From: Galbibacter sp. BG1
GTDB taxonomy: Bacteria > Bacteroidota > Bacteroidia > Flavobacteriales > Flavobacteriaceae
Direction of reading: 5' to 3'
DNA length: 64,000 nt
Assembly (NCBI RefSeq): GCF_013391805.1
Contig: NZ_CP058364.1
Location: 3,229,501 to 3,293,500, forward strand
Made by a program: the position numbers and the translations under genes. The notes under the pieces are model-generated. The model saw only the letters and a program-made list of their open reading frames with translations. It made no database searches and had not been told where the DNA came from. Below are positions 1 to 64,000 of the stretch, piece after piece; within the stretch, counting starts at the first letter, position 1, and each line of letters opens with the position of its first letter.

Positions 1-864
1 GCCTATGAAGAAATTGGCTTTGTGGCATTGAAAGGACACTTTCTTTCTGACCAACTAATAAACGATTTGTACAGTGAAATTAAGAAGTTCTTCGATTTGC
101 CGCAAGAGGTAAAAGACAAATATGAAATTGAAGGTATAGGCGGACAAAGAGGATACACTTCTTTTGGAAAAGAGCATGCAAAAGGGAGAAAGGAAGGCGA
201 TTTAAAAGAGTTTTGGCATTTTGGTCAATATGTAGAAGACGATCCGAAGCTGGAAGAGGAATATCCCGATAATGTGCAGGTGAAAGAGCTCCCTGACTTT
301 AATGCAGTAGGTAAAGAGACCTATCAACAACTGGAAAAAACAGCGAAATATGTGCTACGCGCACTGGCGTTGCATTTGGACTTGGAAGAAAACTACTTTG
401 ATAAATATATTAAAAATGGAAACTCCATTTTACGTCCTATTCACTACCCTCCTATTACAGAAGAACCTAAAAATGCGGTAAGAGCAGCAGCTCATGGGGA
501 TATCAACTTGATAACACTTTTAATGGGTGCCCAAGGAAGAGGACTCCAGGTTCAAAACCACAACGGGGAATGGATTGACGCTATTGCAGAGCCCGATGAA
601 TTAATGATCAATGTTGGGGACATGCTCTCCAGACATACCAATAACCGTTTGAAATCCACTATCCACCAAGTTATTAATCCGCCCAAAGAACTTTGGGGAA
701 CCTCCCGATATTCTGTTCCTTTCTTTATGCATCCTGTGAGTGATATGCCTTTGGATGTCCTGGAAAACTGTGTGGATGACGAGCACCCAAAATTATATGA
801 AGATATTACGGCAGGGGAATTTCTGCACGAAAGACTTATTGAACTTGGACTGATAAAAGCGTAA
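1..864 (+). CDS. Isopenicillin N synthase-family 2OG/Fe(II) oxygenase (5' end outside window)
   Basis: The reading frame is open from the first base (AYEEIGF precedes the GTG at 22), so the gene is cut by the window edge and GTG at 22 is not the real start. The 287 visible residues carry the oxygenase core: an HGD iron-binding motif near residue 165, a second His in TIHQV near 222, and an RYS motif that in this family contacts the co-substrate. Enzymes of this family are cytosolic, non-haem iron oxidases that usually use 2-oxoglutarate. The substrate cannot be told from sequence. The SUI1 gene starts two bases after the stop, so the two are probably co-transcribed. Confidence 0.85.
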   Translation, partial: AYEEIGFVALKGHFLSDQLINDLYSEIKKFFDLPQEVKDKYEIEGIGGQRGYTSFGKEHAKGRKEGDLKEFWHFGQYVEDDPKLEEEYPDNVQVKELPDFNAVGKETYQQLEKTAKYVLRALALHLDLEENYFDKYIKNGNSILRPIHYPPITEEPKNAVRAAAHGDINLITLLMGAQGRGLQVQNHNGEWIDAIAEPDELMINVGDMLSRHTNNRLKSTIHQVINPPKELWGTSRYSVPFFMHPVSDMPLDVLENCVDDEHPKLYEDITAGEFLHERLIELGLIKA

Positions 865-866
865 AG

Positions 867-1196
867 ATGGATTTACAAGATCAGCTAAAAAACCTATTTC
901 CAGAACACGAATTTAAAGAAGAACCCAAAGCTGAACCGGATGAAAATGCAGTTTGGCTGCAAGACGATCCTCTTTTATGTAAATATGAAAAAAGAAAAGG
1001 AAAGCCTATAACTATTATAGACGGCTACAATGGAGCAACCAAAGACTTTAAAATTTTGGCCAAGGAATTAAAAACGACCCTTGGCGTAGGCGGTTCTTTT
1101 AAAGACGATACCATCATCATTCAAGGGGATTATAGGGATCAAATCATGCAGTTGTTGAAGGACAAGGGCTTTAAAGTGAAAAGGGTTGGCGGTTAA
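867..1196 (+). CDS. SUI1/YciH-family translation initiation factor
   Basis: This 109-residue protein has the usual length for a bacterial eIF1 (SUI1) homologue. The last 70 residues form the SUI1 fold, recognisable from TIIDGYNG, the basic segment leading into GVGGSFKDD, and the closing IIIQGDYRDQI helix. The N-terminal 35 residues are acidic and look flexible. Eukaryotic SUI1 acts in start-codon selection on the small ribosomal subunit; the role of bacterial versions is poorly known. It follows the oxygenase gene by two bases. No terminator is obvious in the 243 bp that follow. Confidence 0.9.
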   Translation: MDLQDQLKNLFPEHEFKEEPKAEPDENAVWLQDDPLLCKYEKRKGKPITIIDGYNGATKDFKILAKELKTTLGVGGSFKDDTIIIQGDYRDQIMQLLKDKGFKVKRVGG

Positions 1197-1439
1197 TGCT
1201 TTAAGAGAATATTCAATGAGCTTTTTTTACGTTGACTATTCATATTTTCATCAAATATAAAGATGTTTTAGGCGTTAAGTATTTAACAGGTTTGTCCATT
1301 GCGTTGTATCTTATAATTAATACATTTACCAGTTGAACAGCATAAAAAAAATGATCACTGATTAATTAACCCCCACATTTAAGTGGATTAATCTTAAACT
1401 TTAATCCCGCTTAGATTGTAAACCAAATCTATAATTAAA

Positions 1440-2372
1440 ATGGCTAAAACACTTCATATTACAAACGGAGACAGTTTCACTTCAGTATTGAAAAAATTAA
1501 ATATTGGAGGCGATATTGTTACTTGGAGGGAGATGCTTTGCGAAGGTAAAACAATAAATGATGTTGGAAGTGAATCTTTTTGGAAACAACGTTACGATTA
1601 TTTGCACAAAGCTTACAAAATCACCAAGGATACCTTTATAAATAAAACCTTAAAAGAATACAGAAACCTCTGTAACCAAAAAAGTCAAGAAGAAATTGTT
1701 TTATGGTTTGAATACGATCTTTTTTGCCAAGTAAATATGATTGCCGTATTGAGCTGGCTAAAAAAACACCGTCCGCAAGCTGCTATTCATTTGGTTTGTT
1801 CTGGTGATGAAGACAGTTCCAATAAATTATACGCACTGACTGAGCTTTCTGAAGCTAAACTACTTGATTTATACAATAATAAGTTACCACTTAACAAAGA
1901 CGATATTGAGTATGCGGATTTTATTTGGCAATTGTATTGCGAAAACAATCCTATTCGTTTGCAAAATGCAATTCAACAGAATAAATCTCAATTAAATTAC
2001 TTATCGGCGGCAATGGAATCGCATTTACATAGGTTCCCTAGTTTAAAGAATGGTTTAAACGAACTGGAGAACCAAATGCTTCAAAAAACAATCAGTAAAA
2101 AACCAAAAACCAAAGAAGAAATTATTTCAGAAATGCTGAAAGACCAAGGGATTTATGGTTTTGGAGACATGCAATACAACAAGATGGCCAATAACCTACG
2201 TCCGCTATATCGATCTTTTAATCCCGCTAAACTCACGAAAACTGGTATTAAAGTGGCTGAAAAAGCAGAAAATTATTATCCTAATATAAAAAGCGATCAA
2301 GAATATTTAGGAGGAACCCCCAAATATTCTTTTTTATTTGTAGAAGATTCTGCACAACTTTTAAAGCTGTAA
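1440..2372 (+). CDS. DUF1835 domain-containing protein
   Basis: This 310-residue cytosolic protein begins with the DUF1835 signature (LHITNGDSF, then GGDIVTWREMLCEG), which covers about the first 125 residues. The rest is helical and matches the C-terminal half usual in this family. There is no signal peptide or membrane segment. The function of DUF1835 proteins is not established. The ATG at 1440 fits the family N-terminus. The nucleoside phosphorylase starts one base after the stop, which suggests one transcript and possibly a shared role, though no reaction can be inferred. Confidence 0.85.
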   Translation: MAKTLHITNGDSFTSVLKKLNIGGDIVTWREMLCEGKTINDVGSESFWKQRYDYLHKAYKITKDTFINKTLKEYRNLCNQKSQEEIVLWFEYDLFCQVNMIAVLSWLKKHRPQAAIHLVCSGDEDSSNKLYALTELSEAKLLDLYNNKLPLNKDDIEYADFIWQLYCENNPIRLQNAIQQNKSQLNYLSAAMESHLHRFPSLKNGLNELENQMLQKTISKKPKTKEEIISEMLKDQGIYGFGDMQYNKMANNLRPLYRSFNPAKLTKTGIKVAEKAENYYPNIKSDQEYLGGTPKYSFLFVEDSAQLLKL

Positions 2373-2373
2373 A

Positions 2374-3249
2374 ATGACAAAAATAGCAGATTCGGAGCTC
2401 ATTCTAAATGAAGATGGAAGCATCTATCATTTAAACTTACTACCTGAAGATATTGCAGATATTATAATAATCGTAGGCGATCCCGATAGGGTTGCAAAAG
2501 TTTCGCAATATTTTGATCGTATTGAACTTAAAAAAGGGAAAAGGGAGTTTAAAACCCATACAGGTTATCTCAATAACAAACGTATTTCTGTAATTTCTAC
2601 GGGCATTGGAACAGATAATATCGATATTGTTTTCAATGAATTGGATGCGCTGGTAAACATCGATTTCGAGAATCGAACTATAAAAAAGGAATTAAAATCG
2701 CTTGATATTATTCGTATTGGAACTACGGGATCGCTTCAACCGGAAATTAAAGTAGACGATTTTTTAATGAGTGAATATGCAGTTGGTTTCGATAGCCTCC
2801 TTCATTTTTACAATAGTGAGCACATTCAGCACAAAAACATTCAACAGGCATTGATGCAGCATACCAATTGGTTTAAGGAAAAGTCCACTCCCTACGTGGT
2901 AGAATTTGATAAGGACTTAGGGGGAAAATTACTTTCAGAAGGAATCCATAAAGGTTTTACAGCTACCAACGTTGGTTTTTACGGTCCGCAATCGCGTAAA
3001 CTAAGATTGGATATTCAAGATCCTGCATTAAACGATAAATTGGCTTCTTTTAATTTTAACGGACTTAAAGTAACGAATTTGGAAATGGAGACTGCTGGAA
3101 TTTATGGGTTGGCGAAACTTTTAGGACATCGTGCAATTTCTATGAATTGCATTTTGGCGAATCGCCCCAATGGTAATTTTTCTAAAAATCCAGAGGCTGC
3201 CACCCAGAAGCTTATTGAATATACCCTTAATAAAATAAGTGAGTTTTAA
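2374..3249 (+). CDS. Nucleoside phosphorylase (uridine/purine phosphorylase family)
   Basis: The 291-residue protein has the landmarks of the PNP/UDP phosphorylase superfamily: GDPDRV (phosphate binding, near residue 33), TGIGTDN, IRIGTTGSLQ and the ribose-contacting LEMETAGIYG near 240. Enzymes of this family split nucleosides with phosphate into a base and ribose-1-phosphate for salvage in the cytosol. The base cannot be assigned; the flavobacterial type is usually annotated only as nucleoside phosphorylase. It lies one base after the DUF1835 gene and is probably translated from the same message. Confidence 0.88.
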   Translation: MTKIADSELILNEDGSIYHLNLLPEDIADIIIIVGDPDRVAKVSQYFDRIELKKGKREFKTHTGYLNNKRISVISTGIGTDNIDIVFNELDALVNIDFENRTIKKELKSLDIIRIGTTGSLQPEIKVDDFLMSEYAVGFDSLLHFYNSEHIQHKNIQQALMQHTNWFKEKSTPYVVEFDKDLGGKLLSEGIHKGFTATNVGFYGPQSRKLRLDIQDPALNDKLASFNFNGLKVTNLEMETAGIYGLAKLLGHRAISMNCILANRPNGNFSKNPEAATQKLIEYTLNKISEF

Positions 3250-3354
3250 TTTCATTTTTTTAGCTTTGAAATTAGTTGCCACTGCTTAATTTCCGCAAAT
3301 TATAGATGAATTATTTCTCAGGACATGTTCGTGGTAACTTTTAAATGGTTTTAG

Positions 3355-4206
3355 ATGAAAAAAATAAATATTGTAGGAGTCCCAGAACATTTTAACCTTC
3401 CATGGCATTTAGCTATTGAAGATGGTGCTTTCCATGATCGTGGAATTGATTTAAATTGGACCGATATTCCTGAGGGTACCGGAAGAATGTGCCAAATGCT
3501 TCGCGATGGGGAAACCGATATCGCCATAATCTTAACTGAAGGTTTGGTAAAAGATATTGTAGCAGGAAATCCATCTAAAATCGTTCAGGTATTTGTGCAA
3601 TCACCTTTATACTGGGGTGTTCATGTAGGCAGTTCTTCTGCGTACAGAAATATGGAAGATCTAAAAGGTAAAAAAGCGGCCATATCGCGTTTCGGAAGCG
3701 GCAGCCATTTAATGGCTTATATAAATGCAGATAACCAAGGCTGGGATTACAGCGATCTTAAGTTTGAGGTAGTAAATAATATAGATGGAGCTATAGAAGT
3801 CCTCACAGAGGGAACAGCAGACTATTTTATGTGGGAACATTTTACCACCAAACCCATAGTGGATAAAGGGATATTTAGAAGAATTGACGATTGCCCTACT
3901 CCATGGCCGTGTTTTGTAATTGCTGTTCGTGATGAAGTTTTAAGCAAGAACAGTTCCGTTATTAAGCATGTCTTAGAAGTAATTAATATTTACACAGCGG
4001 ATTTTAAGGATATCCCTAGTATCGACCGTATGTTATCCAACAGGTACGAGCAAAAAATAGTAGATATACAGGAGTGGCTTTCCATCACCAGGTGGAGCCA
4101 AGAAAACATAACTCCCATAACTGTTAAGAATATTCAAGATCAATTAGCGAAGCTTAATATTATTGAAAGCAGCCTGCCATACTCCAAAATTGTTACCAAC
4201 GTATAG
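3355..4206 (+). CDS. Orphan substrate-binding-fold protein (NMT1/SBP-like)
   Basis: The 283 residues read like a type II periplasmic binding fold: IVGVPEHFNLPWHLA, GTGRMCQMLRDGETDIAI and LKGKKAAISRFGSGSHLM are typical of NMT1/SsuA-like proteins. There is no signal peptide or lipobox, and no permease or ATPase gene lies nearby, so it is probably cytosolic and not part of a classical ABC importer. The ligand is unknown. The last 14 bases overlap the 3' end of the convergent ung gene, so the two messages are antisense to each other at their ends. Confidence 0.75.
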   Translation: MKKINIVGVPEHFNLPWHLAIEDGAFHDRGIDLNWTDIPEGTGRMCQMLRDGETDIAIILTEGLVKDIVAGNPSKIVQVFVQSPLYWGVHVGSSSAYRNMEDLKGKKAAISRFGSGSHLMAYINADNQGWDYSDLKFEVVNNIDGAIEVLTEGTADYFMWEHFTTKPIVDKGIFRRIDDCPTPWPCFVIAVRDEVLSKNSSVIKHVLEVINIYTADFKDIPSIDRMLSNRYEQKIVDIQEWLSITRWSQENITPITVKNIQDQLAKLNIIESSLPYSKIVTNV

Positions 4207-4858
4207 GCTCTTTATTATCTTTTACCAAAATAGCGTTGCATTTGCTAAAATGGTTGTTGCCAAACCAATACCCTCTATTCGCACTCAAGGGAGATGGGTG
4301 TCCGGTTGTTAATATATGATGTTTGCTACCGTCGATCAGTTTTACCTTTTTCTTGGCAAAACCTCCCCACAATAAAAAAACGACATTTTCTTTTTCTTCT
4401 GAAACCTTTCTAATAGCAGCATCTGTAAACGTTTCCCATCCTTTGTTTTGGTGACTTCCCGCCTGGTGGGCCCTTACGGTAAGGGTAGCGTTGAGAAGCA
4501 ACACCCCCTGCTCTGCCCATGGCTCTAAATTGCCGCTTTTTGGATATGGTTTTCCCACATCTTTTTCTAATTCCTTAAAGATATTGATCAACGATGGTGG
4601 ATGCGGCACACCGTCTTTTACAGAAAAGCATAGTCCATTTGCTTGATTCGGACCGTGATAAGGATCTTGACCAATGATGACAACCTTAAGTTTATCGAAG
4701 GTGCAATGATCGAATGCTGAAAAGATTTTGTTCCCCGGCGGATAACATGTATGGTTTTTATATTCCTGTTTTACAAAGGAAGTGAGTTCCAAAAAATAAG
4801 GCTTTTCAAATTCTTCCTTTAAACGATCTTTCCAGCTGCTTTCTATCGCTACATTCAT
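4193..4858 (-). CDS. ung: Uracil-DNA glycosylase
   Basis: Family 1 uracil-DNA glycosylase, 221 residues, the normal length. The catalytic water-activating motif GQDPYHG (Asp within it) is near residue 61-67, and the DNA-intercalating loop HPSPLSANRG is near 186. The enzyme removes uracil that arises from cytosine deamination or dUMP incorporation and so starts base excision repair. It starts at ATG 4858, and the 230 bp upstream are shared with the divergent mutS2 gene. Its 3' end overlaps the convergent binding-protein gene by 14 bp. Confidence 0.97.
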   Translation of the reverse strand: MNVAIESSWKDRLKEEFEKPYFLELTSFVKQEYKNHTCYPPGNKIFSAFDHCTFDKLKVVIIGQDPYHGPNQANGLCFSVKDGVPHPPSLINIFKELEKDVGKPYPKSGNLEPWAEQGVLLLNATLTVRAHQAGSHQNKGWETFTDAAIRKVSEEKENVVFLLWGGFAKKKVKLIDGSKHHILTTGHPSPLSANRGYWFGNNHFSKCNAILVKDNKEPIRW

Positions 4859-5050
4859 AAATATTCTTTTGTTATACTGACAATGATTTTCAAAAATAAT
4901 TCAAAAAAAGATACTTTAAACCCTTGGAATTCTTCTGAAAAGAGTAAAGATACTTGTTTCATTTCAGTATAAAAATTGCAGAATATCAATTCTTGCCATG
5001 GAATCATCATATGAATTAAAACATACCCCTGATAAATCCAAATTAGTACG

Positions 5051-5058
5051 TAAATTTG
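5051..5058 (+). promoter_or_regulatory. Candidate -7 promoter element of mutS2
   Basis: TAAATTTG matches the Bacteroidetes -7 consensus TAnnTTTG, 31 bp before the ATG at 5089. No clear -33 TTTG is seen. The element overlaps the in-frame TTG at 5056, which argues against that TTG as the start. Confidence 0.5.
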
Positions 5059-5088
5059 CGTGCATTAAAAGATTGGGAGTCATTATTT

Positions 5089-7263
5089 ATGAATAAAATA
5101 CATACAAAAACACTTCAAGACCTTGAATTTTCTAAAGTACTTCAGCAAGTTTCAGAATTATGCAGTACGGATTTGGGGAAAGAAAGTGCCTTACAAATTA
5201 TTCCATACCGCAAAAGAGAAGAACTTTTAGATGCTTTAAATCTAACCAAAGAGTATTTGGCTTCTTTTGAAAACAACAACAGCATTCCCAATCATTATTT
5301 TGAAGCTATTTCCAAAGAAATTCAGCTTTTAAAGATTGAAAATACGCTTATTGAGATTGAAGGTTTTAGAAAAATCGCCTCTATATCTGCAACTACCAAT
5401 GGGCATATTCTTTTTTATAAGAAATTTCACGAATACTATCCTACCCTGCATAAAAAAGCTCAAGAGATAGAATTCACCAAGGAAATTCAACAAAAAATCG
5501 ACGAAGTCATCGATAGGTTTGGAGATATAAAAGATGATGCATCGGAAACGCTCTATCGGTTACGGAAACAAATAAACCAGGTTCGCTCTAAAATCAATCA
5601 AAGTTTTGCCGGAGCTTTAAGTACATATTCATCTGCGGGATTATTGGATGATATTCGGGAGAGTGTTATCGATAACCGTCGTGTATTAGCGGTAAAAGCC
5701 ATGTATAGACGCCGGGTTAAAGGTTCGATCATGGGGAATTCCAAAACCGGTAGCATTGTTTATATCGAGCCAGAAGCAACACGAAATTACAATAGGGATC
5801 TAAACAATCTGGAATATGAGGAGAAAGAAGAGGTTCAAAAAATACTAAAGGATCTTACCAATTTCTTGCGTCCTTTCCGCCCTTTGTTAATCGATTACCA
5901 AAATTTCCTTACGTTGATCGATACGGTGGCTGCCAAAGCGAAATATGCCAATAAAATGCAGGCGCTATTGCCAAAACTGAATGAAGAACGACATTTTAGG
6001 TTGATTGATGCCTACCATCCCCTACTCTTTTTAACCAATAAAGCAAAAGGAGCTAAAACCTATCCGCAGACAATAGAACTGCATCAGGAAAATAGAATTA
6101 TTGTGATTTCCGGGCCCAACGCGGGCGGTAAAAGTATAACGCTAAAGACTGTAGGGTTATTACAGGTAATGCTTCAAAGTGGAATGTTGGTTCCAGTTCA
6201 TGAACGCAGTGAAATGTGCCTGTTCGATAATGTATTAACGGATATTGGGGACAATCAATCCATTGAAAATCACTTAAGCACCTATAGCTATCGCTTAAAA
6301 AACATGAATTATTTTCTTAGGAAATGCGATAACAAAACTCTTTTCCTTATCGATGAATTTGGAACAGGGAGTGATCCTGAACTTGGGGGAGCGCTTGCTG
6401 AAACCTTTTTAGAAGTATTTTATGAGCGGGAAGCCTTTGGAATCATCACCACACATTATGCCAACCTAAAGATGCTAGCCAACGAATTGCCTCACGCCAC
6501 CAATGCCAACATGCGATTTGACAGCAAAACCTTAGAACCTGTTTTTAAGTTGGTTTTAGGGGAAGCTGGTAGTTCATTTACTTTTGAAGTGGCACAAAAA
6601 AATGGTATTCCCTACAGCCTCATCAATAAAGCCAAAAAGAAGATAGAACGAGGTAAAGTTCGTTTTGATGCTACCATTGCTAAGTTGCAAAAAGAGCGTA
6701 TTAAAATGGACAAAACTTCCACACAACTGCGGGAAGAGGAAGTAAAGGCCAGGGACGAAGCTAAACGCTTGGAGGAACTCAATACCAAGATCAAGGCGAA
6801 ACTAGAGAACTATCAGCAGTTATACGATCATAACCAACGAATGATTTATCTTGGAAATAAAATCAATGATATTTCAGAAAAATATTTTATCAATAAAAAG
6901 AAAAGACCTTTAATTTCTGAGTTTTTAAGAATTGTTGAAACCGAAAATTCCAAACGCACCAAAGAAACTGCAGCAAAGAAGAAAGAAGAACGTGCGAAGA
7001 AAAAGGCGGTAGAGGCTGAAGTTCAGAAAGAGGTAAATGTAATCCGAAAGAAAAAGAAAAAAGAAAAAGCAGAAAAACCTAAAGAACCCGAAAAGCCCAA
7101 ACCGGTATTAAAGGTTGGAGATCGCGTTCGGTTGACCGATAGTAAATCTGTGGGAAGTATTGATACCATTGAAAAAAACAAGGCTATTGTAAACTACGGT
7201 ATGTTTACCACCAGCGTAAGTCTAGATCAATTGGAACTTGTGGAAGCCAAAAAGAAGAAATAA
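5089..7263 (+). CDS. mutS2: MutS2-type DNA mismatch/recombination ATPase without Smr domain
   Basis: Read from ATG 5089 this is a 724-residue MutS2-family protein. It has a helical core and clamp region, Walker A GPNAGGKS near residue 341, Walker B LFLIDEFGTGSDPE near 420 and the THYANLK His-loop. A long charged coiled coil follows at roughly 515-640, rich in Lys and Glu. It ends in a KOW-like barrel (VGDRVRLTDSKSVGSI). The Smr nuclease domain that closes many MutS2 proteins is absent; I believe this is usual in flavobacteria. MutS2 proteins suppress recombination or act on stalled ribosomes, depending on species. An in-frame TTG at 5056 is rejected because it lies in the -7 element. Confidence 0.92.
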   Translation: MNKIHTKTLQDLEFSKVLQQVSELCSTDLGKESALQIIPYRKREELLDALNLTKEYLASFENNNSIPNHYFEAISKEIQLLKIENTLIEIEGFRKIASISATTNGHILFYKKFHEYYPTLHKKAQEIEFTKEIQQKIDEVIDRFGDIKDDASETLYRLRKQINQVRSKINQSFAGALSTYSSAGLLDDIRESVIDNRRVLAVKAMYRRRVKGSIMGNSKTGSIVYIEPEATRNYNRDLNNLEYEEKEEVQKILKDLTNFLRPFRPLLIDYQNFLTLIDTVAAKAKYANKMQALLPKLNEERHFRLIDAYHPLLFLTNKAKGAKTYPQTIELHQENRIIVISGPNAGGKSITLKTVGLLQVMLQSGMLVPVHERSEMCLFDNVLTDIGDNQSIENHLSTYSYRLKNMNYFLRKCDNKTLFLIDEFGTGSDPELGGALAETFLEVFYEREAFGIITTHYANLKMLANELPHATNANMRFDSKTLEPVFKLVLGEAGSSFTFEVAQKNGIPYSLINKAKKKIERGKVRFDATIAKLQKERIKMDKTSTQLREEEVKARDEAKRLEELNTKIKAKLENYQQLYDHNQRMIYLGNKINDISEKYFINKKKRPLISEFLRIVETENSKRTKETAAKKKEERAKKKAVEAEVQKEVNVIRKKKKKEKAEKPKEPEKPKPVLKVGDRVRLTDSKSVGSIDTIEKNKAIVNYGMFTTSVSLDQLELVEAKKKK

Positions 7264-7265
7264 AG

Positions 7266-8663
7266 TCAGAGTTTAGCCTTTATGATTTCTTGATGCACCT
7301 TTTTCCCATCCACGTCATAATGGGTAAAAATTGCGGTTGGTACATTGTCTTTCCTTAAAATTTTTGTAGTCAAAAATCCGCCTTTTACCCTTAAAAAGCG
7401 GTGTTCTGGTCTCTTATCCTCAGGGTTCCAGCCTTGAGCATGTTCATCGGATGAAGGCCCCTGACTAATCTCCCATAATCTGGTTTGTTCATCTTTAGAG
7501 ACATATTGCCAATGTCTATCCCCATTAATAACAATTACATTATTTGTTGCTAAGAAATCTCGTAACATATCTCCCTCTGCTTCAAAAAGCGTGTTTGCAT
7601 GGTTGTCTTTTTTACCACTGCTTCTGTCTGGTCCTACTATTGGAGTTGGCGATACCAATATTTTAAAAGATGCTTTGGATTTAAGAATAGTTTCTTTAAA
7701 CCAAAGAATTTGTGCTGTACCCCAAATAGAAGGATTTGGAGCATTTGGATCTGTTCGGTACTCCCTGTTTTCAACAAACCAAAGTTGCAGGTCCTTTCCC
7801 CATTGTACAGTGCGATATGGTTTGCCTTCTATGGGAACTTGTTCACGCCAAATTTTTAGTCCGTCTTCATAGCTCAAATCCCCAAAAGGCGAAGAAAAAG
7901 GAGTAGCATCATCCTTTAAGAGATCGTGATCATCTTTTTGCTGATAAATTGGTGTTTGCCTTAAAAAGTCCCGTAGGGAAGGCCAAGCGTTCATTGCATG
8001 CCATTTGTGTCTTGCCAACTCTACATTTGTAGCCATTGGCCCGGGTTTATCGTAATAAATGTAATCTCCTGTTTGGCAATGGAAGTCAGGTGCTAAACTT
8101 TCCATACTGTCATAAATTTTAAAACCTCGCTCGGCATCATCGTAAGACCAAAAATACTGGCAAGTTGAGGAAGTAAAAAACACCGAAGTGATTTCATCGG
8201 GCTTCGGAGCAGTTCTAAATCTACCTTCTACTTTAGAAACGATAGATGTAAGATTCTTTCTACCTAAAATTTCCACAGCATATATGGTATTTGACGAAAG
8301 TTCAGAAAAAACTTTTTTCAATGTAAAATCGCTATCCCCAGCAACAGCTTCCCATTCCGTTGCTATAGTATCTTTAGGTGACTTCAATAAAATCTTGACT
8401 TCACCACTCGTACCTACTACCGCCCCATCCATTTTGGAAACTTCCATGTTATCGTCAAAGTCTATTGGGGGTCGGAACGGTGGCGGCCCCTGTTTGTGTT
8501 GAATTTTAACCGGCTTATTGGATTTATTCAAACGAACTAAAACTATCGCTGAAGAACTAGTTACCTCACCAATTTTAAATCCAGTTGTAAAATAAACTTT
8601 ACTTTCTTGTGCATTTCCACAAAGGTGAAAAACAAAAAAACAGAATATAAAAATGATCCTCAT
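7266..8663 (-). CDS. PhoD-like alkaline phosphatase (secreted)
   Basis: This 465-residue protein starts with a signal peptide (hydrophobic residues 3-16, cleavage probably near CGNA/QES). A beta-sandwich N-domain, about residues 25-150, precedes the PhoD metallophosphatase domain. Metal-binding motifs are visible: QTGDYIYYD near 200, DDHDLLKD near 245 and NGDRHW near 385. PhoD enzymes are exported phosphodi/monoesterases that use Ca and Fe and release phosphate. The order and spacing fit the family. It converges on mutS2 with only two bases between stops. No PHO-box-like signal could be recognised. Confidence 0.85.
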   Translation of the reverse strand: MRIIFIFCFFVFHLCGNAQESKVYFTTGFKIGEVTSSSAIVLVRLNKSNKPVKIQHKQGPPPFRPPIDFDDNMEVSKMDGAVVGTSGEVKILLKSPKDTIATEWEAVAGDSDFTLKKVFSELSSNTIYAVEILGRKNLTSIVSKVEGRFRTAPKPDEITSVFFTSSTCQYFWSYDDAERGFKIYDSMESLAPDFHCQTGDYIYYDKPGPMATNVELARHKWHAMNAWPSLRDFLRQTPIYQQKDDHDLLKDDATPFSSPFGDLSYEDGLKIWREQVPIEGKPYRTVQWGKDLQLWFVENREYRTDPNAPNPSIWGTAQILWFKETILKSKASFKILVSPTPIVGPDRSSGKKDNHANTLFEAEGDMLRDFLATNNVIVINGDRHWQYVSKDEQTRLWEISQGPSSDEHAQGWNPEDKRPEHRFLRVKGGFLTTKILRKDNVPTAIFTHYDVDGKKVHQEIIKAKL

Positions 8664-8737
8664 AGAAGTTGGTGAATATTGGAAAACTAAAGTTAATGAA
8701 ATTTATATTCCACAAGTTCCTTTTTCAAAAAAGGTCA

Positions 8738-10006
8738 TCAAGAGTTTTCTTCATGGGCTTCTATGTCCTTCCTTAGGTCTAGCTTTCTAAAAGCAGGCGA
8801 AATAATACCCGTTGTTACCACCGTAATAAGTGTCATGGTGCCACCAAATACCACTGCGGTAACAGTGCCCATTAGCTTTGCAGTCAAACCACTTTCAAAA
8901 GCCCCAAGCTCGTTACTGGAACCCACGAACATTGAGTTTACAGAGGCTACCCGTCCGCGCATTTCATCCGGGGTGCGCAGCTGAAGGATGGTCTGACGGA
9001 TAATCATGGAAATACCGTCGAACATCCCGCTAAAGAATAGCGCCAATACCGAAAGCCAAAAGTATTTAGAGAGGCCGAATACAATAATACATATTCCAAA
9101 GCCAAAAATAGCTCCCAGTAATTTCATTCCTGCACTTTTGTTCAGCGGGAAATATGCCGATGTAAACATGGTTATTAAAGCCCCGACTGCTGGTGCCGCC
9201 CTTAAAATACCAAAACCTTGGGAGCCAACGTGCAAAATATCCTGCGCAAAGACTGGAAGTAAAGCAACGGCTCCCCCAAAGAGAACCGCAATCATATCTA
9301 AAGTAATGGCCCCAAGAATTATTTTCGTGTTAAATACAAATTTCACACCCTCTCGAAGACTTTTAAATACATTTTCACCAATTTTCGGATTCAAAATTGG
9401 CTTAACGGGAATCTGTAATAAGTTTATAAAGGCAATTAAGGAAAAACCAAATATTAAACACATAGACCAATGTACCCCTATCCAATTAATACTAAACCCA
9501 GCCAATGCTGGGCCCAGTACAGCTCCCATTTGCCAAACAGAACTGCTCCAAGTTGCGGCATTGGGATATATTTTTTTTGGGACAATTAAAGAGAAAAGGG
9601 AAAATATGGTTGGCCCAAGAAAAGAGCGTACTATCCCCCCTAAAAATACCAAAAAATATATACTGTAAAGCACCACATTTGTAGACCAAGCACCTACTAT
9701 TTTAGGCCAAGTAAGTAAAAACAATCCAAAACTAATAACCGAAAAACCGGCAATACACTTAATTAAAAGATTTCTTTTTTCCTTTTGGTCTACTATATGT
9801 CCGGCAAATAACGCTAGGGATACCGCAGGAATTACCTCCATTAAACCAATAATCCCCAAGGACAATGGGTCTTTGGTAATACTGTATACCTCCCACTCTA
9901 TTACCACGAATTGCATCGACCATGCAAATACCAATGCGAAACGAACAATTAAAAAGATGTTGAATTCTTTATACCGCAATGCTGCGTAGGGATCATTTTT
10001 TTTCAA
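8738..10006 (-). CDS. MFS transporter (MFS_3/EntS-like)
   Basis: The 422-residue protein has about 12 hydrophobic segments. It carries the typical MFS_3 N-terminus (NDPYAALRYKEFN), a loop-2 motif AGHIVDQKEKRN near residue 68-79, and a helix 8-9 region with RQTILQLRTPDEMRGRVAS near 340. This subfamily exports small molecules such as siderophores or drugs across the inner membrane; the substrate here is unknown. The start is TTG at 10006: no in-frame ATG lies nearby, the N-terminus matches relatives, and a -7 element lies 15 bp upstream. It stands alone, with no operon partner. Confidence 0.85.
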   Translation of the reverse strand: MKKNDPYAALRYKEFNIFLIVRFALVFAWSMQFVVIEWEVYSITKDPLSLGIIGLMEVIPAVSLALFAGHIVDQKEKRNLLIKCIAGFSVISFGLFLLTWPKIVGAWSTNVVLYSIYFLVFLGGIVRSFLGPTIFSLFSLIVPKKIYPNAATWSSSVWQMGAVLGPALAGFSINWIGVHWSMCLIFGFSLIAFINLLQIPVKPILNPKIGENVFKSLREGVKFVFNTKIILGAITLDMIAVLFGGAVALLPVFAQDILHVGSQGFGILRAAPAVGALITMFTSAYFPLNKSAGMKLLGAIFGFGICIIVFGLSKYFWLSVLALFFSGMFDGISMIIRQTILQLRTPDEMRGRVASVNSMFVGSSNELGAFESGLTAKLMGTVTAVVFGGTMTLITVVTTGIISPAFRKLDLRKDIEAHEENS

Positions 10007-10020
10007 GACAATCGTATTTT

Positions 10021-10028
10021 CAAAAGTA
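10021..10028 (-). promoter_or_regulatory. Candidate -7 promoter element of the MFS gene
   Basis: On the minus strand this reads TACTTTTG, a perfect TAnnTTTG. A second match, TACCTTTG, lies at 10068-10061. No -33 element is clear for either. Its position 15 bp before the TTG start supports that start. Confidence 0.4.
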
Positions 10029-10266
10029 TAAACTTCTTTGTTTTCTTCTTAAAAACAGACCAAAGGTACATATATAAAGTAAAATTTTTTTAGGTTTTAC
10101 TGAATTTAAACAGGCTTTTATAAGATGCTGAAAATCAACAAATATATGTTTGTTAGTGACGATTAACGGTGTTTTTCATCCGCTGAATGGCATAATTTTA
10201 ACATTTTATAAAAATCTATATCAAAATGGCAACCGTAGATATATAAAAATCACTTAAAATAATATT

Positions 10267-11100
10267 ATGAAAAAAACAGCAATAACAGTATTCACAATCG
10301 CTTTATTGGCATCTTGTGTTTCTAAGAAGAAATATGTACAACTGGAACAGGAAAAAGGAGAACTCCAGAGCCAGTTACAAAAAACCCAAGTTGAGAATGA
10401 AGAGTTGGAAAGCAAATTTGCTGAAATCCAAGAACGTGTTGATGAGTACAATGGAAAAATCAACAGTTTAACAGAGGAGAATAACAGCATGATGGTTACC
10501 GTAGACGATGTGGCTGTAATCTCTGAAGAAACCAAGAAGCAAATGAGAAAAACGCTTGAAAATGTAGATCCTTCTCAATTAAGCGAAGCTAAAACTTTAA
10601 AGGATTCTATGAATTTGGCGGTTTCTTACAATCTTCAAAAATCCATGAGCAATAGCAGCTTAAATGAAGATGATGATATTGCCATTGATATTGATGAAAC
10701 TGTGGTAATGATTTCTATTTCAGATAAATTGTTATTCAACACAGCAAGTTATAGAGTAAGTAATAAAGCGAATGACATACTTCAAAAATTGGCAGACGTA
10801 ATCAATTCAGAACCCAGCATAGAAGTAATGGTAGAAGGACATACAGACGCTAGAAGTATCCACAACGAAAAAGTGGCAGATAACTGGGATTTAAGTGTGC
10901 TAAGAGCAACTTCTGTAGTTCGTAAACTTCAAAATGATTACAACGTAGCTCCAGAGAAACTCATTGCTTCTGGTAGAGGGGAATTTCAACCATTGGTTTC
11001 TAACGATACTAAAGAAGACAGAGCCAAAAACAGAAGAACGAGAATTGTGATATTACCAAATATCAACAAATTCTTCGCTTTAATGGCTTCCAACGAATAA
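10267..11100 (+). CDS. OmpA-family peptidoglycan-binding lipoprotein with coiled coil
   Basis: The 277-residue protein opens with a lipoprotein signal (ALLASC, Cys17). A coiled coil at about 22-75 is rich in Glu, Gln and Lys, and a linker follows. The OmpA/MotB domain spans about 150-270. The peptidoglycan-binding landmarks are present: LLFNTASYRVS, VEGHTDARSI, and NRRTRIVI near the end. It should sit in the outer membrane by its lipid and grip the cell wall, with the coiled coil giving reach or oligomers. It is monocistronic and followed by a strong terminator 24 bp after the stop. Confidence 0.92.
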   Translation: MKKTAITVFTIALLASCVSKKKYVQLEQEKGELQSQLQKTQVENEELESKFAEIQERVDEYNGKINSLTEENNSMMVTVDDVAVISEETKKQMRKTLENVDPSQLSEAKTLKDSMNLAVSYNLQKSMSNSSLNEDDDIAIDIDETVVMISISDKLLFNTASYRVSNKANDILQKLADVINSEPSIEVMVEGHTDARSIHNEKVADNWDLSVLRATSVVRKLQNDYNVAPEKLIASGRGEFQPLVSNDTKEDRAKNRRTRIVILPNINKFFALMASNE

Positions 11101-11123
11101 AAGATACACACTTTAAGCTTTTA

Positions 11124-11156
11124 AAAACGTCTTGCCTTTACCGCAAGACGTTTTTT
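11124..11156 (+). terminator. Intrinsic terminator after the OmpA gene, possibly bidirectional
   Basis: A perfect 12-bp stem (AAAACGTCTTGC pairs with GCAAGACGTTTT) has a 7-nt loop and is followed by six T. The A-run on the left could serve the convergent phospholipase gene, whose stop abuts the stem. Confidence 0.9.
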
Positions 11157-12141
11157 ATTTTCTAGTGGGTTTAATAACAAATGGTGTGAACCAGTCCCAA
11201 GTAACCCCAACCGATATGGTTTCATAACTATCTACAAATCTATAATTGTAGTCGTCGAAACCAGATGAAAATTGGGTATAGAAACCCAAATCGGTATCCC
11301 AAGGAAAAACCATAAACCTGGTTTGTACTCTGTACGGATCCGTTGATGGATGAATACCAAAATGCAGGAACAAATCTTGCCCTACCACGAATCGCATACT
11401 TTTTATGTAGCCCGAATATTCGTACCTAAACTCTATTTGGTGCCTTCCATAAATGTCGATATCTTCCGGATTGTAACCCCCAACATTAAAAATTCCCAAT
11501 AAACGATTGTGATAAAGCTGATAGGTAAACGTAAATGAATGTATTTTATAAGGTTTGTTATTGGCGTTTATCCTGTTAATTCTATAGTTAGCAGAAAGTC
11601 TTGATAAATTGGTAGAGAAATTACCGCTGTTTCGATTTAGAATTTCTGATAGGTTGGTATCATCGGTAATACTTTCATAAATCTCCTTACTTTCTTCAGA
11701 ACCATCATCAAACTCTTCACTAAAAGCACTTTTTGATTGCCCGTTGGAATAATGTCCGGATTCAATAGCCAGGGTGATAAAATTATTTGCTTCTGTCTTT
11801 ACAATAGATTGCCAACCAAACAGCACCTTGTAGGAAGGGGTTTTTATGGGTTTGGAATTTTCATTGAACATTCTTATTTGGGGTTGAAACGTAAGGTAGA
11901 CAGCATTTCCTGGCGTAATGGTATCGGTAGACAATGCCTCGCGGATATCATTGTAAATACTGTAATAAACAATAGGTTTTGCATTGAAAAGTGTATTTTC
12001 GTAGGGATTATTATTAATTCCAGTTTCAATTATTGGGCGTTCTGCAATAGGATAGTATTCTTTAAAAACTGAAGTTCTTTGATAGTTTTGGGCATACAAA
12101 CCTATCCCCGAAAACAGAAAAATAAGTATTAAATATCTCAT
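11155..12141 (-). CDS. Outer membrane phospholipase A (OMPLA/PldA-like)
   Basis: The 328-residue protein has a signal peptide (LIFLFSGIGLYAQ) and many alternating amphipathic strands, ending in an aromatic strand as in beta-barrels. The segment SGHYSNGQSKSAF near 130-142 matches the OMPLA active-site pattern H-x-S-N-G, with His as base and Ser as nucleophile. Family enzymes hydrolyse phospholipids that reach the outer leaflet, using Ca and dimerisation. An acidic insertion (EEFDDGSEESKE) directly after the active site is unusual for the E. coli type. Identification rests on this motif plus barrel character. Confidence 0.75.
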   Translation of the reverse strand: MRYLILIFLFSGIGLYAQNYQRTSVFKEYYPIAERPIIETGINNNPYENTLFNAKPIVYYSIYNDIREALSTDTITPGNAVYLTFQPQIRMFNENSKPIKTPSYKVLFGWQSIVKTEANNFITLAIESGHYSNGQSKSAFSEEFDDGSEESKEIYESITDDTNLSEILNRNSGNFSTNLSRLSANYRINRINANNKPYKIHSFTFTYQLYHNRLLGIFNVGGYNPEDIDIYGRHQIEFRYEYSGYIKSMRFVVGQDLFLHFGIHPSTDPYRVQTRFMVFPWDTDLGFYTQFSSGFDDYNYRFVDSYETISVGVTWDWFTPFVIKPTRK

Positions 12142-12165
12142 GCTTGCTAAAAAAAAGTTATAAAT

Positions 12166-12213
12166 AAAAATGCACCTTTAAATGATTATTCTTAACCATT
12201 CAAGGTGCATTTT
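12166..12213 (-). terminator. Intrinsic terminator after the sugar dehydrogenase gene
   Basis: Inverted arms AAAATGCACCTT and AAGGTGCATTTT flank a 23-nt loop. On the minus strand the stem runs into a T-rich tail (TTTTTATTTATA). It lies just downstream of the minus-strand gene ending at 12229. Confidence 0.75.
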
Positions 12214-12228
12214 AAAAAAGCTTAATGT

Positions 12229-13506
12229 TTATTTATGGGAAACCTTCCAAATAATCCCAGAATCGTCATCATTAACCAATAATGATCCTTGTGGTGTAAT
12301 GGCAACCCCTACCGGGCGACCATAAACTTGGGCGTCTTCATCACTTTTTATAAAACCTGTTAAAAAATCCTGAGGTTTTTGAGGTTTTCCTTCTTTAAAA
12401 GGAACAAATGAAACTTTGTAACCAGCAAAATTTGCACGGTTCCAAGAGCCATGTTGTCCTAAAAAGGCTCCGTTTTTATAATCCTCCGGAAATTGGTCTT
12501 CAGTATAAAAAGCAAGTCCCAATGTAGCCGTATGACTTCCAGTGGGTACATCTGGAACTATTGCCTTATCGACCATTTCTTGGTGTGGTTCTTCTTCCCA
12601 TCGCGGATCTTTAATATCGCCATAGTAACTGTAAGGCCAACCGTACCAACCACCTTGTTTCACGCTGGTAATATAATCGGGCACTAAATTATTCCCTAGG
12701 GCATCTCTCTCGTTTACGGCTGTCCATAATTCTCCAGTCACTGGATTCCAATCCATCCCAACGGGATTTCTCAATCCGCTGGCATATGTTTCTTCACCGC
12801 TTCCGTCAAGGTTAACCACTAGAATAGCTGCTCTTCTTTTTTCTACATCCATACCGTGTTCCCCAACATTACTTGCAGAACCTACGGAGATATAAATTTT
12901 ATCCTTTTCTTTATTGGTAATAATGTTTCTGGTCCAGTGATTGTTGTATCCTCCAGCGGGCAAGTCCACCATCTTTTCCCCTTCTGAAGTAATCTTGGTC
13001 ATCCCGTGTTTATAGGGATACCGGTAAAGTCCGTCGGTATTCGCAACGAAGAAGTTCTCGCCTATTATTAACATTCCGAAGTTTTTGTTTAAATCCTTCA
13101 GAAAAACATGGCGTTCATCAATGATTTCATCCCCATCGGTATCCCTAAGTAGCGTAATTTGGTTAGCGCTATCGCTGGAATTGGATTCTGCCACCAAATA
13201 ATCTCCGTTGGGAGCTACATACGTCCAACGTGGATGTTTCAAATCTTCTGCGAAACGCGTTACCGTAAAACCTTCTGGAGCTTTCGGTGTCTTGCCTTCA
13301 GGCCAATCGACCACCTTACTGGGCTTTGCCGTAGGCTCTGAGCTGTAAGGGGCTGGCAGCTCCAATTTTCCAATGGCTGTTTCTACTATGGTAATGCTAT
13401 CGTTTATAGTTTCCTGTGTTGCTTCTGTTTTACCCTCTTTTTTTTCTTGTGTGTTGCAAGAAAATGCTAAAAAGGATAGAGAAAGCAATAGCGTGATTCT
13501 TTTCAT
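12229..13506 (-). CDS. PQQ-dependent sugar (glucose/sorbosone) dehydrogenase lipoprotein
   Basis: The 425-residue protein has a lipoprotein signal (SLSFLAFSCN, Cys17) and then the six-bladed beta-propeller of the GSDH/sorbosone dehydrogenase family. Landmarks are the FAEDLKHPRW start of blade 1, GGYNNHWTRNI, a SGLRNPVGMDWNP blade and QGGWYGWPYSYYG, the latter typical of the PQQ pocket. It would oxidise aldoses in the periplasm or at the outer membrane, passing electrons to a cytochrome or quinone. No PQQ synthesis genes are in this window, so the cofactor may be scavenged, or the protein may be a non-catalytic propeller. The propeller family is clear; the substrate is not. Confidence 0.85.
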   Translation of the reverse strand: MKRITLLLSLSFLAFSCNTQEKKEGKTEATQETINDSITIVETAIGKLELPAPYSSEPTAKPSKVVDWPEGKTPKAPEGFTVTRFAEDLKHPRWTYVAPNGDYLVAESNSSDSANQITLLRDTDGDEIIDERHVFLKDLNKNFGMLIIGENFFVANTDGLYRYPYKHGMTKITSEGEKMVDLPAGGYNNHWTRNIITNKEKDKIYISVGSASNVGEHGMDVEKRRAAILVVNLDGSGEETYASGLRNPVGMDWNPVTGELWTAVNERDALGNNLVPDYITSVKQGGWYGWPYSYYGDIKDPRWEEEPHQEMVDKAIVPDVPTGSHTATLGLAFYTEDQFPEDYKNGAFLGQHGSWNRANFAGYKVSFVPFKEGKPQKPQDFLTGFIKSDEDAQVYGRPVGVAITPQGSLLVNDDDSGIIWKVSHK

Positions 13507-13634
13507 CTTCTTTTAGATTCTTTTGATTAGACTTTCTAATTTACATTTTAATCTGAATGCTAAAAAATGAATAGGGATATTAGCATTAATTTAACTAAAT
13601 GGAGGCTCTAGATAGATTTTTAACACTGTTTGGT

Positions 13635-14669
13635 TTAATAATATTTCTTACGTAACCAAAAAGAAACCCGAACCAATAGAATTAACGCTGGCACCTCTAC
13701 TAAGGGACCAATTACGCCTGTAAAGGCTTGACCAGAATTGAGTCCGAATACGGCAATGGCAACTGCAATGGCCAATTCAAAATTATTTCCGGCAGCTGTA
13801 AATGCAATAGCGGCATTTTTGTCGTATGCAATTCCCCTGGCCTTGCTTAAAAAGAAACCAATAAAGAACATAATGGTAAAATAAATCAACAATGGGATGG
13901 CAATAATCACTACATCCATGGGGATTTCTACAATAAGCTCTCCTTTTAAAGAAAACATAACCACAATGGTAAACAAAAGCGCAATAAGCGTTATAGGCGA
14001 AATAAAGGGAATAAATGTGTTATTGTACCATTCTTCCCCTTTCCATTTAGCAAGAATCCATCTACTTAAAAAACCCATTATAAAAGGAATTCCTAAATAT
14101 ATAAATACGCTTTCGGCAATTGTTTGAATAGAAATATCCACAATGGCACCTTCAAAACCAAAAAGTACCGGAAGTTTCGTAATAAACAACCAAGCATAAA
14201 AACTGTAGCCAAAAACTTGAAAGATACTGTTTAAGGCAACCAATCCTGCAGCATATTCGTTGCTTCCTTCAGCTAAATCATTCCAAACCAAAACCATGGC
14301 AATGCATCTTGCCAAACCAATTAAAATTAGTCCCACCATGTATTCGGGATAATCGTGCAAGAAAAGAATAGCGAGAAAAAACATTAAAAACGGTCCGATT
14401 ACCCAATTTAAAATTAAGGAAATACTTAGCGTTTTTACATCTTTAAATACTTTTGGAAGCAACGCATAATTTACTTTTGCCAAAGGCGGATACATCATTA
14501 ATATGAGTCCGATTGCAATAGGAATATTTGTACTTCCGGAGCTATAATTGTTAATATAACTTGGTGCTGTTGGAAAGAAATATCCAATGGAAACCCCTAT
14601 GCCCATTGCAACAAAGATCCAAAGGGTTAAGTTTTTATCTAAAAAACTAAGTTGTCTTTTTGATTTCAT
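13635..14669 (-). CDS. arsB: Arsenite efflux pump, ACR3 family
   Basis: The 344-residue protein has about ten membrane segments. It carries the ACR3 signature [13 protein letters not shown] near residue 118-130, whose Cys is needed for arsenite transport in characterised members, and a second conserved stretch [21 protein letters not shown] near 290-310. It extrudes arsenite across the inner membrane, driven by the proton gradient. It is the last gene of the arsenic operon and overlaps the arsenate reductase stop by one base, consistent with translational coupling. Confidence 0.94.
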
Positions 14670-15280
14670 TATTTTGCTACTTTAGAGAATATGTAAAACA
14701 TCTCGGTGGCTATTTGATGACTTCTTTGCGTATACATAGCTGCTGCTTCTGGAGTTCCATCAAACAGTTTGGGATCTTCATAGGTGATTGGAATTCTTTT
14801 TTCCGCTCCCGCAATAAAAGGACAGCCTTCGTCCGCTTGAGAGCAAGTCATTATTGCAGCAAAATGGGAAGACGGATTAAAATGATGATCAAATTTTTTT
14901 GAAAAGCCGATAATGGCAGGAGCATTTTCATCAAACTTAATGGCATAAACAGGATTGGTTCCTTCCGAGAGTTTTTCAACCAAAAATCCATCTTGAACAA
15001 GCGTTTTGGCAACTTGTTCATATAAAGCCGTGCTTTCAGTTCCCCCTGAATAACAACTAAAGTTAGATATTTGAAAATGATGAGCCATGGTTTGTGCCCA
15101 GATTTGAGAAAAGTGACTTCTCCGTGAATTATGAGTGCATATAAAATTTATGGCAACATCTTCATTTTTAGATAACTTAATCTTAATGAAGTCAACTAAC
15201 GGTTGAAGTGTTTTTTTTCGTTCCTCTGTAATTGAGGCCAGATCGATAACCTCAATAAGCTTAGATATATTTGCGTACAT
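14669..15280 (-). CDS. arsC: Arsenate reductase, thioredoxin-linked low-molecular-weight phosphatase type
   Basis: The 203-residue protein contains the phosphatase P-loop C48-THNSRR-S55 (CX5R-S) and a redox pair in C146-SQADEG-C153. The seven-residue spacing matches Cys82/Cys89 of the staphylococcal enzyme. This three-Cys layout supports thioredoxin-coupled arsenate reduction rather than protein-tyrosine phosphatase activity. About 40 extra N-terminal residues precede the fold. The product, arsenite, is the substrate of the ACR3 pump encoded next. It lies 9 bp after the DUF6428 gene in the same operon. Confidence 0.92.
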
Positions 15281-15289
15281 AAATTAGAA

Positions 15290-15751
15290 TTAACAGCATC
15301 CAGAACCAGGTGCACAAGCGTTCGTATTTAATTCTGATAACCTAACTTTTTTCTTTTCGGGAATACCACATTTGTCCTTTGCCAAACAGTCAGTCTGTTT
15401 GGTGATCAATTGAAAAACATTCCCATCGAATGCCAACCCAAATTTATTTATGGTCTCCCCTTGGTACTCTACCTCTATTTCAAGATCGTCCAGCAATAAC
15501 TTTTTTTCTGAAAGTTCTATAATTTGAAGTAATTTTTCTGGGTGCAATCGATGATCGTAATCGTTTTCTTCCCATAACTGCAAACTAATTACTTCTTCGT
15601 TTCGAAGCGTTCCCCCACAATCGATAAAACGTTTGGAGATAGCACCAACTTCTGTAACATGAAAATGACTGGGCACTAATTTCCCATTGGGTAATTGAAA
15701 ACCAATTTGATCTTGATTTTCTAAAATCTGTTTAAATTCTGATAACTTCAT
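15290..15751 (-). CDS. DUF6428 family protein of the arsenic operon
   Basis: This 153-residue soluble protein has the DUF6428 pattern (LPNGKLVPSHFHVTEVG, then RFIDCGGT). Members commonly lie between arsR and arsC in flavobacteria; I know of no proven function. It ends in a Cys-rich tail, ACAPGSGCC, and has further Cys near CLAKDKC, so thiol binding of arsenite or another soft metal is an attractive but untested idea. It is preceded by a copy of the operator-like box also found before arsR, so it may have its own regulated promoter. Confidence 0.8.
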   Translation of the reverse strand: MKLSEFKQILENQDQIGFQLPNGKLVPSHFHVTEVGAISKRFIDCGGTLRNEEVISLQLWEENDYDHRLHPEKLLQIIELSEKKLLLDDLEIEVEYQGETINKFGLAFDGNVFQLITKQTDCLAKDKCGIPEKKKVRLSELNTNACAPGSGCC

Positions 15752-15755
15752 ATTA

Positions 15756-15782
15756 TTTATTTATTGCGATATTGCGATTAAT
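15756..15782. promoter_or_regulatory. Operator-like box 1 (candidate ArsR site) upstream of the DUF6428 gene
   Basis: This 27-bp box contains two exact tandem copies of ATTGCGAT followed by TAAT. It matches the box upstream of arsR at 24 of 27 positions and lies 4 bp from the DUF6428 start. Two near-identical copies in one arsenic operon point to ArsR binding. Confidence 0.6.
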
Positions 15783-15795
15783 AGAAATAAATTTT

Positions 15796-16128
15796 TTAAC
15801 AACAATCTGTGTTACTGGAAGGTGTTAGGTTGATTAAGTTAACTAAACTGGTCGTTAGTTTTTGCCAATTTTCAGCATCTATACAATAGCAGACGCTTGT
15901 TCCAGAAATGGTTCCTTTAATGACACCCAGATTTTTAAGCTCTTTTAGGTGCTGGGATATGGTAGGCTGGGCCAAACCTATTTCCTCCACGAGATCTCCA
16001 CAAACACAAGAATTTGTTTTAATCAAATATTGTAGAATAGCTACGCGTGCAGGATGCCCTATTACTTTAGCGATACGAGCGATCTTGTTTTGCTCTTCTG
16101 TAAATATTTCTTCTTTAGTAACCCCCAT
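15796..16128 (-). CDS. arsR: ArsR-family arsenic-responsive repressor
   Basis: The 110-residue protein is a winged-helix ArsR/SmtB repressor. It has a recognition helix around AQPTISQHLKELKNLG and wing residues GTISGTSVCYCI. The arsenite-sensing motif is a variant of ELCVCDL: NSCVCGDL, with Cys41 and Cys43. Extra Cys occur in the wing (VCYC) and as a C-terminal pair. In the known mechanism, arsenite binding releases the operator and derepresses the operon. It is the first gene of arsR-DUF6428-arsC-ACR3, and a 27-bp box lies directly before its start. Confidence 0.93.
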   Translation of the reverse strand: MGVTKEEIFTEEQNKIARIAKVIGHPARVAILQYLIKTNSCVCGDLVEEIGLAQPTISQHLKELKNLGVIKGTISGTSVCYCIDAENWQKLTTSLVNLINLTPSSNTDCC

Positions 16129-16133
16129 TTTAA

Positions 16134-16160
16134 TTTATTTATTGCAATATTACAATTAAT
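16134..16160. promoter_or_regulatory. Operator-like box 2 (candidate ArsR site) upstream of arsR
   Basis: This box starts 6 bp before the arsR ATG. It reads as a slightly diverged tandem octamer (ATTGCAAT then ATTACAAT) followed by TAAT, the same layout as box 1. On the minus strand TAATATTG, one mismatch from the -7 consensus, lies inside it, so bound ArsR would block the promoter. Confidence 0.6.
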
Positions 16161-16196
16161 ATTCAAAACCAAAAACAGAAAACCTATTTTTTTATA

Positions 16197-16655
16197 TCAC
16201 TCTTCTTTAATAGGCACCATAAACACGGGAACTTTTGTGTTTTCAAGCACTGAAGACGCTACGGTACCCATTAGAATTTTTTCAAGTTTACTGTGGCTAT
16301 GGGTTCCCATAACAATTAAAGAAGCGTTCCATTGATCTGCGTAGTCTAAAATCTCATCGGCCGTATCACCTTCAGCGATATGAGACTCCACTTTAGGATC
16401 CCCGATATTTGCAGTAGCTGTTTGTAAAAAGTCCCTTGCGACACCTTTCATTTCTTCTTGAAAACTTGGATCGTAATTGATATTCATGGCATCATAACCC
16501 ATGAAAGTTGGATATTGAATGCCGTAGTACTGCAAATTACTTATCACATGCATTAAGCAAACTTCTGCACCCAAGGTTTTCGCCAGTTGATATCCTTTAT
16601 TTACCACTTCTTCGGAAGCTGGATTGTAATCGATTGCTATAAGTACTTTTTTCAT
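16197..16655 (-). CDS. Universal stress protein (UspA family)
   Basis: The 152-residue single-domain protein starts MKKVLIAIDYNPASEE, the usual Usp first strand with the nucleotide-contacting Asp. It ends with the ATP-binding glycine motif GTHSHSKLEKILMGTVASSV followed by VPVFMV. An ATP-binding type is therefore likely. Such proteins help survival under starvation or redox stress, but the partners are unknown. It lies downstream of arsR on the other side of the operators and points the same way, so it is not in the arsenic transcript. No operon partner is seen. Confidence 0.92.
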   Translation of the reverse strand: MKKVLIAIDYNPASEEVVNKGYQLAKTLGAEVCLMHVISNLQYYGIQYPTFMGYDAMNINYDPSFQEEMKGVARDFLQTATANIGDPKVESHIAEGDTADEILDYADQWNASLIVMGTHSHSKLEKILMGTVASSVLENTKVPVFMVPIKEE

Positions 16656-16748
16656 GATTTGAACCTCTTTACACTCCTAAAGATAAATAAATATGAAGAA
16701 AATTAACAGCAGTTTAAGGTTAATATTTCTACAAATTTTGAAGAATCG

Positions 16749-17417
16749 TTATTCTTTTATGATTAACAATGAAGCTTTTACACCGGTTGATAAATTCCAG
16801 ATATTGGATGATATTTCCACGCCCTTATCATCAAAAACAGCAAATTGTGCAGTATTCGGGCCCGAAGTTCCTTGGTTAAGTGCCTTGAATTCAATTTTAT
16901 TAAACCCTTGCTCCAGGTCTATGTAAAAACCTTTAAAAGAAGATTCTAGGAAAATATTAGGTACCACCACTTTATCATTAACGATTACGCTTACGCGGTC
17001 CCCATCGACATATTGATGATCCCTACAAAGAATTTTAACGGATTTAGCATTGCTTTTAAAATCCCCAAAGTATTGTGTAGAAGTAGCGCCTACCCTAGTA
17101 TCTTCTTTTCCCGTAAGTTCCCTGTTTAGTTTTTTCTCAAAATGGTCGCCTGGATCTAAAAAAGCTTCATTTTTATCCATCATATTGACCTCTTTGTTGG
17201 CGAGATCTTTGGTTGTAGGAGTTTTAGGGGCTTCGGGAATATTTATATCCGGAACCGTTTTTATGTCCAATGATGTACTTTCAGGAGCATTTTCTTTTGG
17301 CTGTTCAACGGCATTCAAGCCTTCCAATTTGATAGGGGTGTTTTGCAAATCGCCTTGCTGGGCAAAAGTACTTCCCAAACAGATGATGAGTAAAAATATG
17401 GTAACTAAAAACTTCAT
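16749..17417 (-). CDS. Secreted protein of unknown function
   Basis: I do not recognise this family. From ATG 17417 the protein has 222 residues: a signal peptide (LVTIFLLIICLGSTFAQ), a Pro- and Asn-rich linker of about 70 residues with little order, then about 100 residues of beta-rich sequence starting at TQYFGDFKSNAKSV. Features such as CRDHQYVDGDRVSVIVN and GFYIDLEQGFNKIEFKALNQG suggest a small beta-sandwich exposed in the periplasm or outside. An upstream in-frame ATG at 17432 adds only five residues before the signal peptide. A paired GTATAT box lies 119 bp upstream. Confidence 0.7.
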   Translation of the reverse strand: MKFLVTIFLLIICLGSTFAQQGDLQNTPIKLEGLNAVEQPKENAPESTSLDIKTVPDINIPEAPKTPTTKDLANKEVNMMDKNEAFLDPGDHFEKKLNRELTGKEDTRVGATSTQYFGDFKSNAKSVKILCRDHQYVDGDRVSVIVNDKVVVPNIFLESSFKGFYIDLEQGFNKIEFKALNQGTSGPNTAQFAVFDDKGVEISSNIWNLSTGVKASLLIIKE

Positions 17418-17535
17418 AATACTAACATTCATACACGTGATAAATATAAAGCCTTTTGTAAAAAAAATATAAAAGCCATTTCATCTCGTGGTAAAAATAG
17501 TATCCAAATTTATGCCAAACACTTTAATTTATGTT

Positions 17536-17556
17536 AATTATATACCGTAATATACT
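17536..17556 (-). promoter_or_regulatory. Paired GTATAT box A (candidate operator)
   Basis: On the minus strand GTATAT occurs twice, 4 bp apart, followed by AATT. A near copy lies at 19026-19045, also upstream of a minus-strand gene for a secreted protein. The factor is unknown. Confidence 0.3.
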
Positions 17557-17658
17557 AAAAGCCATTTTTCAAGATATGTGCATACCTTAAAAAATAGCTT
17601 TTACAGTTGGCTAGTAAATTTTTCCTATTAAAAAAAACGGTAAAGTACTAAACTACTC

Positions 17659-18957
17659 TTACCCTTGATCCCGTTCCAGTTGTCTTTGAATTTTATTAAT
17701 TGCAGACTCAATTGATTTTTCGGGTTCGATTACGTTGTATGCTCCCCAAAATTCAGGATCGGAGAAACCAGAGGCCTCATCTACGATAATTACCGACTTT
17801 CGGAGTCTATCCCTTCCTTTTACATTTCTAACATCGCCATTTTCAACCCAGTCTGTAATGGCCATCTCGCTGGTTACGTAATACTTCGAATTAAATAATT
17901 TCCCTTTTCGGTCCACTACAAAAGCAAGTTGTACATTACCATAACCATAGTACCACTTTCCGTCCTTAATTCTATAGTCTACTCGGTAAGAGGCTTCTGT
18001 GGGATACACGTCGATACCGCTAGGTTTACGACGTACCAACAATTCACTGGCGCGCTCCCTGTTTTCTAAATTAAGTTTAAAGACGGCACTTACCAAAGCT
18101 TGAGTTTGAGCATCTATAAATAATTTTCCATAAAACAAAGGTTCTGTAACATTTTCCTTTTGCTTAAAATTAACCACATAAACAGATTTATCATTTATGG
18201 TTGTAGAAGGATCGAAACTAAATTCGTAGTATTTTATCAATTCTTCCGTATAAATATACTCGGGATACTTCATGATATCTATAAATAAGGGCGTAAACGG
18301 ACCTCCTTGGAGCTTTAAGGCTACTGTGTCCAGGCGGTCGTAATTAGTACTTTTTCTGGATTTATGAAGATCTATTACATCTGCCCTACCTGAAGAATTT
18401 GGCTGCTTATAGATGTATGCAACAGCTTCTGAAAGAGAAGCGTCTTTATTTCTTTTTTTTATGGTTTCCCTATAAAATGCTGTCATTTTTACAGGAGAAG
18501 TCAAATAATTTTCACCATTTCGTTTTAACATACTCAATACCAAAGACAAGGCGTCTTTTGGAGCACTCAAATCTACTTCAGCCAATTCAATGGAAACCGG
18601 CACTAGATTTATCACATTCTGCTCTTTTGTTAATTTAGAAAGTGGAATAGATCTTTTGGTGTATCCCAAAAAGGAGATCACTAGACTATTCTGTAAATAT
18701 TCTTCAGGGACTTTTAAAGTAAATTTCCCTTCTGAATTAGTTACAGAGCTAATATTGGTATCTTCGACAACCAAGGTTGCAAAAACGAGTTCGTCGCCAG
18801 TTTTATCATCTTTTACAACTCCTTTAAATTCTTTATAACTTGTAGTGTCCTGTGCTATTTGTATCGGTTCGGCTCCAAAAGCATTTATCGTGAAACAAAA
18901 AGTAATTAAAAAAAGTACGGTGAATAAAACAGGCTTAATATTTCCAAGATTTTTCAT
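17659..18957 (-). CDS. Secreted carboxypeptidase-regulatory-like domain protein
   Basis: The 432-residue protein has a signal peptide (about residues 8-28, ending FGA). Residues 42-125 form a CarboxypepD_reg-like beta-sandwich (FKGVVKDDKTGDELVFATL and SVTNSEGKFTLKVP). The remaining 300 residues are of the kind found in DUF5686-like outer membrane-associated proteins (RKPSGIDVYPTEASYRVDYR). The regulatory domain occurs at the N-terminus of many TonB-linked Bacteroidetes proteins, but no receptor barrel or plug follows here. The role is unknown; cell-envelope location is the safe inference. A paired GTATAT box lies 69 bp upstream. Confidence 0.8.
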   Translation of the reverse strand: MKNLGNIKPVLFTVLFLITFCFTINAFGAEPIQIAQDTTSYKEFKGVVKDDKTGDELVFATLVVEDTNISSVTNSEGKFTLKVPEEYLQNSLVISFLGYTKRSIPLSKLTKEQNVINLVPVSIELAEVDLSAPKDALSLVLSMLKRNGENYLTSPVKMTAFYRETIKKRNKDASLSEAVAYIYKQPNSSGRADVIDLHKSRKSTNYDRLDTVALKLQGGPFTPLFIDIMKYPEYIYTEELIKYYEFSFDPSTTINDKSVYVVNFKQKENVTEPLFYGKLFIDAQTQALVSAVFKLNLENRERASELLVRRKPSGIDVYPTEASYRVDYRIKDGKWYYGYGNVQLAFVVDRKGKLFNSKYYVTSEMAITDWVENGDVRNVKGRDRLRKSVIIVDEASGFSDPEFWGAYNVIEPEKSIESAINKIQRQLERDQG

Positions 18958-19025
18958 ATACCTGATTTTTGTTTTTCATTAAAAGATACAAAAAAATGTT
19001 GGATAATTCTCTGAAGGAAATCTTA

Positions 19026-19045
19026 AATTATATACGGAATATACT
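19026..19045 (-). promoter_or_regulatory. Paired GTATAT box B (candidate operator)
   Basis: The minus strand reads GTATAT-TCC-GTATAT followed by AATT, matching box A apart from the 3- to 4-bp centre. It lies 69 bp before the start of the gene at 18957. Confidence 0.3.
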
Positions 19046-19060
19046 GATTGTGTGAAGGGT

Positions 19061-19093
19061 ATAAAAAAACTCCCAAGCTTTTGCCCGGGAGTT
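19061..19093 (-). terminator. Intrinsic terminator downstream of the Hpt-receiver pair
   Basis: AACTCCC pairs with GGGAGTT around a 12-nt loop. On the minus strand the stem is followed by seven T. It lies about 170 bp after the receiver stop. Confidence 0.7.
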
Positions 19094-19111
19094 CATAAGT
19101 AGGATTCAGGT

Positions 19112-19134
19112 AAGACTTGAGGCAAGTCTTTTTT
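19112..19134 (+). terminator. Second hairpin with T-run, plus-strand orientation
   Basis: A perfect 8-bp stem (AAGACTTG with CAAGTCTT) with a 3-nt loop runs into six T on the plus strand. No plus-strand gene precedes it, so it may block antisense transcription into the receiver gene. Confidence 0.5.
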
Positions 19135-19261
19135 AAAACTTAAATTAAAACTGCTTTGGGGCTGGCAGCTCATTTAAACTACATAGTAAAAGTAAAAGCT
19201 AATTTTGATATTTGAAACATTTTGTTGTCAACTCCGCTTTTTTGTAGGTGTAACACAATTT

Positions 19262-19657
19262 TTATGGTAATTCATCGTTGAAAGCCGATGAAATTTTAAC
19301 ATTTTTAGCAACTAAAGCCATTAAATCTTCCAGGATTATTGGTTTGTTAATAATAGCGTTCACCTGAATTCCAGAATTTTGTAAACTTCTATTCTGTTGT
19401 TTATTGGAAGTGGCTATAATTACAGGAATATTATCATCTAGTGAATTCTTTAGCTTTTGAATAAAATTAGCTCCGCTGAAATTAACCATTGAAAGTCCGT
19501 ATAAAACTAAGTCTGCATTAATGTTTTTTAATTGTGATAAGGCACTCATTTCGTTGGTAAAAGATTCTACTGAATAACCTTCTTTTTTTAGCCGAAAAGT
19601 TATTAGGGATGAAACCATTCTATCTTCTTCAATCAACAAAATGGTTTTTTTAGTCAT
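19262..19657 (-). CDS. Stand-alone receiver-domain protein lacking the phospho-acceptor Asp
   Basis: The 131-residue protein is a single CheY-like domain. The acidic pocket (Glu10-Glu11-Asp12), the conserved Thr83 and Lys105 are in place and correctly spaced. The phosphorylation site is not: ADLVLYGLSM puts Gly54 where Asp is expected, and the codon on the minus strand is GGA. It should therefore fold as a receiver but not accept phosphate in the normal way. It overlaps the 3' end of the Hpt gene by 8 bp, so the two are co-translated and may interact. No output domain is present. Confidence 0.88.
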   Translation of the reverse strand: MTKKTILLIEEDRMVSSLITFRLKKEGYSVESFTNEMSALSQLKNINADLVLYGLSMVNFSGANFIQKLKNSLDDNIPVIIATSNKQQNRSLQNSGIQVNAIINKPIILEDLMALVAKNVKISSAFNDELP

Positions 19658-20045
19658 TTATCTTAGAAATTTGTTGTTTCAATTCAGCCTGCACCAAGGT
19701 ATATTCTACTTTAAAATCTTCTATTAAATTTTCTATGTTTTTAAAAGTGTCTAGATGTTGACATTCTTTTTGAATCATGTCCAAATAATCCAACAGAGTG
19801 TAGGCTTGAATCATTTCAAGACCATTTTTAATTTTATGTGCAGCCCTAGAAATTGAAAATCGGTCTTTTGCCTTTAAATAGATCTCAGCGGCATCGTAAA
19901 ACTCTTCAATATTTTCATCTAATAACGCTACAATTTCATTTAAATATTCCTGATCTCCTAAACACTCGCTCTTTAACTTGGAAATATCCGCCCGCTTCAA
20001 ATTCTTTTGCTTCTTCACACGAAAGTAATTATTAATATTTCTCAT
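19650..20045 (-). CDS. Hpt (histidine phosphotransfer) domain protein
   Basis: Read from ATG 20045 (a TTG at 20054 is also in frame) the protein has 131 residues. It forms the four-helix Hpt bundle, with the phospho-His in AAHKIKNGLEM at His70, close to the AHxLKG consensus. The N-terminal 18 residues are basic. Hpt proteins relay phosphate between receivers in multi-step His-Asp pathways. Its genetic partner is a receiver that lacks the acceptor Asp, so the real phosphate source and sink must be encoded elsewhere, or the pair works by binding alone. No kinase gene is in the window. Confidence 0.82.
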   Translation of the reverse strand: MRNINNYFRVKKQKNLKRADISKLKSECLGDQEYLNEIVALLDENIEEFYDAAEIYLKAKDRFSISRAAHKIKNGLEMIQAYTLLDYLDMIQKECQHLDTFKNIENLIEDFKVEYTLVQAELKQQISKIND

Positions 20046-20261
20046 TTCTTTCAATACATCCGGTTCTACTTATTTTCTTTAAATAGGAGTTCGGTATTAA
20101 ATTTTAATGGCACGATTTGGGGTAATCGCCAACTGAACCTTTAAAACTTATAAATGGTTCAATTTGAAACAAACATAGAGCCTTAAATATGTAATAAAAA
20201 CTTTTTGTTGTGTAGCAAAGAATTTTGTATGTGAAAAATGTGCTGCTTAAAGCGTGATAGT

Positions 20262-21422
20262 TTAACGTAAATTTTGAAGAATAAAATCTATACTAGAATT
20301 AGTGTTTTTATTAACTGAATATGAGTCGGTTATATGTACTGAGTTTGAAGCCAAACCGATATTCTGTAATTTTTTTATAGAATCTAAACGATCTATGGAA
20401 ACTTTCCCGGTTAATAAAGGCGAAAGCGAATTTCCTTGTTTGTAATATTCATATATTTTTTTGAGACCGGTTAAATATAAATAATCCTTTGTATAGCCTC
20501 CTCCTCGATGTATCCGTAATGTAATGATAAATGCTTTATCCCTATCCAATTTATATTGGTTATGCAGTAAATCGAAGGTATCTGCAAAAGAAAAACCTTT
20601 TATAAGACTGTCTGCTGCAATAACACGGTATGCTAAAATCTTTAAACGGTTCAAGGTTAAAGCGCCACTCATATACTCACTAAAAACCGCTAGTCCTTCT
20701 TGAGTTTCAACGTTCTTTGGAAAACCATTGGAAAATATTTTTAGGGGCTGATTCAAACCGTTGTAAGTGGTTACCATATGGACCCCAATCTCATGGTTCG
20801 CCAAAGTCTTTAACTGATTTTCGTTGAACTTCGCATTCTTTTTTATAAAGAGCGTTTGGGTGCTGTTGGAGACCATGGCGTCTGCAGCAATGCTGGTGGA
20901 GAGTTTAATGTTCAGTGGAAAATCGTAACGTTCCACAAAATCCTCAAAATAAGCCTGCGCATCTAAGGCTGTAAATCTCTTTTCCAAAGACTCTAGGTCT
21001 TCCTCATTTTTTAAATGTAGAATAAAGCGCGCGTTATCAACATCTTTTTGCTTTGGGGTCCCATAGAGTCGCAAGCTATTGTAAAAAAACTTTTTCTTTT
21101 CCCCAATAGCTTCAGCACACTGTACCATGTTCGCATAGTAATAAATGATGCTTTGGTAGAGTGCCCTGATATCATCATCCTCTATTTTTTCCAGTTTATG
21201 GGAAAATAAAAGCCTTTGCAGTTTAAAAGCATTGAATTTTTGTTTCGGATACTTAAAAATAGGCTCTTCAGTATATTTAGAAGTGAAAAACCGGTGTTTT
21301 TCCTTTTCTGTATTTAGCGGATTAAGGTAGCTTAGAAGCTCCACCCGTTTAATCAAGCGATCTAAATTTTTATCAATCGCAAATAAATTTGCATTTTCGG
21401 TTATGATATCCTGTTCGATCAT
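20262..21422 (-). CDS. DUF1704 (QEGLA-motif) putative metallopeptidase
   Basis: The 386-residue protein belongs to the family often labelled flavohemoglobin expression-modulating QEGLA motif protein. The metal-site motif HEIGVH is near residue 209, and TQEGLAVFSEY follows about 30 residues on. Eukaryotic relatives (KIAA0895/MATCAP) are tubulin tyrosine carboxypeptidases, so a carboxypeptidase-type activity is a reasonable inference; the bacterial substrate is unknown. The protein is predicted cytosolic, with no signal peptide. Its ATG overlaps the stop of the upstream symporter gene (ATGA), so the two are translationally coupled. Confidence 0.85.
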   Translation of the reverse strand: MIEQDIITENANLFAIDKNLDRLIKRVELLSYLNPLNTEKEKHRFFTSKYTEEPIFKYPKQKFNAFKLQRLLFSHKLEKIEDDDIRALYQSIIYYYANMVQCAEAIGEKKKFFYNSLRLYGTPKQKDVDNARFILHLKNEEDLESLEKRFTALDAQAYFEDFVERYDFPLNIKLSTSIAADAMVSNSTQTLFIKKNAKFNENQLKTLANHEIGVHMVTTYNGLNQPLKIFSNGFPKNVETQEGLAVFSEYMSGALTLNRLKILAYRVIAADSLIKGFSFADTFDLLHNQYKLDRDKAFIITLRIHRGGGYTKDYLYLTGLKKIYEYYKQGNSLSPLLTGKVSIDRLDSIKKLQNIGLASNSVHITDSYSVNKNTNSSIDFILQNLR

Positions 21423-22858
21423 ATCGATGTTTCTTTCACTTCGGAATGTTTTTCTTCATAATTCAACATCCCTTCACTTTTAGCAATTAACGAGCAAACC
21501 GTTGCATCCCCAGTTACGTTCACCACCGTCCTCATCATATCCAATATTCTATCTACCGGAAGAATGATCCCTATCCAGGCCGGATTTAATCCAACCGATT
21601 GTAGCACTATTATTAACATCACCAACCCTGCACTAGGTACAGCCGCAGAGCCAATAGAAGCTAATGTGGCAGTTAATACGATGGTAAGTTGTTGACCAAT
21701 GGTAAGGTCTATCATATGCAATTGTGCCAAGAAAACAACTGCAACTGCTTGATATAAGCATGTCCCATCCATATTTACGGTGGCTCCAATTGGTAATACA
21801 AAACTCGTTATTTTCTTATCAACTCCTAAGTTATCTTCAACGCACTCCATGGTTACAGGTAAGGTTGCAGCACTGCTGGATGTTGAGAAAGCCAAAGTTT
21901 GCGCCGGACTCATCGCTTTGAAAAACCCGAAATAAGAAATAACGCGAATGAATATTTTAAAAATACCTGGATAAACAAAAAAGATCATTAAACTCAACCC
22001 TAAAAACACGGTAAGGGAATACCAGCTAAGGCCTTTAAAAATTTCGATCACTTTACCAATATCATCACCTGCCATTTTACTTACTACGCCAGCTAAAAGT
22101 GCAAATACGAAGAAAGGAGCAGCTTTCATTATCAAAGCAACCATTTTCAAAAACACTTCCATTACCCCATCTACAAAAGCCATTACCGGTTTAGATTTTT
22201 CATCTGGAATAAAAAGAAGGCTTATTCCGAAGAAAAGGGCAAAGAAAATTACTTGAAGCATGAGTCCGTTATCGGCCAAAGAAGTAAAAATATTATCTGG
22301 GACAATATCTACCAAAGGCTGTAATGGGCCAGATTCTTTGGTTTTGTTGGCTGTATTTAATTTTTCGCTTACCGAAGCGTCTTTTAATTCGGAGCGGGAT
22401 AATTCTGAAATATGTTGGGCACGATCTAGAAAGTCTGGATCTTGCAGGTAGTTAATCCCATCTTTTATCTCCAAGTTCTCTGAAGCCGCCCAAAGCTCGT
22501 AACTAATTCTATTGTCTATTCGGCTATCTTCGTCGATTAACTTTCCAGGACCTATTAGGTTCACTAAAAGTAATCCGAGTCCAACCGCAAGGATAGTGGT
22601 TGTTAAATAAGCGAGTAAGGTTTTCCCTCCCATTCTTCCCAAACTGGAAGGATCTCCAATATTCGCCACACCATTTATAATGGAAAAAAGCACCAAAGGA
22701 ACGGCGATTAATTTTAATAAGTTTATAAAAATGGTACCGAACGGAGCAATCCAATCTATTGTAAATTGGCTCCAACCCAATTTGCTGGAGAGTATCGCCC
22801 AAACAACTCCAAGAACTAAACCTATAATAATCTGCCAGTGTAATGCTAATTTCTTCAA
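21419..22858 (-). CDS. Dicarboxylate/amino acid:cation symporter (DAACS, GltP/GltT family)
   Basis: The 479-residue protein has the DAACS membrane pattern. The Ser-rich re-entrant motif FSTSSSAATLP lies near residue 320-330 and NMDGTCLYQ near 360, both substrate- or sodium-binding elements of the GltPh fold. It carries an extra hydrophilic loop of about 90 residues after the third helix (near 110-190), longer than in archaeal GltPh. It takes up glutamate, aspartate or C4-dicarboxylates with sodium or protons. Start is TTG at 22858, since a stop lies in frame just upstream and no ATG fits. Coupled to the DUF1704 gene by ATGA overlap. Confidence 0.92.
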   Translation of the reverse strand: MKKLALHWQIIIGLVLGVVWAILSSKLGWSQFTIDWIAPFGTIFINLLKLIAVPLVLFSIINGVANIGDPSSLGRMGGKTLLAYLTTTILAVGLGLLLVNLIGPGKLIDEDSRIDNRISYELWAASENLEIKDGINYLQDPDFLDRAQHISELSRSELKDASVSEKLNTANKTKESGPLQPLVDIVPDNIFTSLADNGLMLQVIFFALFFGISLLFIPDEKSKPVMAFVDGVMEVFLKMVALIMKAAPFFVFALLAGVVSKMAGDDIGKVIEIFKGLSWYSLTVFLGLSLMIFFVYPGIFKIFIRVISYFGFFKAMSPAQTLAFSTSSSAATLPVTMECVEDNLGVDKKITSFVLPIGATVNMDGTCLYQAVAVVFLAQLHMIDLTIGQQLTIVLTATLASIGSAAVPSAGLVMLIIVLQSVGLNPAWIGIILPVDRILDMMRTVVNVTGDATVCSLIAKSEGMLNYEEKHSEVKETSI

Positions 22859-22880
22859 ATGATTTGTTTTTTAGTTGTGA

Positions 22881-23951
22881 TTAACTGTTATGTTGATAAC
22901 TGTTATTTATCAATTTAAAATCTGCCAAAACCAACGCAGCCATTGCTTCCACGATAGGCACCGCACGCGGAACCACACAGGGATCGTGACGCCCCTTCCC
23001 TTGCATTTCCACTTCGTTCCCATCGCGATCGATGGTTTTTTGTGTTTGCATAATGGTGGCTACCGGTTTAAAAGCAACCCTAAAGTAAATATCCATTCCA
23101 TTGCTTATACCACCTTGTATCCCTCCTGAATAATTCGTTTTAGTGCTTCCGTCTTCATTATATAAATCGTTATGCTCACTTCCTTTCATGGACGCACCCG
23201 GAAAACCGCTTCCGTACTCAAAACCTTTTACCGCATTTATGGAAAGCATGGCTTTGCCTAATTCTGCGTGGAGTTTATCAAACACAGGTTCTCCCAAACC
23301 AATGGGCACATTTTGGATAACACAGGTAACAACGCCGCCTACAGTATCTCCTTCTTTTCTTATCTGCTTAATGTAGTTTTCCATTTTGGAAGCAAGATCG
23401 GTATCTGGGCAGCGAACAATATTTTTTTCGGCATTCTCAAGGTCTAATTCAGAATAATGCTTTTCTAGATGCATATCCCCTACGGAAGACACAAATGCAT
23501 TAATTTTCATCTCCCCCAATACTTGTTTTGCAATGGCTCCCGCCACTACCCTGCTCGCAGTTTCCCTAGCAGAACTCCTGCCGCCACCGCGATAATCCCT
23601 GAGTCCATATTTTTTCTCATAAACATAATCTGCGTGAGACGGACGGTAATTATCCTTTATATGTGAATAGTCGTGGGATTTCTGATTGGTGTTTTCGATA
23701 ACAAACCCTATGGGCGTTCCTGTAGTTTTACCTTCAAAAATTCCAGATAAAAATCGTACTTCATCTGGCTCTTTACGTTGGGTAACAATAGCAGATTGCC
23801 CTGGTTTGCGTCTATCGAGATCTAATTGTACTTTGGTAAGGTCTAAGGATATGCCCGCAGGACATCCATCTATAATTCCGCCTAAAGCCTCTCCGTGAGA
23901 CTCGCCGAAAGTGGTTAACTTAAAGAGGTTTCCAAAGGAATTTCCTGCCAT
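22881..23951 (-). CDS. aroC: Chorismate synthase
   Basis: The 356-residue protein is full length and clear throughout. It has the N-terminal FGESHG signature (residues 13-18), the second signature [16 protein letters not shown] near 122, and the C-terminal [18 protein letters not shown]. It converts 5-enolpyruvylshikimate-3-phosphate to chorismate using reduced FMN, the last step of the shikimate pathway to aromatic amino acids. It stands alone here, without other aro genes. A promoter with both -33 and -7 matches lies directly before it. Confidence 0.98.
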
Positions 23952-23967
23952 AAAATTTTGATTTTGA

Positions 23968-23997
23968 CAAATGTAAATCTTCTAAAAGAGAAACAAA
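23968..23997 (-). promoter_or_regulatory. aroC promoter (Bacteroidetes type)
   Basis: On the minus strand TTTG (23997-23994), 18 bp, then TACATTTG (23975-23968). Both elements and the spacing fit the Bacteroidetes -33/-7 consensus. The predicted leader before the ATG at 23951 is only about ten bases. Confidence 0.65.
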
Positions 23998-24102
23998 AAT
24001 TAAATATGCTTAATCATTCATTAATATGTAACGGTAAAAACCTCTTTTTCCTTAACATTCTTATCATAAAGAATTAATTTTCAGGTAATACCTTATAACG
24101 GG

Positions 24103-24972
24103 ATGTTAACGTACTTCGTAGTTGTAAAAAATCAATTACGATTGAGAAAAAGAAAACTAGACGTTGTTGTTATTTCTGATGTACATCTTGGCACTTTTGG
24201 CTGTCATGCTGGAGAATTACTTTCCTATTTAAATAGTGTTTCCCCGAAAAAATTAATCCTAAACGGCGATATAATCGACATCTGGCAGTTTAGAAAAAGA
24301 TACTTTCCAAAAAATCACCTTCAGGTTATTAAAAAAATTATCGACCTATCCACAAAGGGTACCGAAGTATATTACATTACTGGTAACCATGATGAAATGC
24401 TGCGGAAATTTAGTGATGTATCGATGGGGAATATTCATATTCTTGATAAATTGATACTGAATTTGGATGGTAAGAAAGCATGGATCTTTCATGGCGATGT
24501 TTTTGATGCTTCCATACAACACACTAAATGGATTGCCAAATTGGGTGGTTGGGGATACGATTTTTTAATTCTTATCAACCGTTTTATCAATTGGATTTTG
24601 GTAGGCTTCGGAAAAGAGAAATACTCCCTTTCCAAAAAAATCAAGAACAGCGTAAAGAAAGCTATAAAATATATCAACGATTTTGAAGAAGTAGCTTCAG
24701 ACCTTGCCATTGAAAACAATTATAAATATGTGATATGCGGACACATACACCAACCACAAATGGTGCGCAAAGTAAATAAAAACGGCACCTGCCTGTATCT
24801 CAATTCTGGGGATTGGATCGAAAATTTAACCGCATTGGAATACCAAGACAAACGTTGGGAGCTTTATCATTTCCATGAAGATAAACTGAGTCCGTTTTAC
24901 TCTGATGAGGATTTAAAAACAATGAATTACAAAGAACTGCTGGCTGCAATTACCATTACTGGTAAAAAATAA
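24103..24972 (+). CDS. UDP-2,3-diacylglucosamine diphosphatase-like metallophosphoesterase
   Basis: The 289-residue protein has the full set of calcineurin-like motifs: ISDVHLG near 26, LNGDIID near 52, GNHDE near 87, HGDVFD near 120 and CGHIHQP near 210. The pattern of LpxH/LpxH2-type enzymes fits (DIWQFRKRYFP after GDIID). These hydrolyse UDP-2,3-diacylglucosamine to lipid X, the fourth step of lipid A synthesis, at the inner membrane. Other lipid A or LPS genes are scattered in the window (acyltransferase at 42661, KdsC-like at 58340). The next gene starts 140 bp on. Confidence 0.85.
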   Translation: MLTYFVVVKNQLRLRKRKLDVVVISDVHLGTFGCHAGELLSYLNSVSPKKLILNGDIIDIWQFRKRYFPKNHLQVIKKIIDLSTKGTEVYYITGNHDEMLRKFSDVSMGNIHILDKLILNLDGKKAWIFHGDVFDASIQHTKWIAKLGGWGYDFLILINRFINWILVGFGKEKYSLSKKIKNSVKKAIKYINDFEEVASDLAIENNYKYVICGHIHQPQMVRKVNKNGTCLYLNSGDWIENLTALEYQDKRWELYHFHEDKLSPFYSDEDLKTMNYKELLAAITITGKK

Positions 24973-25111
24973 ATATTTGCCTGTTTCGGATTCCCTTAAA
25001 CTCTTTGAAAAATGGACTTTTATAAGCTTGAGTGCTAACGAAGCTTTATTAACACGTGAATTTCTGCACTATAACGATATTATTTTTATATTTGAAAAAA
25101 TTGCTAATTGC

Positions 25112-25909
25112 ATGAACAGAAACTATCCCATTTTTAGTCTACTCTTTATTTTTGTACTTATTTCTTGCTCTAGCAGCGAATCCATGCCAGAAGATTTGTT
25201 GGAAGAAATCAATAGTGAAAATTATTTTCCGTTAGAGATTTCTAATAATTGGAATTACAGTGTAGACTCATCGACACCTGGAAAAGATAGTTTATGGATA
25301 AGCAGCGATACTTTAGTAGAAGGCCAATTACATTACAGGATTAAGGGAAAGGATCCTAAACTCGGGTTTTTAACCAATGTACTCTCCAATAGTTTGTTGC
25401 ACAAAACAAAAAACAAAATTATCCTTAATGGGGAAATAGCAGATTTATTCCCTGGGATAAAGATACCGTTAGAGGATTTGGTGCTATTGGACACCCAGAA
25501 TCCAGTTGGAAACGATATGTATCAGAGCAAAGGAAGCAGCTCGTATACCATTGGAGATTACAACATTGAAGTTAATTACGACATCACCTCTAGAACCGAC
25601 AATATTTTTAAAGATTATACTTTCTTTGAAGAAGATTACAGCAATGTTATAAAAACATCGATTATTGTGAACGCTCAAGGTATTGTTACCACAACGATCA
25701 ACGGTTTTGAAGTATCGGTACCTATTTTAAAGCCACAAGATGTTATTATTTCCACCCAATATTTTGCACCGGGAGTGGGAATTATCAATAACGAAACAAG
25801 CATCGAATATGAATTATCCAATCTAGATCAAGTGGATATACCGTTGGATATTCCTAAAAATACTTCTGAAGTGATTTCTCAAAGTATTACCACCTTCAGT
25901 TTAAAATAA
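25112..25909 (+). CDS. Lipoprotein of unknown function
   Basis: I do not recognise a family. An open frame runs from 24977, but the lipoprotein signal identifies the real start as ATG 25112: MNRNYP, a hydrophobic stretch, then VLISCSS with lipid-acceptor Cys near residue 19. The mature part, about 245 residues, is beta-rich with few charged helices. It begins YFPLEISNNWNYSV, a pattern seen in secreted flavobacterial proteins that start with a small beta-domain. It is likely anchored in the outer membrane. It ends 13 bp from the convergent dehydrogenase gene. Confidence 0.75.
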   Translation: MNRNYPIFSLLFIFVLISCSSSESMPEDLLEEINSENYFPLEISNNWNYSVDSSTPGKDSLWISSDTLVEGQLHYRIKGKDPKLGFLTNVLSNSLLHKTKNKIILNGEIADLFPGIKIPLEDLVLLDTQNPVGNDMYQSKGSSSYTIGDYNIEVNYDITSRTDNIFKDYTFFEEDYSNVIKTSIIVNAQGIVTTTINGFEVSVPILKPQDVIISTQYFAPGVGIINNETSIEYELSNLDQVDIPLDIPKNTSEVISQSITTFSLK

Positions 25910-25921
25910 AGCACCTAAATT

Positions 25922-28828
25922 TTATTTCTTAACCACTTGATTCAGTAAAGTAATTGGGTGCACGGCGTTTTTCCCAGTTCCATCTTTTATTTGATGCCTA
26001 CAACTGGTGCCGTTGGCTACAATTACAGTTTCTTTTTCTGCTTTTCTTACCGCAGGAAACAAGCGCAGCTCCCCAATGGCCATACTGGTTTCGTAGTGTT
26101 CTTTTTCATACCCAAAGGAACCTGCCATTCCACAGCAACCAGAATTTATCATAGTGACCTTAAAATTAGCTGGAAGGTTTAAAATATCGAACGTAACCTT
26201 GGTATTCGATTGCGATTTTTGATGACAATGAGGGTGGTATTTGATATTTTTTTTGTCCGCGTTGAACATTTCACTGGTAAGATTTCCGTTTTTAATTTCT
26301 TCGGAAAGAAACTCTTCAATAAGGAAACTGTTCAAAGCAATCTTTTTAGCACTCTGTTGATCCTCCACCATTCTCAGATATTCATCACGAAAAGAAAGTA
26401 TAGCTGAAGGTTCAATGCCTAAAATCGGACAATCACTGGAGACCAATGATTTTAATTTTTCTACATTTTCATTGGCCAATTTTTTCGCTTGTTTTAAAAA
26501 ACCTTTGGATAAAAATGTTCTTCCACTTTCTCCATAAAAAAGGGAAACTTTATATCCTAACGCACTCAATAATTCAATTGCATCATTACCAATATTAGCA
26601 TCTAAGTATTGTGTAAACTCATCAATATATAATACTACTTCTTTTTTTATAAAGTCTTGATTTTTAAATAACTCAATACTTTTATCGAAATTATAACTTT
26701 TAACAAAAGGAAGGTTTCTTTCCGAAGCGATTCCTAGTACTTTTTTTAATATACCGTGCGAAAAACGGCTATTGGTCATAAACCCAAAAGCACTTCCCAA
26801 TTTGTTTAATTGTGTGTTGTAAGCAAAAGCTTTGTCTCTTAAACTTGGCGGATTGTCTTTGTAGTATTGGTATAGAAATTCTGCTTTGAGTGTTGCCACA
26901 TCCACATTACTCGGACACTCACTGCTGCAGGCCTTACAACTGATACACAAATCGAAAACTTCCTTTAACTCTTTATTGTTGAATTTGTTTTTTTTCCCTG
27001 AAACCGTCAAATATTCCCGTAGCGCATTGGCGCGCGCCCGAGTTGTATCTTTTTCATTTTTTGTAGCGTGATAACTTGGGCACATGGCCCCATTGGAGAG
27101 GTGCGTTTTTCTACAATCTCCACTTCCATTACATTTTTCGGTTGCCCTTAAAATTCCCAAGGAATCAGAAAAATCAAGCAAAGTTTCTATTTCGGGCTCT
27201 TTTCTATCCGGTTGATACCGTAAACTACTATCCATGGGCGCGCTGTTCACAATTTTCCCAGGATTAAATATATTATCGGGGTCGAAACCATTTTTTATTC
27301 GCTTCAATAACTCGTAGTTACTTGAGCCTATCATCTTTTCCACAAACTCAGCCCGTACCCTTCCATCGCCATGCTCCCCACTCATGGAGCCTCCGTATTT
27401 TTTTACAAGATTAGCCACATCAGTAGTTATCTGTCGAAACAATTTAACATCTTCCGCCTGTTTTAAGTCTAAAATTGGACGCAAGTGTAATTCCCCAGCC
27501 CCGGCATGAGCATAATACACCGCTTTTTGCTTGTAGCTATTCATTATTGCCGAGAATTCGGTAATGTAATTGCTTAAATCTTTAATGCTAACAGCTGTAT
27601 CTTCTATACAGGCCACCGCTTTTTTATCCCCGACTATATTTCCTAAGAGTCCGAGTCCTGCTTTTCGAAGTTCCGCTGCTTGATTGATCTCTTCTCCATA
27701 AAGCGCTGGATTGGCATAACTTAACCCTGCATCCTCTAGGGTTTTAAGGAGCGCATTCTTCTTTTCTTCCAATAGGTTCTCATCCGTACCCCTTAATTCG
27801 AGCATTAAAATGGCTTCTGGATCGCCTTCTATAAAAAAACGGTTTGGCAACTGGGATTTGTTGTTTTTGGTACAATCGAGAATTACCTTGTCCATCATTT
27901 CACAGCTATATAAATCGTGCTGCATAACATCATACACAGAAGCACAACAATCTGCCACACTTCTAAAATGTGCTGCCAACATTACGGCATTACTGGGCAT
28001 AACGTCGTCTAGTTGGAGTTTTACTTTAGTGGTAAAAACCAAAGTGCCTTCACTTCCCGACAAAAGTTTACACATATTAAAACTGCCTCCATTTGCCTCA
28101 AAAGGGGCAAGTTTTAAAATTTCGTCTATTGCATATCCTGTATTTCTGCGATGAATTTCAGGCTTGGGGAAATTCTTAACAATTCTCTCTTTCACTCCTT
28201 CCGCAGTCAATTCCTCATAAACCATACGGTAAATATCCCCTTCCAAGCTCGATAACTCCAGTTTTTCTTGAAACTCCACCGCGTTCAATTCCTTAAACAC
28301 CACTTCACTCCCATCACTCAATAGCCCTTCTATTTCTAAAACTTTATCGCGTGTAACCCCATATTTAATAGAGGTTGTGCCGCTGGAATTATTACCAACC
28401 ATCCCACCAATCATACAGCGGTTGGACGTAGAAGTGTTCGGCCCAAAGAACAAGTTGTGGTCTGCCAAAAATAGGTTCAATTCATCCCGGATAACGCCTG
28501 GCTCTACAACCACCGTTTTATTTTGTGTATCTAAATCGAGGATTCCTGTAAAGTATTTGGATACGTCCACTACGATCCCGTCGCCAACACATTGTCCGGC
28601 TAAAGAAGTGCCAGCGGTTCTGGGAATTATAGAAGTTTTGCTATCGTGACAAAATTCAATGATCTGCTTTATATCTTCAACGGTTTTTGGGTAAGCCACT
28701 GCAGCAGGTAGCTCCCTGTAAACCGAAGCATCTGTGGCATAAATGGTTTTGTGCAGGTCGTCAAAAAACAAACTCCCCGAAAGTCTTTCTGAGAGTTTGT
28801 TTAACTGGTTTTTGGAAATATTTAACAA
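25922..28828 (-). CDS. FAD-linked oxidase fused to Fe-S (CCG-domain) protein, D-2-hydroxyacid dehydrogenase type
   Basis: The 968-residue protein joins three parts. An FAD-binding PCMH domain (PRTAGTSLAGQCVGDGIV near 62-78) and FAD-oxidase C domain cover about 1-530. A ferredoxin-like region with CISCKACSSECP lies near 640-650. A C-terminal heterodisulfide reductase-type CCG domain has HPHCHQKSQ and SGCCGMAGSFGYEKEHYE. The layout equals YdiJ-type proteins, which oxidise D-2-hydroxyacids such as D-lactate or D-2-hydroxyglutarate and pass electrons to quinone at the inner membrane. The substrate is not decided by sequence. Start is TTG at 28828; no in-frame ATG is available. Confidence 0.9.
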   Translation of the reverse strand: MLNISKNQLNKLSERLSGSLFFDDLHKTIYATDASVYRELPAAVAYPKTVEDIKQIIEFCHDSKTSIIPRTAGTSLAGQCVGDGIVVDVSKYFTGILDLDTQNKTVVVEPGVIRDELNLFLADHNLFFGPNTSTSNRCMIGGMVGNNSSGTTSIKYGVTRDKVLEIEGLLSDGSEVVFKELNAVEFQEKLELSSLEGDIYRMVYEELTAEGVKERIVKNFPKPEIHRRNTGYAIDEILKLAPFEANGGSFNMCKLLSGSEGTLVFTTKVKLQLDDVMPSNAVMLAAHFRSVADCCASVYDVMQHDLYSCEMMDKVILDCTKNNKSQLPNRFFIEGDPEAILMLELRGTDENLLEEKKNALLKTLEDAGLSYANPALYGEEINQAAELRKAGLGLLGNIVGDKKAVACIEDTAVSIKDLSNYITEFSAIMNSYKQKAVYYAHAGAGELHLRPILDLKQAEDVKLFRQITTDVANLVKKYGGSMSGEHGDGRVRAEFVEKMIGSSNYELLKRIKNGFDPDNIFNPGKIVNSAPMDSSLRYQPDRKEPEIETLLDFSDSLGILRATEKCNGSGDCRKTHLSNGAMCPSYHATKNEKDTTRARANALREYLTVSGKKNKFNNKELKEVFDLCISCKACSSECPSNVDVATLKAEFLYQYYKDNPPSLRDKAFAYNTQLNKLGSAFGFMTNSRFSHGILKKVLGIASERNLPFVKSYNFDKSIELFKNQDFIKKEVVLYIDEFTQYLDANIGNDAIELLSALGYKVSLFYGESGRTFLSKGFLKQAKKLANENVEKLKSLVSSDCPILGIEPSAILSFRDEYLRMVEDQQSAKKIALNSFLIEEFLSEEIKNGNLTSEMFNADKKNIKYHPHCHQKSQSNTKVTFDILNLPANFKVTMINSGCCGMAGSFGYEKEHYETSMAIGELRLFPAVRKAEKETVIVANGTSCRHQIKDGTGKNAVHPITLLNQVVKK

Positions 28829-28888
28829 AACTGTGTCAACTTTAAATTAATTTAGCAACGTATCTAATACAAATCAAAAACAAAACTT

Positions 28889-29386
28889 ATGAAAAAGCTA
28901 ATTTTATTTAGTGTTTTAGCAATTGGATTTGCTGTTTCGGGTTATTCCCAAGAGATAGCGAAAAATGCATTGGGACTTCGTTTAGGGGACGGAGATGGTT
29001 TCGGTGCAGAAATTTCTTATCAAAGAGGTATCGGTGGCAACAATCGTCTCGAATTTGACTTAGGTTGGAGAGATAGCAAAAAGTACGATGCTTTTAGAAT
29101 AACTGGATTGTACCAATGGGTATTCCCAATTGAAGGGGATTTTAACTGGTACGTTGGTGCCGGTGGGGGTCTTGGAGCCTACGATCGTGATGACGACTTC
29201 GATGATTTTGATGATGACGACGATGATGGAGGTGCATACGGATTTGTAGCTGGGGATATAGGTATTGAATACAATTTCAATATTCCGCTATTGTTGTCCT
29301 TGGATTTTCGACCAGAAGTTGGCTTTAATGACTTCGATGATGACTTCGATTTTGATATCGCTTTAGGGATTAGATATCAGTTTTAG
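28889..29386 (+). CDS. Small outer membrane beta-barrel protein with Asp-rich loops
   Basis: The 165-residue protein has a signal peptide (SVLAIGFAVSGYSQ) and about eight short amphipathic strands ending in GIRYQF, the terminal aromatic signal of outer membrane barrels. Two loops are extremely acidic: about residues 98-111, almost pure Asp with Phe, and a shorter NDFDDDFDFD loop near 148. The Asp runs may bind Ca or Mg at the cell surface. The closest general class is the OmpW/opacity-type eight-stranded barrel. It is followed by a strong terminator and is monocistronic. Confidence 0.8.
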   Translation: MKKLILFSVLAIGFAVSGYSQEIAKNALGLRLGDGDGFGAEISYQRGIGGNNRLEFDLGWRDSKKYDAFRITGLYQWVFPIEGDFNWYVGAGGGLGAYDRDDDFDDFDDDDDDGGAYGFVAGDIGIEYNFNIPLLLSLDFRPEVGFNDFDDDFDFDIALGIRYQF

Positions 29387-29402
29387 TATTAAAAACATAC
29401 TT

Positions 29403-29440
29403 AAAAGCCCCGAAAAATTAAAGCTCGGGGCTTTTTTTGT
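29403..29440 (+). terminator. Intrinsic terminator after the barrel gene
   Basis: AAAAGCCCCGA pairs with a matching TCGGGGCTTTT across an 11-nt loop and is followed by seven or more T. It lies 16 bp after the stop codon. Confidence 0.93.
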
Positions 29441-29443
29441 TAA

Positions 29444-29478
29444 TTGTCTTTAAGGATTAAAATGAAATTTTAACTTTG
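29444..29478 (+). promoter_or_regulatory. Candidate promoter of the thioredoxin-like gene
   Basis: The -7 element TAACTTTG (29471-29478) is a perfect TAnnTTTG. A TTG at 29444-29446 lies 24 bp before it, one base beyond the usual spacing range. The ATG is 32 bp downstream. Confidence 0.5.
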
Positions 29479-29510
29479 TAGCAAACACAAATAATATTAA
29501 AAAATAATTA

Positions 29511-30623
29511 ATGAAAAAGATTGGAAGTATTCTTTTATTATTCGTTGCGCTCGTAGCTTGTAATAAAGCCACAGAAGATGGCACATATAAAGTAAATGTA
29601 AGTGTTGATGGTGTAGAAGATGGTAAACAGGTTTACCTACAAAAACCAGTAGACGGTCAGCGTCCAGAGGTTATAGACACCTTAGAAGTTAAAGAAGGTA
29701 ATTTTGAGTTTTCCGGTAAAGCCGAAGGACCCCAGTTGCACTATTTGTTTTTTGAAGGGATTAGAGGGGTTTTACCAATTATCTTGGAAGAAGGAACTAT
29801 TAATGTAACCGCTTACAAAGACAGTTTAAATTTCTCTAAAATTGAAGGAACTCCTTCTAATGAAGACTTTACGGATTTTGTACAGAATTCCAGAAGCATT
29901 AGAAAGAAAATGGAAGACATTCAAAAGAAAGGAATGGAGGCTCAAAAAGAAAATGATACTGTTACCCTTAACACTTTAAAGGAAACTTTTGAAGAAACCC
30001 AAGAAGAAGCAAGGAATTATGAAGAGGATTTTGTGAAGAACCACACCGATTCGTATATCTCTCTTTTAGTTATCCAACAGATGATGCGAACAGGATCTAA
30101 AAATGCAGAAGAAATCTCTACATTGTTTAATAGTCTTTCTGAAGATGTAAAGAACAGCGAAATGGGGCAAACTATTTCTGCTGAATTGGGAAAAGCCAAT
30201 AAACTGAATGTAGGTTCTGTTGCGCCAGACTTTTCTGGTCCTACCCCTGCTGGAGAAACAGCTTCACTAAAGGGATCTTTAGGAAAAGTTACTGTTTTAG
30301 ATTTTTGGGCAGCTTGGTGCAAGCCTTGTCGTGCAGAAAATCCTAATCTTGTAAATCTTTACAATGAGTATCATGATAAAGGATTGAATGTTGTGGGAGT
30401 TTCTTTGGATAGAAGTGCAGAAGATTGGAAAAAGGCCATTGAAGAAGATCAATTGCCATGGACACATATTTCAAATTTAAAGTTTTGGCAAGATCCTATT
30501 GCGCAGGAATATAACATTCGTTCGATCCCTGCAACCTTTATCTTAGATGAAGAAGGAAAGATTATCGCTAAAGACCTTCGCGGAGAAGCTTTAAATGAAA
30601 AGATTGCTAGTTTATTGAACTAG
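29511..30623 (+). CDS. TlpA-like thioredoxin lipoprotein with DUF4369 domain
   Basis: The 370-residue protein is a lipoprotein (FVALVACNK, Cys17). An N-terminal DUF4369 beta-domain (YKVNVSVDGVEDGKQVYLQK) covers about 25-115 and a helical linker runs to 230. The C-terminal TlpA/ResA-type thioredoxin fold holds the active site AAWCKPCRAEN near 268 and the cis-Pro in SIPATF near 343. Such proteins act as periplasmic reductants, for example in cytochrome c maturation or thiol repair; DUF4369-Trx fusions are common in Bacteroidetes. It ends before a long hairpin shared with convergent dnaE. Confidence 0.93.
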   Translation: MKKIGSILLLFVALVACNKATEDGTYKVNVSVDGVEDGKQVYLQKPVDGQRPEVIDTLEVKEGNFEFSGKAEGPQLHYLFFEGIRGVLPIILEEGTINVTAYKDSLNFSKIEGTPSNEDFTDFVQNSRSIRKKMEDIQKKGMEAQKENDTVTLNTLKETFEETQEEARNYEEDFVKNHTDSYISLLVIQQMMRTGSKNAEEISTLFNSLSEDVKNSEMGQTISAELGKANKLNVGSVAPDFSGPTPAGETASLKGSLGKVTVLDFWAAWCKPCRAENPNLVNLYNEYHDKGLNVVGVSLDRSAEDWKKAIEEDQLPWTHISNLKFWQDPIAQEYNIRSIPATFILDEEGKIIAKDLRGEALNEKIASLLN

Positions 30624-30649
30624 TTCTACATTTCTCTAAAAAATTAAGG

Positions 30650-30749
30650 GAGACTGTTTAAGAGGTGGGAACAACTTCAAATGTCAGTCTGAGCATGTCG
30701 AAGGCTTATTGATTATCTGAAGTTCACCTTTTTAAACAGTCTCTTTTTT
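30650..30749. terminator. Long-stem bidirectional terminator with internal repeat motif
   Basis: Arms GAGACTGTTTAA (30650-30661) and TTAAACAGTCTC (30732-30743) pair perfectly. AGGTG with CACCT and AACTTCA with TGAAGTT extend the stem inward. Six T follow on the plus strand and a T-rich tract follows on the minus strand, so it can serve both convergent genes. The loop contains GTCAGTCTGAGCATGTCGAA, which resembles intergenic repeats I recall from other flavobacteria. Confidence 0.75.
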
Positions 30750-30769
30750 ATGCTGCTACACTAACTTTT

Positions 30770-33730
30770 TCAATCAGCAAATCTCGGGTCTTGGATGTAA
30801 TCCTCTTTGCGCATTTTTATAACCTCAATGCTCAAAAAATTAAATTCACTCACCACTTTTCCATAAATTCTGTAGATTCCCTTTCCCCTAAATCGGTATT
30901 TGGCGGCAACGGGAGGAAACAAGACCATATCAAAAACCTTTCCCTCTTGATCTAGCAATGTACCAAAAAACATTTCTTTACGGTGCTGTGTATTGGTGCG
31001 CTTTACAGTAACCAAATACCCATAGATATCGATGGTTTTGTGGAGCATAGCTGGGAAATTTTCTACCGTAAAGCTCGTTCTTGGGGCTTCTACGAGTAGA
31101 TCAAACGGGGAACAGAGGGTAAAGCCCAGTAGCTCCAACTGTTCAAAAGCGACTTCAAGGTTTGTGGTTTGCAAAAGAGGAATCTCGTAATTGCGCTGTT
31201 GCAATCTAAACAACTGGTGTTGTGCCTCAAACCGCTGCAGATGGCCCAAACTAAAATGAGCCTTCCAAAGCAGTTCATATTTATCTATTCCGGTAAATCT
31301 AAATGCGTTAATGCGAATAAGAATACTTATTTGCTCTATACTTATGGAAATACGGTCCAAAAAATTTTCCAGTGATGTAAAATCTCCAAACTCACTTCTG
31401 TTTTTTAATAGTTTAGCGCAGGTCCTTGCTTCCAAATCCCTTAAGAAAGCAAATCCCAAATAAATGTGCTTTCCATAAATAACAGTTTCTGCCATGCTGT
31501 TGTTAATACAAGGGGCATGGATAGTAGCTCCCAGCATTCGCGCTTCGTGAATGTAAATTTCAGATCTATAGAATCCACCTCCGTTATTTAAAACCGCTAC
31601 CATATATTCCAAAGGGAAATAGGCACGTAGAAATAAACTTTGATAGCTTTCTACGGCATAGGAAGCAGAGTGCCCTTTGGCAAAGGCATAGCCTGCAAAG
31701 CTTTCTATTTGCTTCCAGACTTCGAAAGTAACTTCATCTTTGTACCCTTTTTTTCTACAATTGGCTATGAATTTCTCTTCTACCGCTTTAAACTCGTCCC
31801 TGGATCTATATTTCCCGCTCATTCCCCTACGCAAAACATCAGCTTCCCCCAAGGTAAGGTCTGCAAAGTGGTGTGCTACTTTAATTACATCTTCCTGGTA
31901 TACCATAACACCATAAGTGTCGGGCATAATTTCCAGAAGCACAGGGTGTGCTTGCTGTATCCGTTCAGGATCGTGATGCCGTAAAATGTACTCCCGCATC
32001 ATTCCGCTTTTTGCTACCCCTGGCCTAATAATTGAACTGGCCGCAACCAGTCCCAAGTAATTGTCCACTTTTAATTTACTAATGAGCATGCGCATTGCCG
32101 GGGATTCCACGTAAAAACACCCCATGCACTGCCCTTTTTTTAGCATGTTATTAATAACCGGATCTTTTTTGAAAGCATTCACGTTATGAATGTCAAAATC
32201 TTTATTTTCAGGTTGGTTACATATAATAATTTGAAGTGCTTCTTTTATTTTTGCCAATCCCCGCTGCCCAAGAATATCAAATTTATACAGTCCCACATCT
32301 TCAGCTATATGCATATCAAATTGGACCGTAACGAAACCTTTTGGCGGCAAAAAAGTAGCCGAGAAATACTGCAGGGGACGTTCAGCAATAATAATTCCGC
32401 TGGAATGAACACTCACATAGTTAGGCATTCCTTGAATTAACCTTCCATAACGCAGCACCAGCAGCGAAAGTTCGTCTAAATCTTCCTTGCGGTAAAGCCC
32501 TTCACTCAGTCTGTCTATTTCCTCTTTGGGCAAACCAAAAACCTTACCCAATTCCCTAACCACACCCTTGTATTTAAAAGTTACATACGTGCCCATTAAA
32601 GCCACATGGGGAAACCTGTTAAAAATATACCGGGTAACGTCTTCCCGATCCCTCCAAGAGAAATCGATATCAAAATCTGGTGGGGCGCTTCTAAACAAAT
32701 TCAAAAAACGTTCAAAATAAAGATCCAACTCCAAAGGGTCAACATCGGTAATTCCCAGTAAATATGCCACAATGCTATTGGCACCACTACCCCGCCCTAC
32801 GTGAAAAAAACCTTGCTGTTTGGCGTAGGAAACGATATCGTGGTTAATTAAAAAATAGGAGATAAAATTCATTTTTTTTATCAATTCGAGTTCCATCCAC
32901 ATGCGGTCGAACACTTTTTTGGAAGGTTCTGGATAGCGCTGGTTGACATTGTCCAAACACAGTTTTTCCAACATTGCTGCATCTTCCGATAGACTGCCAC
33001 TGTATGTTTGTTGATTCTGACTCTGTTTTTTGGCTGAAAAATCAAAAAAAATATCGCATTGCTTTAAAAGACGATCTGTATTTTCCAGAATAAAGGAATA
33101 GGTGCTAAATGCTTGGTACAAATTGGTTACTGGGTACATTTTTTCTTCTTCCGAAGCCTCTTCCTCTCTTGGCAGTTTACTTAGTAGTGTATTATTATCT
33201 ATCGCACGTAAAAGCCGGTGGGCGTTAAAATCTTTTTTATTTCTGAAGGTAACCGGCTGCTGCACTACCAATTTATCCCGAAATTGAATGTATTTGGAAA
33301 ACGGAAGCTTTCTAAGATCGGTTACTGAAACACCTATGAATTCATTTTTTTCAAAGTTTTCCATGGCGTTGAGCATAACTTTTTCAAAGGGATACACTAT
33401 AAAAACGTCATTCAACTTTGGAGCTCGTTTGGGGATTTCACTTTCCGTATGGAGACAAGTGGATAAAAATGTGTTAAGGACTTCAAAACCCGTATTGTTT
33501 TTTGCAATCCCCACAAATTCTTGCTGCACACCATTCCTAAAGTCGATGCCTACGATTGGTTTGATGTTGTATTCCGGTGCCTTCCGAATAAAATTTAAGC
33601 AGGCAGAAGTATTATTAATATCGGTTAACACCAGCTGTCGCGCCTCGTTTTCCTGGGCTAACTCCAAGAGTTCGACTTCAGAAAAAGCTCCAAACCTTAA
33701 ACTGTAATATGTGTGGCAATTAAGATACAT
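30770..33730 (-). CDS. dnaE2: Second DNA polymerase III alpha subunit (short DnaE, error-prone type)
   Basis: The 986-residue protein is much shorter than replicative DnaE. Polymerase motifs are intact: GRGSGANSIVAYLLG and PDFDIDF near 352-358, with the catalytic aspartates. A helix-hairpin-helix region, an OB-fold (IDIYGYLVTVKRT) and a possible clamp-binding QHQLF near 835 follow. The N-terminal PHP domain is degenerate: LNCHTYYS lacks the first His of HxH, and TDINN replaces TDHGN, so no intrinsic exonuclease is expected. Its ATG overlaps the stop of the upstream Y-family polymerase, so the pair is a co-translated translesion cassette, like ImuB-DnaE2 elsewhere. Confidence 0.9.
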   Translation of the reverse strand: MYLNCHTYYSLRFGAFSEVELLELAQENEARQLVLTDINNTSACLNFIRKAPEYNIKPIVGIDFRNGVQQEFVGIAKNNTGFEVLNTFLSTCLHTESEIPKRAPKLNDVFIVYPFEKVMLNAMENFEKNEFIGVSVTDLRKLPFSKYIQFRDKLVVQQPVTFRNKKDFNAHRLLRAIDNNTLLSKLPREEEASEEEKMYPVTNLYQAFSTYSFILENTDRLLKQCDIFFDFSAKKQSQNQQTYSGSLSEDAAMLEKLCLDNVNQRYPEPSKKVFDRMWMELELIKKMNFISYFLINHDIVSYAKQQGFFHVGRGSGANSIVAYLLGITDVDPLELDLYFERFLNLFRSAPPDFDIDFSWRDREDVTRYIFNRFPHVALMGTYVTFKYKGVVRELGKVFGLPKEEIDRLSEGLYRKEDLDELSLLVLRYGRLIQGMPNYVSVHSSGIIIAERPLQYFSATFLPPKGFVTVQFDMHIAEDVGLYKFDILGQRGLAKIKEALQIIICNQPENKDFDIHNVNAFKKDPVINNMLKKGQCMGCFYVESPAMRMLISKLKVDNYLGLVAASSIIRPGVAKSGMMREYILRHHDPERIQQAHPVLLEIMPDTYGVMVYQEDVIKVAHHFADLTLGEADVLRRGMSGKYRSRDEFKAVEEKFIANCRKKGYKDEVTFEVWKQIESFAGYAFAKGHSASYAVESYQSLFLRAYFPLEYMVAVLNNGGGFYRSEIYIHEARMLGATIHAPCINNSMAETVIYGKHIYLGFAFLRDLEARTCAKLLKNRSEFGDFTSLENFLDRISISIEQISILIRINAFRFTGIDKYELLWKAHFSLGHLQRFEAQHQLFRLQQRNYEIPLLQTTNLEVAFEQLELLGFTLCSPFDLLVEAPRTSFTVENFPAMLHKTIDIYGYLVTVKRTNTQHRKEMFFGTLLDQEGKVFDMVLFPPVAAKYRFRGKGIYRIYGKVVSEFNFLSIEVIKMRKEDYIQDPRFAD

Positions 33731-34944
33731 TACTGTTTTCTATGTGCTAAAATAGTTGGGGGTTGCCCGTTAAAAGGGTTGTGCATCCTGCCAATGGTAC
33801 GCGCCCCCATTGCAGAGGCTCGTAGCACACTACGGTCTCCAAACCGAAGCCTTATTTTGTCTAGCGCTTGGTATAGATTAATGGCTTCTTCGGTATCGTC
33901 AAAAAGATTAATTTGATAGTTCCCCGCTACTAAATGGCTAAACTTTACCCCGATAAGGCGCACCAAGAGCCTCCTATTGTAGAGTTGGTTAAAAAGTTCC
34001 AATATTTCAGGAATCAACAAATGGTCGGCACTGGTGTAGGGAATTTTTAATTGTTTGGAATACGTTTGAAAATCTGAATACCTTATTTTCACGGCAATAC
34101 AAGCGGTTAATTTTTGTCCCCTACGCAACTGATACGCCAAATTTTCTGTCATGGCTATCAACAATCCCTTTAGCATCTTAACATCAATAGTGTCCCTGTC
34201 AAAAGTACGTTCTGTAGAGATCGACTTTCGCTCGCAAAAGGGTATAACCGGGGTGTTATCCACGCCACAAGCCCGATTCCAAATGGTGAGTCCGTTTTTA
34301 CCCAACACCGTATGCATCATTTCCTTTGGCATCTCCTGAAGGGTTTTTACTTGTTTTATGCCCAGGTTTCTTAAGGTAAGGTAGGTCTTATTCCCAATCA
34401 TGGGTATTTTTTTAATGGATAACGGAGCCAAAAAAGGTTTTTCAAATCCGTAATCTATTTTCAGCTGATTGTTGGGCTTGGCCTCCCCGGTAGCCACTTT
34501 GGAAACTACCTTGTTGATGGAGAGTCCGAAAGAAATAGGAAGTCCCGTGTTTTTTATAATGTGCTGCCTTAATTCTGATGCATACTTATACGAACCGAAG
34601 AACTTATCCATTCCCGAAAGATCGGCGTAAAATTCATCTATACTCGATTTTTCGAGTACCGGTACTTTTTCCTGAATAATTTCGGTTACGATATCGGAAT
34701 GTTTGCTGTATGTACCAGCATTCCCTCTAATTACAGTAGCTTCGGGGCATAATTCTTTTGCCATTTTCATGGGCATGCCACTGTGCACCCCAAAGGTCCG
34801 GGTTTCATAACTACAGGCAGCTACCACGCCCCGATCGCTTATCCCGCCTACTAAAAGCGGCCTGTTGCGTAAACGGCTATCTTGTAAACGCTCTACAGAT
34901 ACAAAAAATGTATCTAAGTCGAGATGCAATATGGTTCGATTCAT
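33730..34944 (-). CDS. dinB: Y-family translesion DNA polymerase (DinB/Pol IV-like)
   Basis: The 404-residue protein keeps the catalytic acids of an active Y-family polymerase: LHLDLDTFFVSVE (Asp9, Asp11) and SSIDEFYADLS near 100. This separates it from ImuB, which has lost them. Helix-hairpin-helix and little-finger domains follow, then a beta-clamp motif QINLF near 343 and a basic C-terminus. It copies past damaged bases at the cost of fidelity. It is the first gene of the cassette with the short DnaE. An inverted repeat overlying a -7-like element sits 8 bp before the start. The ferredoxin gene upstream is cut off by a terminator. Confidence 0.9.
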   Translation of the reverse strand: MNRTILHLDLDTFFVSVERLQDSRLRNRPLLVGGISDRGVVAACSYETRTFGVHSGMPMKMAKELCPEATVIRGNAGTYSKHSDIVTEIIQEKVPVLEKSSIDEFYADLSGMDKFFGSYKYASELRQHIIKNTGLPISFGLSINKVVSKVATGEAKPNNQLKIDYGFEKPFLAPLSIKKIPMIGNKTYLTLRNLGIKQVKTLQEMPKEMMHTVLGKNGLTIWNRACGVDNTPVIPFCERKSISTERTFDRDTIDVKMLKGLLIAMTENLAYQLRRGQKLTACIAVKIRYSDFQTYSKQLKIPYTSADHLLIPEILELFNQLYNRRLLVRLIGVKFSHLVAGNYQINLFDDTEEAINLYQALDKIRLRFGDRSVLRASAMGARTIGRMHNPFNGQPPTILAHRKQ

Positions 34945-34952
34945 AGCTTAAA

Positions 34953-34984
34953 TGGATTTTTTCCAAAATTATGGAATAAATCCA
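34953..34984 (-). promoter_or_regulatory. Inverted-repeat operator over the polymerase cassette promoter
   Basis: Two 13-bp arms, TGGATTTTTTCCA and TGGAATAAATCCA, are inverted copies with one mismatch, six bases apart. The minus-strand -7 match TAATTTTG (34971-34964) lies in the centre, so a bound repressor would cover the promoter. No -33 element is seen. A LexA-type or other SOS repressor is the natural suspect, but the motif is not one I recognise. Confidence 0.5.
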
Positions 34985-35014
34985 TTCGCTAAAAATCTAT
35001 TACTATTTTTAACA

Positions 35015-35050
35015 CTAAAAAAGCCAAACAACATATTTGCTGTTTGGCTT
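35015..35050 (-). terminator. Intrinsic terminator after the ferredoxin gene
   Basis: AAGCCAAACA pairs perfectly with TGTTTGGCTT across a 10-nt loop. On the minus strand the stem runs into TTTTTT. It separates the ferredoxin from the downstream polymerase cassette. Confidence 0.85.
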
Positions 35051-35109
35051 AGATCTTTATTATTGTATGCTAACTAAAAGCACAACAAATCTTTAGTAAA
35101 ACTCAGAGA

Positions 35110-35472
<363 letters not shown>

Positions 35473-35480
35473 TCATTTGT

Positions 35481-35512
35481 TAAATCCACTTGCGGCAAGA
35501 CAAATGGATTTA
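35481..35512. repeat. Inverted repeat upstream of the ferredoxin gene
   Basis: TAAATCCA and TGGATTTA, separated by 16 bp, lie 20 bp before the ferredoxin ATG. The half-site resembles that of the polymerase operator (TGGATTT/AAATCCA) but in the opposite order. It may be coincidence or a leader hairpin. Confidence 0.3.
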
Positions 35513-35591
35513 TATGGTCGATTTTAGGCCACTTTTCTTTCAAAAAAACTAAAATTTATTCAGAATAAAAGTTCGCCTCGGTTCTATTATG

Positions 35592-35599
35592 TAAATTTG
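35592..35599 (+). promoter_or_regulatory. Candidate -7 element of the acyl-CoA reductase gene
   Basis: TAAATTTG matches TAnnTTTG 43 bp before the ATG at 35642. No good -33 is visible. Confidence 0.4.
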
Positions 35600-35641
35600 C
35601 CTTGTCAAAAATAAAGACAAAGAAAATCTTAACCAAATATA

Positions 35642-36703
35642 ATGAGTGACATTCACAACAGAATAAGTGCTTTTGTTAAACTTGGAGCGTTCCTATCGCA
35701 GTTTACGGGTCAAAATTCCGAAAAAACAGAAAACGAAGAAGAAGATGCTGTTTTTTACGAAGGCTTCAAACATCAACTAAAATTAGCACAAGAGCACAAT
35801 ACTTGGTTTACAAAACAGAATATTGAATTTGCATTGCAGAGTTGGGCAAATGCACTTACAGAATCTAATATAAAAAAGTGGTTGTCGGGATATCTCATAG
35901 ACGAGGTTACACCTAAAACAGTGGCTATTATTATGGCCGGTAATATTCCTTTGGTGGGTTTTCACGACTTTCTTTCGGTACTCATCACAGGACATAAAGT
36001 ATTGGTAAAGCAATCTTCCAACGACAAACACCTACTACCCTTTTTGGCTAAATACCTAGAAACCATAGAACCTAGCTTTAAAGGGAAAATAACCTTTACA
36101 GAAGAGAAAATGGAAGGTTTTGATGCAGTTATTGCGACTGGGAGTGATAATACATCGAGGTATTTTGAATACTATTTTGGGAGTAAACCAAACATTATTC
36201 GTAAAAACAGGAATTCTGTAGCCGTTCTTACCGGACGTGAAACAAAAGGACAGCTCGAAGCATTGGGGAAAGATATATTTACGTATTACGGACTTGGTTG
36301 CAGAAGCGTTTCCAAGCTTTTTGTTCCCGAAAATTATAATTTTGACGCTTTCTACAATGCAATTTATACCTATGAAGACATTATCCACCAACATAAATAT
36401 GCCAATAATTATGATTATAATAAGGCCGTTTATCTCATGAGCCTTTTTAAAATCCTGGATAATGGCTTTTTAATGCTGAAGGAAGACGAGGGGTATGCCT
36501 CCCCTATTGCTACTGTTTTTTATGAAAACTACGAAAATATCGATAGTTTAAAAGAGAAGTTATCCACAGAGACTGATAAAATTCAGTGCATTGTGGCTAA
36601 AGACTTTATAGAAAATGAAGTTGCTTTTGGGGAAACCCAGCATCCTCAACTTTGGGATTATGCAGACGGAGTGGATACCATTAAATTTTTATTAGAATTA
36701 TAG
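35642..36703 (+). CDS. LuxC-type acyl-CoA reductase
   Basis: The 353-residue protein belongs to the aldehyde dehydrogenase-like LuxC family, somewhat shorter than LuxC itself. TVAIIMAGNIPLVGFHDFLS near 98-117 and the glycine-rich VIATGSDNTSRYFEYYFG are conserved. The nucleophile is Cys220 in YGLGCRSVSKLF. LuxC reduces fatty acyl groups to aldehydes with NADPH. Here there is no LuxE, LuxD or luciferase, so the role is not bioluminescence; a long-chain aldehyde or alcohol for envelope lipids is one possibility. It is divergent from the ferredoxin and upstream of serC-serA but has its own promoter. Confidence 0.85.
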   Translation: MSDIHNRISAFVKLGAFLSQFTGQNSEKTENEEEDAVFYEGFKHQLKLAQEHNTWFTKQNIEFALQSWANALTESNIKKWLSGYLIDEVTPKTVAIIMAGNIPLVGFHDFLSVLITGHKVLVKQSSNDKHLLPFLAKYLETIEPSFKGKITFTEEKMEGFDAVIATGSDNTSRYFEYYFGSKPNIIRKNRNSVAVLTGRETKGQLEALGKDIFTYYGLGCRSVSKLFVPENYNFDAFYNAIYTYEDIIHQHKYANNYDYNKAVYLMSLFKILDNGFLMLKEDEGYASPIATVFYENYENIDSLKEKLSTETDKIQCIVAKDFIENEVAFGETQHPQLWDYADGVDTIKFLLEL

Positions 36704-36894
36704 TACTATTTTCCCTTTCTAAAAACTTCTGAATTTTCGATTTTAAATATATAAACCTAGTAATTTACTGGGTTAATTAACTCAGACTCTAAAAATTAGC
36801 CCACCATTTTCATCCAACCCTTGCCAAAAGGGTTTCTGTGGACTCTCTAAAGATTTAACAAATAGTAGCGTAAGTATCTAACAACTCCATAATT

Positions 36895-36929
36895 TTTGTT
36901 AGCATTCCAACAAAATTATTATACTTTTG
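36895..36929 (+). promoter_or_regulatory. serC promoter (Bacteroidetes type)
   Basis: TTTG at 36895-36898, 23 bp, then TACTTTTG at 36922-36929. Both fit the flavobacterial TTG-N17-23-TAnnTTTG pattern. The leader to the ATG at 36994 is about 58 bases. Confidence 0.6.
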
Positions 36930-36993
36930 ATAACAGTTTTTCTATTAGAAATTAGCAACTTTGTAAACATTAAAAACACAACTGACTATTTGT

Positions 36994-38058
36994 ATGAAAA
37001 AGCATAATTTTAGTGCAGGACCTTGCATTTTGCCTCAAGAGGTATTTAAAAAAGCTTCAGAAGCCATTTTAAACTTCAATGGTTTAGATTTATCACTTAT
37101 CGAAATTTCCCACCGTAGTAAAGATTTTATTGCTGTAATGGACCAAGCTCAAGATTTGGCTTTGGAGCATCTTGGCTTAAAGGACAAGGGATATAAAGCT
37201 TTATTTTTACAGGGAGGTGCAAGTACACAATTTTTAAATGTTGCCTACAACCTTCTTAACAAAAAAGCGGCTTACCTAAACACTGGAACATGGTCTTCCA
37301 AGGCCATTAAAGAGGCTAAGTTGTTTGGCGAGGTGGTAGAAGTAGCTTCATCAAAAGATAAAAACTTTAATTACATACCTAAAGGGTACAGTATCCCTTC
37401 AGATATCGATTACTTCCACTGCACTTCCAACAACACCATATTTGGAACGCAAATAAAAGATTTTCCAGAAGTAGCCGCTCCATTGGTATGCGATATGAGT
37501 TCTGATATATTTTCGAGGGTTTTAGACTTTTCAAAATTTGATATCATATATGCTGGAGCCCAAAAAAATATGGGGCCTGCAGGCACAACACTCGTGGTTG
37601 TTAAAGAGGATGTTTTAGGAAAAGTTGATAGGGCCATCCCATCGATGTTGGATTATAGGGTTCATGCCGAAAAAGAGAGTATGTTTAATACCCCACCGGT
37701 ATTTGCAGTTTATGTTTCCATGTTAACGCTGCAATGGTTAAAAGATCTTGGAGGCGTAGCTGAAATTGAAAAGCGAAACAATGCCAAAGCTGAATTAATT
37801 TATGGGGAAATCGACAGGAATCCGCTTTTCAAAGGCTTTGCAGCCAAAGAGGACCGTTCTGCTATGAATGCTACATTTAATTTGGTGGACGAAAGCCACA
37901 AAGAAACTTTCGATGCCATGGCAAAAGAGGCTGGATTAAATGGTATTAATGGACACCGTAGTGTTGGTGGTTACCGTGCATCTATGTACAACGCTTTACC
38001 GCTGGAAAGTGTTCAAGCGCTGGTAGATGTCATGCAAGAACTAGAGAAGAAAGCTTAA
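36994..38058 (+). CDS. serC: Phosphoserine aminotransferase
   Basis: The 354-residue PLP enzyme starts KHNFSAGPCILP, the SerC signature. It has SHRSKDF near 42, the phosphate-binding QGGASTQF near 73, and the PLP lysine in YAGAQKNMGPAG near 193. It ends with NGHRSVGGYRASMYNA, which binds the substrate phosphate. It converts 3-phosphohydroxypyruvate and glutamate to phosphoserine. The phosphoglycerate dehydrogenase gene follows 79 bp later and a terminator follows that gene, so serC-serA form one operon for serine synthesis. SerB is not in the window. Confidence 0.98.
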   Translation: MKKHNFSAGPCILPQEVFKKASEAILNFNGLDLSLIEISHRSKDFIAVMDQAQDLALEHLGLKDKGYKALFLQGGASTQFLNVAYNLLNKKAAYLNTGTWSSKAIKEAKLFGEVVEVASSKDKNFNYIPKGYSIPSDIDYFHCTSNNTIFGTQIKDFPEVAAPLVCDMSSDIFSRVLDFSKFDIIYAGAQKNMGPAGTTLVVVKEDVLGKVDRAIPSMLDYRVHAEKESMFNTPPVFAVYVSMLTLQWLKDLGGVAEIEKRNNAKAELIYGEIDRNPLFKGFAAKEDRSAMNATFNLVDESHKETFDAMAKEAGLNGINGHRSVGGYRASMYNALPLESVQALVDVMQELEKKA

Positions 38059-38137
38059 TTTTAATTAAAAAGTACAGTTTAAGGTTTACTGCTGAAATTA
38101 ATTGGTGTAAATCAAACCTATAAAATTTAAAAAAAGA

Positions 38138-39088
38138 ATGAAAGTATTAGCAAACGATGGTATTTCTCAAAGCGGAGTCGATGCTTTAAAGGACAAAGGT
38201 TTTGAAGTAATTACCACAAAAGTTGCCCAAGATCAACTTGAGAATTATATTAATGAAAATAAAATAGATGCCCTTTTGGTTCGAAGTGCTACTAAAGTAC
38301 GTAAGGATTTAATAGATGCATGCCCTTCCCTAAAATTAATTGGTCGTGGTGGTGTTGGTATGGACAATATTGATGTTGCTTATGCCAAAGAAAAAGGATT
38401 GCACGTTATCAATACTCCTGCAGCATCATCTGCATCTGTGGCAGAATTGGTTTTTGCCCATTTGTATGGTGGTGTTCGTTTTCTTTACGATTCCAACAGA
38501 AACATGCCTCTAGAGGGTGAATCAAAATTTGGTCAACTTAAAAAAGCGTATGCTGGAGGGGTTGAACTTAGAGGAAAAACACTTGGAATAATCGGTATTG
38601 GTAGGATAGGACAAGAAACTGCAAAAATAGCTTTGGGTGTTGGAATGAAAGTGGTTGCTTTCGATCCGTTTATTGAAAATGTTACCATCCCTTTAGAGTT
38701 TTACGATGGACAAAAAGTGGAATTCAATATTAAAACAGTTGCCAAGGAAGAGGTTTTAAAACAAGCTGATTTTTTAACGCTTCACGTTCCTGCCCAGAAA
38801 GAATATGTTTTAGGCAAAAAGGAATTTGAAATTTTAAAAGATGGTGTTGGTGTTGTTAATGCTGCCCGTGGCGGGGTTATCGATGAAGTTGCTTTGGTAG
38901 AAGCTCTTGATAGTAAAAAATTATCTTTTGCTGGTATCGATGTATTTGAAAACGAACCTACCCCGGCTATAAAAGTTCTTATGCACCCTAATATTTCCTT
39001 GACACCACATATCGGTGCTGCTACTGCTGAAGCTCAGGATAGAATTGGTGTGGAGCTTGCAGATCAAATAGCAGATTTGTTGAAATAA
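38138..39088 (+). CDS. serA: D-3-phosphoglycerate dehydrogenase (short form)
   Basis: The 316-residue NAD-dependent D-2-hydroxyacid dehydrogenase has the Rossmann motif GIIGIGRIGQETAKIA near 148, the catalytic Arg in NAARGGV near 246, and Glu-His at ENEPTP and LTPHIGAAT near 291. It lacks the regulatory ACT domain of E. coli SerA, so serine feedback through that domain is not expected. It oxidises 3-phosphoglycerate to 3-phosphohydroxypyruvate, the substrate of the upstream serC product. Other D-hydroxyacid substrates are possible in this family, but the operon supports SerA. Confidence 0.93.
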   Translation: MKVLANDGISQSGVDALKDKGFEVITTKVAQDQLENYINENKIDALLVRSATKVRKDLIDACPSLKLIGRGGVGMDNIDVAYAKEKGLHVINTPAASSASVAELVFAHLYGGVRFLYDSNRNMPLEGESKFGQLKKAYAGGVELRGKTLGIIGIGRIGQETAKIALGVGMKVVAFDPFIENVTIPLEFYDGQKVEFNIKTVAKEEVLKQADFLTLHVPAQKEYVLGKKEFEILKDGVGVVNAARGGVIDEVALVEALDSKKLSFAGIDVFENEPTPAIKVLMHPNISLTPHIGAATAEAQDRIGVELADQIADLLK

Positions 39089-39112
39089 GCTACTATAAGC
39101 ATATAAATTTTC

Positions 39113-39143
39113 AAAAAGCCTTTCCGTGATGAAAGGCTTTTTT
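39113..39143 (+). terminator. Intrinsic terminator of the serC-serA operon
   Basis: AAAAAGCCTTTC pairs with GAAAGGCTTTTT around a 6-nt loop, with a T-run after it, 24 bp past the serA stop. Confidence 0.92.
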
Positions 39144-39182
39144 TGTATCTTGTAGAGGCATCAATTTAAAAATCAATTCATT

Positions 39183-39815
39183 ATGTCTGGACTAGCATCT
39201 TTATTGGATAGCGATCTTGGTCGCCAAATAACTCAGGGAATAAGCAATGAAACTGGAACTGCCGAAGGGAAGACTTCTCAACTTTTAGGAATGGCTTTAC
39301 CACTGTTAACAGGTGCCATGAAAAAGAATGCAGCTTCTCCTGAAGGTGCAAGTGGTCTTATGAATGCTATTAATTCTAAGCACGACGGCAGTGTTTTGGA
39401 TAACTTAGGTGACTTTTTTGGTGGTGGTGTAAATCCATCTGCTGTGAGCGATGGGGCTGGAATTCTAGGTCATTTGCTCGGGGGCAATCAACCGCAAGTA
39501 GAAAATGCTTTGAGCAGCAAAACTGGAATTGATGCAGGCACCGTAAGTAAAATTTTAAAAATGGCGGCACCATTGGTTTTAGGGTATTTGGGCAAGCAAA
39601 CAAAGCAAAACAATATCAATGATGGAAACGATATGTCCAGCCTTCTTGGAAGTATGCTTGGCGGTCAATCGCAAGAGAATCAAAATCTCATTACCTCTTT
39701 AATTGACAGTGATGGCGATGGCAGTGTATTAGATGATGTTGCTGATATGGTTATTGGCTCCAATAAGAAAAAAGGTGGTCTTGGCGGTATGTTGGGCAAT
39801 TTTCTAAACAGTTAG
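39183..39815 (+). CDS. DUF937 domain-containing protein
   Basis: The 210-residue protein is low in charge and rich in Gly, Ser, Leu and Asn, typical of DUF937. It contains two related stretches, SKHDGSVLDNLGDFFGGG near 63 and DSDGDGSVLDDVADMVIGS near 178, and two copies of a KxAxPLxxxxLG-type helix. It looks like an internal duplication. The DSDGDGS segment resembles a Ca-binding loop but lacks a proper EF-hand frame. There is no signal peptide. Function is unknown; bacterial DUF937 proteins are often annotated YidB-like. Confidence 0.87.
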   Translation: MSGLASLLDSDLGRQITQGISNETGTAEGKTSQLLGMALPLLTGAMKKNAASPEGASGLMNAINSKHDGSVLDNLGDFFGGGVNPSAVSDGAGILGHLLGGNQPQVENALSSKTGIDAGTVSKILKMAAPLVLGYLGKQTKQNNINDGNDMSSLLGSMLGGQSQENQNLITSLIDSDGDGSVLDDVADMVIGSNKKKGGLGGMLGNFLNS

Positions 39816-39882
39816 TGCGCTTCAGTAAAACAAAAAATCTCTTACTTAAAATTTTCTATAGACTCAAAATTTAGTATCAACA

Positions 39883-40359
39883 ATGAAATATATTGTATCC
39901 ATAATAGTATTGTTCACCTTCCTGTGGTCGTGTTCTACCACAAAGAAAACCGAACTTACCAATGAGGAGGCTATGGAACTTTATATTTCCGATGAGGAAC
40001 AAGCAGCTTTTAACACCACCGGCGGCAAAGATACTGTTGAAATTGCTGATGACAGTACGGAATATCGAATTATCATTATAGACCCTGGTTTCTACACTTG
40101 GCTGAATAGTATTGCCAGGCCAGAGGGTTATTATTCTCAACAATACATGGAAAGTAGGAACAATATTTATGTAATTAATTGGAACCAAAGGGTCATGAAC
40201 CCACAACAATTCAATCCGAATTTATATGAAATGCAAATTGACTACAGTCCGAACATCGATTATGGCTATGAAGTAAACTACAAGCTTTACAATTACTTTT
40301 TATACTTCCAACGAAAGTACAATCAGCGACTAGGCCCTTTTTACCCAAGGATTAATTAG
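39883..40359 (+). CDS. DUF6146 family lipoprotein
   Basis: The 158-residue protein has a lipoprotein signal (FLWSCSTTK, Cys17). The mature domain has the DUF6146 pattern: YRIIIIDPGFYTWLNSIARP, then YVINWNQRVMNPQQFNP and a Tyr-rich end. It is conserved in flavobacteria with unknown function, probably attached to the outer membrane facing the periplasm. Its stop codon overlaps the stop of the convergent small membrane protein gene by four bases. Confidence 0.85.
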   Translation: MKYIVSIIVLFTFLWSCSTTKKTELTNEEAMELYISDEEQAAFNTTGGKDTVEIADDSTEYRIIIIDPGFYTWLNSIARPEGYYSQQYMESRNNIYVINWNQRVMNPQQFNPNLYEMQIDYSPNIDYGYEVNYKLYNYFLYFQRKYNQRLGPFYPRIN

Positions 40360-40553
40360 TTTTTATTTCGGTTTTTGATGAACTGGATTAAAGACCCTAT
40401 AAAAAGAAGAATCAGGATAGGAATAATGATTATCAAATCAACCCTTATGGGTGCTCCAGAAATCGATCCTTCCCAATACTGAACAGCAAGTTCCCACAAG
40501 AAATATAAAGCGAAACAGATAATGGTTACGAACTGTAATTTGGTAAGTTTCAT
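40356..40553 (-). CDS. Small two-helix membrane protein of unknown function
   Basis: The 65-residue ORF starts with ATG. It encodes two hydrophobic helices (about 8-25 and 40-58) joined by a short acidic loop, with a basic C-terminus (FIKNRNKN) that should face the cytosol. I do not recognise a family. It lies 11 bp downstream of the DoxX-like gene in the same direction and is likely co-transcribed. Small size limits certainty, but the hydrophobic pattern, ATG start and tight spacing support a real gene. Confidence 0.6.
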   Translation of the reverse strand: MKLTKLQFVTIICFALYFLWELAVQYWEGSISGAPIRVDLIIIIPILILLFIGSLIQFIKNRNKN

Positions 40554-40564
40554 TTAAATTTAAA

Positions 40565-40984
40565 TTAACGGTTTAAAGATGAACCCTTATCTAAAATGGA
40601 ATCTATAGAATAACGAGTGGAAACTTGCCCATTTATCAATAAAAACAAAAAGGCAACATAAACCATTTGTGATCCTACTACACCCCATTTTTCTTGCATG
40701 CTCGCACCAAATATGAGACACATCATAAGGAAATTGGCTATAATTAAGGAAAGTCTTGTTTTTAAACCTAAAATAAGGGTAAACCCCAGAATAAATTCAA
40801 CAAAAACCAATACGAACGAAAAAACATAGATAAAAGAATCGAAACCAATTAGTGTCTCTTGAAAACCTTTGACCATTCCTTTAGAAAATTCATTAAGTTT
40901 TGGTAATCTTACAATACCGTGAGCCAAAAAATTAATACCTAATGCTATTCTACCCAAAAGAAATGCTAATTCTTTGTTTTCCAT
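40565..40984 (-). CDS. DoxX-family membrane protein
   Basis: The 139-residue protein has four membrane helices and the DoxX pattern: LLGRIALGINFLAHGIVRLPK at the first helix, then EFILGFTLILGLKTRLS at the third. DoxX-like proteins occur in the inner membrane; some take part in thiosulfate:quinone oxidation or in redox stress, most are uncharacterised. No sulfur genes are nearby. It is the first gene of a two-gene unit with the small membrane protein, and a terminator of the upstream SIMPL gene lies just behind its start. Confidence 0.82.
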   Translation of the reverse strand: MENKELAFLLGRIALGINFLAHGIVRLPKLNEFSKGMVKGFQETLIGFDSFIYVFSFVLVFVEFILGFTLILGLKTRLSLIIANFLMMCLIFGASMQEKWGVVGSQMVYVAFLFLLINGQVSTRYSIDSILDKGSSLNR

Positions 40985-41018
40985 AACTTTTAATTTTTCA
41001 TGAAGATACCTTAAAATT

Positions 41019-41050
41019 AAAAAACCTCAAAGCAGCTACTTCGAGGTTTT
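41019..41050 (-). terminator. Intrinsic terminator after the SIMPL gene
   Basis: AAAACCTC pairs with GAGGTTTT around a 14-nt loop. On the minus strand TTTTTTAATTTT follows. It lies 23 bp past the stop at 41073. Confidence 0.8.
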
Positions 41051-41072
41051 TCATTAAGTATTTATAATGCAA

Positions 41073-41765
41073 TTATTTCAATTCAAAGACAATGTTGATT
41101 TTTGCTTTTACCACCATTTCCCCTATTGCGATCGTTTCCATAGCTTCACCCTGCTCCATCGAATCGGATGCTTTCATCATTTCCATGCGATAAATAGGCT
41201 GCGGCGGGGTTACCGATCCTGTTTCTGAGATATTGATGGCTTTCCCTACACTTTGGTTAAGAACCGATGCATATTCCATCGCTTTTGTTTTAGCATCTTT
41301 AACCGCTTTCATTCGTGCGTTGGCATTGTGCTTATCAATATCCGTAGATTTAAATGTAACGCCATCTATGCGATTTATTCCCGCATTCAATAAACCTTGG
41401 GTAAACTCAGCATACTTACTTAAATCTTTCAATAGAATAGACATCGATTGATTGGCAGCATATTTATATTGCTTCGTTTGATAATCGTAATTCTTATTTA
41501 AATTAACGTATTCTGTTTTTATGTCTTTTTCACTAATTTTCAAGGATTTGGCATATTTAATAACCTTACCGATTGCCAAATCGTTTTCTGTTTTTACACT
41601 TTCCGCAGACTTCCCTTCGCTCTCCACACGAACTTTAATAAGTACTTGATCTGGAACAATTTTTACGGTTCCCTCCCCTACTACCGAAATCGACGGTACG
41701 GTCTCCTGGGCATTTACCCCTGCAAATGTTGCAATGAACAAAGCTATTAATGCTATTTTCTTCAT
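41073..41765 (-). CDS. SIMPL-domain (DUF541) periplasmic protein
   Basis: The 230-residue protein has a signal peptide (ALIALFIATFAGVNAQ) and a SIMPL/DUF541 domain. The domain starts PSISVVGEGTVKIVPDQVLI and has the helix VKDAKTKAMEYASVLNQSVG near 155. SIMPL proteins (YggE, BP26) form oligomeric rings in the periplasm and are linked to oxidative stress tolerance; the mechanism is unclear. It is monocistronic, with a terminator after it. Confidence 0.9.
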   Translation of the reverse strand: MKKIALIALFIATFAGVNAQETVPSISVVGEGTVKIVPDQVLIKVRVESEGKSAESVKTENDLAIGKVIKYAKSLKISEKDIKTEYVNLNKNYDYQTKQYKYAANQSMSILLKDLSKYAEFTQGLLNAGINRIDGVTFKSTDIDKHNANARMKAVKDAKTKAMEYASVLNQSVGKAINISETGSVTPPQPIYRMEMMKASDSMEQGEAMETIAIGEMVVKAKINIVFELK

Positions 41766-41820
41766 AAGTTTATTTATTTATAAGTTTTTCTATCCTATAG
41801 TAACCAAACACGATGCCAAA

Positions 41821-42468
41821 CTATATCTTTCCCGTTTTTTCTAAGATAAAGAGAATAACAATAGGGATGGCCAAAAGTATCACCATCAAGGTTTCGTTTA
41901 CAAAAAGGGAAGGCATAAAAAGAAGAGTCATTACATAACCGCCAATGGCTCCACCAAAGTGAGCCGTATGACCTATATTACCAATTCGGGCTTTCATTCC
42001 GTAAATAGAATATAACAAATAGCCAATTCCAAAAATATAGGCCGGAATAGGGATTGGAATAAAAAAGAATGCCAAACGCATATCGGGCTGCAAGAGAATG
42101 GCCGCATACATAACTCCAGTTACTGCACCACTAGCGCCCACGGCACTGTAATGATAATCTTCTTTATGAAAAATTAGCGACAATAAACTTCCGGCAAGCA
42201 GACTTATAAAATAAATAATCAAAAACTTAGGATCCCCAAGATATTGCACTACAATGGGAGCAAAGAAATACAGGGTAATCATGTTAAACAGTAAATGCGA
42301 TACATCCACATGTAGAAAACCAGAAGTAATAGCTCTTATTTGTTCTCCCCTGCGGATGGCACCGATGTTAAATTTATATTTTTCAAAAAAAGAAAAATCG
42401 TTGAACCCTTTTATGGAAGCCAACACATTGGCGGCAATAATTACAATAGTTGCTATGCTTAAATTCAT
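41821..42468 (-). CDS. Rhomboid-family intramembrane serine protease
   Basis: Read from ATG 42468 the protein has 215 residues. A TTG at 42492 extends the frame but lies inside a -7 element. Six helices are predicted. The catalytic Ser is in GASGAVTGVMYA near 113 and the His in HTAHFGGAIGGY near 163; HLLFNMITLYFF at helix 2 is the usual HxxxN oxyanion helix. It would cleave membrane proteins within the bilayer of the inner membrane. The substrate is unknown, and the loop before helix 2 (EQIRAITSGFLHVD) is family-typical. Confidence 0.9.
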   Translation of the reverse strand: MNLSIATIVIIAANVLASIKGFNDFSFFEKYKFNIGAIRRGEQIRAITSGFLHVDVSHLLFNMITLYFFAPIVVQYLGDPKFLIIYFISLLAGSLLSLIFHKEDYHYSAVGASGAVTGVMYAAILLQPDMRLAFFFIPIPIPAYIFGIGYLLYSIYGMKARIGNIGHTAHFGGAIGGYVMTLLFMPSLFVNETLMVILLAIPIVILFILEKTGKI

Positions 42469-42489
42469 ATAACTTAAAATCTTTAAAAT

Positions 42490-42497
42490 CAAAGATA
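42490..42497 (-). promoter_or_regulatory. Candidate -7 element of the rhomboid gene
   Basis: The minus strand reads TATCTTTG, a perfect TAnnTTTG, 22 bp before ATG 42468. No -33 match was found. Confidence 0.45.
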
Positions 42498-42636
42498 GCT
42501 ATATTTCTAAGGTATTAAAGCTGTTTTTACCACTAAAACCCAATTTTTTGGTGCTATTAAAAATTAAAATATAACTACCGCTATTCGCTTAAACCAACAA
42601 ATAAAAAAGCTAGAATCCCCAACAAATAATTTTGTG

Positions 42637-42644
42637 TACTTTTG
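42637..42644 (+). promoter_or_regulatory. Candidate -7 element of the acyltransferase gene
   Basis: TACTTTTG matches TAnnTTTG, 17 bp before the ATG at 42661. No -33 match was found. Confidence 0.4.
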
Positions 42645-42660
42645 CTCAAAATAAAAATGA

Positions 42661-43557
42661 ATGCAGCTTCTTGTTTATATCTTAGTATATCCATTATTGT
42701 GGTTTATTTCCATTCTTCCTTTCCCTATTTTTTATAAAGTTTCCGATGCTGTTTATCTTTTGGTTTACTATGTAATTGGATATAGAAAAGAAATGGTGCT
42801 GAAAAATTTAAAACTTTGTTTCCCAGAAAAATCGGAAGACGAGTTGCTTGCCATTAGAAAGAAGTTTTACAAACATATGTGCGACTTGTTTTTTGAAATG
42901 ATAAAATCCCTGAATATATCAGAAAAACAACTCAATGAACGGGTTAAATTTCACAATCTGGAACTATTGGATAAGTATGCCAGGGAAAATAAAAGCGTTA
43001 TTCTTTTATGTGGACATTATGCGAATTACGAATGGGTACTTTCATTAAGCAGACACATAAAACATGAAGGTTTTGGTATTTACGCCCCACTGAGCAATAA
43101 ATATTTTAATCGTTTGGTTAAAAAAACCCGTAGACAGCAAAAAGGAGAACTTATTACCAAATCTGAAACTCCAAAAACCATGCTACGGAATTATAAAAAC
43201 AATGTTTTGTCTTTATACGGATTTGTAAACGACCAATCCCCTATGGTTCATCAAGCACGTTATTGGAGGGAATTCTTTGGCATCACTGTCCCAGTGCATA
43301 CGGCGGCAGAAACCTTTGCTAAAAAGTTTGACCATGCAGTGGTGTTTTTCTGCGCCAAGAAAGTAAAAAGAGGGTATTACGAAACAACCATTGTAGATAT
43401 TACGGATTCCCCGAAAGACTACCCAGATTATAAAATTACCGACATTTACACGGAAATGCTGGAGAAAGAAATAAGAAAACAACCAGAATATTATTTGTGG
43501 ACGCATAACCGGTTTAAACATCGGAATAAAGTACCGGAGGAATATTTAAAAAATTAG
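42661..43557 (+). CDS. Lysophospholipid/lipid A acyltransferase (LpxL/HtrB family)
   Basis: The 298-residue protein has an N-terminal membrane anchor (residues 3-40) and then the LpxL-like acyltransferase domain: MVLKNLKLCFPEKSEDEL near 42, and ILLCGHYANYEWVL near 117, with His and Glu in the HX4E arrangement used by this family in place of HX4D. It ends YYLWTHNRFKHRNKVP, typical of late lipid A acyltransferases. It should add a secondary acyl chain to lipid A, or acylate a related amino lipid, on the inner face of the inner membrane. It is monocistronic, with its own promoter and terminator. Confidence 0.88.
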   Translation: MQLLVYILVYPLLWFISILPFPIFYKVSDAVYLLVYYVIGYRKEMVLKNLKLCFPEKSEDELLAIRKKFYKHMCDLFFEMIKSLNISEKQLNERVKFHNLELLDKYARENKSVILLCGHYANYEWVLSLSRHIKHEGFGIYAPLSNKYFNRLVKKTRRQQKGELITKSETPKTMLRNYKNNVLSLYGFVNDQSPMVHQARYWREFFGITVPVHTAAETFAKKFDHAVVFFCAKKVKRGYYETTIVDITDSPKDYPDYKITDIYTEMLEKEIRKQPEYYLWTHNRFKHRNKVPEEYLKN

Positions 43558-43639
43558 CTTGGGAAGCTAATGTTAGCAAATATGTTTTGAAAAGAATTTT
43601 TATTTGCTTTCCATATCAAACTATGATTTGAAAAAATAT

Positions 43640-43670
43640 AAAAGGCTACCCCAATTTCAGGTAGCCTTTT
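43640..43670. terminator. Bidirectional terminator between the acyltransferase and cmk genes
   Basis: AAAAGGCTACC pairs perfectly with GGTAGCCTTTT around a 9-nt loop. T-rich tracts lie on both sides, so it can stop both convergent transcripts. Confidence 0.85.
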
Positions 43671-43725
43671 ACATTTTTAGAGGTACTGTTATTTCAACTG
43701 AATTTCTTAAATCCTGTATGCACCC

Positions 43726-44418
43726 TTAAGCTTTTTCAATAATACGAAGAGCAAAGTTGTAAATACGCTCAAACTGTTCTTCGATCCCCATATCGCTATT
43801 ATCAAATTCAATGGCATCTTCTGCTTTTACTAGCGGAGAGTCTTCACGGGTGGCATCGATACGATCTCTCTCTTGTACATTTTTCAACACTTCATCATAA
43901 GACACCGTTTCTCCTTTATCAATAAGTTCTTTATAACGCCTAACAGCTCTTTTATAAGCAGAGGCAGTCATAAACAATTTTAATTCTGCGTCGGGGAAAA
44001 CGACTGTTCCTATATCTCGGCCATCCATTACCACTCCTTTTTCTGAACCCATTTTTTGCTGCTGCTCTACCAGTTTTTGACGCACTTCGGAAACCGCAGC
44101 AACTACACTTACCACATTAGAAACGCGGAGTGTTCTTATTTCATCTTCTACATTTTCACCATTCAAAAATACATCTGCATTACCTGTGGCGTTGTTTTTT
44201 TTAAAATTTAGAGTAATTTCGGGCAGTGCCGCCACCAAACCATCAATATTGGTTTCTTCTCCCCCAACATAATCGTTCCTTAGGGCATATAAAGCTACGG
44301 CACGGTACATGGCTCCAGTATCCACATATACATAACTAAGCTTTTTGGCCAGCTGTTTTGCAATGGTACTTTTTCCGGTAGAAGAAAATCCATCTATGGC
44401 TATAGTTATTTTTTTCAT
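43726..44418 (-). CDS. cmk: Cytidylate kinase
   Basis: Read from ATG 44418 the protein has 230 residues, the usual size. The upstream in-frame ATG at 44475 would add 19 residues before the first strand and is not supported. Walker A is IAIDGFSSTGKST. YVDTGAMYRAVAL, GRDIGTVVFPDAELKLF and the LID Arg-rich segment (RAVRRYKEL, then RDRIDATREDSPL) follow. It phosphorylates CMP and dCMP for nucleic acid synthesis. It follows lon on the same strand, 58 bp later, and may share its transcript. Confidence 0.96.
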   Translation of the reverse strand: MKKITIAIDGFSSTGKSTIAKQLAKKLSYVYVDTGAMYRAVALYALRNDYVGGEETNIDGLVAALPEITLNFKKNNATGNADVFLNGENVEDEIRTLRVSNVVSVVAAVSEVRQKLVEQQQKMGSEKGVVMDGRDIGTVVFPDAELKLFMTASAYKRAVRRYKELIDKGETVSYDEVLKNVQERDRIDATREDSPLVKAEDAIEFDNSDMGIEEQFERIYNFALRIIEKA

Positions 44419-44476
44419 AGTTCGCTTATAAGCAAATAAACCAACATTTTCTTGTCGGTTTATTTGAATTAACATA

Positions 44477-46927
44477 CTAAAGATCTTTTGCGTTCTTCAC
44501 TTTTTGATTGGTAATAGCAATATCTATTACTTCACTCATTTCGTTCACATAATGAAACTTAAGACCTTTTAAATACTCTTCTTTAATTTCCAGGATATCC
44601 CTTTCGTTCTCATTACAAAGGATTAATTCTTTAATACGAGCTCTTTTGGCTGCCAATATCTTTTCTTTGATTCCTCCTACTGGCAACACTTTTCCCCTTA
44701 AGGTTATTTCCCCGGTCATTGCAATGCTTTTCTTCACCTTTTTCTGGGTGAACAGCGAAACCAATGAAGTAAGCATGGTGATTCCTGCACTTGGGCCGTC
44801 CTTTGGAGTAGCTCCTTCCGGAACGTGAATATGTACATTGTATTTTTCAAATACTTCTGGATTGATCCCGAGACTCTCTGCATTCGATTTTATATATTCC
44901 ATCGCTATGGTGGCCGATTCTTTCATCACTTTCCCTAAATTACCGGTAATGGAAAGCGTTCCTTTACCTTTGGAAAGTATCGACTCAATAAACAGAATAT
45001 CACCCCCAACACTCGTCCATGCCAATCCGGTTACCACCCCAGCAACTTCATTATTCTCATATTTATCGCGTTCTAAGCGAGGAGCGCCTAGCACTTCTTC
45101 CACGTCTTTAACAGATACTTTTACATTATATTCGTCTTCCATGGCAATAGATTTGGCAGCGTAACGCACCATTTTAGCGATTTGCTTTTCCAAACCTCTT
45201 ACCCCAGATTCCCGCGTATAGCCTTCCACTATTTTTTCAAGCTCCTTTTTACCAATTTTAAGGTCTTTATTGGTAAGGCCATGTTCTTCTATTTGCTTCG
45301 GAAGTAAATGACGTTTCGCAATTTCAACCTTTTCTTCGATTGTATAACCGTTTACATTGATGATTTCCATACGGTCTCTCAATGCAGGCTGAATTGGGCC
45401 TAAATTGTTTGCTGTAGCTATAAACATAACCTTGGAGAGATCGTAACCCATTTCCAAGAAATTATCGTAGAATTCTTTATTTTGTTCAGGGTCTAACACT
45501 TCCAGCATCGCAGAAGATGGGTCGCCATTATGACTCACGGAAAGCTTATCTATTTCATCTAGAATAAAAACAGGATTGGAAGTTCCCGCTTTTTTCAACG
45601 ATTGAATAATTCTTCCCGGCATCGCTCCAATATATGTTTTTCTATGTCCGCGAATCTCAGCCTCGTCTCTCAAACCACCTAACGATATTCTAACATACTC
45701 ACGACCTAATGCCTCCGCAACCGATTTCCCTAAAGAAGTTTTACCAACCCCAGGAGGGCCGTATAAACATAAAATAGGCGATTTCATGTCGTTTCTCAGC
45801 TTTAAAACGGCCAAGTATTCAATAATACGTTTTTTAACATCTTCCAAACCGTAGTGATCCCGGTCCAATATTTTTTCAGCACGTTTTAAATCGAACTTAT
45901 CCTTAGAAAATTCATTCCAAGGTAAATCGATAAAAAGATCCAGGTAATTACGTTGAATGGAATACTCTGCAACCTGCGGATTCATACGCTGTAATTTCGC
46001 CAATTCCTTTTCGAAATGTTTTTTAACCTTGGCATCCCATTTTTTCTTCTTCGCCTTAAGTCGCATCTGCTCAACCTCCTCTTCATAGGATCCACCACCC
46101 AATTCTTCTTGAATGGTTTTCATTTGTTGATGCAAAAAGTACTCCCGTTGTTGTTGATTGAGGTCGGATTGAACTTTTGATTGAATATCGTTTCTAAGAT
46201 TTAATTTCTGAAACTCTATATTCATGAACTTCAAGGTAGCCAGCGCTCTTTCCTGAAGGTTTTTGTTCTCCAATAACTTCTGTTTATCTTTTACTTCCAG
46301 GTTCATATTGGAAGAAATAAAGTTGATCAAGAACGAGTTGCTTTCAATATTTTTAATAGCAAAAGAAGCTTCCGAAGGAATATTCGGACTCTCTTTTATT
46401 ATTTGCAGCGCCAGTTCTTTTATAGAGTCTATTATAGTAGAGAATTCCTCACTACCTGCAGCCGGTTTTTCTTCTGGTAAATCTTTTATTTTTGCAGTGA
46501 AATAAGGCTCTGAAGTTGTAATTTCTTCAATTTCAAATCGCTTTTTACCTTGTATAATTACGGTGGTATTACCATCGGGCATTTTGAGAACCCTTAAAAT
46601 CCTGGCTACTGTACCCGTGGTGTTCAAGTCTTTTACCTCTGGATCTTCTACTGTTTCATCTTTTTGGGAAACCACACCTATAACTTTGCTTCCGTTGGAT
46701 GCGTCCTTTATAAGTTTGATGGATTTATCGCGCCCAGCTGTTATCGGGATTACCACGCCAGGGAAAAGTACCGTGTTTCGAAGTGGTAAAATTGGTAGCG
46801 TTTCCGGTAAGACCTCATTATTGATTTCCTCTTCATCTTCAGGAGTCATTAATGGGATTAATTCGGCATCGTCGTCAATATTTTGTAATGACAAACTGTC
46901 CATATTTAAAAATTTGTTGTTACTCAT
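44477..46927 (-). CDS. lon: ATP-dependent protease Lon
   Basis: The 816-residue protein has all Lon parts: the N-terminal LON substrate domain ([18 protein letters not shown]), a coiled coil near 260-310, and AAA+ Walker [13 protein letters not shown] near 394 with Walker [11 protein letters not shown] near 455. The C-terminal protease has its nucleophile Ser in [11 protein letters not shown] near 710 and Lys in [12 protein letters not shown]. It degrades misfolded and regulatory proteins in the cytosol. An acidic extension of about 40 residues precedes the LON domain. No heat-shock promoter or CIRCE-like element was recognised upstream. Confidence 0.98.
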
Positions 46928-47240
46928 AGTCTTTTATAAGTCATTCTGTCACTCAGAATGGATTGTCTTTTTCTTTCTCTTCAGTATGCTAACCTCCTAA
47001 TTACTTACAGTTTGTAAATAAATTTAAGTAGAAAAACATTTTATCACCCCATAAAGGCAATACTCATGCCAATTAATTGTTGTAAGTGTATTTTATTGGC
47101 TCTGGCGACCGAAATTATTGTTGATTGGTTTTGGAGAAAAAAGGTTTAGTAAATTCAGTTGTAGTTAAAAATTGGATAAATTAAGTTAAGAGAAGTTTCC
47201 CGAAAAATAGAGAACTTATAAAACTCTTTAAAAATATAAC
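46928..47240. other. 313-bp divergent intergenic region between lon and an esterase
   Basis: No ORF, RNA gene or hairpin terminator is recognisable. It must hold the promoters of lon (minus) and the hydrolase (plus), but no perfect TAnnTTTG is present in either direction. Confidence 0.5.
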
Positions 47241-48185
47241 ATGTTACTAAAAAGAAACCCTGATATAGTCGTTAAGCTAAATAATTTTTATTTGGTTTTT
47301 AGGATAGTCCTACCTCTTTTACTCTTCGTAGCCCCATTTAAAGAAACTGTAGCACAACCATTAAATTCAATAACAACCGAGGATATTATATTTGAGAGTG
47401 AAGGTATAAAACTCTCGGGGACTTTGTATGAGCCTCGAAATTCGCAAGCTGCAGTGGTCATTGTTCATGGTTCAGGTCCGGAATCTCGAATGACAAACTT
47501 TGCGAAGCTTTTAGCAAAAAATGGAATTTCCGTGCTTACCTACGATAAACGCGGCGTTGCTGAATCAGGTGGTGTGTATGCCTGCCCAGAGGTAGGAACA
47601 AACAATATAGATTCTACAAATCTCGAATTACTCGCCAATGATGCAAGCGAAGCTGTAAAAATGCTACATAAAAAACATAAAAATATTCCTGTTGGACTTC
47701 TTGGTTTTAGCCAGGCAGGATGGATAATTCCAATAGCTACAGTACAAAATACACTTGTAGATTTTATGGTGTTATTTAGTTGTCCTACGATCACAACCTT
47801 GGAACAACTAAGATTTCAGTTTTATACCAATGGAAGAAAAGATTTTTGGGAAAACCACACCGAGGAAGATGCTCGTGAGCATATTGAAAATGACCCTGAT
47901 CGTTATCAATTTACCAGTACCGACCCAAAAGTTGCTTTAAATTCTATTTCAATTCCGGGACTTTGGATTTTTGGTGAAAAAGATATACAAATCCCTGTAA
48001 AGTTATGTATCGAACAGCTCAATGCATTTAAAGTTCAAGGAAAACCTTATGATTTTGTTCTTTTCCCAGAATTAGGGCATAACACAGCTTTTTCCAAAAA
48101 TACCGCCCCTGTTGATATCTCCATAGAATGGATGAAAAAACAAACTTTGAAAATTAAGAGAAAAGAAACTAAAGACAAGTATTAG
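47241..48185 (+). CDS. Exported alpha/beta hydrolase
   Basis: The 314-residue protein has a hydrophobic N-terminal segment (about 17-36, VLPLLLFVAPFKETVAQ) that reads as a signal peptide. An alpha/beta hydrolase follows: the oxyanion motif VIVHGSGPESR near 72, nucleophile Ser in LLGFSQAGW near 153, and His in LGHNTAF near 282. This resembles the dienelactone hydrolase/BAAT-like hydrolases usually annotated YraK or acyl-CoA thioester hydrolase types. The substrate is unknown. The mature end is Lys-rich. It is monocistronic, with a hairpin 15 bp after the stop. Confidence 0.82.
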   Translation: MLLKRNPDIVVKLNNFYLVFRIVLPLLLFVAPFKETVAQPLNSITTEDIIFESEGIKLSGTLYEPRNSQAAVVIVHGSGPESRMTNFAKLLAKNGISVLTYDKRGVAESGGVYACPEVGTNNIDSTNLELLANDASEAVKMLHKKHKNIPVGLLGFSQAGWIIPIATVQNTLVDFMVLFSCPTITTLEQLRFQFYTNGRKDFWENHTEEDAREHIENDPDRYQFTSTDPKVALNSISIPGLWIFGEKDIQIPVKLCIEQLNAFKVQGKPYDFVLFPELGHNTAFSKNTAPVDISIEWMKKQTLKIKRKETKDKY

Positions 48186-48200
48186 AATTAAACGATCTCC

Positions 48201-48222
48201 AAATGAAGGAAAACCTTCATTT
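48201..48222 (+). terminator. Hairpin after the hydrolase gene
   Basis: AAATGAAGG pairs perfectly with CCTTCATTT around an AAAA loop. No strong T-run follows, so termination strength is uncertain. Confidence 0.5.
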
Positions 48223-48322
48223 AAATAATTTGCTTAAGAGGATGTGTTTTCTCACTGCGTTCGAAAGGACTTATATTCAAAACAATAAACTAAATCAAAA
48301 ATCGAACATGAAATTAGTCCAG

Positions 48323-49555
48323 TTAGTTTTTTTTATTCTTCTCTTCAATCCATTTAGATAGGTATTTGCTGGCTTGTGTAGTTTGTTGCATAAGCATACT
48401 TCCTATAAAATTATGGGATCGGTGTTGTCGCAGATTACTTCTTAATTCGTTTACTTTCAGTTTAAAATAAGATTTATGAACAGTGGCGTCCAAACGCATT
48501 TTTAAAATTTTATGTCCGTTTTTAACAGCTTGCGTATATTCTTCTGCATCTAAGTATAACGCGACTGCTGCATGGGCAAAATCAATAGGGTTGTCGTAGA
48601 TAAATCCGTTCCAAGCATAAGAACCATTTATGCCTTCTGCCCCTATGGTAGTGGTTACACTTGCCGTTCCTTGAAGCATTGCTTCCACCAATTTTCCTTT
48701 TAAACCGGCACCAAAACGAAGTGGTGCCAACAAAATTTTAGATTTTCGAAGGACCACCTCTGCGTTTTCTATCCATCCGTGCACAAAAAAACCATCTTTT
48801 GGGTTGTGTAAATTGTTAACTTTTTCTGAAGTATAAGCACCATACACATGCAATTTGGCTGTTGGCAGTTGTTTTCTAATGATTGGCCAAACAGTTTCTT
48901 TTAATGCTAAAACCGCATCCCAATTGGGTTCGTGTAAAAAATTACCAATAAAAATAAAATCTTCCTTCTCTTCAAATGGAACAGGTGATGCTGGAGCTTC
49001 CCCAATTAAAAATGGAAGGTACTGTAAAATAGTCTCATTTACCTTAAACACATCTTTTAAAAGTTCCAGTTCAACTTCAGAAATAATCAAAGAAAGGTCG
49101 CAACGGTAAATACTGGCTATCTCACGTTGCGCCAATTCACTATTTAAAAGTGCCGTGGCATCCCCTTTCGATTTGCGTTTTAGTGATTTTTGTCGTTCGT
49201 TTCTTAGAAAATGTAAATCTTCGGTATCGAGAATCCGTAGTGCATCAGGACAATGGTCGGCCACTCGCCAACCGAACTGTTCTTCCATCATATACCGATC
49301 GAAAACCACAATGGAAGGCCGAAGTTCTTTTAAAAAATCATCAAAAGAAGAATTATTGAGCTGAATACCTTTTTCGACAACTCCTATGGCGCTTAAATCG
49401 AATTCGTGACTCCCTTTTTTTGCAGGGGAAGAAAAGACAATTTTATATTCTAAATCTTTAAAAAATGATATAAGTTGAAGCATTCTGCTTCCTGCCGCTG
49501 AAGATTTTGGTTCTGGCCAGACATATCCAATAAAAAGTACTGTTTCTTTATCCAT
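48323..49555 (-). CDS. Glycosyltransferase (GT-B, family 4-like)
   Basis: The 410-residue protein has the GT-B layout. The N-domain starts LFIGYVWPEPKSSAAGSRM and the C-domain holds the donor site FGAGLKGKLVEAMLQGTASV near 277, followed by GAEGI. The basic C-terminal tail, about 60 residues rich in Lys, Arg, His and Gln, is longer than usual. The sugar and acceptor are unknown; cell-surface polysaccharide or glycoprotein synthesis is the general expectation. It follows the Sua5/YrdC gene by 11 bp on the same strand, so it lies at the end of a uvrD-Sua5-GT unit. Confidence 0.82.
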   Translation of the reverse strand: MDKETVLFIGYVWPEPKSSAAGSRMLQLISFFKDLEYKIVFSSPAKKGSHEFDLSAIGVVEKGIQLNNSSFDDFLKELRPSIVVFDRYMMEEQFGWRVADHCPDALRILDTEDLHFLRNERQKSLKRKSKGDATALLNSELAQREIASIYRCDLSLIISEVELELLKDVFKVNETILQYLPFLIGEAPASPVPFEEKEDFIFIGNFLHEPNWDAVLALKETVWPIIRKQLPTAKLHVYGAYTSEKVNNLHNPKDGFFVHGWIENAEVVLRKSKILLAPLRFGAGLKGKLVEAMLQGTASVTTTIGAEGINGSYAWNGFIYDNPIDFAHAAVALYLDAEEYTQAVKNGHKILKMRLDATVHKSYFKLKVNELRSNLRQHRSHNFIGSMLMQQTTQASKYLSKWIEEKNKKN

Positions 49556-49566
49556 GCAAGAGGGCG

Positions 49567-50190
49567 CTATAAAACTTCATCTATATCCCCTTTACCTTCT
49601 CTTACAATTACAGGTTCGCTCCCCGAAAGATCGATAACCGTGGAAGCAACATTATCTCCATACCCACCATCTACCACAATATCTACTAAATTATTCCATT
49701 TTTCCAAAATCAATTCTGGATCGGTGGTATATTCTATCACTTCGTCCTCGTCCCGAATAGAAGTGGAAACAATGGGATTTCCAAGTTCCCTGACCAGCGT
49801 ACGAGCAATGTTGTTATCTGGAATACGTATCCCAACTGTTTTCTTCTTCTTAAAATCTTTTGGGAGACTATTATTACCAGGCAATATATACGTATAAGGG
49901 CCTGGCAGGGTTCGTTTAAGGATTTTAAAAGTAGCGTTATCGATTTGACGAATGTAATCGGACAGGTTGCTGAGATCGGCACAAATAAAGGAGAAATTAG
50001 CTTTGTCGAGCTTTACTTCTTTTATGCGTGCTATTTTTTGGAGGGCTTTGGAATTGGTAATGTCGCAACCCAAACCATATACAGTATCTGTTGGATAAAT
50101 GACCAAACCACCATCGCGCAGCACATCCACTACCCTTTTAATTTCTTTAGGGTTGGGATTTTCTTCATAGATGCGAATTAATTCTGCCAT
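49567..50190 (-). CDS. L-threonylcarbamoyladenylate synthase (Sua5/YrdC/YciO family)
   Basis: The 207-residue protein has the YrdC fold: GGLVIYPTDTVYGLGCDI near 28-45, KRTLPGPYTYIL near 100, and GIRIPDNNIARTLVRELG. Sua5/TsaC enzymes make threonylcarbamoyl-AMP for the t6A modification of tRNAs reading ANN codons. YciO paralogues share the fold, and this short form without a Sua5 C-domain cannot be separated from YciO by eye. It is 77 bp after uvrD and 11 bp before the glycosyltransferase. Confidence 0.88.
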   Translation of the reverse strand: MAELIRIYEENPNPKEIKRVVDVLRDGGLVIYPTDTVYGLGCDITNSKALQKIARIKEVKLDKANFSFICADLSNLSDYIRQIDNATFKILKRTLPGPYTYILPGNNSLPKDFKKKKTVGIRIPDNNIARTLVRELGNPIVSTSIRDEDEVIEYTTDPELILEKWNNLVDIVVDGGYGDNVASTVIDLSGSEPVIVREGKGDIDEVL

Positions 50191-50267
50191 TTTAAGTTAT
50201 AGGTTTGTTGTTTACCGTTTTTGGTTTTAATCTTCTGATTTTACTTAATCTTAACTTTTAACTAAAT

Positions 50268-52598
50268 TTAGCCAATAACATCAAGTTTTGCAAAGCGCAA
50301 TAATAATTTTTTTATTCCGCCAGTATCAAAACGAATTTCGGCTTTTTTATCATTTCCAACGCCTTCCAGACTTATAATTTCCCCATTTCCAAACCTCGTA
50401 TGGGAAACTTTGCTTCCAATGGTTAAATCACTATCCAAACTGTTATTGTCTGTAGTTGTTTGTCCTAAATCCGGTTTTATCTTTCTTAGCTTCCGAAGTT
50501 TTTCTTCAGAAGGTTTATGCGATGTTGGCGGCGTTCCTGCTGTTGGTTTTTTTAAACGGAATTTACTTTTATCCACCTCCCCAAAAATATCGGAATCAAT
50601 CATTGGTTTATAACGATAGCTTCCATCCATGGGTGGAGTCAAGTGTTCTAAATATTTATCATCGATTTCTTCAATAAAACGGCTCGGTTCGGCATCAATC
50701 AATTTACCCCAACGGTACCTGCTTTGGGTATAGGTAAGGTATGCTTGCTTTTCTGCCCTGGTAAGTGCCACATAAAAAAGCCTACGTTCCTCCTCCAATT
50801 CACTTCGGGTGTTCATACTCATGGCAGAAGGAAAAAGGTCTTCTTCCATCCCTACAATAAAAACATAGGGAAATTCCAATCCTTTTGCTAAATGAATGGT
50901 CATTAAAGCAACACGGTCGTCATCCCCAGTGTCTTTGTCCAAATCGGTGGCCAATGCAATATCTTCCATAAATTCCGCCAAATCGCCTTTTGCATCTGCT
51001 ATTTCTTTTTGACCTTCCACAAAATCCTGGATTCCATTTAAAAGTTCTTCCACATTTTCCATTCGGGCGATGCCCTCTGGAGTTCCGTCTTTTTTAAATT
51101 CTTGTAGGAGTCCGGTTTTCTTAGCAACGTGTTCCGCTAGCACAAAAGCATCTGCGGTCTGGTTGGTAACTTGAAAACTTTTAATCATCGTTACAAAATC
51201 TTCCAGCTTTCTCTTGGTCCCCGAATTTATTTTTAAATCGATCTTATCGAGATTTTCCATAACCTCAAAAATAGAACGCTTAAAATGGTTGGCAGCTACC
51301 GTAAGCCGCTGTATAGTAGTTTGGCCTATTCCCCTTGCAGGATAATTGATAACCCTGACAAGAGCTTCTTCGTCCTTCGGATTTAAAATAAGACGCAGAT
51401 AAGACAAGACATCTTTTATTTCTTTTCGTTGATAAAAAGAAAGTCCCCCATAAATTCTATACGGAATGTCCTTTCTCCGCAAGGCATCTTCAATAGATCT
51501 CGATTGGGAGTTGGTACGGTAGAGTACTGCAAAATCCCCGTCTGCAAACTGCTCCTGCATTTTAGTTTCAAAAATGGTGGAGGCTACAAACCTACCCTCT
51601 TCTGCATCTGTAACAGAACGGTGGACTTTAATGAAATTTCCATCATCGTTATCCGTCCAAACCACCTTATCTAGTCGGGTTTTATTTTTTTCGATTACCG
51701 AATTTGCGGCATTGACAATATTTCTTGTAGAACGGTAATTTTGTTCCAAACGGTACATTTGCACATTATCGTAATCCTTTTGGAAGTTCATAATGTTGTT
51801 AATGTTCGCCCCTCGGAAGGCATAGATACTCTGGGCATCATCCCCAACCACGCATATATTTTGAAATCTATCAGAAAGTGCTTTTACGATAAGGTATTGG
51901 GAGTGGTTGGTATCTTGATACTCATCCACCAGGATATAGCGAAAGCGGTCTTGATATTTCGCCAATACTTCTGGAAACCTTGTAAGCAGTTCGTTGGTTT
52001 TTAACAACAGATCATCAAAATCCATGGCACCGGCTTTAAAACAACGTTCGCAGTAAGCATTGTAAATTTCCCCCAATCGCGGCCGCTTTGCCATGGCATC
52101 GGCTTCCATTAATTCAGGATTGTTAAAATATGCCTTTACGGTTATGAGGCTGTTTTTATAAGACGAAATTCGGTTTTGTACTTGTTTGTATTTGTAAACG
52201 TCCTTATCCAAGCCCATCTCTTTAATAATAGAGTTGATTAGGCGTTGGGAATCTTGCGTATCGTAAATAGTAAAATTACTTGGATAGCCGAGTTTATCAG
52301 ATTCAATTCTTAGAATTTTGGCAAAAACAGAGTGAAAAGTTCCCATCCAAAGATTTTTGGCTTCACTGTTCCCTACAATACTGGCAATACGCTTTTTCAT
52401 TTCCCGTGCTGCCTTATTGGTAAATGTTAACGCTAGAATATTAAAGGCATCGACACCTTGGTTCATCAAATAAGCGATCCTATAAGTTAATACTCTTGTC
52501 TTACCAGAACCTGCTCCAGCAATTACCATTAACGCTCCATCCTTATGCAACACAGGCGCACGTTGTGCCTCATTCAATTCAGCTAAATAATTTTCCAA
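50268..52598 (-). CDS. uvrD: UvrD/PcrA-type DNA helicase
   Basis: The start is taken as TTG 52598, giving 776 residues beginning MENYLAELNEAQR, as in relatives. An upstream TTG at 52676 would add 26 Cys-rich residues of no known kind. SF1 motifs are complete: Walker A AGAGSGKTR near 30, DEYQDTNHSQ, VGDDAQSIYAFRGA, TIHLAKGLEFPYVF and YVALTRAEKQ. The C-terminus has a Tudor-like domain (GSKVSHTRFGNGEIISLEG) that binds RNA polymerase in PcrA. It unwinds DNA in repair and removes blocked polymerases. Confidence 0.95.
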   Translation of the reverse strand: MENYLAELNEAQRAPVLHKDGALMVIAGAGSGKTRVLTYRIAYLMNQGVDAFNILALTFTNKAAREMKKRIASIVGNSEAKNLWMGTFHSVFAKILRIESDKLGYPSNFTIYDTQDSQRLINSIIKEMGLDKDVYKYKQVQNRISSYKNSLITVKAYFNNPELMEADAMAKRPRLGEIYNAYCERCFKAGAMDFDDLLLKTNELLTRFPEVLAKYQDRFRYILVDEYQDTNHSQYLIVKALSDRFQNICVVGDDAQSIYAFRGANINNIMNFQKDYDNVQMYRLEQNYRSTRNIVNAANSVIEKNKTRLDKVVWTDNDDGNFIKVHRSVTDAEEGRFVASTIFETKMQEQFADGDFAVLYRTNSQSRSIEDALRRKDIPYRIYGGLSFYQRKEIKDVLSYLRLILNPKDEEALVRVINYPARGIGQTTIQRLTVAANHFKRSIFEVMENLDKIDLKINSGTKRKLEDFVTMIKSFQVTNQTADAFVLAEHVAKKTGLLQEFKKDGTPEGIARMENVEELLNGIQDFVEGQKEIADAKGDLAEFMEDIALATDLDKDTGDDDRVALMTIHLAKGLEFPYVFIVGMEEDLFPSAMSMNTRSELEEERRLFYVALTRAEKQAYLTYTQSRYRWGKLIDAEPSRFIEEIDDKYLEHLTPPMDGSYRYKPMIDSDIFGEVDKSKFRLKKPTAGTPPTSHKPSEEKLRKLRKIKPDLGQTTTDNNSLDSDLTIGSKVSHTRFGNGEIISLEGVGNDKKAEIRFDTGGIKKLLLRFAKLDVIG

Positions 52599-52782
52599 AG
52601 TAATTTTTATTTTTTTGCCATTGCAAACTACAATAGTCGCGATACAACTACATTCTAAACAAGCAAAATAACGCAATTTATTTAAGCCTGCAAGTTACTT
52701 ATAAAAGGGCTGTTTTTGAAGCTCTAAATCTAATTTTTATAAACATTTAAATGAATTCGAATACTCTCTCCAATTTTAAAAT

Positions 52783-53877
52783 TTAGTTGTTTTTTCTAAT
52801 AAGGGGACTATTAAAAAAAGCTTCTACATTACAGGTATAACAAACCTTACATCCGCAAACGTATTGAAACAACTCCGGTTGGTAATATACGGCCCAGTTT
52901 AACATAGGTAGTGCATCTTTGGGATTGTATAGTTTGCCTGGTTCGTATTCTTTTAATCCTGCTTCTGCCTTTTCCTTATCTAAGGCTACGGTTGTATTCA
53001 CCCATTCGCGGTGCGTTTTTTCGCCAGAGAGATAGGGTTCCATAAATATGATTGCTTTTTCTATGGAAACACCTTTTTCATCGGTATAGCTATATTGGTC
53101 GAAACGGGAATCGAATTTTTGTAGGTTGATAAACATGTCCAGCAACGGCTCAATCCCGCTACTGTGGTAATGCATCGCATCCCTGGTTTTTAAATCGTTA
53201 CTCGATCCATCTGGATAATATGCGGAAGAAATGTATTTTTTTATGCCTTCCAAGGAGAATTGTTTCAATTCTTCATTATCTAATGCACAACCAATTATCC
53301 CGATTATTTTTAAGCGTTTCGATTGCCAATTATTATTTGGGGTACTTTTTCTGTCCTTTTCCTTTTTTGCGATGGACAACATCCAGTTATCAACAATCGT
53401 TTTTTCATCCGCAGAAAAATTATCTTTATAAATGGCATAACTCCAAAAAAGTGGAGTCAATTTATTTTCGTTAATAGGGTTGCCACTGGCTTTGTAAGTA
53501 TTTGCCCACGCCAAAACAAATTCCTTTATTTTGTTTACATAGACGGTATTATTACTGCCATACGTCGCATAAATTAAATCGACGACCTTATTGGCGTCCA
53601 ACAAACTCTCTATTGATTTCATCCTTTCTGGATCGTTTTCCAGCAGTCCTTCATAATTAATTACCTCAAGAGGTTTTGGTTCTAGGTCTAAATATTTATT
53701 TGCCAGTAGCGCCAGGCTATCATGAATGGCTCTAACTTCTTTATTTTCCTTAATCAGGTTTCTATAACGCTCTTGTTCCTGTTTATCGAGTACTGCTACT
53801 CCAGTGTTTATCTGGGTGAAGGCCTTGAGTGAAATGAAGAAAATTATGGTGAAAATTAATAACGACTGTCTGTTCAT
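52783..53877 (-). CDS. Alginate lyase-like secreted protein with Cys-rich C-terminus
   Basis: The 364-residue protein has a signal peptide (LLIFTIIFFISLKAFTQ). Its (alpha/alpha)-toroid sequence resembles alginate_lyase-domain proteins: NNNWQSKRLKIIG near 200 and DGSSNDLKTRDAMHYHSSG near 243, with the conserved Arg, Tyr and His. A lyase acting on uronic acid polymers is possible, but no polysaccharide-utilisation genes (susCD, sulfatases) surround it. The end contains VCGCKVCYTC, four Cys in eight residues, unusual for an exported flavobacterial protein and suggestive of metal binding or disulfides. It is monocistronic as far as can be seen. Confidence 0.65.
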   Translation of the reverse strand: MNRQSLLIFTIIFFISLKAFTQINTGVAVLDKQEQERYRNLIKENKEVRAIHDSLALLANKYLDLEPKPLEVINYEGLLENDPERMKSIESLLDANKVVDLIYATYGSNNTVYVNKIKEFVLAWANTYKASGNPINENKLTPLFWSYAIYKDNFSADEKTIVDNWMLSIAKKEKDRKSTPNNNWQSKRLKIIGIIGCALDNEELKQFSLEGIKKYISSAYYPDGSSNDLKTRDAMHYHSSGIEPLLDMFINLQKFDSRFDQYSYTDEKGVSIEKAIIFMEPYLSGEKTHREWVNTTVALDKEKAEAGLKEYEPGKLYNPKDALPMLNWAVYYQPELFQYVCGCKVCYTCNVEAFFNSPLIRKNN

Positions 53878-54076
53878 AAAGTTTTGATTGTATGTTTGGT
53901 GTTGAACGAAGGTATTAATTTTGAAAATAATAAAAGTATTGATTACTCATTTTGAAAACGCATTTGGACAATTTCTCTTCGGAATACTTAAAATTCAATA
54001 TCTTTACTACGCTAATTAAAATTTATCTGCTGAAGGTTTTTCATTCAGCATAGAGACCAACATAATACCTTTTTAT

Positions 54077-55351
54077 ATGACCAACATCCGCTTATTTCTA
54101 TTACTCGCATTTGCAATATCCCTGAATAACTACTCGCAAAATTCCCTGGAGGCCGACATTAATGAAGTTGAAAGTGAAGTTATAGAATGGCGAAGGGACT
54201 TCCATGAAAATCCAGAATTATCTAACCGCGAATTTAAAACTGCCGATAAAATAGCAAAGCATTTAAAAAGCCTAGGTTTAGAAGTTACCACTGGTGTTGC
54301 CAAAACCGGTGTTGTAGGTATTTTAAAAGGAAAAAAGCCAGGAAAAGTGATTGCTTTACGTGCCGATATCGATGCGCTTCCAGTCACCGAAAGAAACGAC
54401 CTCCCTTTTAAATCGGAAGTCACTACAACTTTCTTGGGTGAAGAAACAGGAGTTATGCATGCTTGTGGCCATGACACCCACACCGCTATTTTAATGGGCG
54501 TGGCGGAAGTTTTAAGTAAACATAACGATTTTGCTGGAACAGTGAAGTTTATATTTCAACCAGCGGAAGAAGGTCCACCACCGGGAGAAGAAGGTGGTGC
54601 CAAATTAATGATAAAAGAAGGTGTACTTGAAAACCCGGAGGTAGATGCTATTTTTGGGTTGCATATAAACTCTTCAACACCTGTAGGTACTATTCGTTAC
54701 AAACCAGGTGGTACCATGGCGGCGGTAGAACGGTTTGTAATCGATGTAAAAGGAAAACAAACCCATGGCTCTGCCCCTTGGAGCGGTGTAGACCCTATAT
54801 TGATTTCGGCTAAGATTGTCGACGGGCTACAAACTATAATCAGTAGAGAAGCGCCCTTGGTAGATGAAGCTGCCGTAATTACCGTTGGAAAAATAACCAG
54901 TGGGGTTCGATTCAATATTATACCAGAGTCTGCCCAAATGATTGGGACCGTAAGAACGCTGGATCCAGAGATGCGAACTCTAATATTAACAAGGATGAAG
55001 GAAATGGTGCCGACTATCGCAAAAGCATATGGCGGAGATGCCACTATTGAAATAGAAAACTTTACGGCTATTACGTATAATGATGAAGCTTTAGTAGCAG
55101 AAATGCTCCCATCCCTACAAAAAATAGCTGGAAAAGAACATGTGGAACTCGTAAAAGCCACTACTGGAGGCGAAGATTTTTCATTTTTTCAGCAAAAGGT
55201 ACCCGGTTTTTATTTCTTTTTAGGCGGTATGCCAAAAGATGCTACTGAACCAGCTCCCCACCATACCCCCGATTTTTATATCGATGAAAGTGGGATGCTA
55301 TTGGGTGTAAAAGCTTTTACTCAGATTGTTTATGATTATTTAGGACAGTAA
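54077..55351 (+). CDS. Exported M20-family amidohydrolase
   Basis: The 424-residue protein has a signal peptide (LFLLLAFAISLNNYSQ) and the M20D (IAA-amino acid hydrolase/aminoacylase) pattern: GEETGVMHACGHDTHTAI near 118-135 with metal ligands Cys/His, PAEEGPPPGEEGGA near 165, and GGEDFSFFQQKVPGFYFFLG near 365. It would remove acyl groups from N-acyl amino acids or cleave short peptides in the periplasm. The length and metal sites are complete. The FMN glutamate synthase-like gene starts 10 bp after the stop, giving a three-gene unit with DUF7935. Confidence 0.92.
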   Translation: MTNIRLFLLLAFAISLNNYSQNSLEADINEVESEVIEWRRDFHENPELSNREFKTADKIAKHLKSLGLEVTTGVAKTGVVGILKGKKPGKVIALRADIDALPVTERNDLPFKSEVTTTFLGEETGVMHACGHDTHTAILMGVAEVLSKHNDFAGTVKFIFQPAEEGPPPGEEGGAKLMIKEGVLENPEVDAIFGLHINSSTPVGTIRYKPGGTMAAVERFVIDVKGKQTHGSAPWSGVDPILISAKIVDGLQTIISREAPLVDEAAVITVGKITSGVRFNIIPESAQMIGTVRTLDPEMRTLILTRMKEMVPTIAKAYGGDATIEIENFTAITYNDEALVAEMLPSLQKIAGKEHVELVKATTGGEDFSFFQQKVPGFYFFLGGMPKDATEPAPHHTPDFYIDESGMLLGVKAFTQIVYDYLGQ

Positions 55352-55361
55352 AATTTTAATT

Positions 55362-56957
55362 ATGTTAGCATTTCTTCAAGGTATCAGTTGGTGGGTTTGG
55401 ATCCTCATCCTATTACTTATCATAGCCATTAGGGATATTTTTTTTAATAAGTCGCACACCATAACCCATAACTTTCCGGTTATTGGCCACATTCGTTATA
55501 TGTTGGAAAGCATTGGCCCAGAATTAAGACAATATATCGTAGCCAACAACAGGGAAGAACTTCCTTTCAATAGAATTGAACGTGGATGGATTTATGCTTC
55601 AGCAAAAAATGAAAACAACTACGAAGGTTTTGGAACAGATAGGGACATTCATGAATCTCATTATGTATTTATAAACAATGCCATGATGCCCTACAAGGTA
55701 AGGTTAGATCATCCAAACGCGAGTGATCCCTATTTTTTACCTTGCGCCAAACTTATTGGGGGCTATAATAAAAGAAAGCGACCTTACCGCCCGGCCTCCA
55801 TTATCAATGTTTCGGCTATGAGTTTTGGATCGCTTTCGGCCAGGGCCATTGAATCGCTCAACAAAGGTTGCTATTTGGCGCATGCGTATCACAATACCGG
55901 TGAAGGTGGTTTATCCCCTTACCATAAAAAAGGAGCCGATGTTATTTTTCATATAGGAACCGGCTATTTTGGAGTTCGGGACGAACATGGAAATTTCTCT
56001 ATGGAGAAACTAAAAAAATTGGTAGAAGAATATCCTCAAATAAGAGCTATCGAATTAAAGCTTTCCCAAGGTGCTAAACCTGGAAAAGGCGGCGTACTCC
56101 CCGCTTCTAAAATAACCAGGGAGATAGCGGAAATCCGCCATGTACCCATGGGAAAAGATGTATTATCGCCTCCTAACCATTCAGCTTTCTCCAACGTCCA
56201 GGAAATGGTAGACTTTATAGAATCTATTGCCAAAGAAACCGGTTTACCAGTAGGGATTAAAGCGGCCATAGGAAAGCTGGAGCAATGGAAAGAATTGGCT
56301 TCCATTATGAAAAACACAAACAGAGGTCCCGATTTTATAACGGTAGATGGTGGCGAAGGTGGTACAGGGGCTGCGCCACCAAGTTTTGCCGACCATGTTT
56401 CCCTGCCTTGGGTTTATTCCTTTAGTGACTTGTACCGCGTTTTTAAAGACGCAGAGATAACCGATAGAATTGTTTTTATAGGTAGTGGAAAGTTAGGTTT
56501 TCCTTCTAAAGCGGCGATGGCTTTTGCCATGGGAGCCGATTTAGTAAATGTAGCACGGGAGGCCATGTTAAGTATTGGTTGCATTCAGGCCAAAGTTTGC
56601 CATAACAACACATGTCCCAGTGGCGTAGCTACACAGAATAAATGGCTACAGGCCGGAATTAACATCGAGGACAAAGCGGAAAGGGTGAGTTATTATTTTA
56701 AAAATTTTAAAAAAGAACTCATAGAAATAACCCATGCCTGTGGTTACGAACATCCATCGCAGCTTACCATGGAAGATGTGGATATAAACCTTGGCGATAA
56801 AAGCTTAACGCAACCCTTAGCCAATGTTTATGGCTATAATAAAGTAAAAGTTCCTTTTGATGGAACGGAAAGTTTATTAAATTGCCCGCACTTAGGTGGG
56901 CATTACACCACCAAAGGTGCCATTGATAAATTTAAAAACAAACAAATACGCTACTAA
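55362..56957 (+). CDS. FMN-binding glutamate synthase-family protein
   Basis: The 531-residue protein has one N-terminal membrane helix (residues 5-27). The GltB central FMN barrel follows: INVSAMSFGSLSARAIESL near 148, SQGAKPGKGGVLP near 232, DGGEGGTGAAPPSF near 329, and the 3Fe-4S ligand motif CIQAKVCHNNTCP near 406-418. It lacks the glutaminase domain and the GltD partner of true glutamate synthase, so the amino donor must differ. Such stand-alone proteins are widespread and uncharacterised. It is membrane-anchored with the catalytic part probably cytosolic. Confidence 0.9.
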   Translation: MLAFLQGISWWVWILILLLIIAIRDIFFNKSHTITHNFPVIGHIRYMLESIGPELRQYIVANNREELPFNRIERGWIYASAKNENNYEGFGTDRDIHESHYVFINNAMMPYKVRLDHPNASDPYFLPCAKLIGGYNKRKRPYRPASIINVSAMSFGSLSARAIESLNKGCYLAHAYHNTGEGGLSPYHKKGADVIFHIGTGYFGVRDEHGNFSMEKLKKLVEEYPQIRAIELKLSQGAKPGKGGVLPASKITREIAEIRHVPMGKDVLSPPNHSAFSNVQEMVDFIESIAKETGLPVGIKAAIGKLEQWKELASIMKNTNRGPDFITVDGGEGGTGAAPPSFADHVSLPWVYSFSDLYRVFKDAEITDRIVFIGSGKLGFPSKAAMAFAMGADLVNVAREAMLSIGCIQAKVCHNNTCPSGVATQNKWLQAGINIEDKAERVSYYFKNFKKELIEITHACGYEHPSQLTMEDVDINLGDKSLTQPLANVYGYNKVKVPFDGTESLLNCPHLGGHYTTKGAIDKFKNKQIRY

Positions 56958-56968
56958 CAAACATCCCC

Positions 56969-57487
56969 ATGAACCAGTTTAATTTTATTGAATTATTGTT
57001 TTTTATACTTCCAGCGGTTATTACAGGAGGTATAGCTTATTATTTTTTTAACCTACACACCAAAAACGAAGAAGGGAGAAGGCGCTTTTTACTTCATAGG
57101 GAAATGGATAAAAATACCGTTCCTATTCGTTTACAGGCGTATGAGCGTATGGCTTTGTTTTTAGAACGTATCAACCCTTCAAAATTACTGGTGAGGGTAA
57201 TTCCTGAAAACTCTGATAAGGACCTCTATGAAGCACAACTTATAGCCAATATCGAAAACGAATTCGACCACAACCTAGCTCAACAAATTTACTTGTCCGA
57301 TGAATGCTGGAACGTAGTTAAAGCCGCTAAAAACGCTACAATCCAGATAATCCGTAAGGCTGGGATGAATTCGGAAAGTGCCAATAAATTAAGGGAAGAA
57401 GTATTAAACAACCTTTTGGACAAACAACCTCCCTCCTATGCTGCTTTGGGATATATTAAAAAGGAGATAAGGGATCTGTTTAGCTAA
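56969..57487 (+). CDS. DUF7935-family membrane-anchored protein
   Basis: The 172-residue protein has a single N-terminal helix (about 7-27) followed by a soluble helical domain. This contains RRRFLLHREMDKNTVPIRLQ, the segment AYERMALFLERINPSKLLVR, and SDECWNVVKAAKNATIQ. The pattern matches flavobacterial proteins grouped as DUF7935. The function is unknown. It starts 12 bp after the FMN protein and is the last gene of that unit. Its membrane anchor and that of the FMN protein would place both at the inner membrane. Confidence 0.75.
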   Translation: MNQFNFIELLFFILPAVITGGIAYYFFNLHTKNEEGRRRFLLHREMDKNTVPIRLQAYERMALFLERINPSKLLVRVIPENSDKDLYEAQLIANIENEFDHNLAQQIYLSDECWNVVKAAKNATIQIIRKAGMNSESANKLREEVLNNLLDKQPPSYAALGYIKKEIRDLFS

Positions 57488-57591
57488 ATTACAACTCGTT
57501 AGGGAGTTCAAAATAGCTGTACCCTCTTTAGTCCTTTTAATTTATTGGGGGAAAACCCATCAAAATCATCATCATTGCGTAATTTAGCAGT

Positions 57592-58359
57592 ATGTTAAGA
57601 GTTGTTCTCATAGGAGGTGGAAATATTGCGCATCATTTATTTAAAGTATTGAGCACGCATAATGCTGTGGCGCTTATACAGTGTTACAACAGAACTTTGA
57701 CTGCTATAGAGACTTTTAAGGCGGCTACTTCCATTACAGATGATTTAAATGAAATTGCAGATGCCGATCTTTACATTTTAGCGGTTAAAGACGATGCCAT
57801 TACCGAAGTGTCCAATAACTTGCCGTTTTCGGGTCGTTTCGTGGTTCATACCTCTGGAAATAAAACCTTGGACGCATTAAATAACAAGAATCGTCGTGGC
57901 GTTTTTTACCCGTTACAGTCATTGTCCAAAGAAAAGGATATTGAGTTTTTAAACGTTCCTCTTTGCTTGGAAGCTGAGAACCAAAAAGATCTAGATACCC
58001 TCACCCAAATTGCAGAATCCATTTCCAACAAGGTTTTTCAAATTAATTCCGAACAGCGCAAAACCATTCATTTGGCAGCTGTTTTTGTTAATAATTTTGT
58101 AAACCACCTTTATAAAATCGGAAATGATATTTGTTTGGAGAACAACATTCCATTTGAGGTTTTAGAGCCTTTAATTGTAGAAACTTCAGCAAAAATTAAA
58201 GAGATGTCGCCGCTGGAAGCACAAACCGGTCCTGCGAGGAGAAATGACCATGCAACAATAAATTCTCATTTGGAGTTGCTGACTAACGACAATCAAAAAG
58301 AAATATATAGAATACTAACCACATCGATTTTAAACACGTATGGAAGAGAAAAGTTATAA
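57592..58359 (+). CDS. Rossmann-fold oxidoreductase with DUF2520 domain
   Basis: The 255-residue protein starts with a dinucleotide-binding motif, VLIGGGNIAHHLF, and resembles ProC/F420-dependent NADP oxidoreductases in its first 120 residues. The second half is DUF2520 (HLAAVFVNNFVNHLYKIG, then the signature QTGPARRNDHATI). It is predicted to be a cytosolic NAD(P) enzyme with unknown substrate. Its 3' end overlaps the KdsC-like gene by 20 bp, so the two are translationally coupled. Confidence 0.88.
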   Translation: MLRVVLIGGGNIAHHLFKVLSTHNAVALIQCYNRTLTAIETFKAATSITDDLNEIADADLYILAVKDDAITEVSNNLPFSGRFVVHTSGNKTLDALNNKNRRGVFYPLQSLSKEKDIEFLNVPLCLEAENQKDLDTLTQIAESISNKVFQINSEQRKTIHLAAVFVNNFVNHLYKIGNDICLENNIPFEVLEPLIVETSAKIKEMSPLEAQTGPARRNDHATINSHLELLTNDNQKEIYRILTTSILNTYGREKL

Positions 58360-58870
58360 GGAATACCTAGAACATATTACCACCTTTGTTTTTGACGTAG
58401 ACGGGGTTTTGACGGATGGGATCATCTCCATCACTTCTGACGGACAGTTATTACGCACCATGAATGTAAAAGATGGATACGCCCTTAAAACCGCATTGAA
58501 TAAGGGATATAACATTTGTATTATTTCCGGGGGAAACAATGAGGGGGTTCGTACGAGGTTACGCGGACTCGGAATTACCGATATTCACCTCGGGGTAAGC
58601 AATAAAATAGATGTGTTGGATGAGTATTTTGACGTATACAATATTAAAGCTGAGAACGTTTTGTACATGGGAGACGACATACCCGATTACCATGTGATGA
58701 AAATGGTGGGAATGCCCTGTTGCCCAAACGATGCAGTAGCCGAAGTAAAAGAAATCTCCAAGTACATTTCCCATAAACAAGGCGGTAAAGGCTGTGTTCG
58801 TGATGTTATTGAGCAAGTTTTAAAAGTTCAAGGGAAATGGAAAGATAGTTTTGATGCTAAATACGATTAA
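58340..58870 (+). CDS. KdsC-type HAD phosphatase
   Basis: The 176-residue HAD protein lacks a cap domain, as in KdsC. The nucleophile motif is FVFDVDGVLTDG (Asp19, Asp21); motif II is CIISGGNN; the Lys is in the GVSNKIDVL region; the acidic motif is YMGDDIPDYHVM; and the end KQGGKGCVRDVIEQ fits KdsC. That enzyme releases phosphate from KDO-8-phosphate in LPS core synthesis, acting as a tetramer. Neighbouring LPS genes are absent, so other sugar phosphates are possible. It starts inside the DUF2520 gene, with which it forms a conserved pair. Confidence 0.88.
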   Translation: MEEKSYKEYLEHITTFVFDVDGVLTDGIISITSDGQLLRTMNVKDGYALKTALNKGYNICIISGGNNEGVRTRLRGLGITDIHLGVSNKIDVLDEYFDVYNIKAENVLYMGDDIPDYHVMKMVGMPCCPNDAVAEVKEISKYISHKQGGKGCVRDVIEQVLKVQGKWKDSFDAKYD

Positions 58871-58969
58871 AGTAATGATTAATTGTTGACTGTTATCTGT
58901 TAGCAGTTGGAAAATTTAGGGAATTCAAACTTTTCGATAAAATTAGTAATTTACAATAAAATTCGTAAA

Positions 58970-59216
58970 ATGGGGAAGTTTAACAATATCAAACAAGATT
59001 TTGGATAAATATTTCGGATACTTGAAAGACCTGGACAATAAAGCAAAAAAAAGCTTGATTAATAAGCTCACAAGATCTATTGAAAAAAAATCTAAAAAAG
59101 AATTTGACATTAATAAAATGTTTGGTGCTTGGAATGATAACAAAAGTTCTGACGAAATAATATCAGAAATAAAAAGCGCAAGAGTTAACAAACTCAACAC
59201 AGAAAGCTTCGAAAGA
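58970..59216 (+). pseudogene. Decayed VapB-like antitoxin
   Basis: From LDKYFGYLKDL (TTG at 59001) to ARVNKLNTESFE the sequence resembles the small antitoxins that precede PIN toxins in Bacteroidetes (KKSLINKLTRSIE, then FGAWNDNKSSDEIISEIK). The ATG at 58970 would give MGKFNNIKQD but is one base out of frame, which fits a one-base insertion in the T-run at 58998-59002. The natural stop is gone: codon 59214-59216 is AGA where TGA is expected, so the frame runs on to 59294. Only the central part is intact, so function is doubtful. Confidence 0.6.
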
Positions 59217-59598
59217 AATATTTATTGGACACGAATATTTGTATTCATTTTTTTAGAGGTAAATTCCAACTTAACCAAAAACTTCAAGAAGTAAAGCTTG
59301 AAAATTAGCAATCTCAGAAATTACCTTGGCAGAACTAATTTTCGGAGCGGAGAACAGCCCAAACCCTAAAAAGAATTATAAACTTATCGATGAATTTTCC
59401 GAACAAATAAAAGTACTTCCTATTTTTAATGCGATAAATATTTACGCTAAGGAGAAAGTCCGATTGAGAAAAAATGGAACTATGATTAGTGATTTTGATC
59501 TGTTGATTGGCTCAACTGCAATTTCAAACGGATTAATAATGGTTACGGAAAATGTTAATGAATTCGAGCGAATGTCGGATATAGAAATTGAAATTTGA
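59213..59598 (+). pseudogene. Frameshifted VapC-like PIN-domain toxin
   Basis: The PIN-domain toxin is readable in two frames. Phase one, from 59213, gives KKYLLDTNICIHFFRGKFQ with the first catalytic Asp and stops at 59306. Phase two, from 59305, gives LAISEITLAELIFGAENS with the Glu, then SDFDLLIGSTAIS with the Asp, and VTENVNEF, ending at 59598. One missing T near 59305 explains the shift. The start codon is AAG where ATG is expected. Intact VapC proteins are Mg-dependent RNases; this copy should be dead. Confidence 0.75.
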
Positions 59599-60263
59599 TT
59601 ATTCGATAAAACAACTTTTGCAACACCATATATTGAAAATAGAAAATACAATCGTCATAATAAGAATTACAGGATATTTACAAATACTTTGACTACCTAT
59701 AATTCAGTTCCTTATATAATTTTGAACGCTTTAGGTTGTTTCAGATTTTTGGTTCTATTAAAATATGTGTAGGGAAACCTTCAAACAAAAAATTCCACCC
59801 CGTTTTAATAATCTATAAACGTATTCCATTCCATATTTTATAGATACAAACACCACCAGAAGCGTATGCTTTGAGGTATTTTAACCTTCCTGACACCTTA
59901 TAAAACGTATTATTTGAGGTCTTTAACGTGTCCATCGCATAAAACAACCTATCGCACGGGGTTCTTTACGTATCGAAATACGTGGTTCTAAGTATATTTT
60001 GGGGTAACGAACGTGTAATTATACGCTACCAAACCTAGCCGTACCTTCCTTTAACGTATCGAAATACGGTACACGACGTATCCCAAGAGGGAAAGGGGAT
60101 ATAAAAATAGGTTCATCGACGTATCCAGATACGTATCGGGACGTATCACGAGCAAAGAATTCAATTTGCTTCTAAAAATGAGCCTAAGGTGTTCGATTTT
60201 AATTTTCTACACTTAACTTTATGCTTTTAAATAATTCTTTTTACTGATATTTTAAATAGAAAT
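59599..60263. other. 665-bp non-coding stretch before maf
   Basis: No convincing gene is present on either strand. The first 220 bp are plain AT-rich sequence after the toxin remnant. 59819-60146 is the ACGTAT array described separately. The last 115 bp should contain the maf promoter (TAACTTTA, one mismatch from the -7 consensus, at about 60214-60221). No tRNA, hairpin terminator or transposase remnant was seen. Confidence 0.7.
59819..60146. repeat. Degenerate tandem array of ACGTAT boxes with 21-22/43/86-bp periodicity
   Basis: ACGTAT occurs on the plus strand at 59819, 59905, 59968, 60054, 60076, 60119, 60131 and 60141, and ATACGT at 59978 and 60129. Six of the eight read ACGTATC. Near copies lie at 59862, 59926, 60011 and 60021. 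Most positions fall on a 21-22-bp grid. The composite ACGTATCGAAATACG is repeated exactly at 59968 and 60054, 86 bp apart, and the sequence before each copy is also related. The rough chance expectation for the hexamer in this length is about 0.2. No ORF spans it. Confidence 0.8.
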
Positions 60264-60854
60264 ATGATTTTAAACGAAAAATTAAAAAACCACAACATCA
60301 TTTTGGCATCTGGATCCCCCAGACGTCAGCAGTTTTTTAAAGAATTGGGGTTGGATTTTGAAATACGCTTAAAAAGTGTCGACGAAGTTTATCCCGACAG
60401 ACTTTACAAATATGAGATTTCTGATTATTTGGCGCAATTAAAGGCGTTGCCCCATAAAGAGTCATTACAGGAAAACGATATTCTTATCACATCCGATACC
60501 ATTGTATGGCATAACGAAGAAGCCTTGGGAAAGCCAAAAAGCAAAGAAGAGGCCGTTTCTATGCTACAATCGATGTCTGGAAAAATGCACGAAGTTATAA
60601 CCTCTGTCTGCTTTACCACAACCAAACTTGAGAAAACTATAAATCACATTACCAAAGTGTATTTTAAAGAGTTAACCAGTGAAGAAATTGAGTATTACGT
60701 AAACACCTTTGAGCCCTATGATAAGGCCGGAGCCTATGGTATACAGGAATGGATTGGGCAAATTGGAATAAAAAAAATAGAAGGCTCTTATTTTAATGTG
60801 GTTGGAATGCCCGTATATGAAGTTTACAGAACCCTGAATTCTTTGGTAGATTAA
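60264..60854 (+). CDS. maf: Maf-family nucleotide pyrophosphatase
   Basis: The 196-residue protein has all Maf signatures: IILASGSPRRQQFFKELGL at the start with the phosphate-binding Ser-Arg-Arg, SDTIVWHNEEALGKPKS near 73 with the catalytic Asp, and EPYDKAGAYGIQEWIG near 150. Maf enzymes hydrolyse non-canonical or canonical nucleoside triphosphates to monophosphates; the dTTP/UTP (YhdE) and m7GTP (YceF) subfamilies are hard to separate by eye. It starts a unit with the following lipoprotein-like gene (42 bp gap) and MscS. Confidence 0.93.
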   Translation: MILNEKLKNHNIILASGSPRRQQFFKELGLDFEIRLKSVDEVYPDRLYKYEISDYLAQLKALPHKESLQENDILITSDTIVWHNEEALGKPKSKEEAVSMLQSMSGKMHEVITSVCFTTTKLEKTINHITKVYFKELTSEEIEYYVNTFEPYDKAGAYGIQEWIGQIGIKKIEGSYFNVVGMPVYEVYRTLNSLVD

Positions 60855-60896
60855 ATTGGTAATTCGTATTTTTAAGGGAATTGTAATCAGCATCAC

Positions 60897-61802
60897 ATGA
60901 AAATTGTAAAATACCTCTTTTTGGCCATGGGATTTCTTCTTATAGTTTCCTTTACGTTTTGTAAGCTGGCTACTTCAGATAAAAACAAAGAAAAAAGGGA
61001 GCTAAGCGAAGCATTTAAAAAATATTGGTATGCCGGAAAGGCAGAAATTACTTCCTATAAACTAACCCAAGCACGCTATGGGGAACTCCGGGAAGGAAAG
61101 GCCGTATTTATTTATGTTACCGAACCATTTTTAAAAGATAAACAGGTAAAAGCAGATAATCCAAATGGAGAAAGCACTTCTGTATTAAAGCTAAACAGCA
61201 CCAAAAATTTTAATACGGGCATCTACCCATACTCCATAATGAACAGTACTTTTTATCCATTGAAATATAAAGGTCATGCTTTAAAAATTTCCACTTCGGT
61301 TACAGAATGGTGCGGACAACAGTATATGCAGCTCAATAATAAATCGAATTTTAAAATTACCATACATTCATATTTTGAAAATGAGGCCGATAAGAACTTT
61401 AGTGTAAACAAAGATATTTTGGAAGATGAACTTTGGTCGCAACTAAGGGTTGATCCCTCCAATTTACCGCTGGGGGAACAAAAAATAATTCCTTCATTTC
61501 AATACATCCGTTTAATGCATAAACCGGTAAAAGCCTATACCGCAAATGCTACTTTAAAAACAGAAGGCACTATTAACACTTACACCCTAACATATCCCGA
61601 ACTTGACAGAACCCTTAGCATTAACTTTCAAAAAGAGTTTCCATTTGGTATAGAAAGTTGGAAAGAAAGTTATAAAAGTGGTGCTGGCGTCAAGGCTAAA
61701 ATGCTTACCTCTTCCGGAGAAAAAATCAATACAATTATGTCTGCCTACTGGACTAAAAATTCCACAAACGATGTATATTTGCGGGACTCATTAGGTTTAT
61801 AG
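60897..61802 (+). CDS. Exported protein of unknown function downstream of maf
   Basis: The 301-residue protein has an N-terminal hydrophobic segment, FLAMGFLLIVSFTFC. A Cys at residue 22 may be a lipid acceptor, although the lipobox is poor. The mature region has YWYAGKAEITSYKLTQARYG near 42, a pattern seen in flavobacterial proteins often mislabelled septum formation inhibitor Maf because of their position after maf. A conserved WCGQQYMQLNN lies near 138. It is beta-rich and probably periplasmic. The mscS-like gene begins 3 bp after its stop. Confidence 0.78.
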   Translation: MKIVKYLFLAMGFLLIVSFTFCKLATSDKNKEKRELSEAFKKYWYAGKAEITSYKLTQARYGELREGKAVFIYVTEPFLKDKQVKADNPNGESTSVLKLNSTKNFNTGIYPYSIMNSTFYPLKYKGHALKISTSVTEWCGQQYMQLNNKSNFKITIHSYFENEADKNFSVNKDILEDELWSQLRVDPSNLPLGEQKIIPSFQYIRLMHKPVKAYTANATLKTEGTINTYTLTYPELDRTLSINFQKEFPFGIESWKESYKSGAGVKAKMLTSSGEKINTIMSAYWTKNSTNDVYLRDSLGL

Positions 61803-61805
61803 TTT

Positions 61806-62345
61806 ATGACAGATTTTTTTGCCATCTACAGAGATGAATTAATTAGCTCCATTGTTGCCGTAATTGTTATTCTTTGTTTACGGTTCCTCATTTTCAAAGC
61901 CATTAAAAAAGTAGGGAAAATTGGGGATATCGATAGAAACAGAACACTTCTTATTTTAAAATATTTCAACGTTTTTATCCTTATCATAAGTATTCTCACC
62001 GTAAGTTTAATTTGGGGAGTGGATTTTAAGGACTTAGGAATTTTTCTGTCCTCTGCTTTTGCTGTTATTGGGGTGGCATTCTTTGCTTCATGGTCCATTT
62101 TAAGTAACGTAACAGCAGGTATCATCCTTTTCTTTGCTTTTCCTTTTAAAATTGGGGATCGCATTCGCATTCAAGATAAAGATTTTCCTTCGGAAGCCAT
62201 TATAGAAGATATAAAAGCATTTCATTTACACCTCCGTACCGATGAAGGGGAACTTATTACCTATCCCAACAATTTATTGTTGCAAAAAGGTGTGGTTGTT
62301 ATAGAAAAGCTCCATCGGGAAGATGATGGTTCTAGCTCGGTGTAA
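61806..62345 (+). CDS. Small mechanosensitive channel (MscS family)
   Basis: The 179-residue protein is a short MscS-like channel with three hydrophobic helices. The pore helix has GIFLSSAFAVIGVAFFASWSILSNV near 78-100, and the beta-domain begins FPFKIGDRIRI near 114. The large C-terminal cage of E. coli MscS (286 residues) is mostly missing, as in other flavobacterial short versions. It would release solutes on sudden osmotic downshift through the inner membrane. It is co-transcribed with maf and the exported protein. Confidence 0.85.
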   Translation: MTDFFAIYRDELISSIVAVIVILCLRFLIFKAIKKVGKIGDIDRNRTLLILKYFNVFILIISILTVSLIWGVDFKDLGIFLSSAFAVIGVAFFASWSILSNVTAGIILFFAFPFKIGDRIRIQDKDFPSEAIIEDIKAFHLHLRTDEGELITYPNNLLLQKGVVVIEKLHREDDGSSSV

Positions 62346-62512
62346 TTTTATATTCTTAATTTATTTTTCTATTGGCCAAAGAAAGGCCAACATCCGTAAT
62401 TTTCAGTCATTCAAGCACATTAATTATTCTTCGGAAAGAAGGGGTTTTTCTCTTTTCGAAAAATTTTAAATTGCCCTAAGCTGGCAAACTTCCATTCATG
62501 GTCTTAATTGTT

Positions 62513-62520
62513 TATATTTG
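62513..62520 (+). promoter_or_regulatory. Candidate -7 element of the S9 peptidase gene
   Basis: TATATTTG is a perfect TAnnTTTG, 31 bp before the ATG at 62551. No -33 element was found. Confidence 0.4.
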
Positions 62521-62550
62521 GGGTTTCACGCTATTCTATTAATCGTTATT

Positions 62551-64000
62551 ATGAAGAGAACACTACTTTACACTTTTTTATTTCTTTCTATTTTTACCGC
62601 CCTTGCACAAAAAAATAACACTTCTTCTTTATCCATAAAGCAAATTATGCAGGGAGATGATTTTGTCGGGCACCTTCCCTCCAATCCTTATTGGTCTCTC
62701 GACGGAAAGAATATTTACTTCGATTGGAATCCTGAAAATGCCTTTAGCGATTCGCTTTATGTGTATTCCCTTGAAACAGGAAAAACGAATAAGCTCTCTT
62801 TTGAAGAGCAATACAAACTACCAGCAGAAAATGGAAGTTTCAATTCTGATAAATCAAAAAAGATCTATGCAAAACATGGGGATATTTTTATAGCGGAAGT
62901 TAATACTGGAAAAAAAGTGCAAATTACCGCAACCAAGGACAGGGAAAGTAATCCGCATTTTACAAATAATGAAAAGGAAATCGCTTTCATTAAGGGTAAA
63001 AATATTTATACCTGGAATATGGATACTGGAACCATAGAACAAATTACCGATTTTCAAGAAAAAGAAAAAAAGGAAGAGAAACGTAGTGAAAAAGATGAGT
63101 GGCTTTACAAAGATCAATTAGCATTATTCGACGTTTTAAAAGAACGGAAAGAAAAAGAAGATTTAAGCGACGTTTTTAGTGAAAAGGAAAAGTTGCTCCA
63201 TCCACTGCCCATTTATACCGGAGACAAAACTATATACAACCAACAAATAAATCCTACAGGCCAATATGCAACCTTTTTAATTATCGATAGAACCGAAGAC
63301 AAAGAAACCATAGTACCTCATTATGTAACAGAAAGCGGTTATACCGAAGATCAGAAAACAAGATCGAAAGTAGGTAACAAACCAGATGTTTACGAGTTGC
63401 ATATTTACGATACCGAAAATAGAAAAACATATGCAGTAAACTTGAAAAATTTGGAGGGCTTAGATTATATCCCGGAATACACTAAGGATTATCCTAATAA
63501 AACATATAAAAATGAAAACAGAATAGGTTTTATCGACGGACCTGTTTGGAATGAGGCTGGAACGAAAGCAGTTTTGGATATTATATCCAACGATTACAAA
63601 GATAGGTGGATTGTTTCTTTAAATGCTGCAGACGGTACCGTTACCAATTTAGATCATCAACACGACAATGCTTGGATTGCAGGTCCTGGTATTGGTGGAT
63701 ACCGCGGTGGCGAACTCGGTTGGATGCCCGATGACAAAAGTATCTGGTTTCAATCAGAAAAAACAGGATATTCACATTTGTATACTTTAAATACGGAAAC
63801 CAAAAAATCTAAAGAACTAACTTCCGGTGATTTTGAAATTTACAATCCGAAGCTGTCTAAAGATAAGAAATCGTGGTATTTTACAGCCAATAAAACACAT
63901 CCTGGAGACCGCCAATTTTATACCATGCCACTTAATGGTGGAAAAATGAAACAACTTACCGAGCGTATTGGTAAAAACGACGTTGTTTTATCCCCTGATG
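62551..64000 (+). CDS. S9-family peptidase (DPP IV-like), 3' end outside window
   Basis: The frame is open from ATG 62551 to the window end, 483 residues visible. A signal peptide (LLYTFLFLSIFTALAQ) is followed by repeated beta-propeller blades with the S9 pattern: NPYWSLDGKNIYFDWNPE near 50, SNPHFTNNEKEIAFIKG, GWMPDDKSIWFQSEKTGYSH near 390, and YNPKLSKDKKSWYFTAN. The catalytic hydrolase domain lies beyond the window. Such enzymes cleave peptides after proline or release dipeptides in the periplasm. The insertion EKEKKEEKRSEKDEWLYKD near 170 is highly charged. It stands apart from the maf unit by 205 bp. Confidence 0.88.
   Translation, partial: MKRTLLYTFLFLSIFTALAQKNNTSSLSIKQIMQGDDFVGHLPSNPYWSLDGKNIYFDWNPENAFSDSLYVYSLETGKTNKLSFEEQYKLPAENGSFNSDKSKKIYAKHGDIFIAEVNTGKKVQITATKDRESNPHFTNNEKEIAFIKGKNIYTWNMDTGTIEQITDFQEKEKKEEKRSEKDEWLYKDQLALFDVLKERKEKEDLSDVFSEKEKLLHPLPIYTGDKTIYNQQINPTGQYATFLIIDRTEDKETIVPHYVTESGYTEDQKTRSKVGNKPDVYELHIYDTENRKTYAVNLKNLEGLDYIPEYTKDYPNKTYKNENRIGFIDGPVWNEAGTKAVLDIISNDYKDRWIVSLNAADGTVTNLDHQHDNAWIAGPGIGGYRGGELGWMPDDKSIWFQSEKTGYSHLYTLNTETKKSKELTSGDFEIYNPKLSKDKKSWYFTANKTHPGDRQFYTMPLNGGKMKQLTERIGKNDVVLSPD

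Follow-up and report, generated by a model that had tools for sequence, protein, structure and literature searches.

The analysed stretch of Galbibacter sp. BG1 DNA (64,000 nucleotides; hereafter the window) carries two overlapping genes that encode a standalone Hpt protein and, behind it, a receiver without the acceptor Asp (Table 1). An earlier note on this DNA had described the 8-bp overlap of the two ORFs, the Gly codon at the acceptor position, the acidic pocket of the receiver (E10/E11/D12), T83 and K105 and the phospho-His of the Hpt, and all of these were confirmed. The overlap is 8 bp in 10 of the 11 Hpt/receiver pairs found and 11 bp in the remaining one (at L198 it was measured from an ATG chosen to fit the alignment); among Asp-bearing relatives the Hpt-receiver spacing is -1 to +38 in 15 of 18 loci measured. 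Elsewhere in the window (13635-16128) are four ORFs resembling what we take to be an arsenic-resistance cluster (exporter, reductase-like protein, ArsR-type regulator).

Table 1. Features of the Hpt/receiver locus, in window coordinates
Feature	Position	Strand	Remark
Asp-less (pseudo-)receiver gene	19262..19657	-	131 aa, PF00072
Standalone Hpt protein gene	19650..20045	-	131 aa; alternative TTG start at 20054
His70 codon CAT, presumed phospho-site of Hpt	19836..19838	-	
Gly54 codon GGA, acceptor position of receiver	19496..19498	-	
Receiver residues 10-25, acidic loop and helix alpha1, predicted Hpt-docking side	19583..19630	-	most conserved 16-residue stretch; contacts mapped from PMC11224324
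Lys105 codon of receiver	19343..19345	-	Lys in 10/11; adjoining Pro106 invariant (11/11)
Hpt stop / receiver start overlap, 8 bp	19650..19657	-	
Terminator-like hairpin 3' of receiver gene	19067..19094	-	weak: 1 found vs 0.5 expected from shuffles
PF08014 (MATCAP) gene, upstream context	20262..21422	-	missing here in Galbibacter G153 and the second genus
Dicarboxylate symporter gene, PF00375	21419..22858	-	context common to both genera (relatives by eye)
CarboxypepD_reg-like gene, PF13715, downstream	17659..18957	-	common to both genera (relatives by eye); not next in G149

The receiver matches PF00072 (Pfam; E=1.1e-16, 61.5 bits vs a cut-off of 30.2), as do all 11 receivers at this locus, and structure prediction of the single chain gave a complete (beta-alpha)5 fold (pLDDT 87). 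In phosphorylatable receivers beta3 ends with the acceptor Asp, in whose place the window receiver has Gly54; it therefore falls among the Asp-less receivers or pseudo-receivers, which are defined by the lack of one or more active-site residues. The usual, non-defining traits of that class, Y/T coupling and the alpha4-beta5-alpha5 interface, have not been kept: the Y/T switch pair is found in 0/11 same-locus receivers vs 18/18 Asp-bearing relatives, and the interface is eroded. None of the 11 receivers, which come from two genera, has the acceptor Asp; seven have Gly (the window, G. pacificus, G. mesophilus, G. marinus and the second-genus genomes G267, G441 and G442), three Ser (G. orientalis, G153 and, in the second genus, G423) and one Asn (G440, second genus). 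What is conserved is thus the missing Asp and not, as the earlier note had asked, the Gly itself. Its description of the pocket holds for the window and in part for the set: D12 is present in 11/11 and position 11 is acidic in 10/11, whereas position 83 is T/S in only 6/11 and the Lys is lost from one receiver.

The partner is an Hpt protein judged by its modelled structure. The window protein scores below the Pfam gathering score (17.7 vs 24.6 bits), with RecG_N about equal (17.3 vs 23.1), and at E<=0.1 the Hpt family is matched by 7/12 members of the set and RecG_N by 9/12. The model (pLDDT 88) has Pseudomonas HptB as its best solved match in Foldseek (TM 0.71/0.80, E 4e-3); no match came under E 0.001, and the top of the list includes designed four-helix bundles. 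A profile of the pair's Hpts together with operon Hpts found plant AHP2 at E 0.002. The phospho-accepting His, at position 70 in the window, is present in 10/12 Hpts of the set and in 7/7 from Galbibacter; the two replacements are both in the second genus (Asn in G440, Gly in G423). The helix that bears it is the most conserved element of the protein (0.714), followed by the next helix (0.705), and K58, A59, R62, R67, E94, C95 and Q96, whose role is not evident, are invariant in 12/12. Each of these two genomes carries a third ORF behind the pair (loci L140 and L198) that codes for a further Hpt-like protein. The copy in G423 has the His motif and that in G440 lacks it, which raises the question of partner exchange within the module.

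The Hpt gene is present in 7/7 Galbibacter genomes, with the receiver behind it in 6/7, and both genes are present in 5/5 genomes of a second genus, beside the same symporter gene. Across 397 genomes of the family the Hpt profile matched 78, and the two strongest matches outside Galbibacter were from this second genus. A chance occurrence was rejected, since 11 genomes from two genera carry the pair and none of them has the Asp. The exception, G149, yielded no receiver of the pair's kind by profile search (the best match was its receiver of a paralogous operon, here type 2) and no convincing receiver remnant behind its Hpt gene (best tblastn E 0.36). Viral contigs gave 21 pattern matches and no relative. 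In all five second-genus genomes the symporter gene is upstream and a CarboxypepD_reg gene downstream (by eye from translations); in Galbibacter the latter is the next gene in the window and at L055, L056, L026 and L058, and at L120 it stands behind another gene, judged by size. Farther upstream, the window and the two second-genus genomes examined over a wide region also share a gene that by eye encodes chorismate synthase. The PF08014 gene separates symporter and Hpt genes in 6/7 Galbibacter genomes. Bacterial PF08014 (microtubule-associated tyrosine carboxypeptidase) also occurs in three other genomes (L173-L175), where no Hpt gene adjoins.

Outside the two genera the best matches to the Hpt are mostly C-terminal Hpt domains of HK-REC-Hpt hybrids of ~590 aa, along with some stand-alone Hpts. 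We refer to the flavobacterial HK-REC-Hpt / REC / HEAT / GT2 / sulfatase-family / YaiO operons as type 1. In these the Hpt is followed by a 123-aa receiver and then by a HEAT-repeat protein, a GT2 protein, a sulfatase-family protein and a YaiO-type barrel (families assigned with Pfam for L097 only, and at other loci by size and sight). The first five receiver matches outside Galbibacter, and six of the first seven, are receivers of type-1 loci beside related Hpts. A receiver lies within ~500 bp at 37 of the 41 operon loci examined (the others being L155, L042, L046 and L048), and all 37, including one of the type-2 kind (L047), have the Asp. Type-1 operons thus share with the pair its nearest Hpt relatives and the order Hpt then receiver, and differ from it in the Asp of their receivers (37/37), in the Y/T pair (18/18) and in the operon setting; the pair has no kinase part, and the type-1 partners HEAT protein and GT2 are absent from its locus. 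Searches of Galbibacter did not turn up a type-1 operon and gave only distant HEAT matches (21-23%), in 6/7 genomes; the second genus has such matches in 2/5 genomes (21-24% over both genera). Those inspected in Galbibacter belong to the paralogous type-2 operon or similar.

The Hpt tree groups the pair with type 1 (support 95/99), with a long-branch warning and with one type-2 row (L116) falling in the same group; the branching of the receiver tree leaves the origin, type 1 vs type 2, undecided. Both trees predate the discovery of the second genus and are drawn without it. An origin from the type-2 operon of Galbibacter itself, which has its own copy near 811 kb in G000, is disfavoured by the same Hpt grouping. 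Because its nearest relatives sit in an operon phosphorelay, the Hpt/receiver pair looks like the detached tail of such a relay.

Other degenerate parts were seen among these systems. A related HK-REC-Hpt hybrid in G050:C30 (L112:7936-9711) has an open frame and is apparently dead, with a receiver that lacks the Asp (DIVLLSANVPY) and Gln in place of the His; no receiver lies within ~500 bp behind it. The type-2 operon of the window genome (L126, 3520-4269, reverse strand) has among its products a protein of 249 aa, the N-terminal half of which resembles, by eye, a degenerate receiver linked to an Hpt; it likewise adjoins a normal receiver. Another receiver of the window genome (L012, G000:C1:2158865-2159200), part of a frame of 227 aa, carries Glu in place of the acceptor Asp (PDIVLMEMDIP), a possible always-on form.

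According to the earlier note, Asp in most orthologues would mark the Gly as a recent inactivating mutation. Such Asp-bearing receivers are found among the more distant operon relatives (37/37) and in 0/11 at the locus itself; this absence across two genera rules out a recent mutation. Judged from these alignments the loss of the Asp is derived but old, and a single loss before the two genera split is the plainest inference, separate losses also being possible.

Within Galbibacter the receiver has diverged from the window copy further than the Hpt (identity 36-50% vs 62-73%), and receivers of the type-2 operon in four genomes are 90%, 74%, 74% and 44% identical (the last maybe from another operon). 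NG86 omega, calculated at near-saturated dS, is 0.20-0.38 for the receiver (five window pairs) vs 0.03-0.15 for the Hpt (the three listed pairs whose dS is finite). This would fit a slow decay, in which the Hpt was repurposed once the operon and its kinase part had gone, and the receiver is drifting to loss with alpha1 the last to go. Decay is the main rival to the reading that we favour: the loss of the Lys from 1/11 receivers and of the His from 2/12 Hpts and the apparently decayed G050 hybrid all speak for it, and it would also account for G149, the one Galbibacter genome of seven in which the receiver is missing. Against it, the receiver frame is open in 11/12 genomes, while in a neutral null (substitutions placed at random until half of the mean pairwise divergence was reached) it stayed open in 13/5000 runs, on which an open frame by chance was rejected; codon positions 1/2/3 of the receiver differ by 0.51/0.38/0.61 within Galbibacter; and the constraint on the protein is concentrated rather than uniform. 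The receiver is under purifying selection though evolving faster than the Hpt and the type-2 receiver, and decay seems to us unlikely, if by no means far-fetched.

The constraint is highest on the side predicted to dock on the Hpt. For conservation, residues 10-25 rank 1/101 windows in the pair's receivers vs 39/101 in 18 Asp-bearing relatives, and for retention against these relatives they rank 5/101; the conservation of alpha1 includes core residues, and the sequences are few and related. The mean JSD of the alpha4-beta5-alpha5 set is 0.50 vs 0.74 in the relatives. By element, alpha1 changed by -0.01 and the beta5-alpha5 loop lost 0.09, compared with losses of 0.31 in the beta3-alpha3 loop, 0.29 in alpha4, 0.25 in beta5, 0.24 in alpha3 and 0.20 in alpha5. 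In the Chaetomium Hpt complex (PMC11224324) most contacts are made via the beta1-alpha1 loop and alpha1 and fewer by other loops. The 12 contact positions mapped from it are more conserved than random positions in the pair's receivers (p 0.0015), likewise in the Asp-bearing relatives (p 0.02), and their retention against the relatives is not significant (p 0.18); these permutation p-values ignore the correlation of neighbouring sites, so that the ranking of windows is more to be trusted. P106 and most of alpha1 have been retained, the beta3-alpha3 and beta4-alpha4 contacts have drifted, and positions 15, 56, 84, 86 and 108 come out near the average or below it. At two contact positions the pair's receivers agree with each other and differ from the relatives: position 13 is R/K in 11/11 vs E/Q in 18/18 relatives, and position 14 is M in 11/11 vs L in 16/18. 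A compensating charge on the Hpt for R/K13 (L47 replaced by E in 11/12) was considered and is not claimed, as G153 combines Lys47 with Arg13.

Receivers without the Asp are already known and not rare: among sampled domains they make up 2.0% of PF00072, with His-less forms at 0.9% of Hpt domains (PMC12632262), and Gly is a known substitute (11% of Asp-less receivers; PMC4395418). The pair's receivers share with them the PF00072 fold without acceptor Asp. According to PMC4395418, acidic triad-2 is mostly lost from described Asp-less receivers, which largely keep the dimer interface and in many cases the Y/T coupling (44.5% have both residues); the receivers studied here have Y/T in 0/11, an eroded output face, triad-2 in 11/11 and an overlapping Hpt partner gene. 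Their conservation pattern is the reverse of that in the described forms, and fits a docking-only partner. For kinases, proteins that compete by binding in broadly this way have been hypothesised (PMC12632262). A comparable case is VieB of Vibrio cholerae (PMC4352251), an auxiliary protein with a receiver, encoded in a relay operon, which acts by binding and inhibition and whose D62A variant inhibits the relay as well as wild type; VieB differs in having the Asp and a TPR part and in acting on the kinase VieS, while in the window a bare Asp-less receiver lies beside an Hpt. Among the matches listed in the open-licence literature we did not find a described Hpt/dead-receiver pair, nor in that literature anything on Galbibacter response regulators or on a Bacteroidetes pseudo-receiver with histidine phosphotransfer. 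A relay part without its phospho-site can serve as an inhibitor, as does the plant pseudo-Hpt AHP6. AHP6 is the mirror image of the present case, the phospho-site being missing from the Hpt and not from the receiver.

We tentatively favour, at somewhat short of even confidence, the reading that the receiver is a dedicated, docking-only partner that caps the Hpt. The two proteins would be made together from the overlapping genes, with a stoichiometry that we infer along with the binding itself. The receiver would grip the Hpt via its beta1-alpha1 loop, alpha1 and the beta5-alpha5 loop, like a phosphorelay receiver; once docked it would be unable to take the phosphoryl group on an Asp, and by capping the Hpt it may compete with other receivers and exclude them, whether hybrid-kinase donors or response-regulator acceptors. 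A candidate donor, a putative kinase in a 740-749-aa frame with a receiver, is present in 7/7 Galbibacter genomes. In favour of this reading we also count the uniform residues at contact positions 13 and 14, the conservation of the His-bearing helix in the Hpt, the 8-bp overlap and the D62A result for VieB; the non-significant retention of the mapped contact set counts against it. The docking-only use suggested by the earlier note is in keeping with the docking side being the most constrained; it is met less well by the 2/12 Hpts without phospho-His, and therefore control of a working Hpt is not the whole story there. The Hpt without such a receiver in one of the seven Galbibacter genomes also speaks against a simple brake on a relay.

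In G440 and G423 capping phosphotransfer would be pointless if the client were not the product of the additional Hpt-like gene. In this branch there may be such a client (possible in G423, and in G440 not by phosphotransfer), or a phosphate-independent complex, or a decaying module. If phosphorylation were irrelevant throughout, the Hpt and receiver folds would form a constitutive heterodimer, an adaptor for a third target in which neither His nor Asp matters. The persistence of the pair and its overlap in these two genomes, where both phospho-residues are missing, and the invariant Hpt residues without evident role are consistent with this; the His in 10/12 Hpts, including 7/7 from Galbibacter, and the retention of D12 and the Lys, needless for a mere scaffold, argue against it, and we consider it quite unlikely.

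The retained pocket could also suggest a drain, in which the Asp-less receiver docked on the phosphorylated Hpt would, with its metal site and Lys, let water take the phosphoryl group from the His. D12 is kept in 11/11 and the Lys in 10/11, compared with a triad-2 that is acidic in only 29% of the Asp-less receivers described in PMC4395418. Gly leaves room for water, and every receiver with Gly is paired with a His-bearing Hpt (7/7, vs 2/4 for Ser/Asn), an association that is not significant and on which we place no claim. The T/S at position 83 is lost in 5/11 receivers, the His is missing from 2/12 Hpts, and no precedent was met in the literature cited here, which was gathered for other questions; we hold a drain to be very improbable.

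Returning to the docking-only partner, its extension to a stand-alone module is something we advance with more reserve, as a plausible conjecture. The pair would then be a plug coupled at translation, its receiver pared down to the side that docks on the Hpt and setting the level of free Hpt; one branch would have lost phosphotransfer, so that the docked complex itself would be the signal. Natural variants are available at both sites (Gly, Ser or Asn at the acceptor position; the Hpt His present or missing), and the pair offers a bare 131-residue pseudo-receiver with an obvious candidate partner, kept in two genera and with Asp-bearing relatives for comparison. With the pair, its relatives and its variants in hand, whether a dead receiver occupies an Hpt is therefore a question directly testable with two small proteins. 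Two related flavobacterial groups keep the overlapping pair, and in them the receiver may be a built-in plug on a relay and not a link in it.
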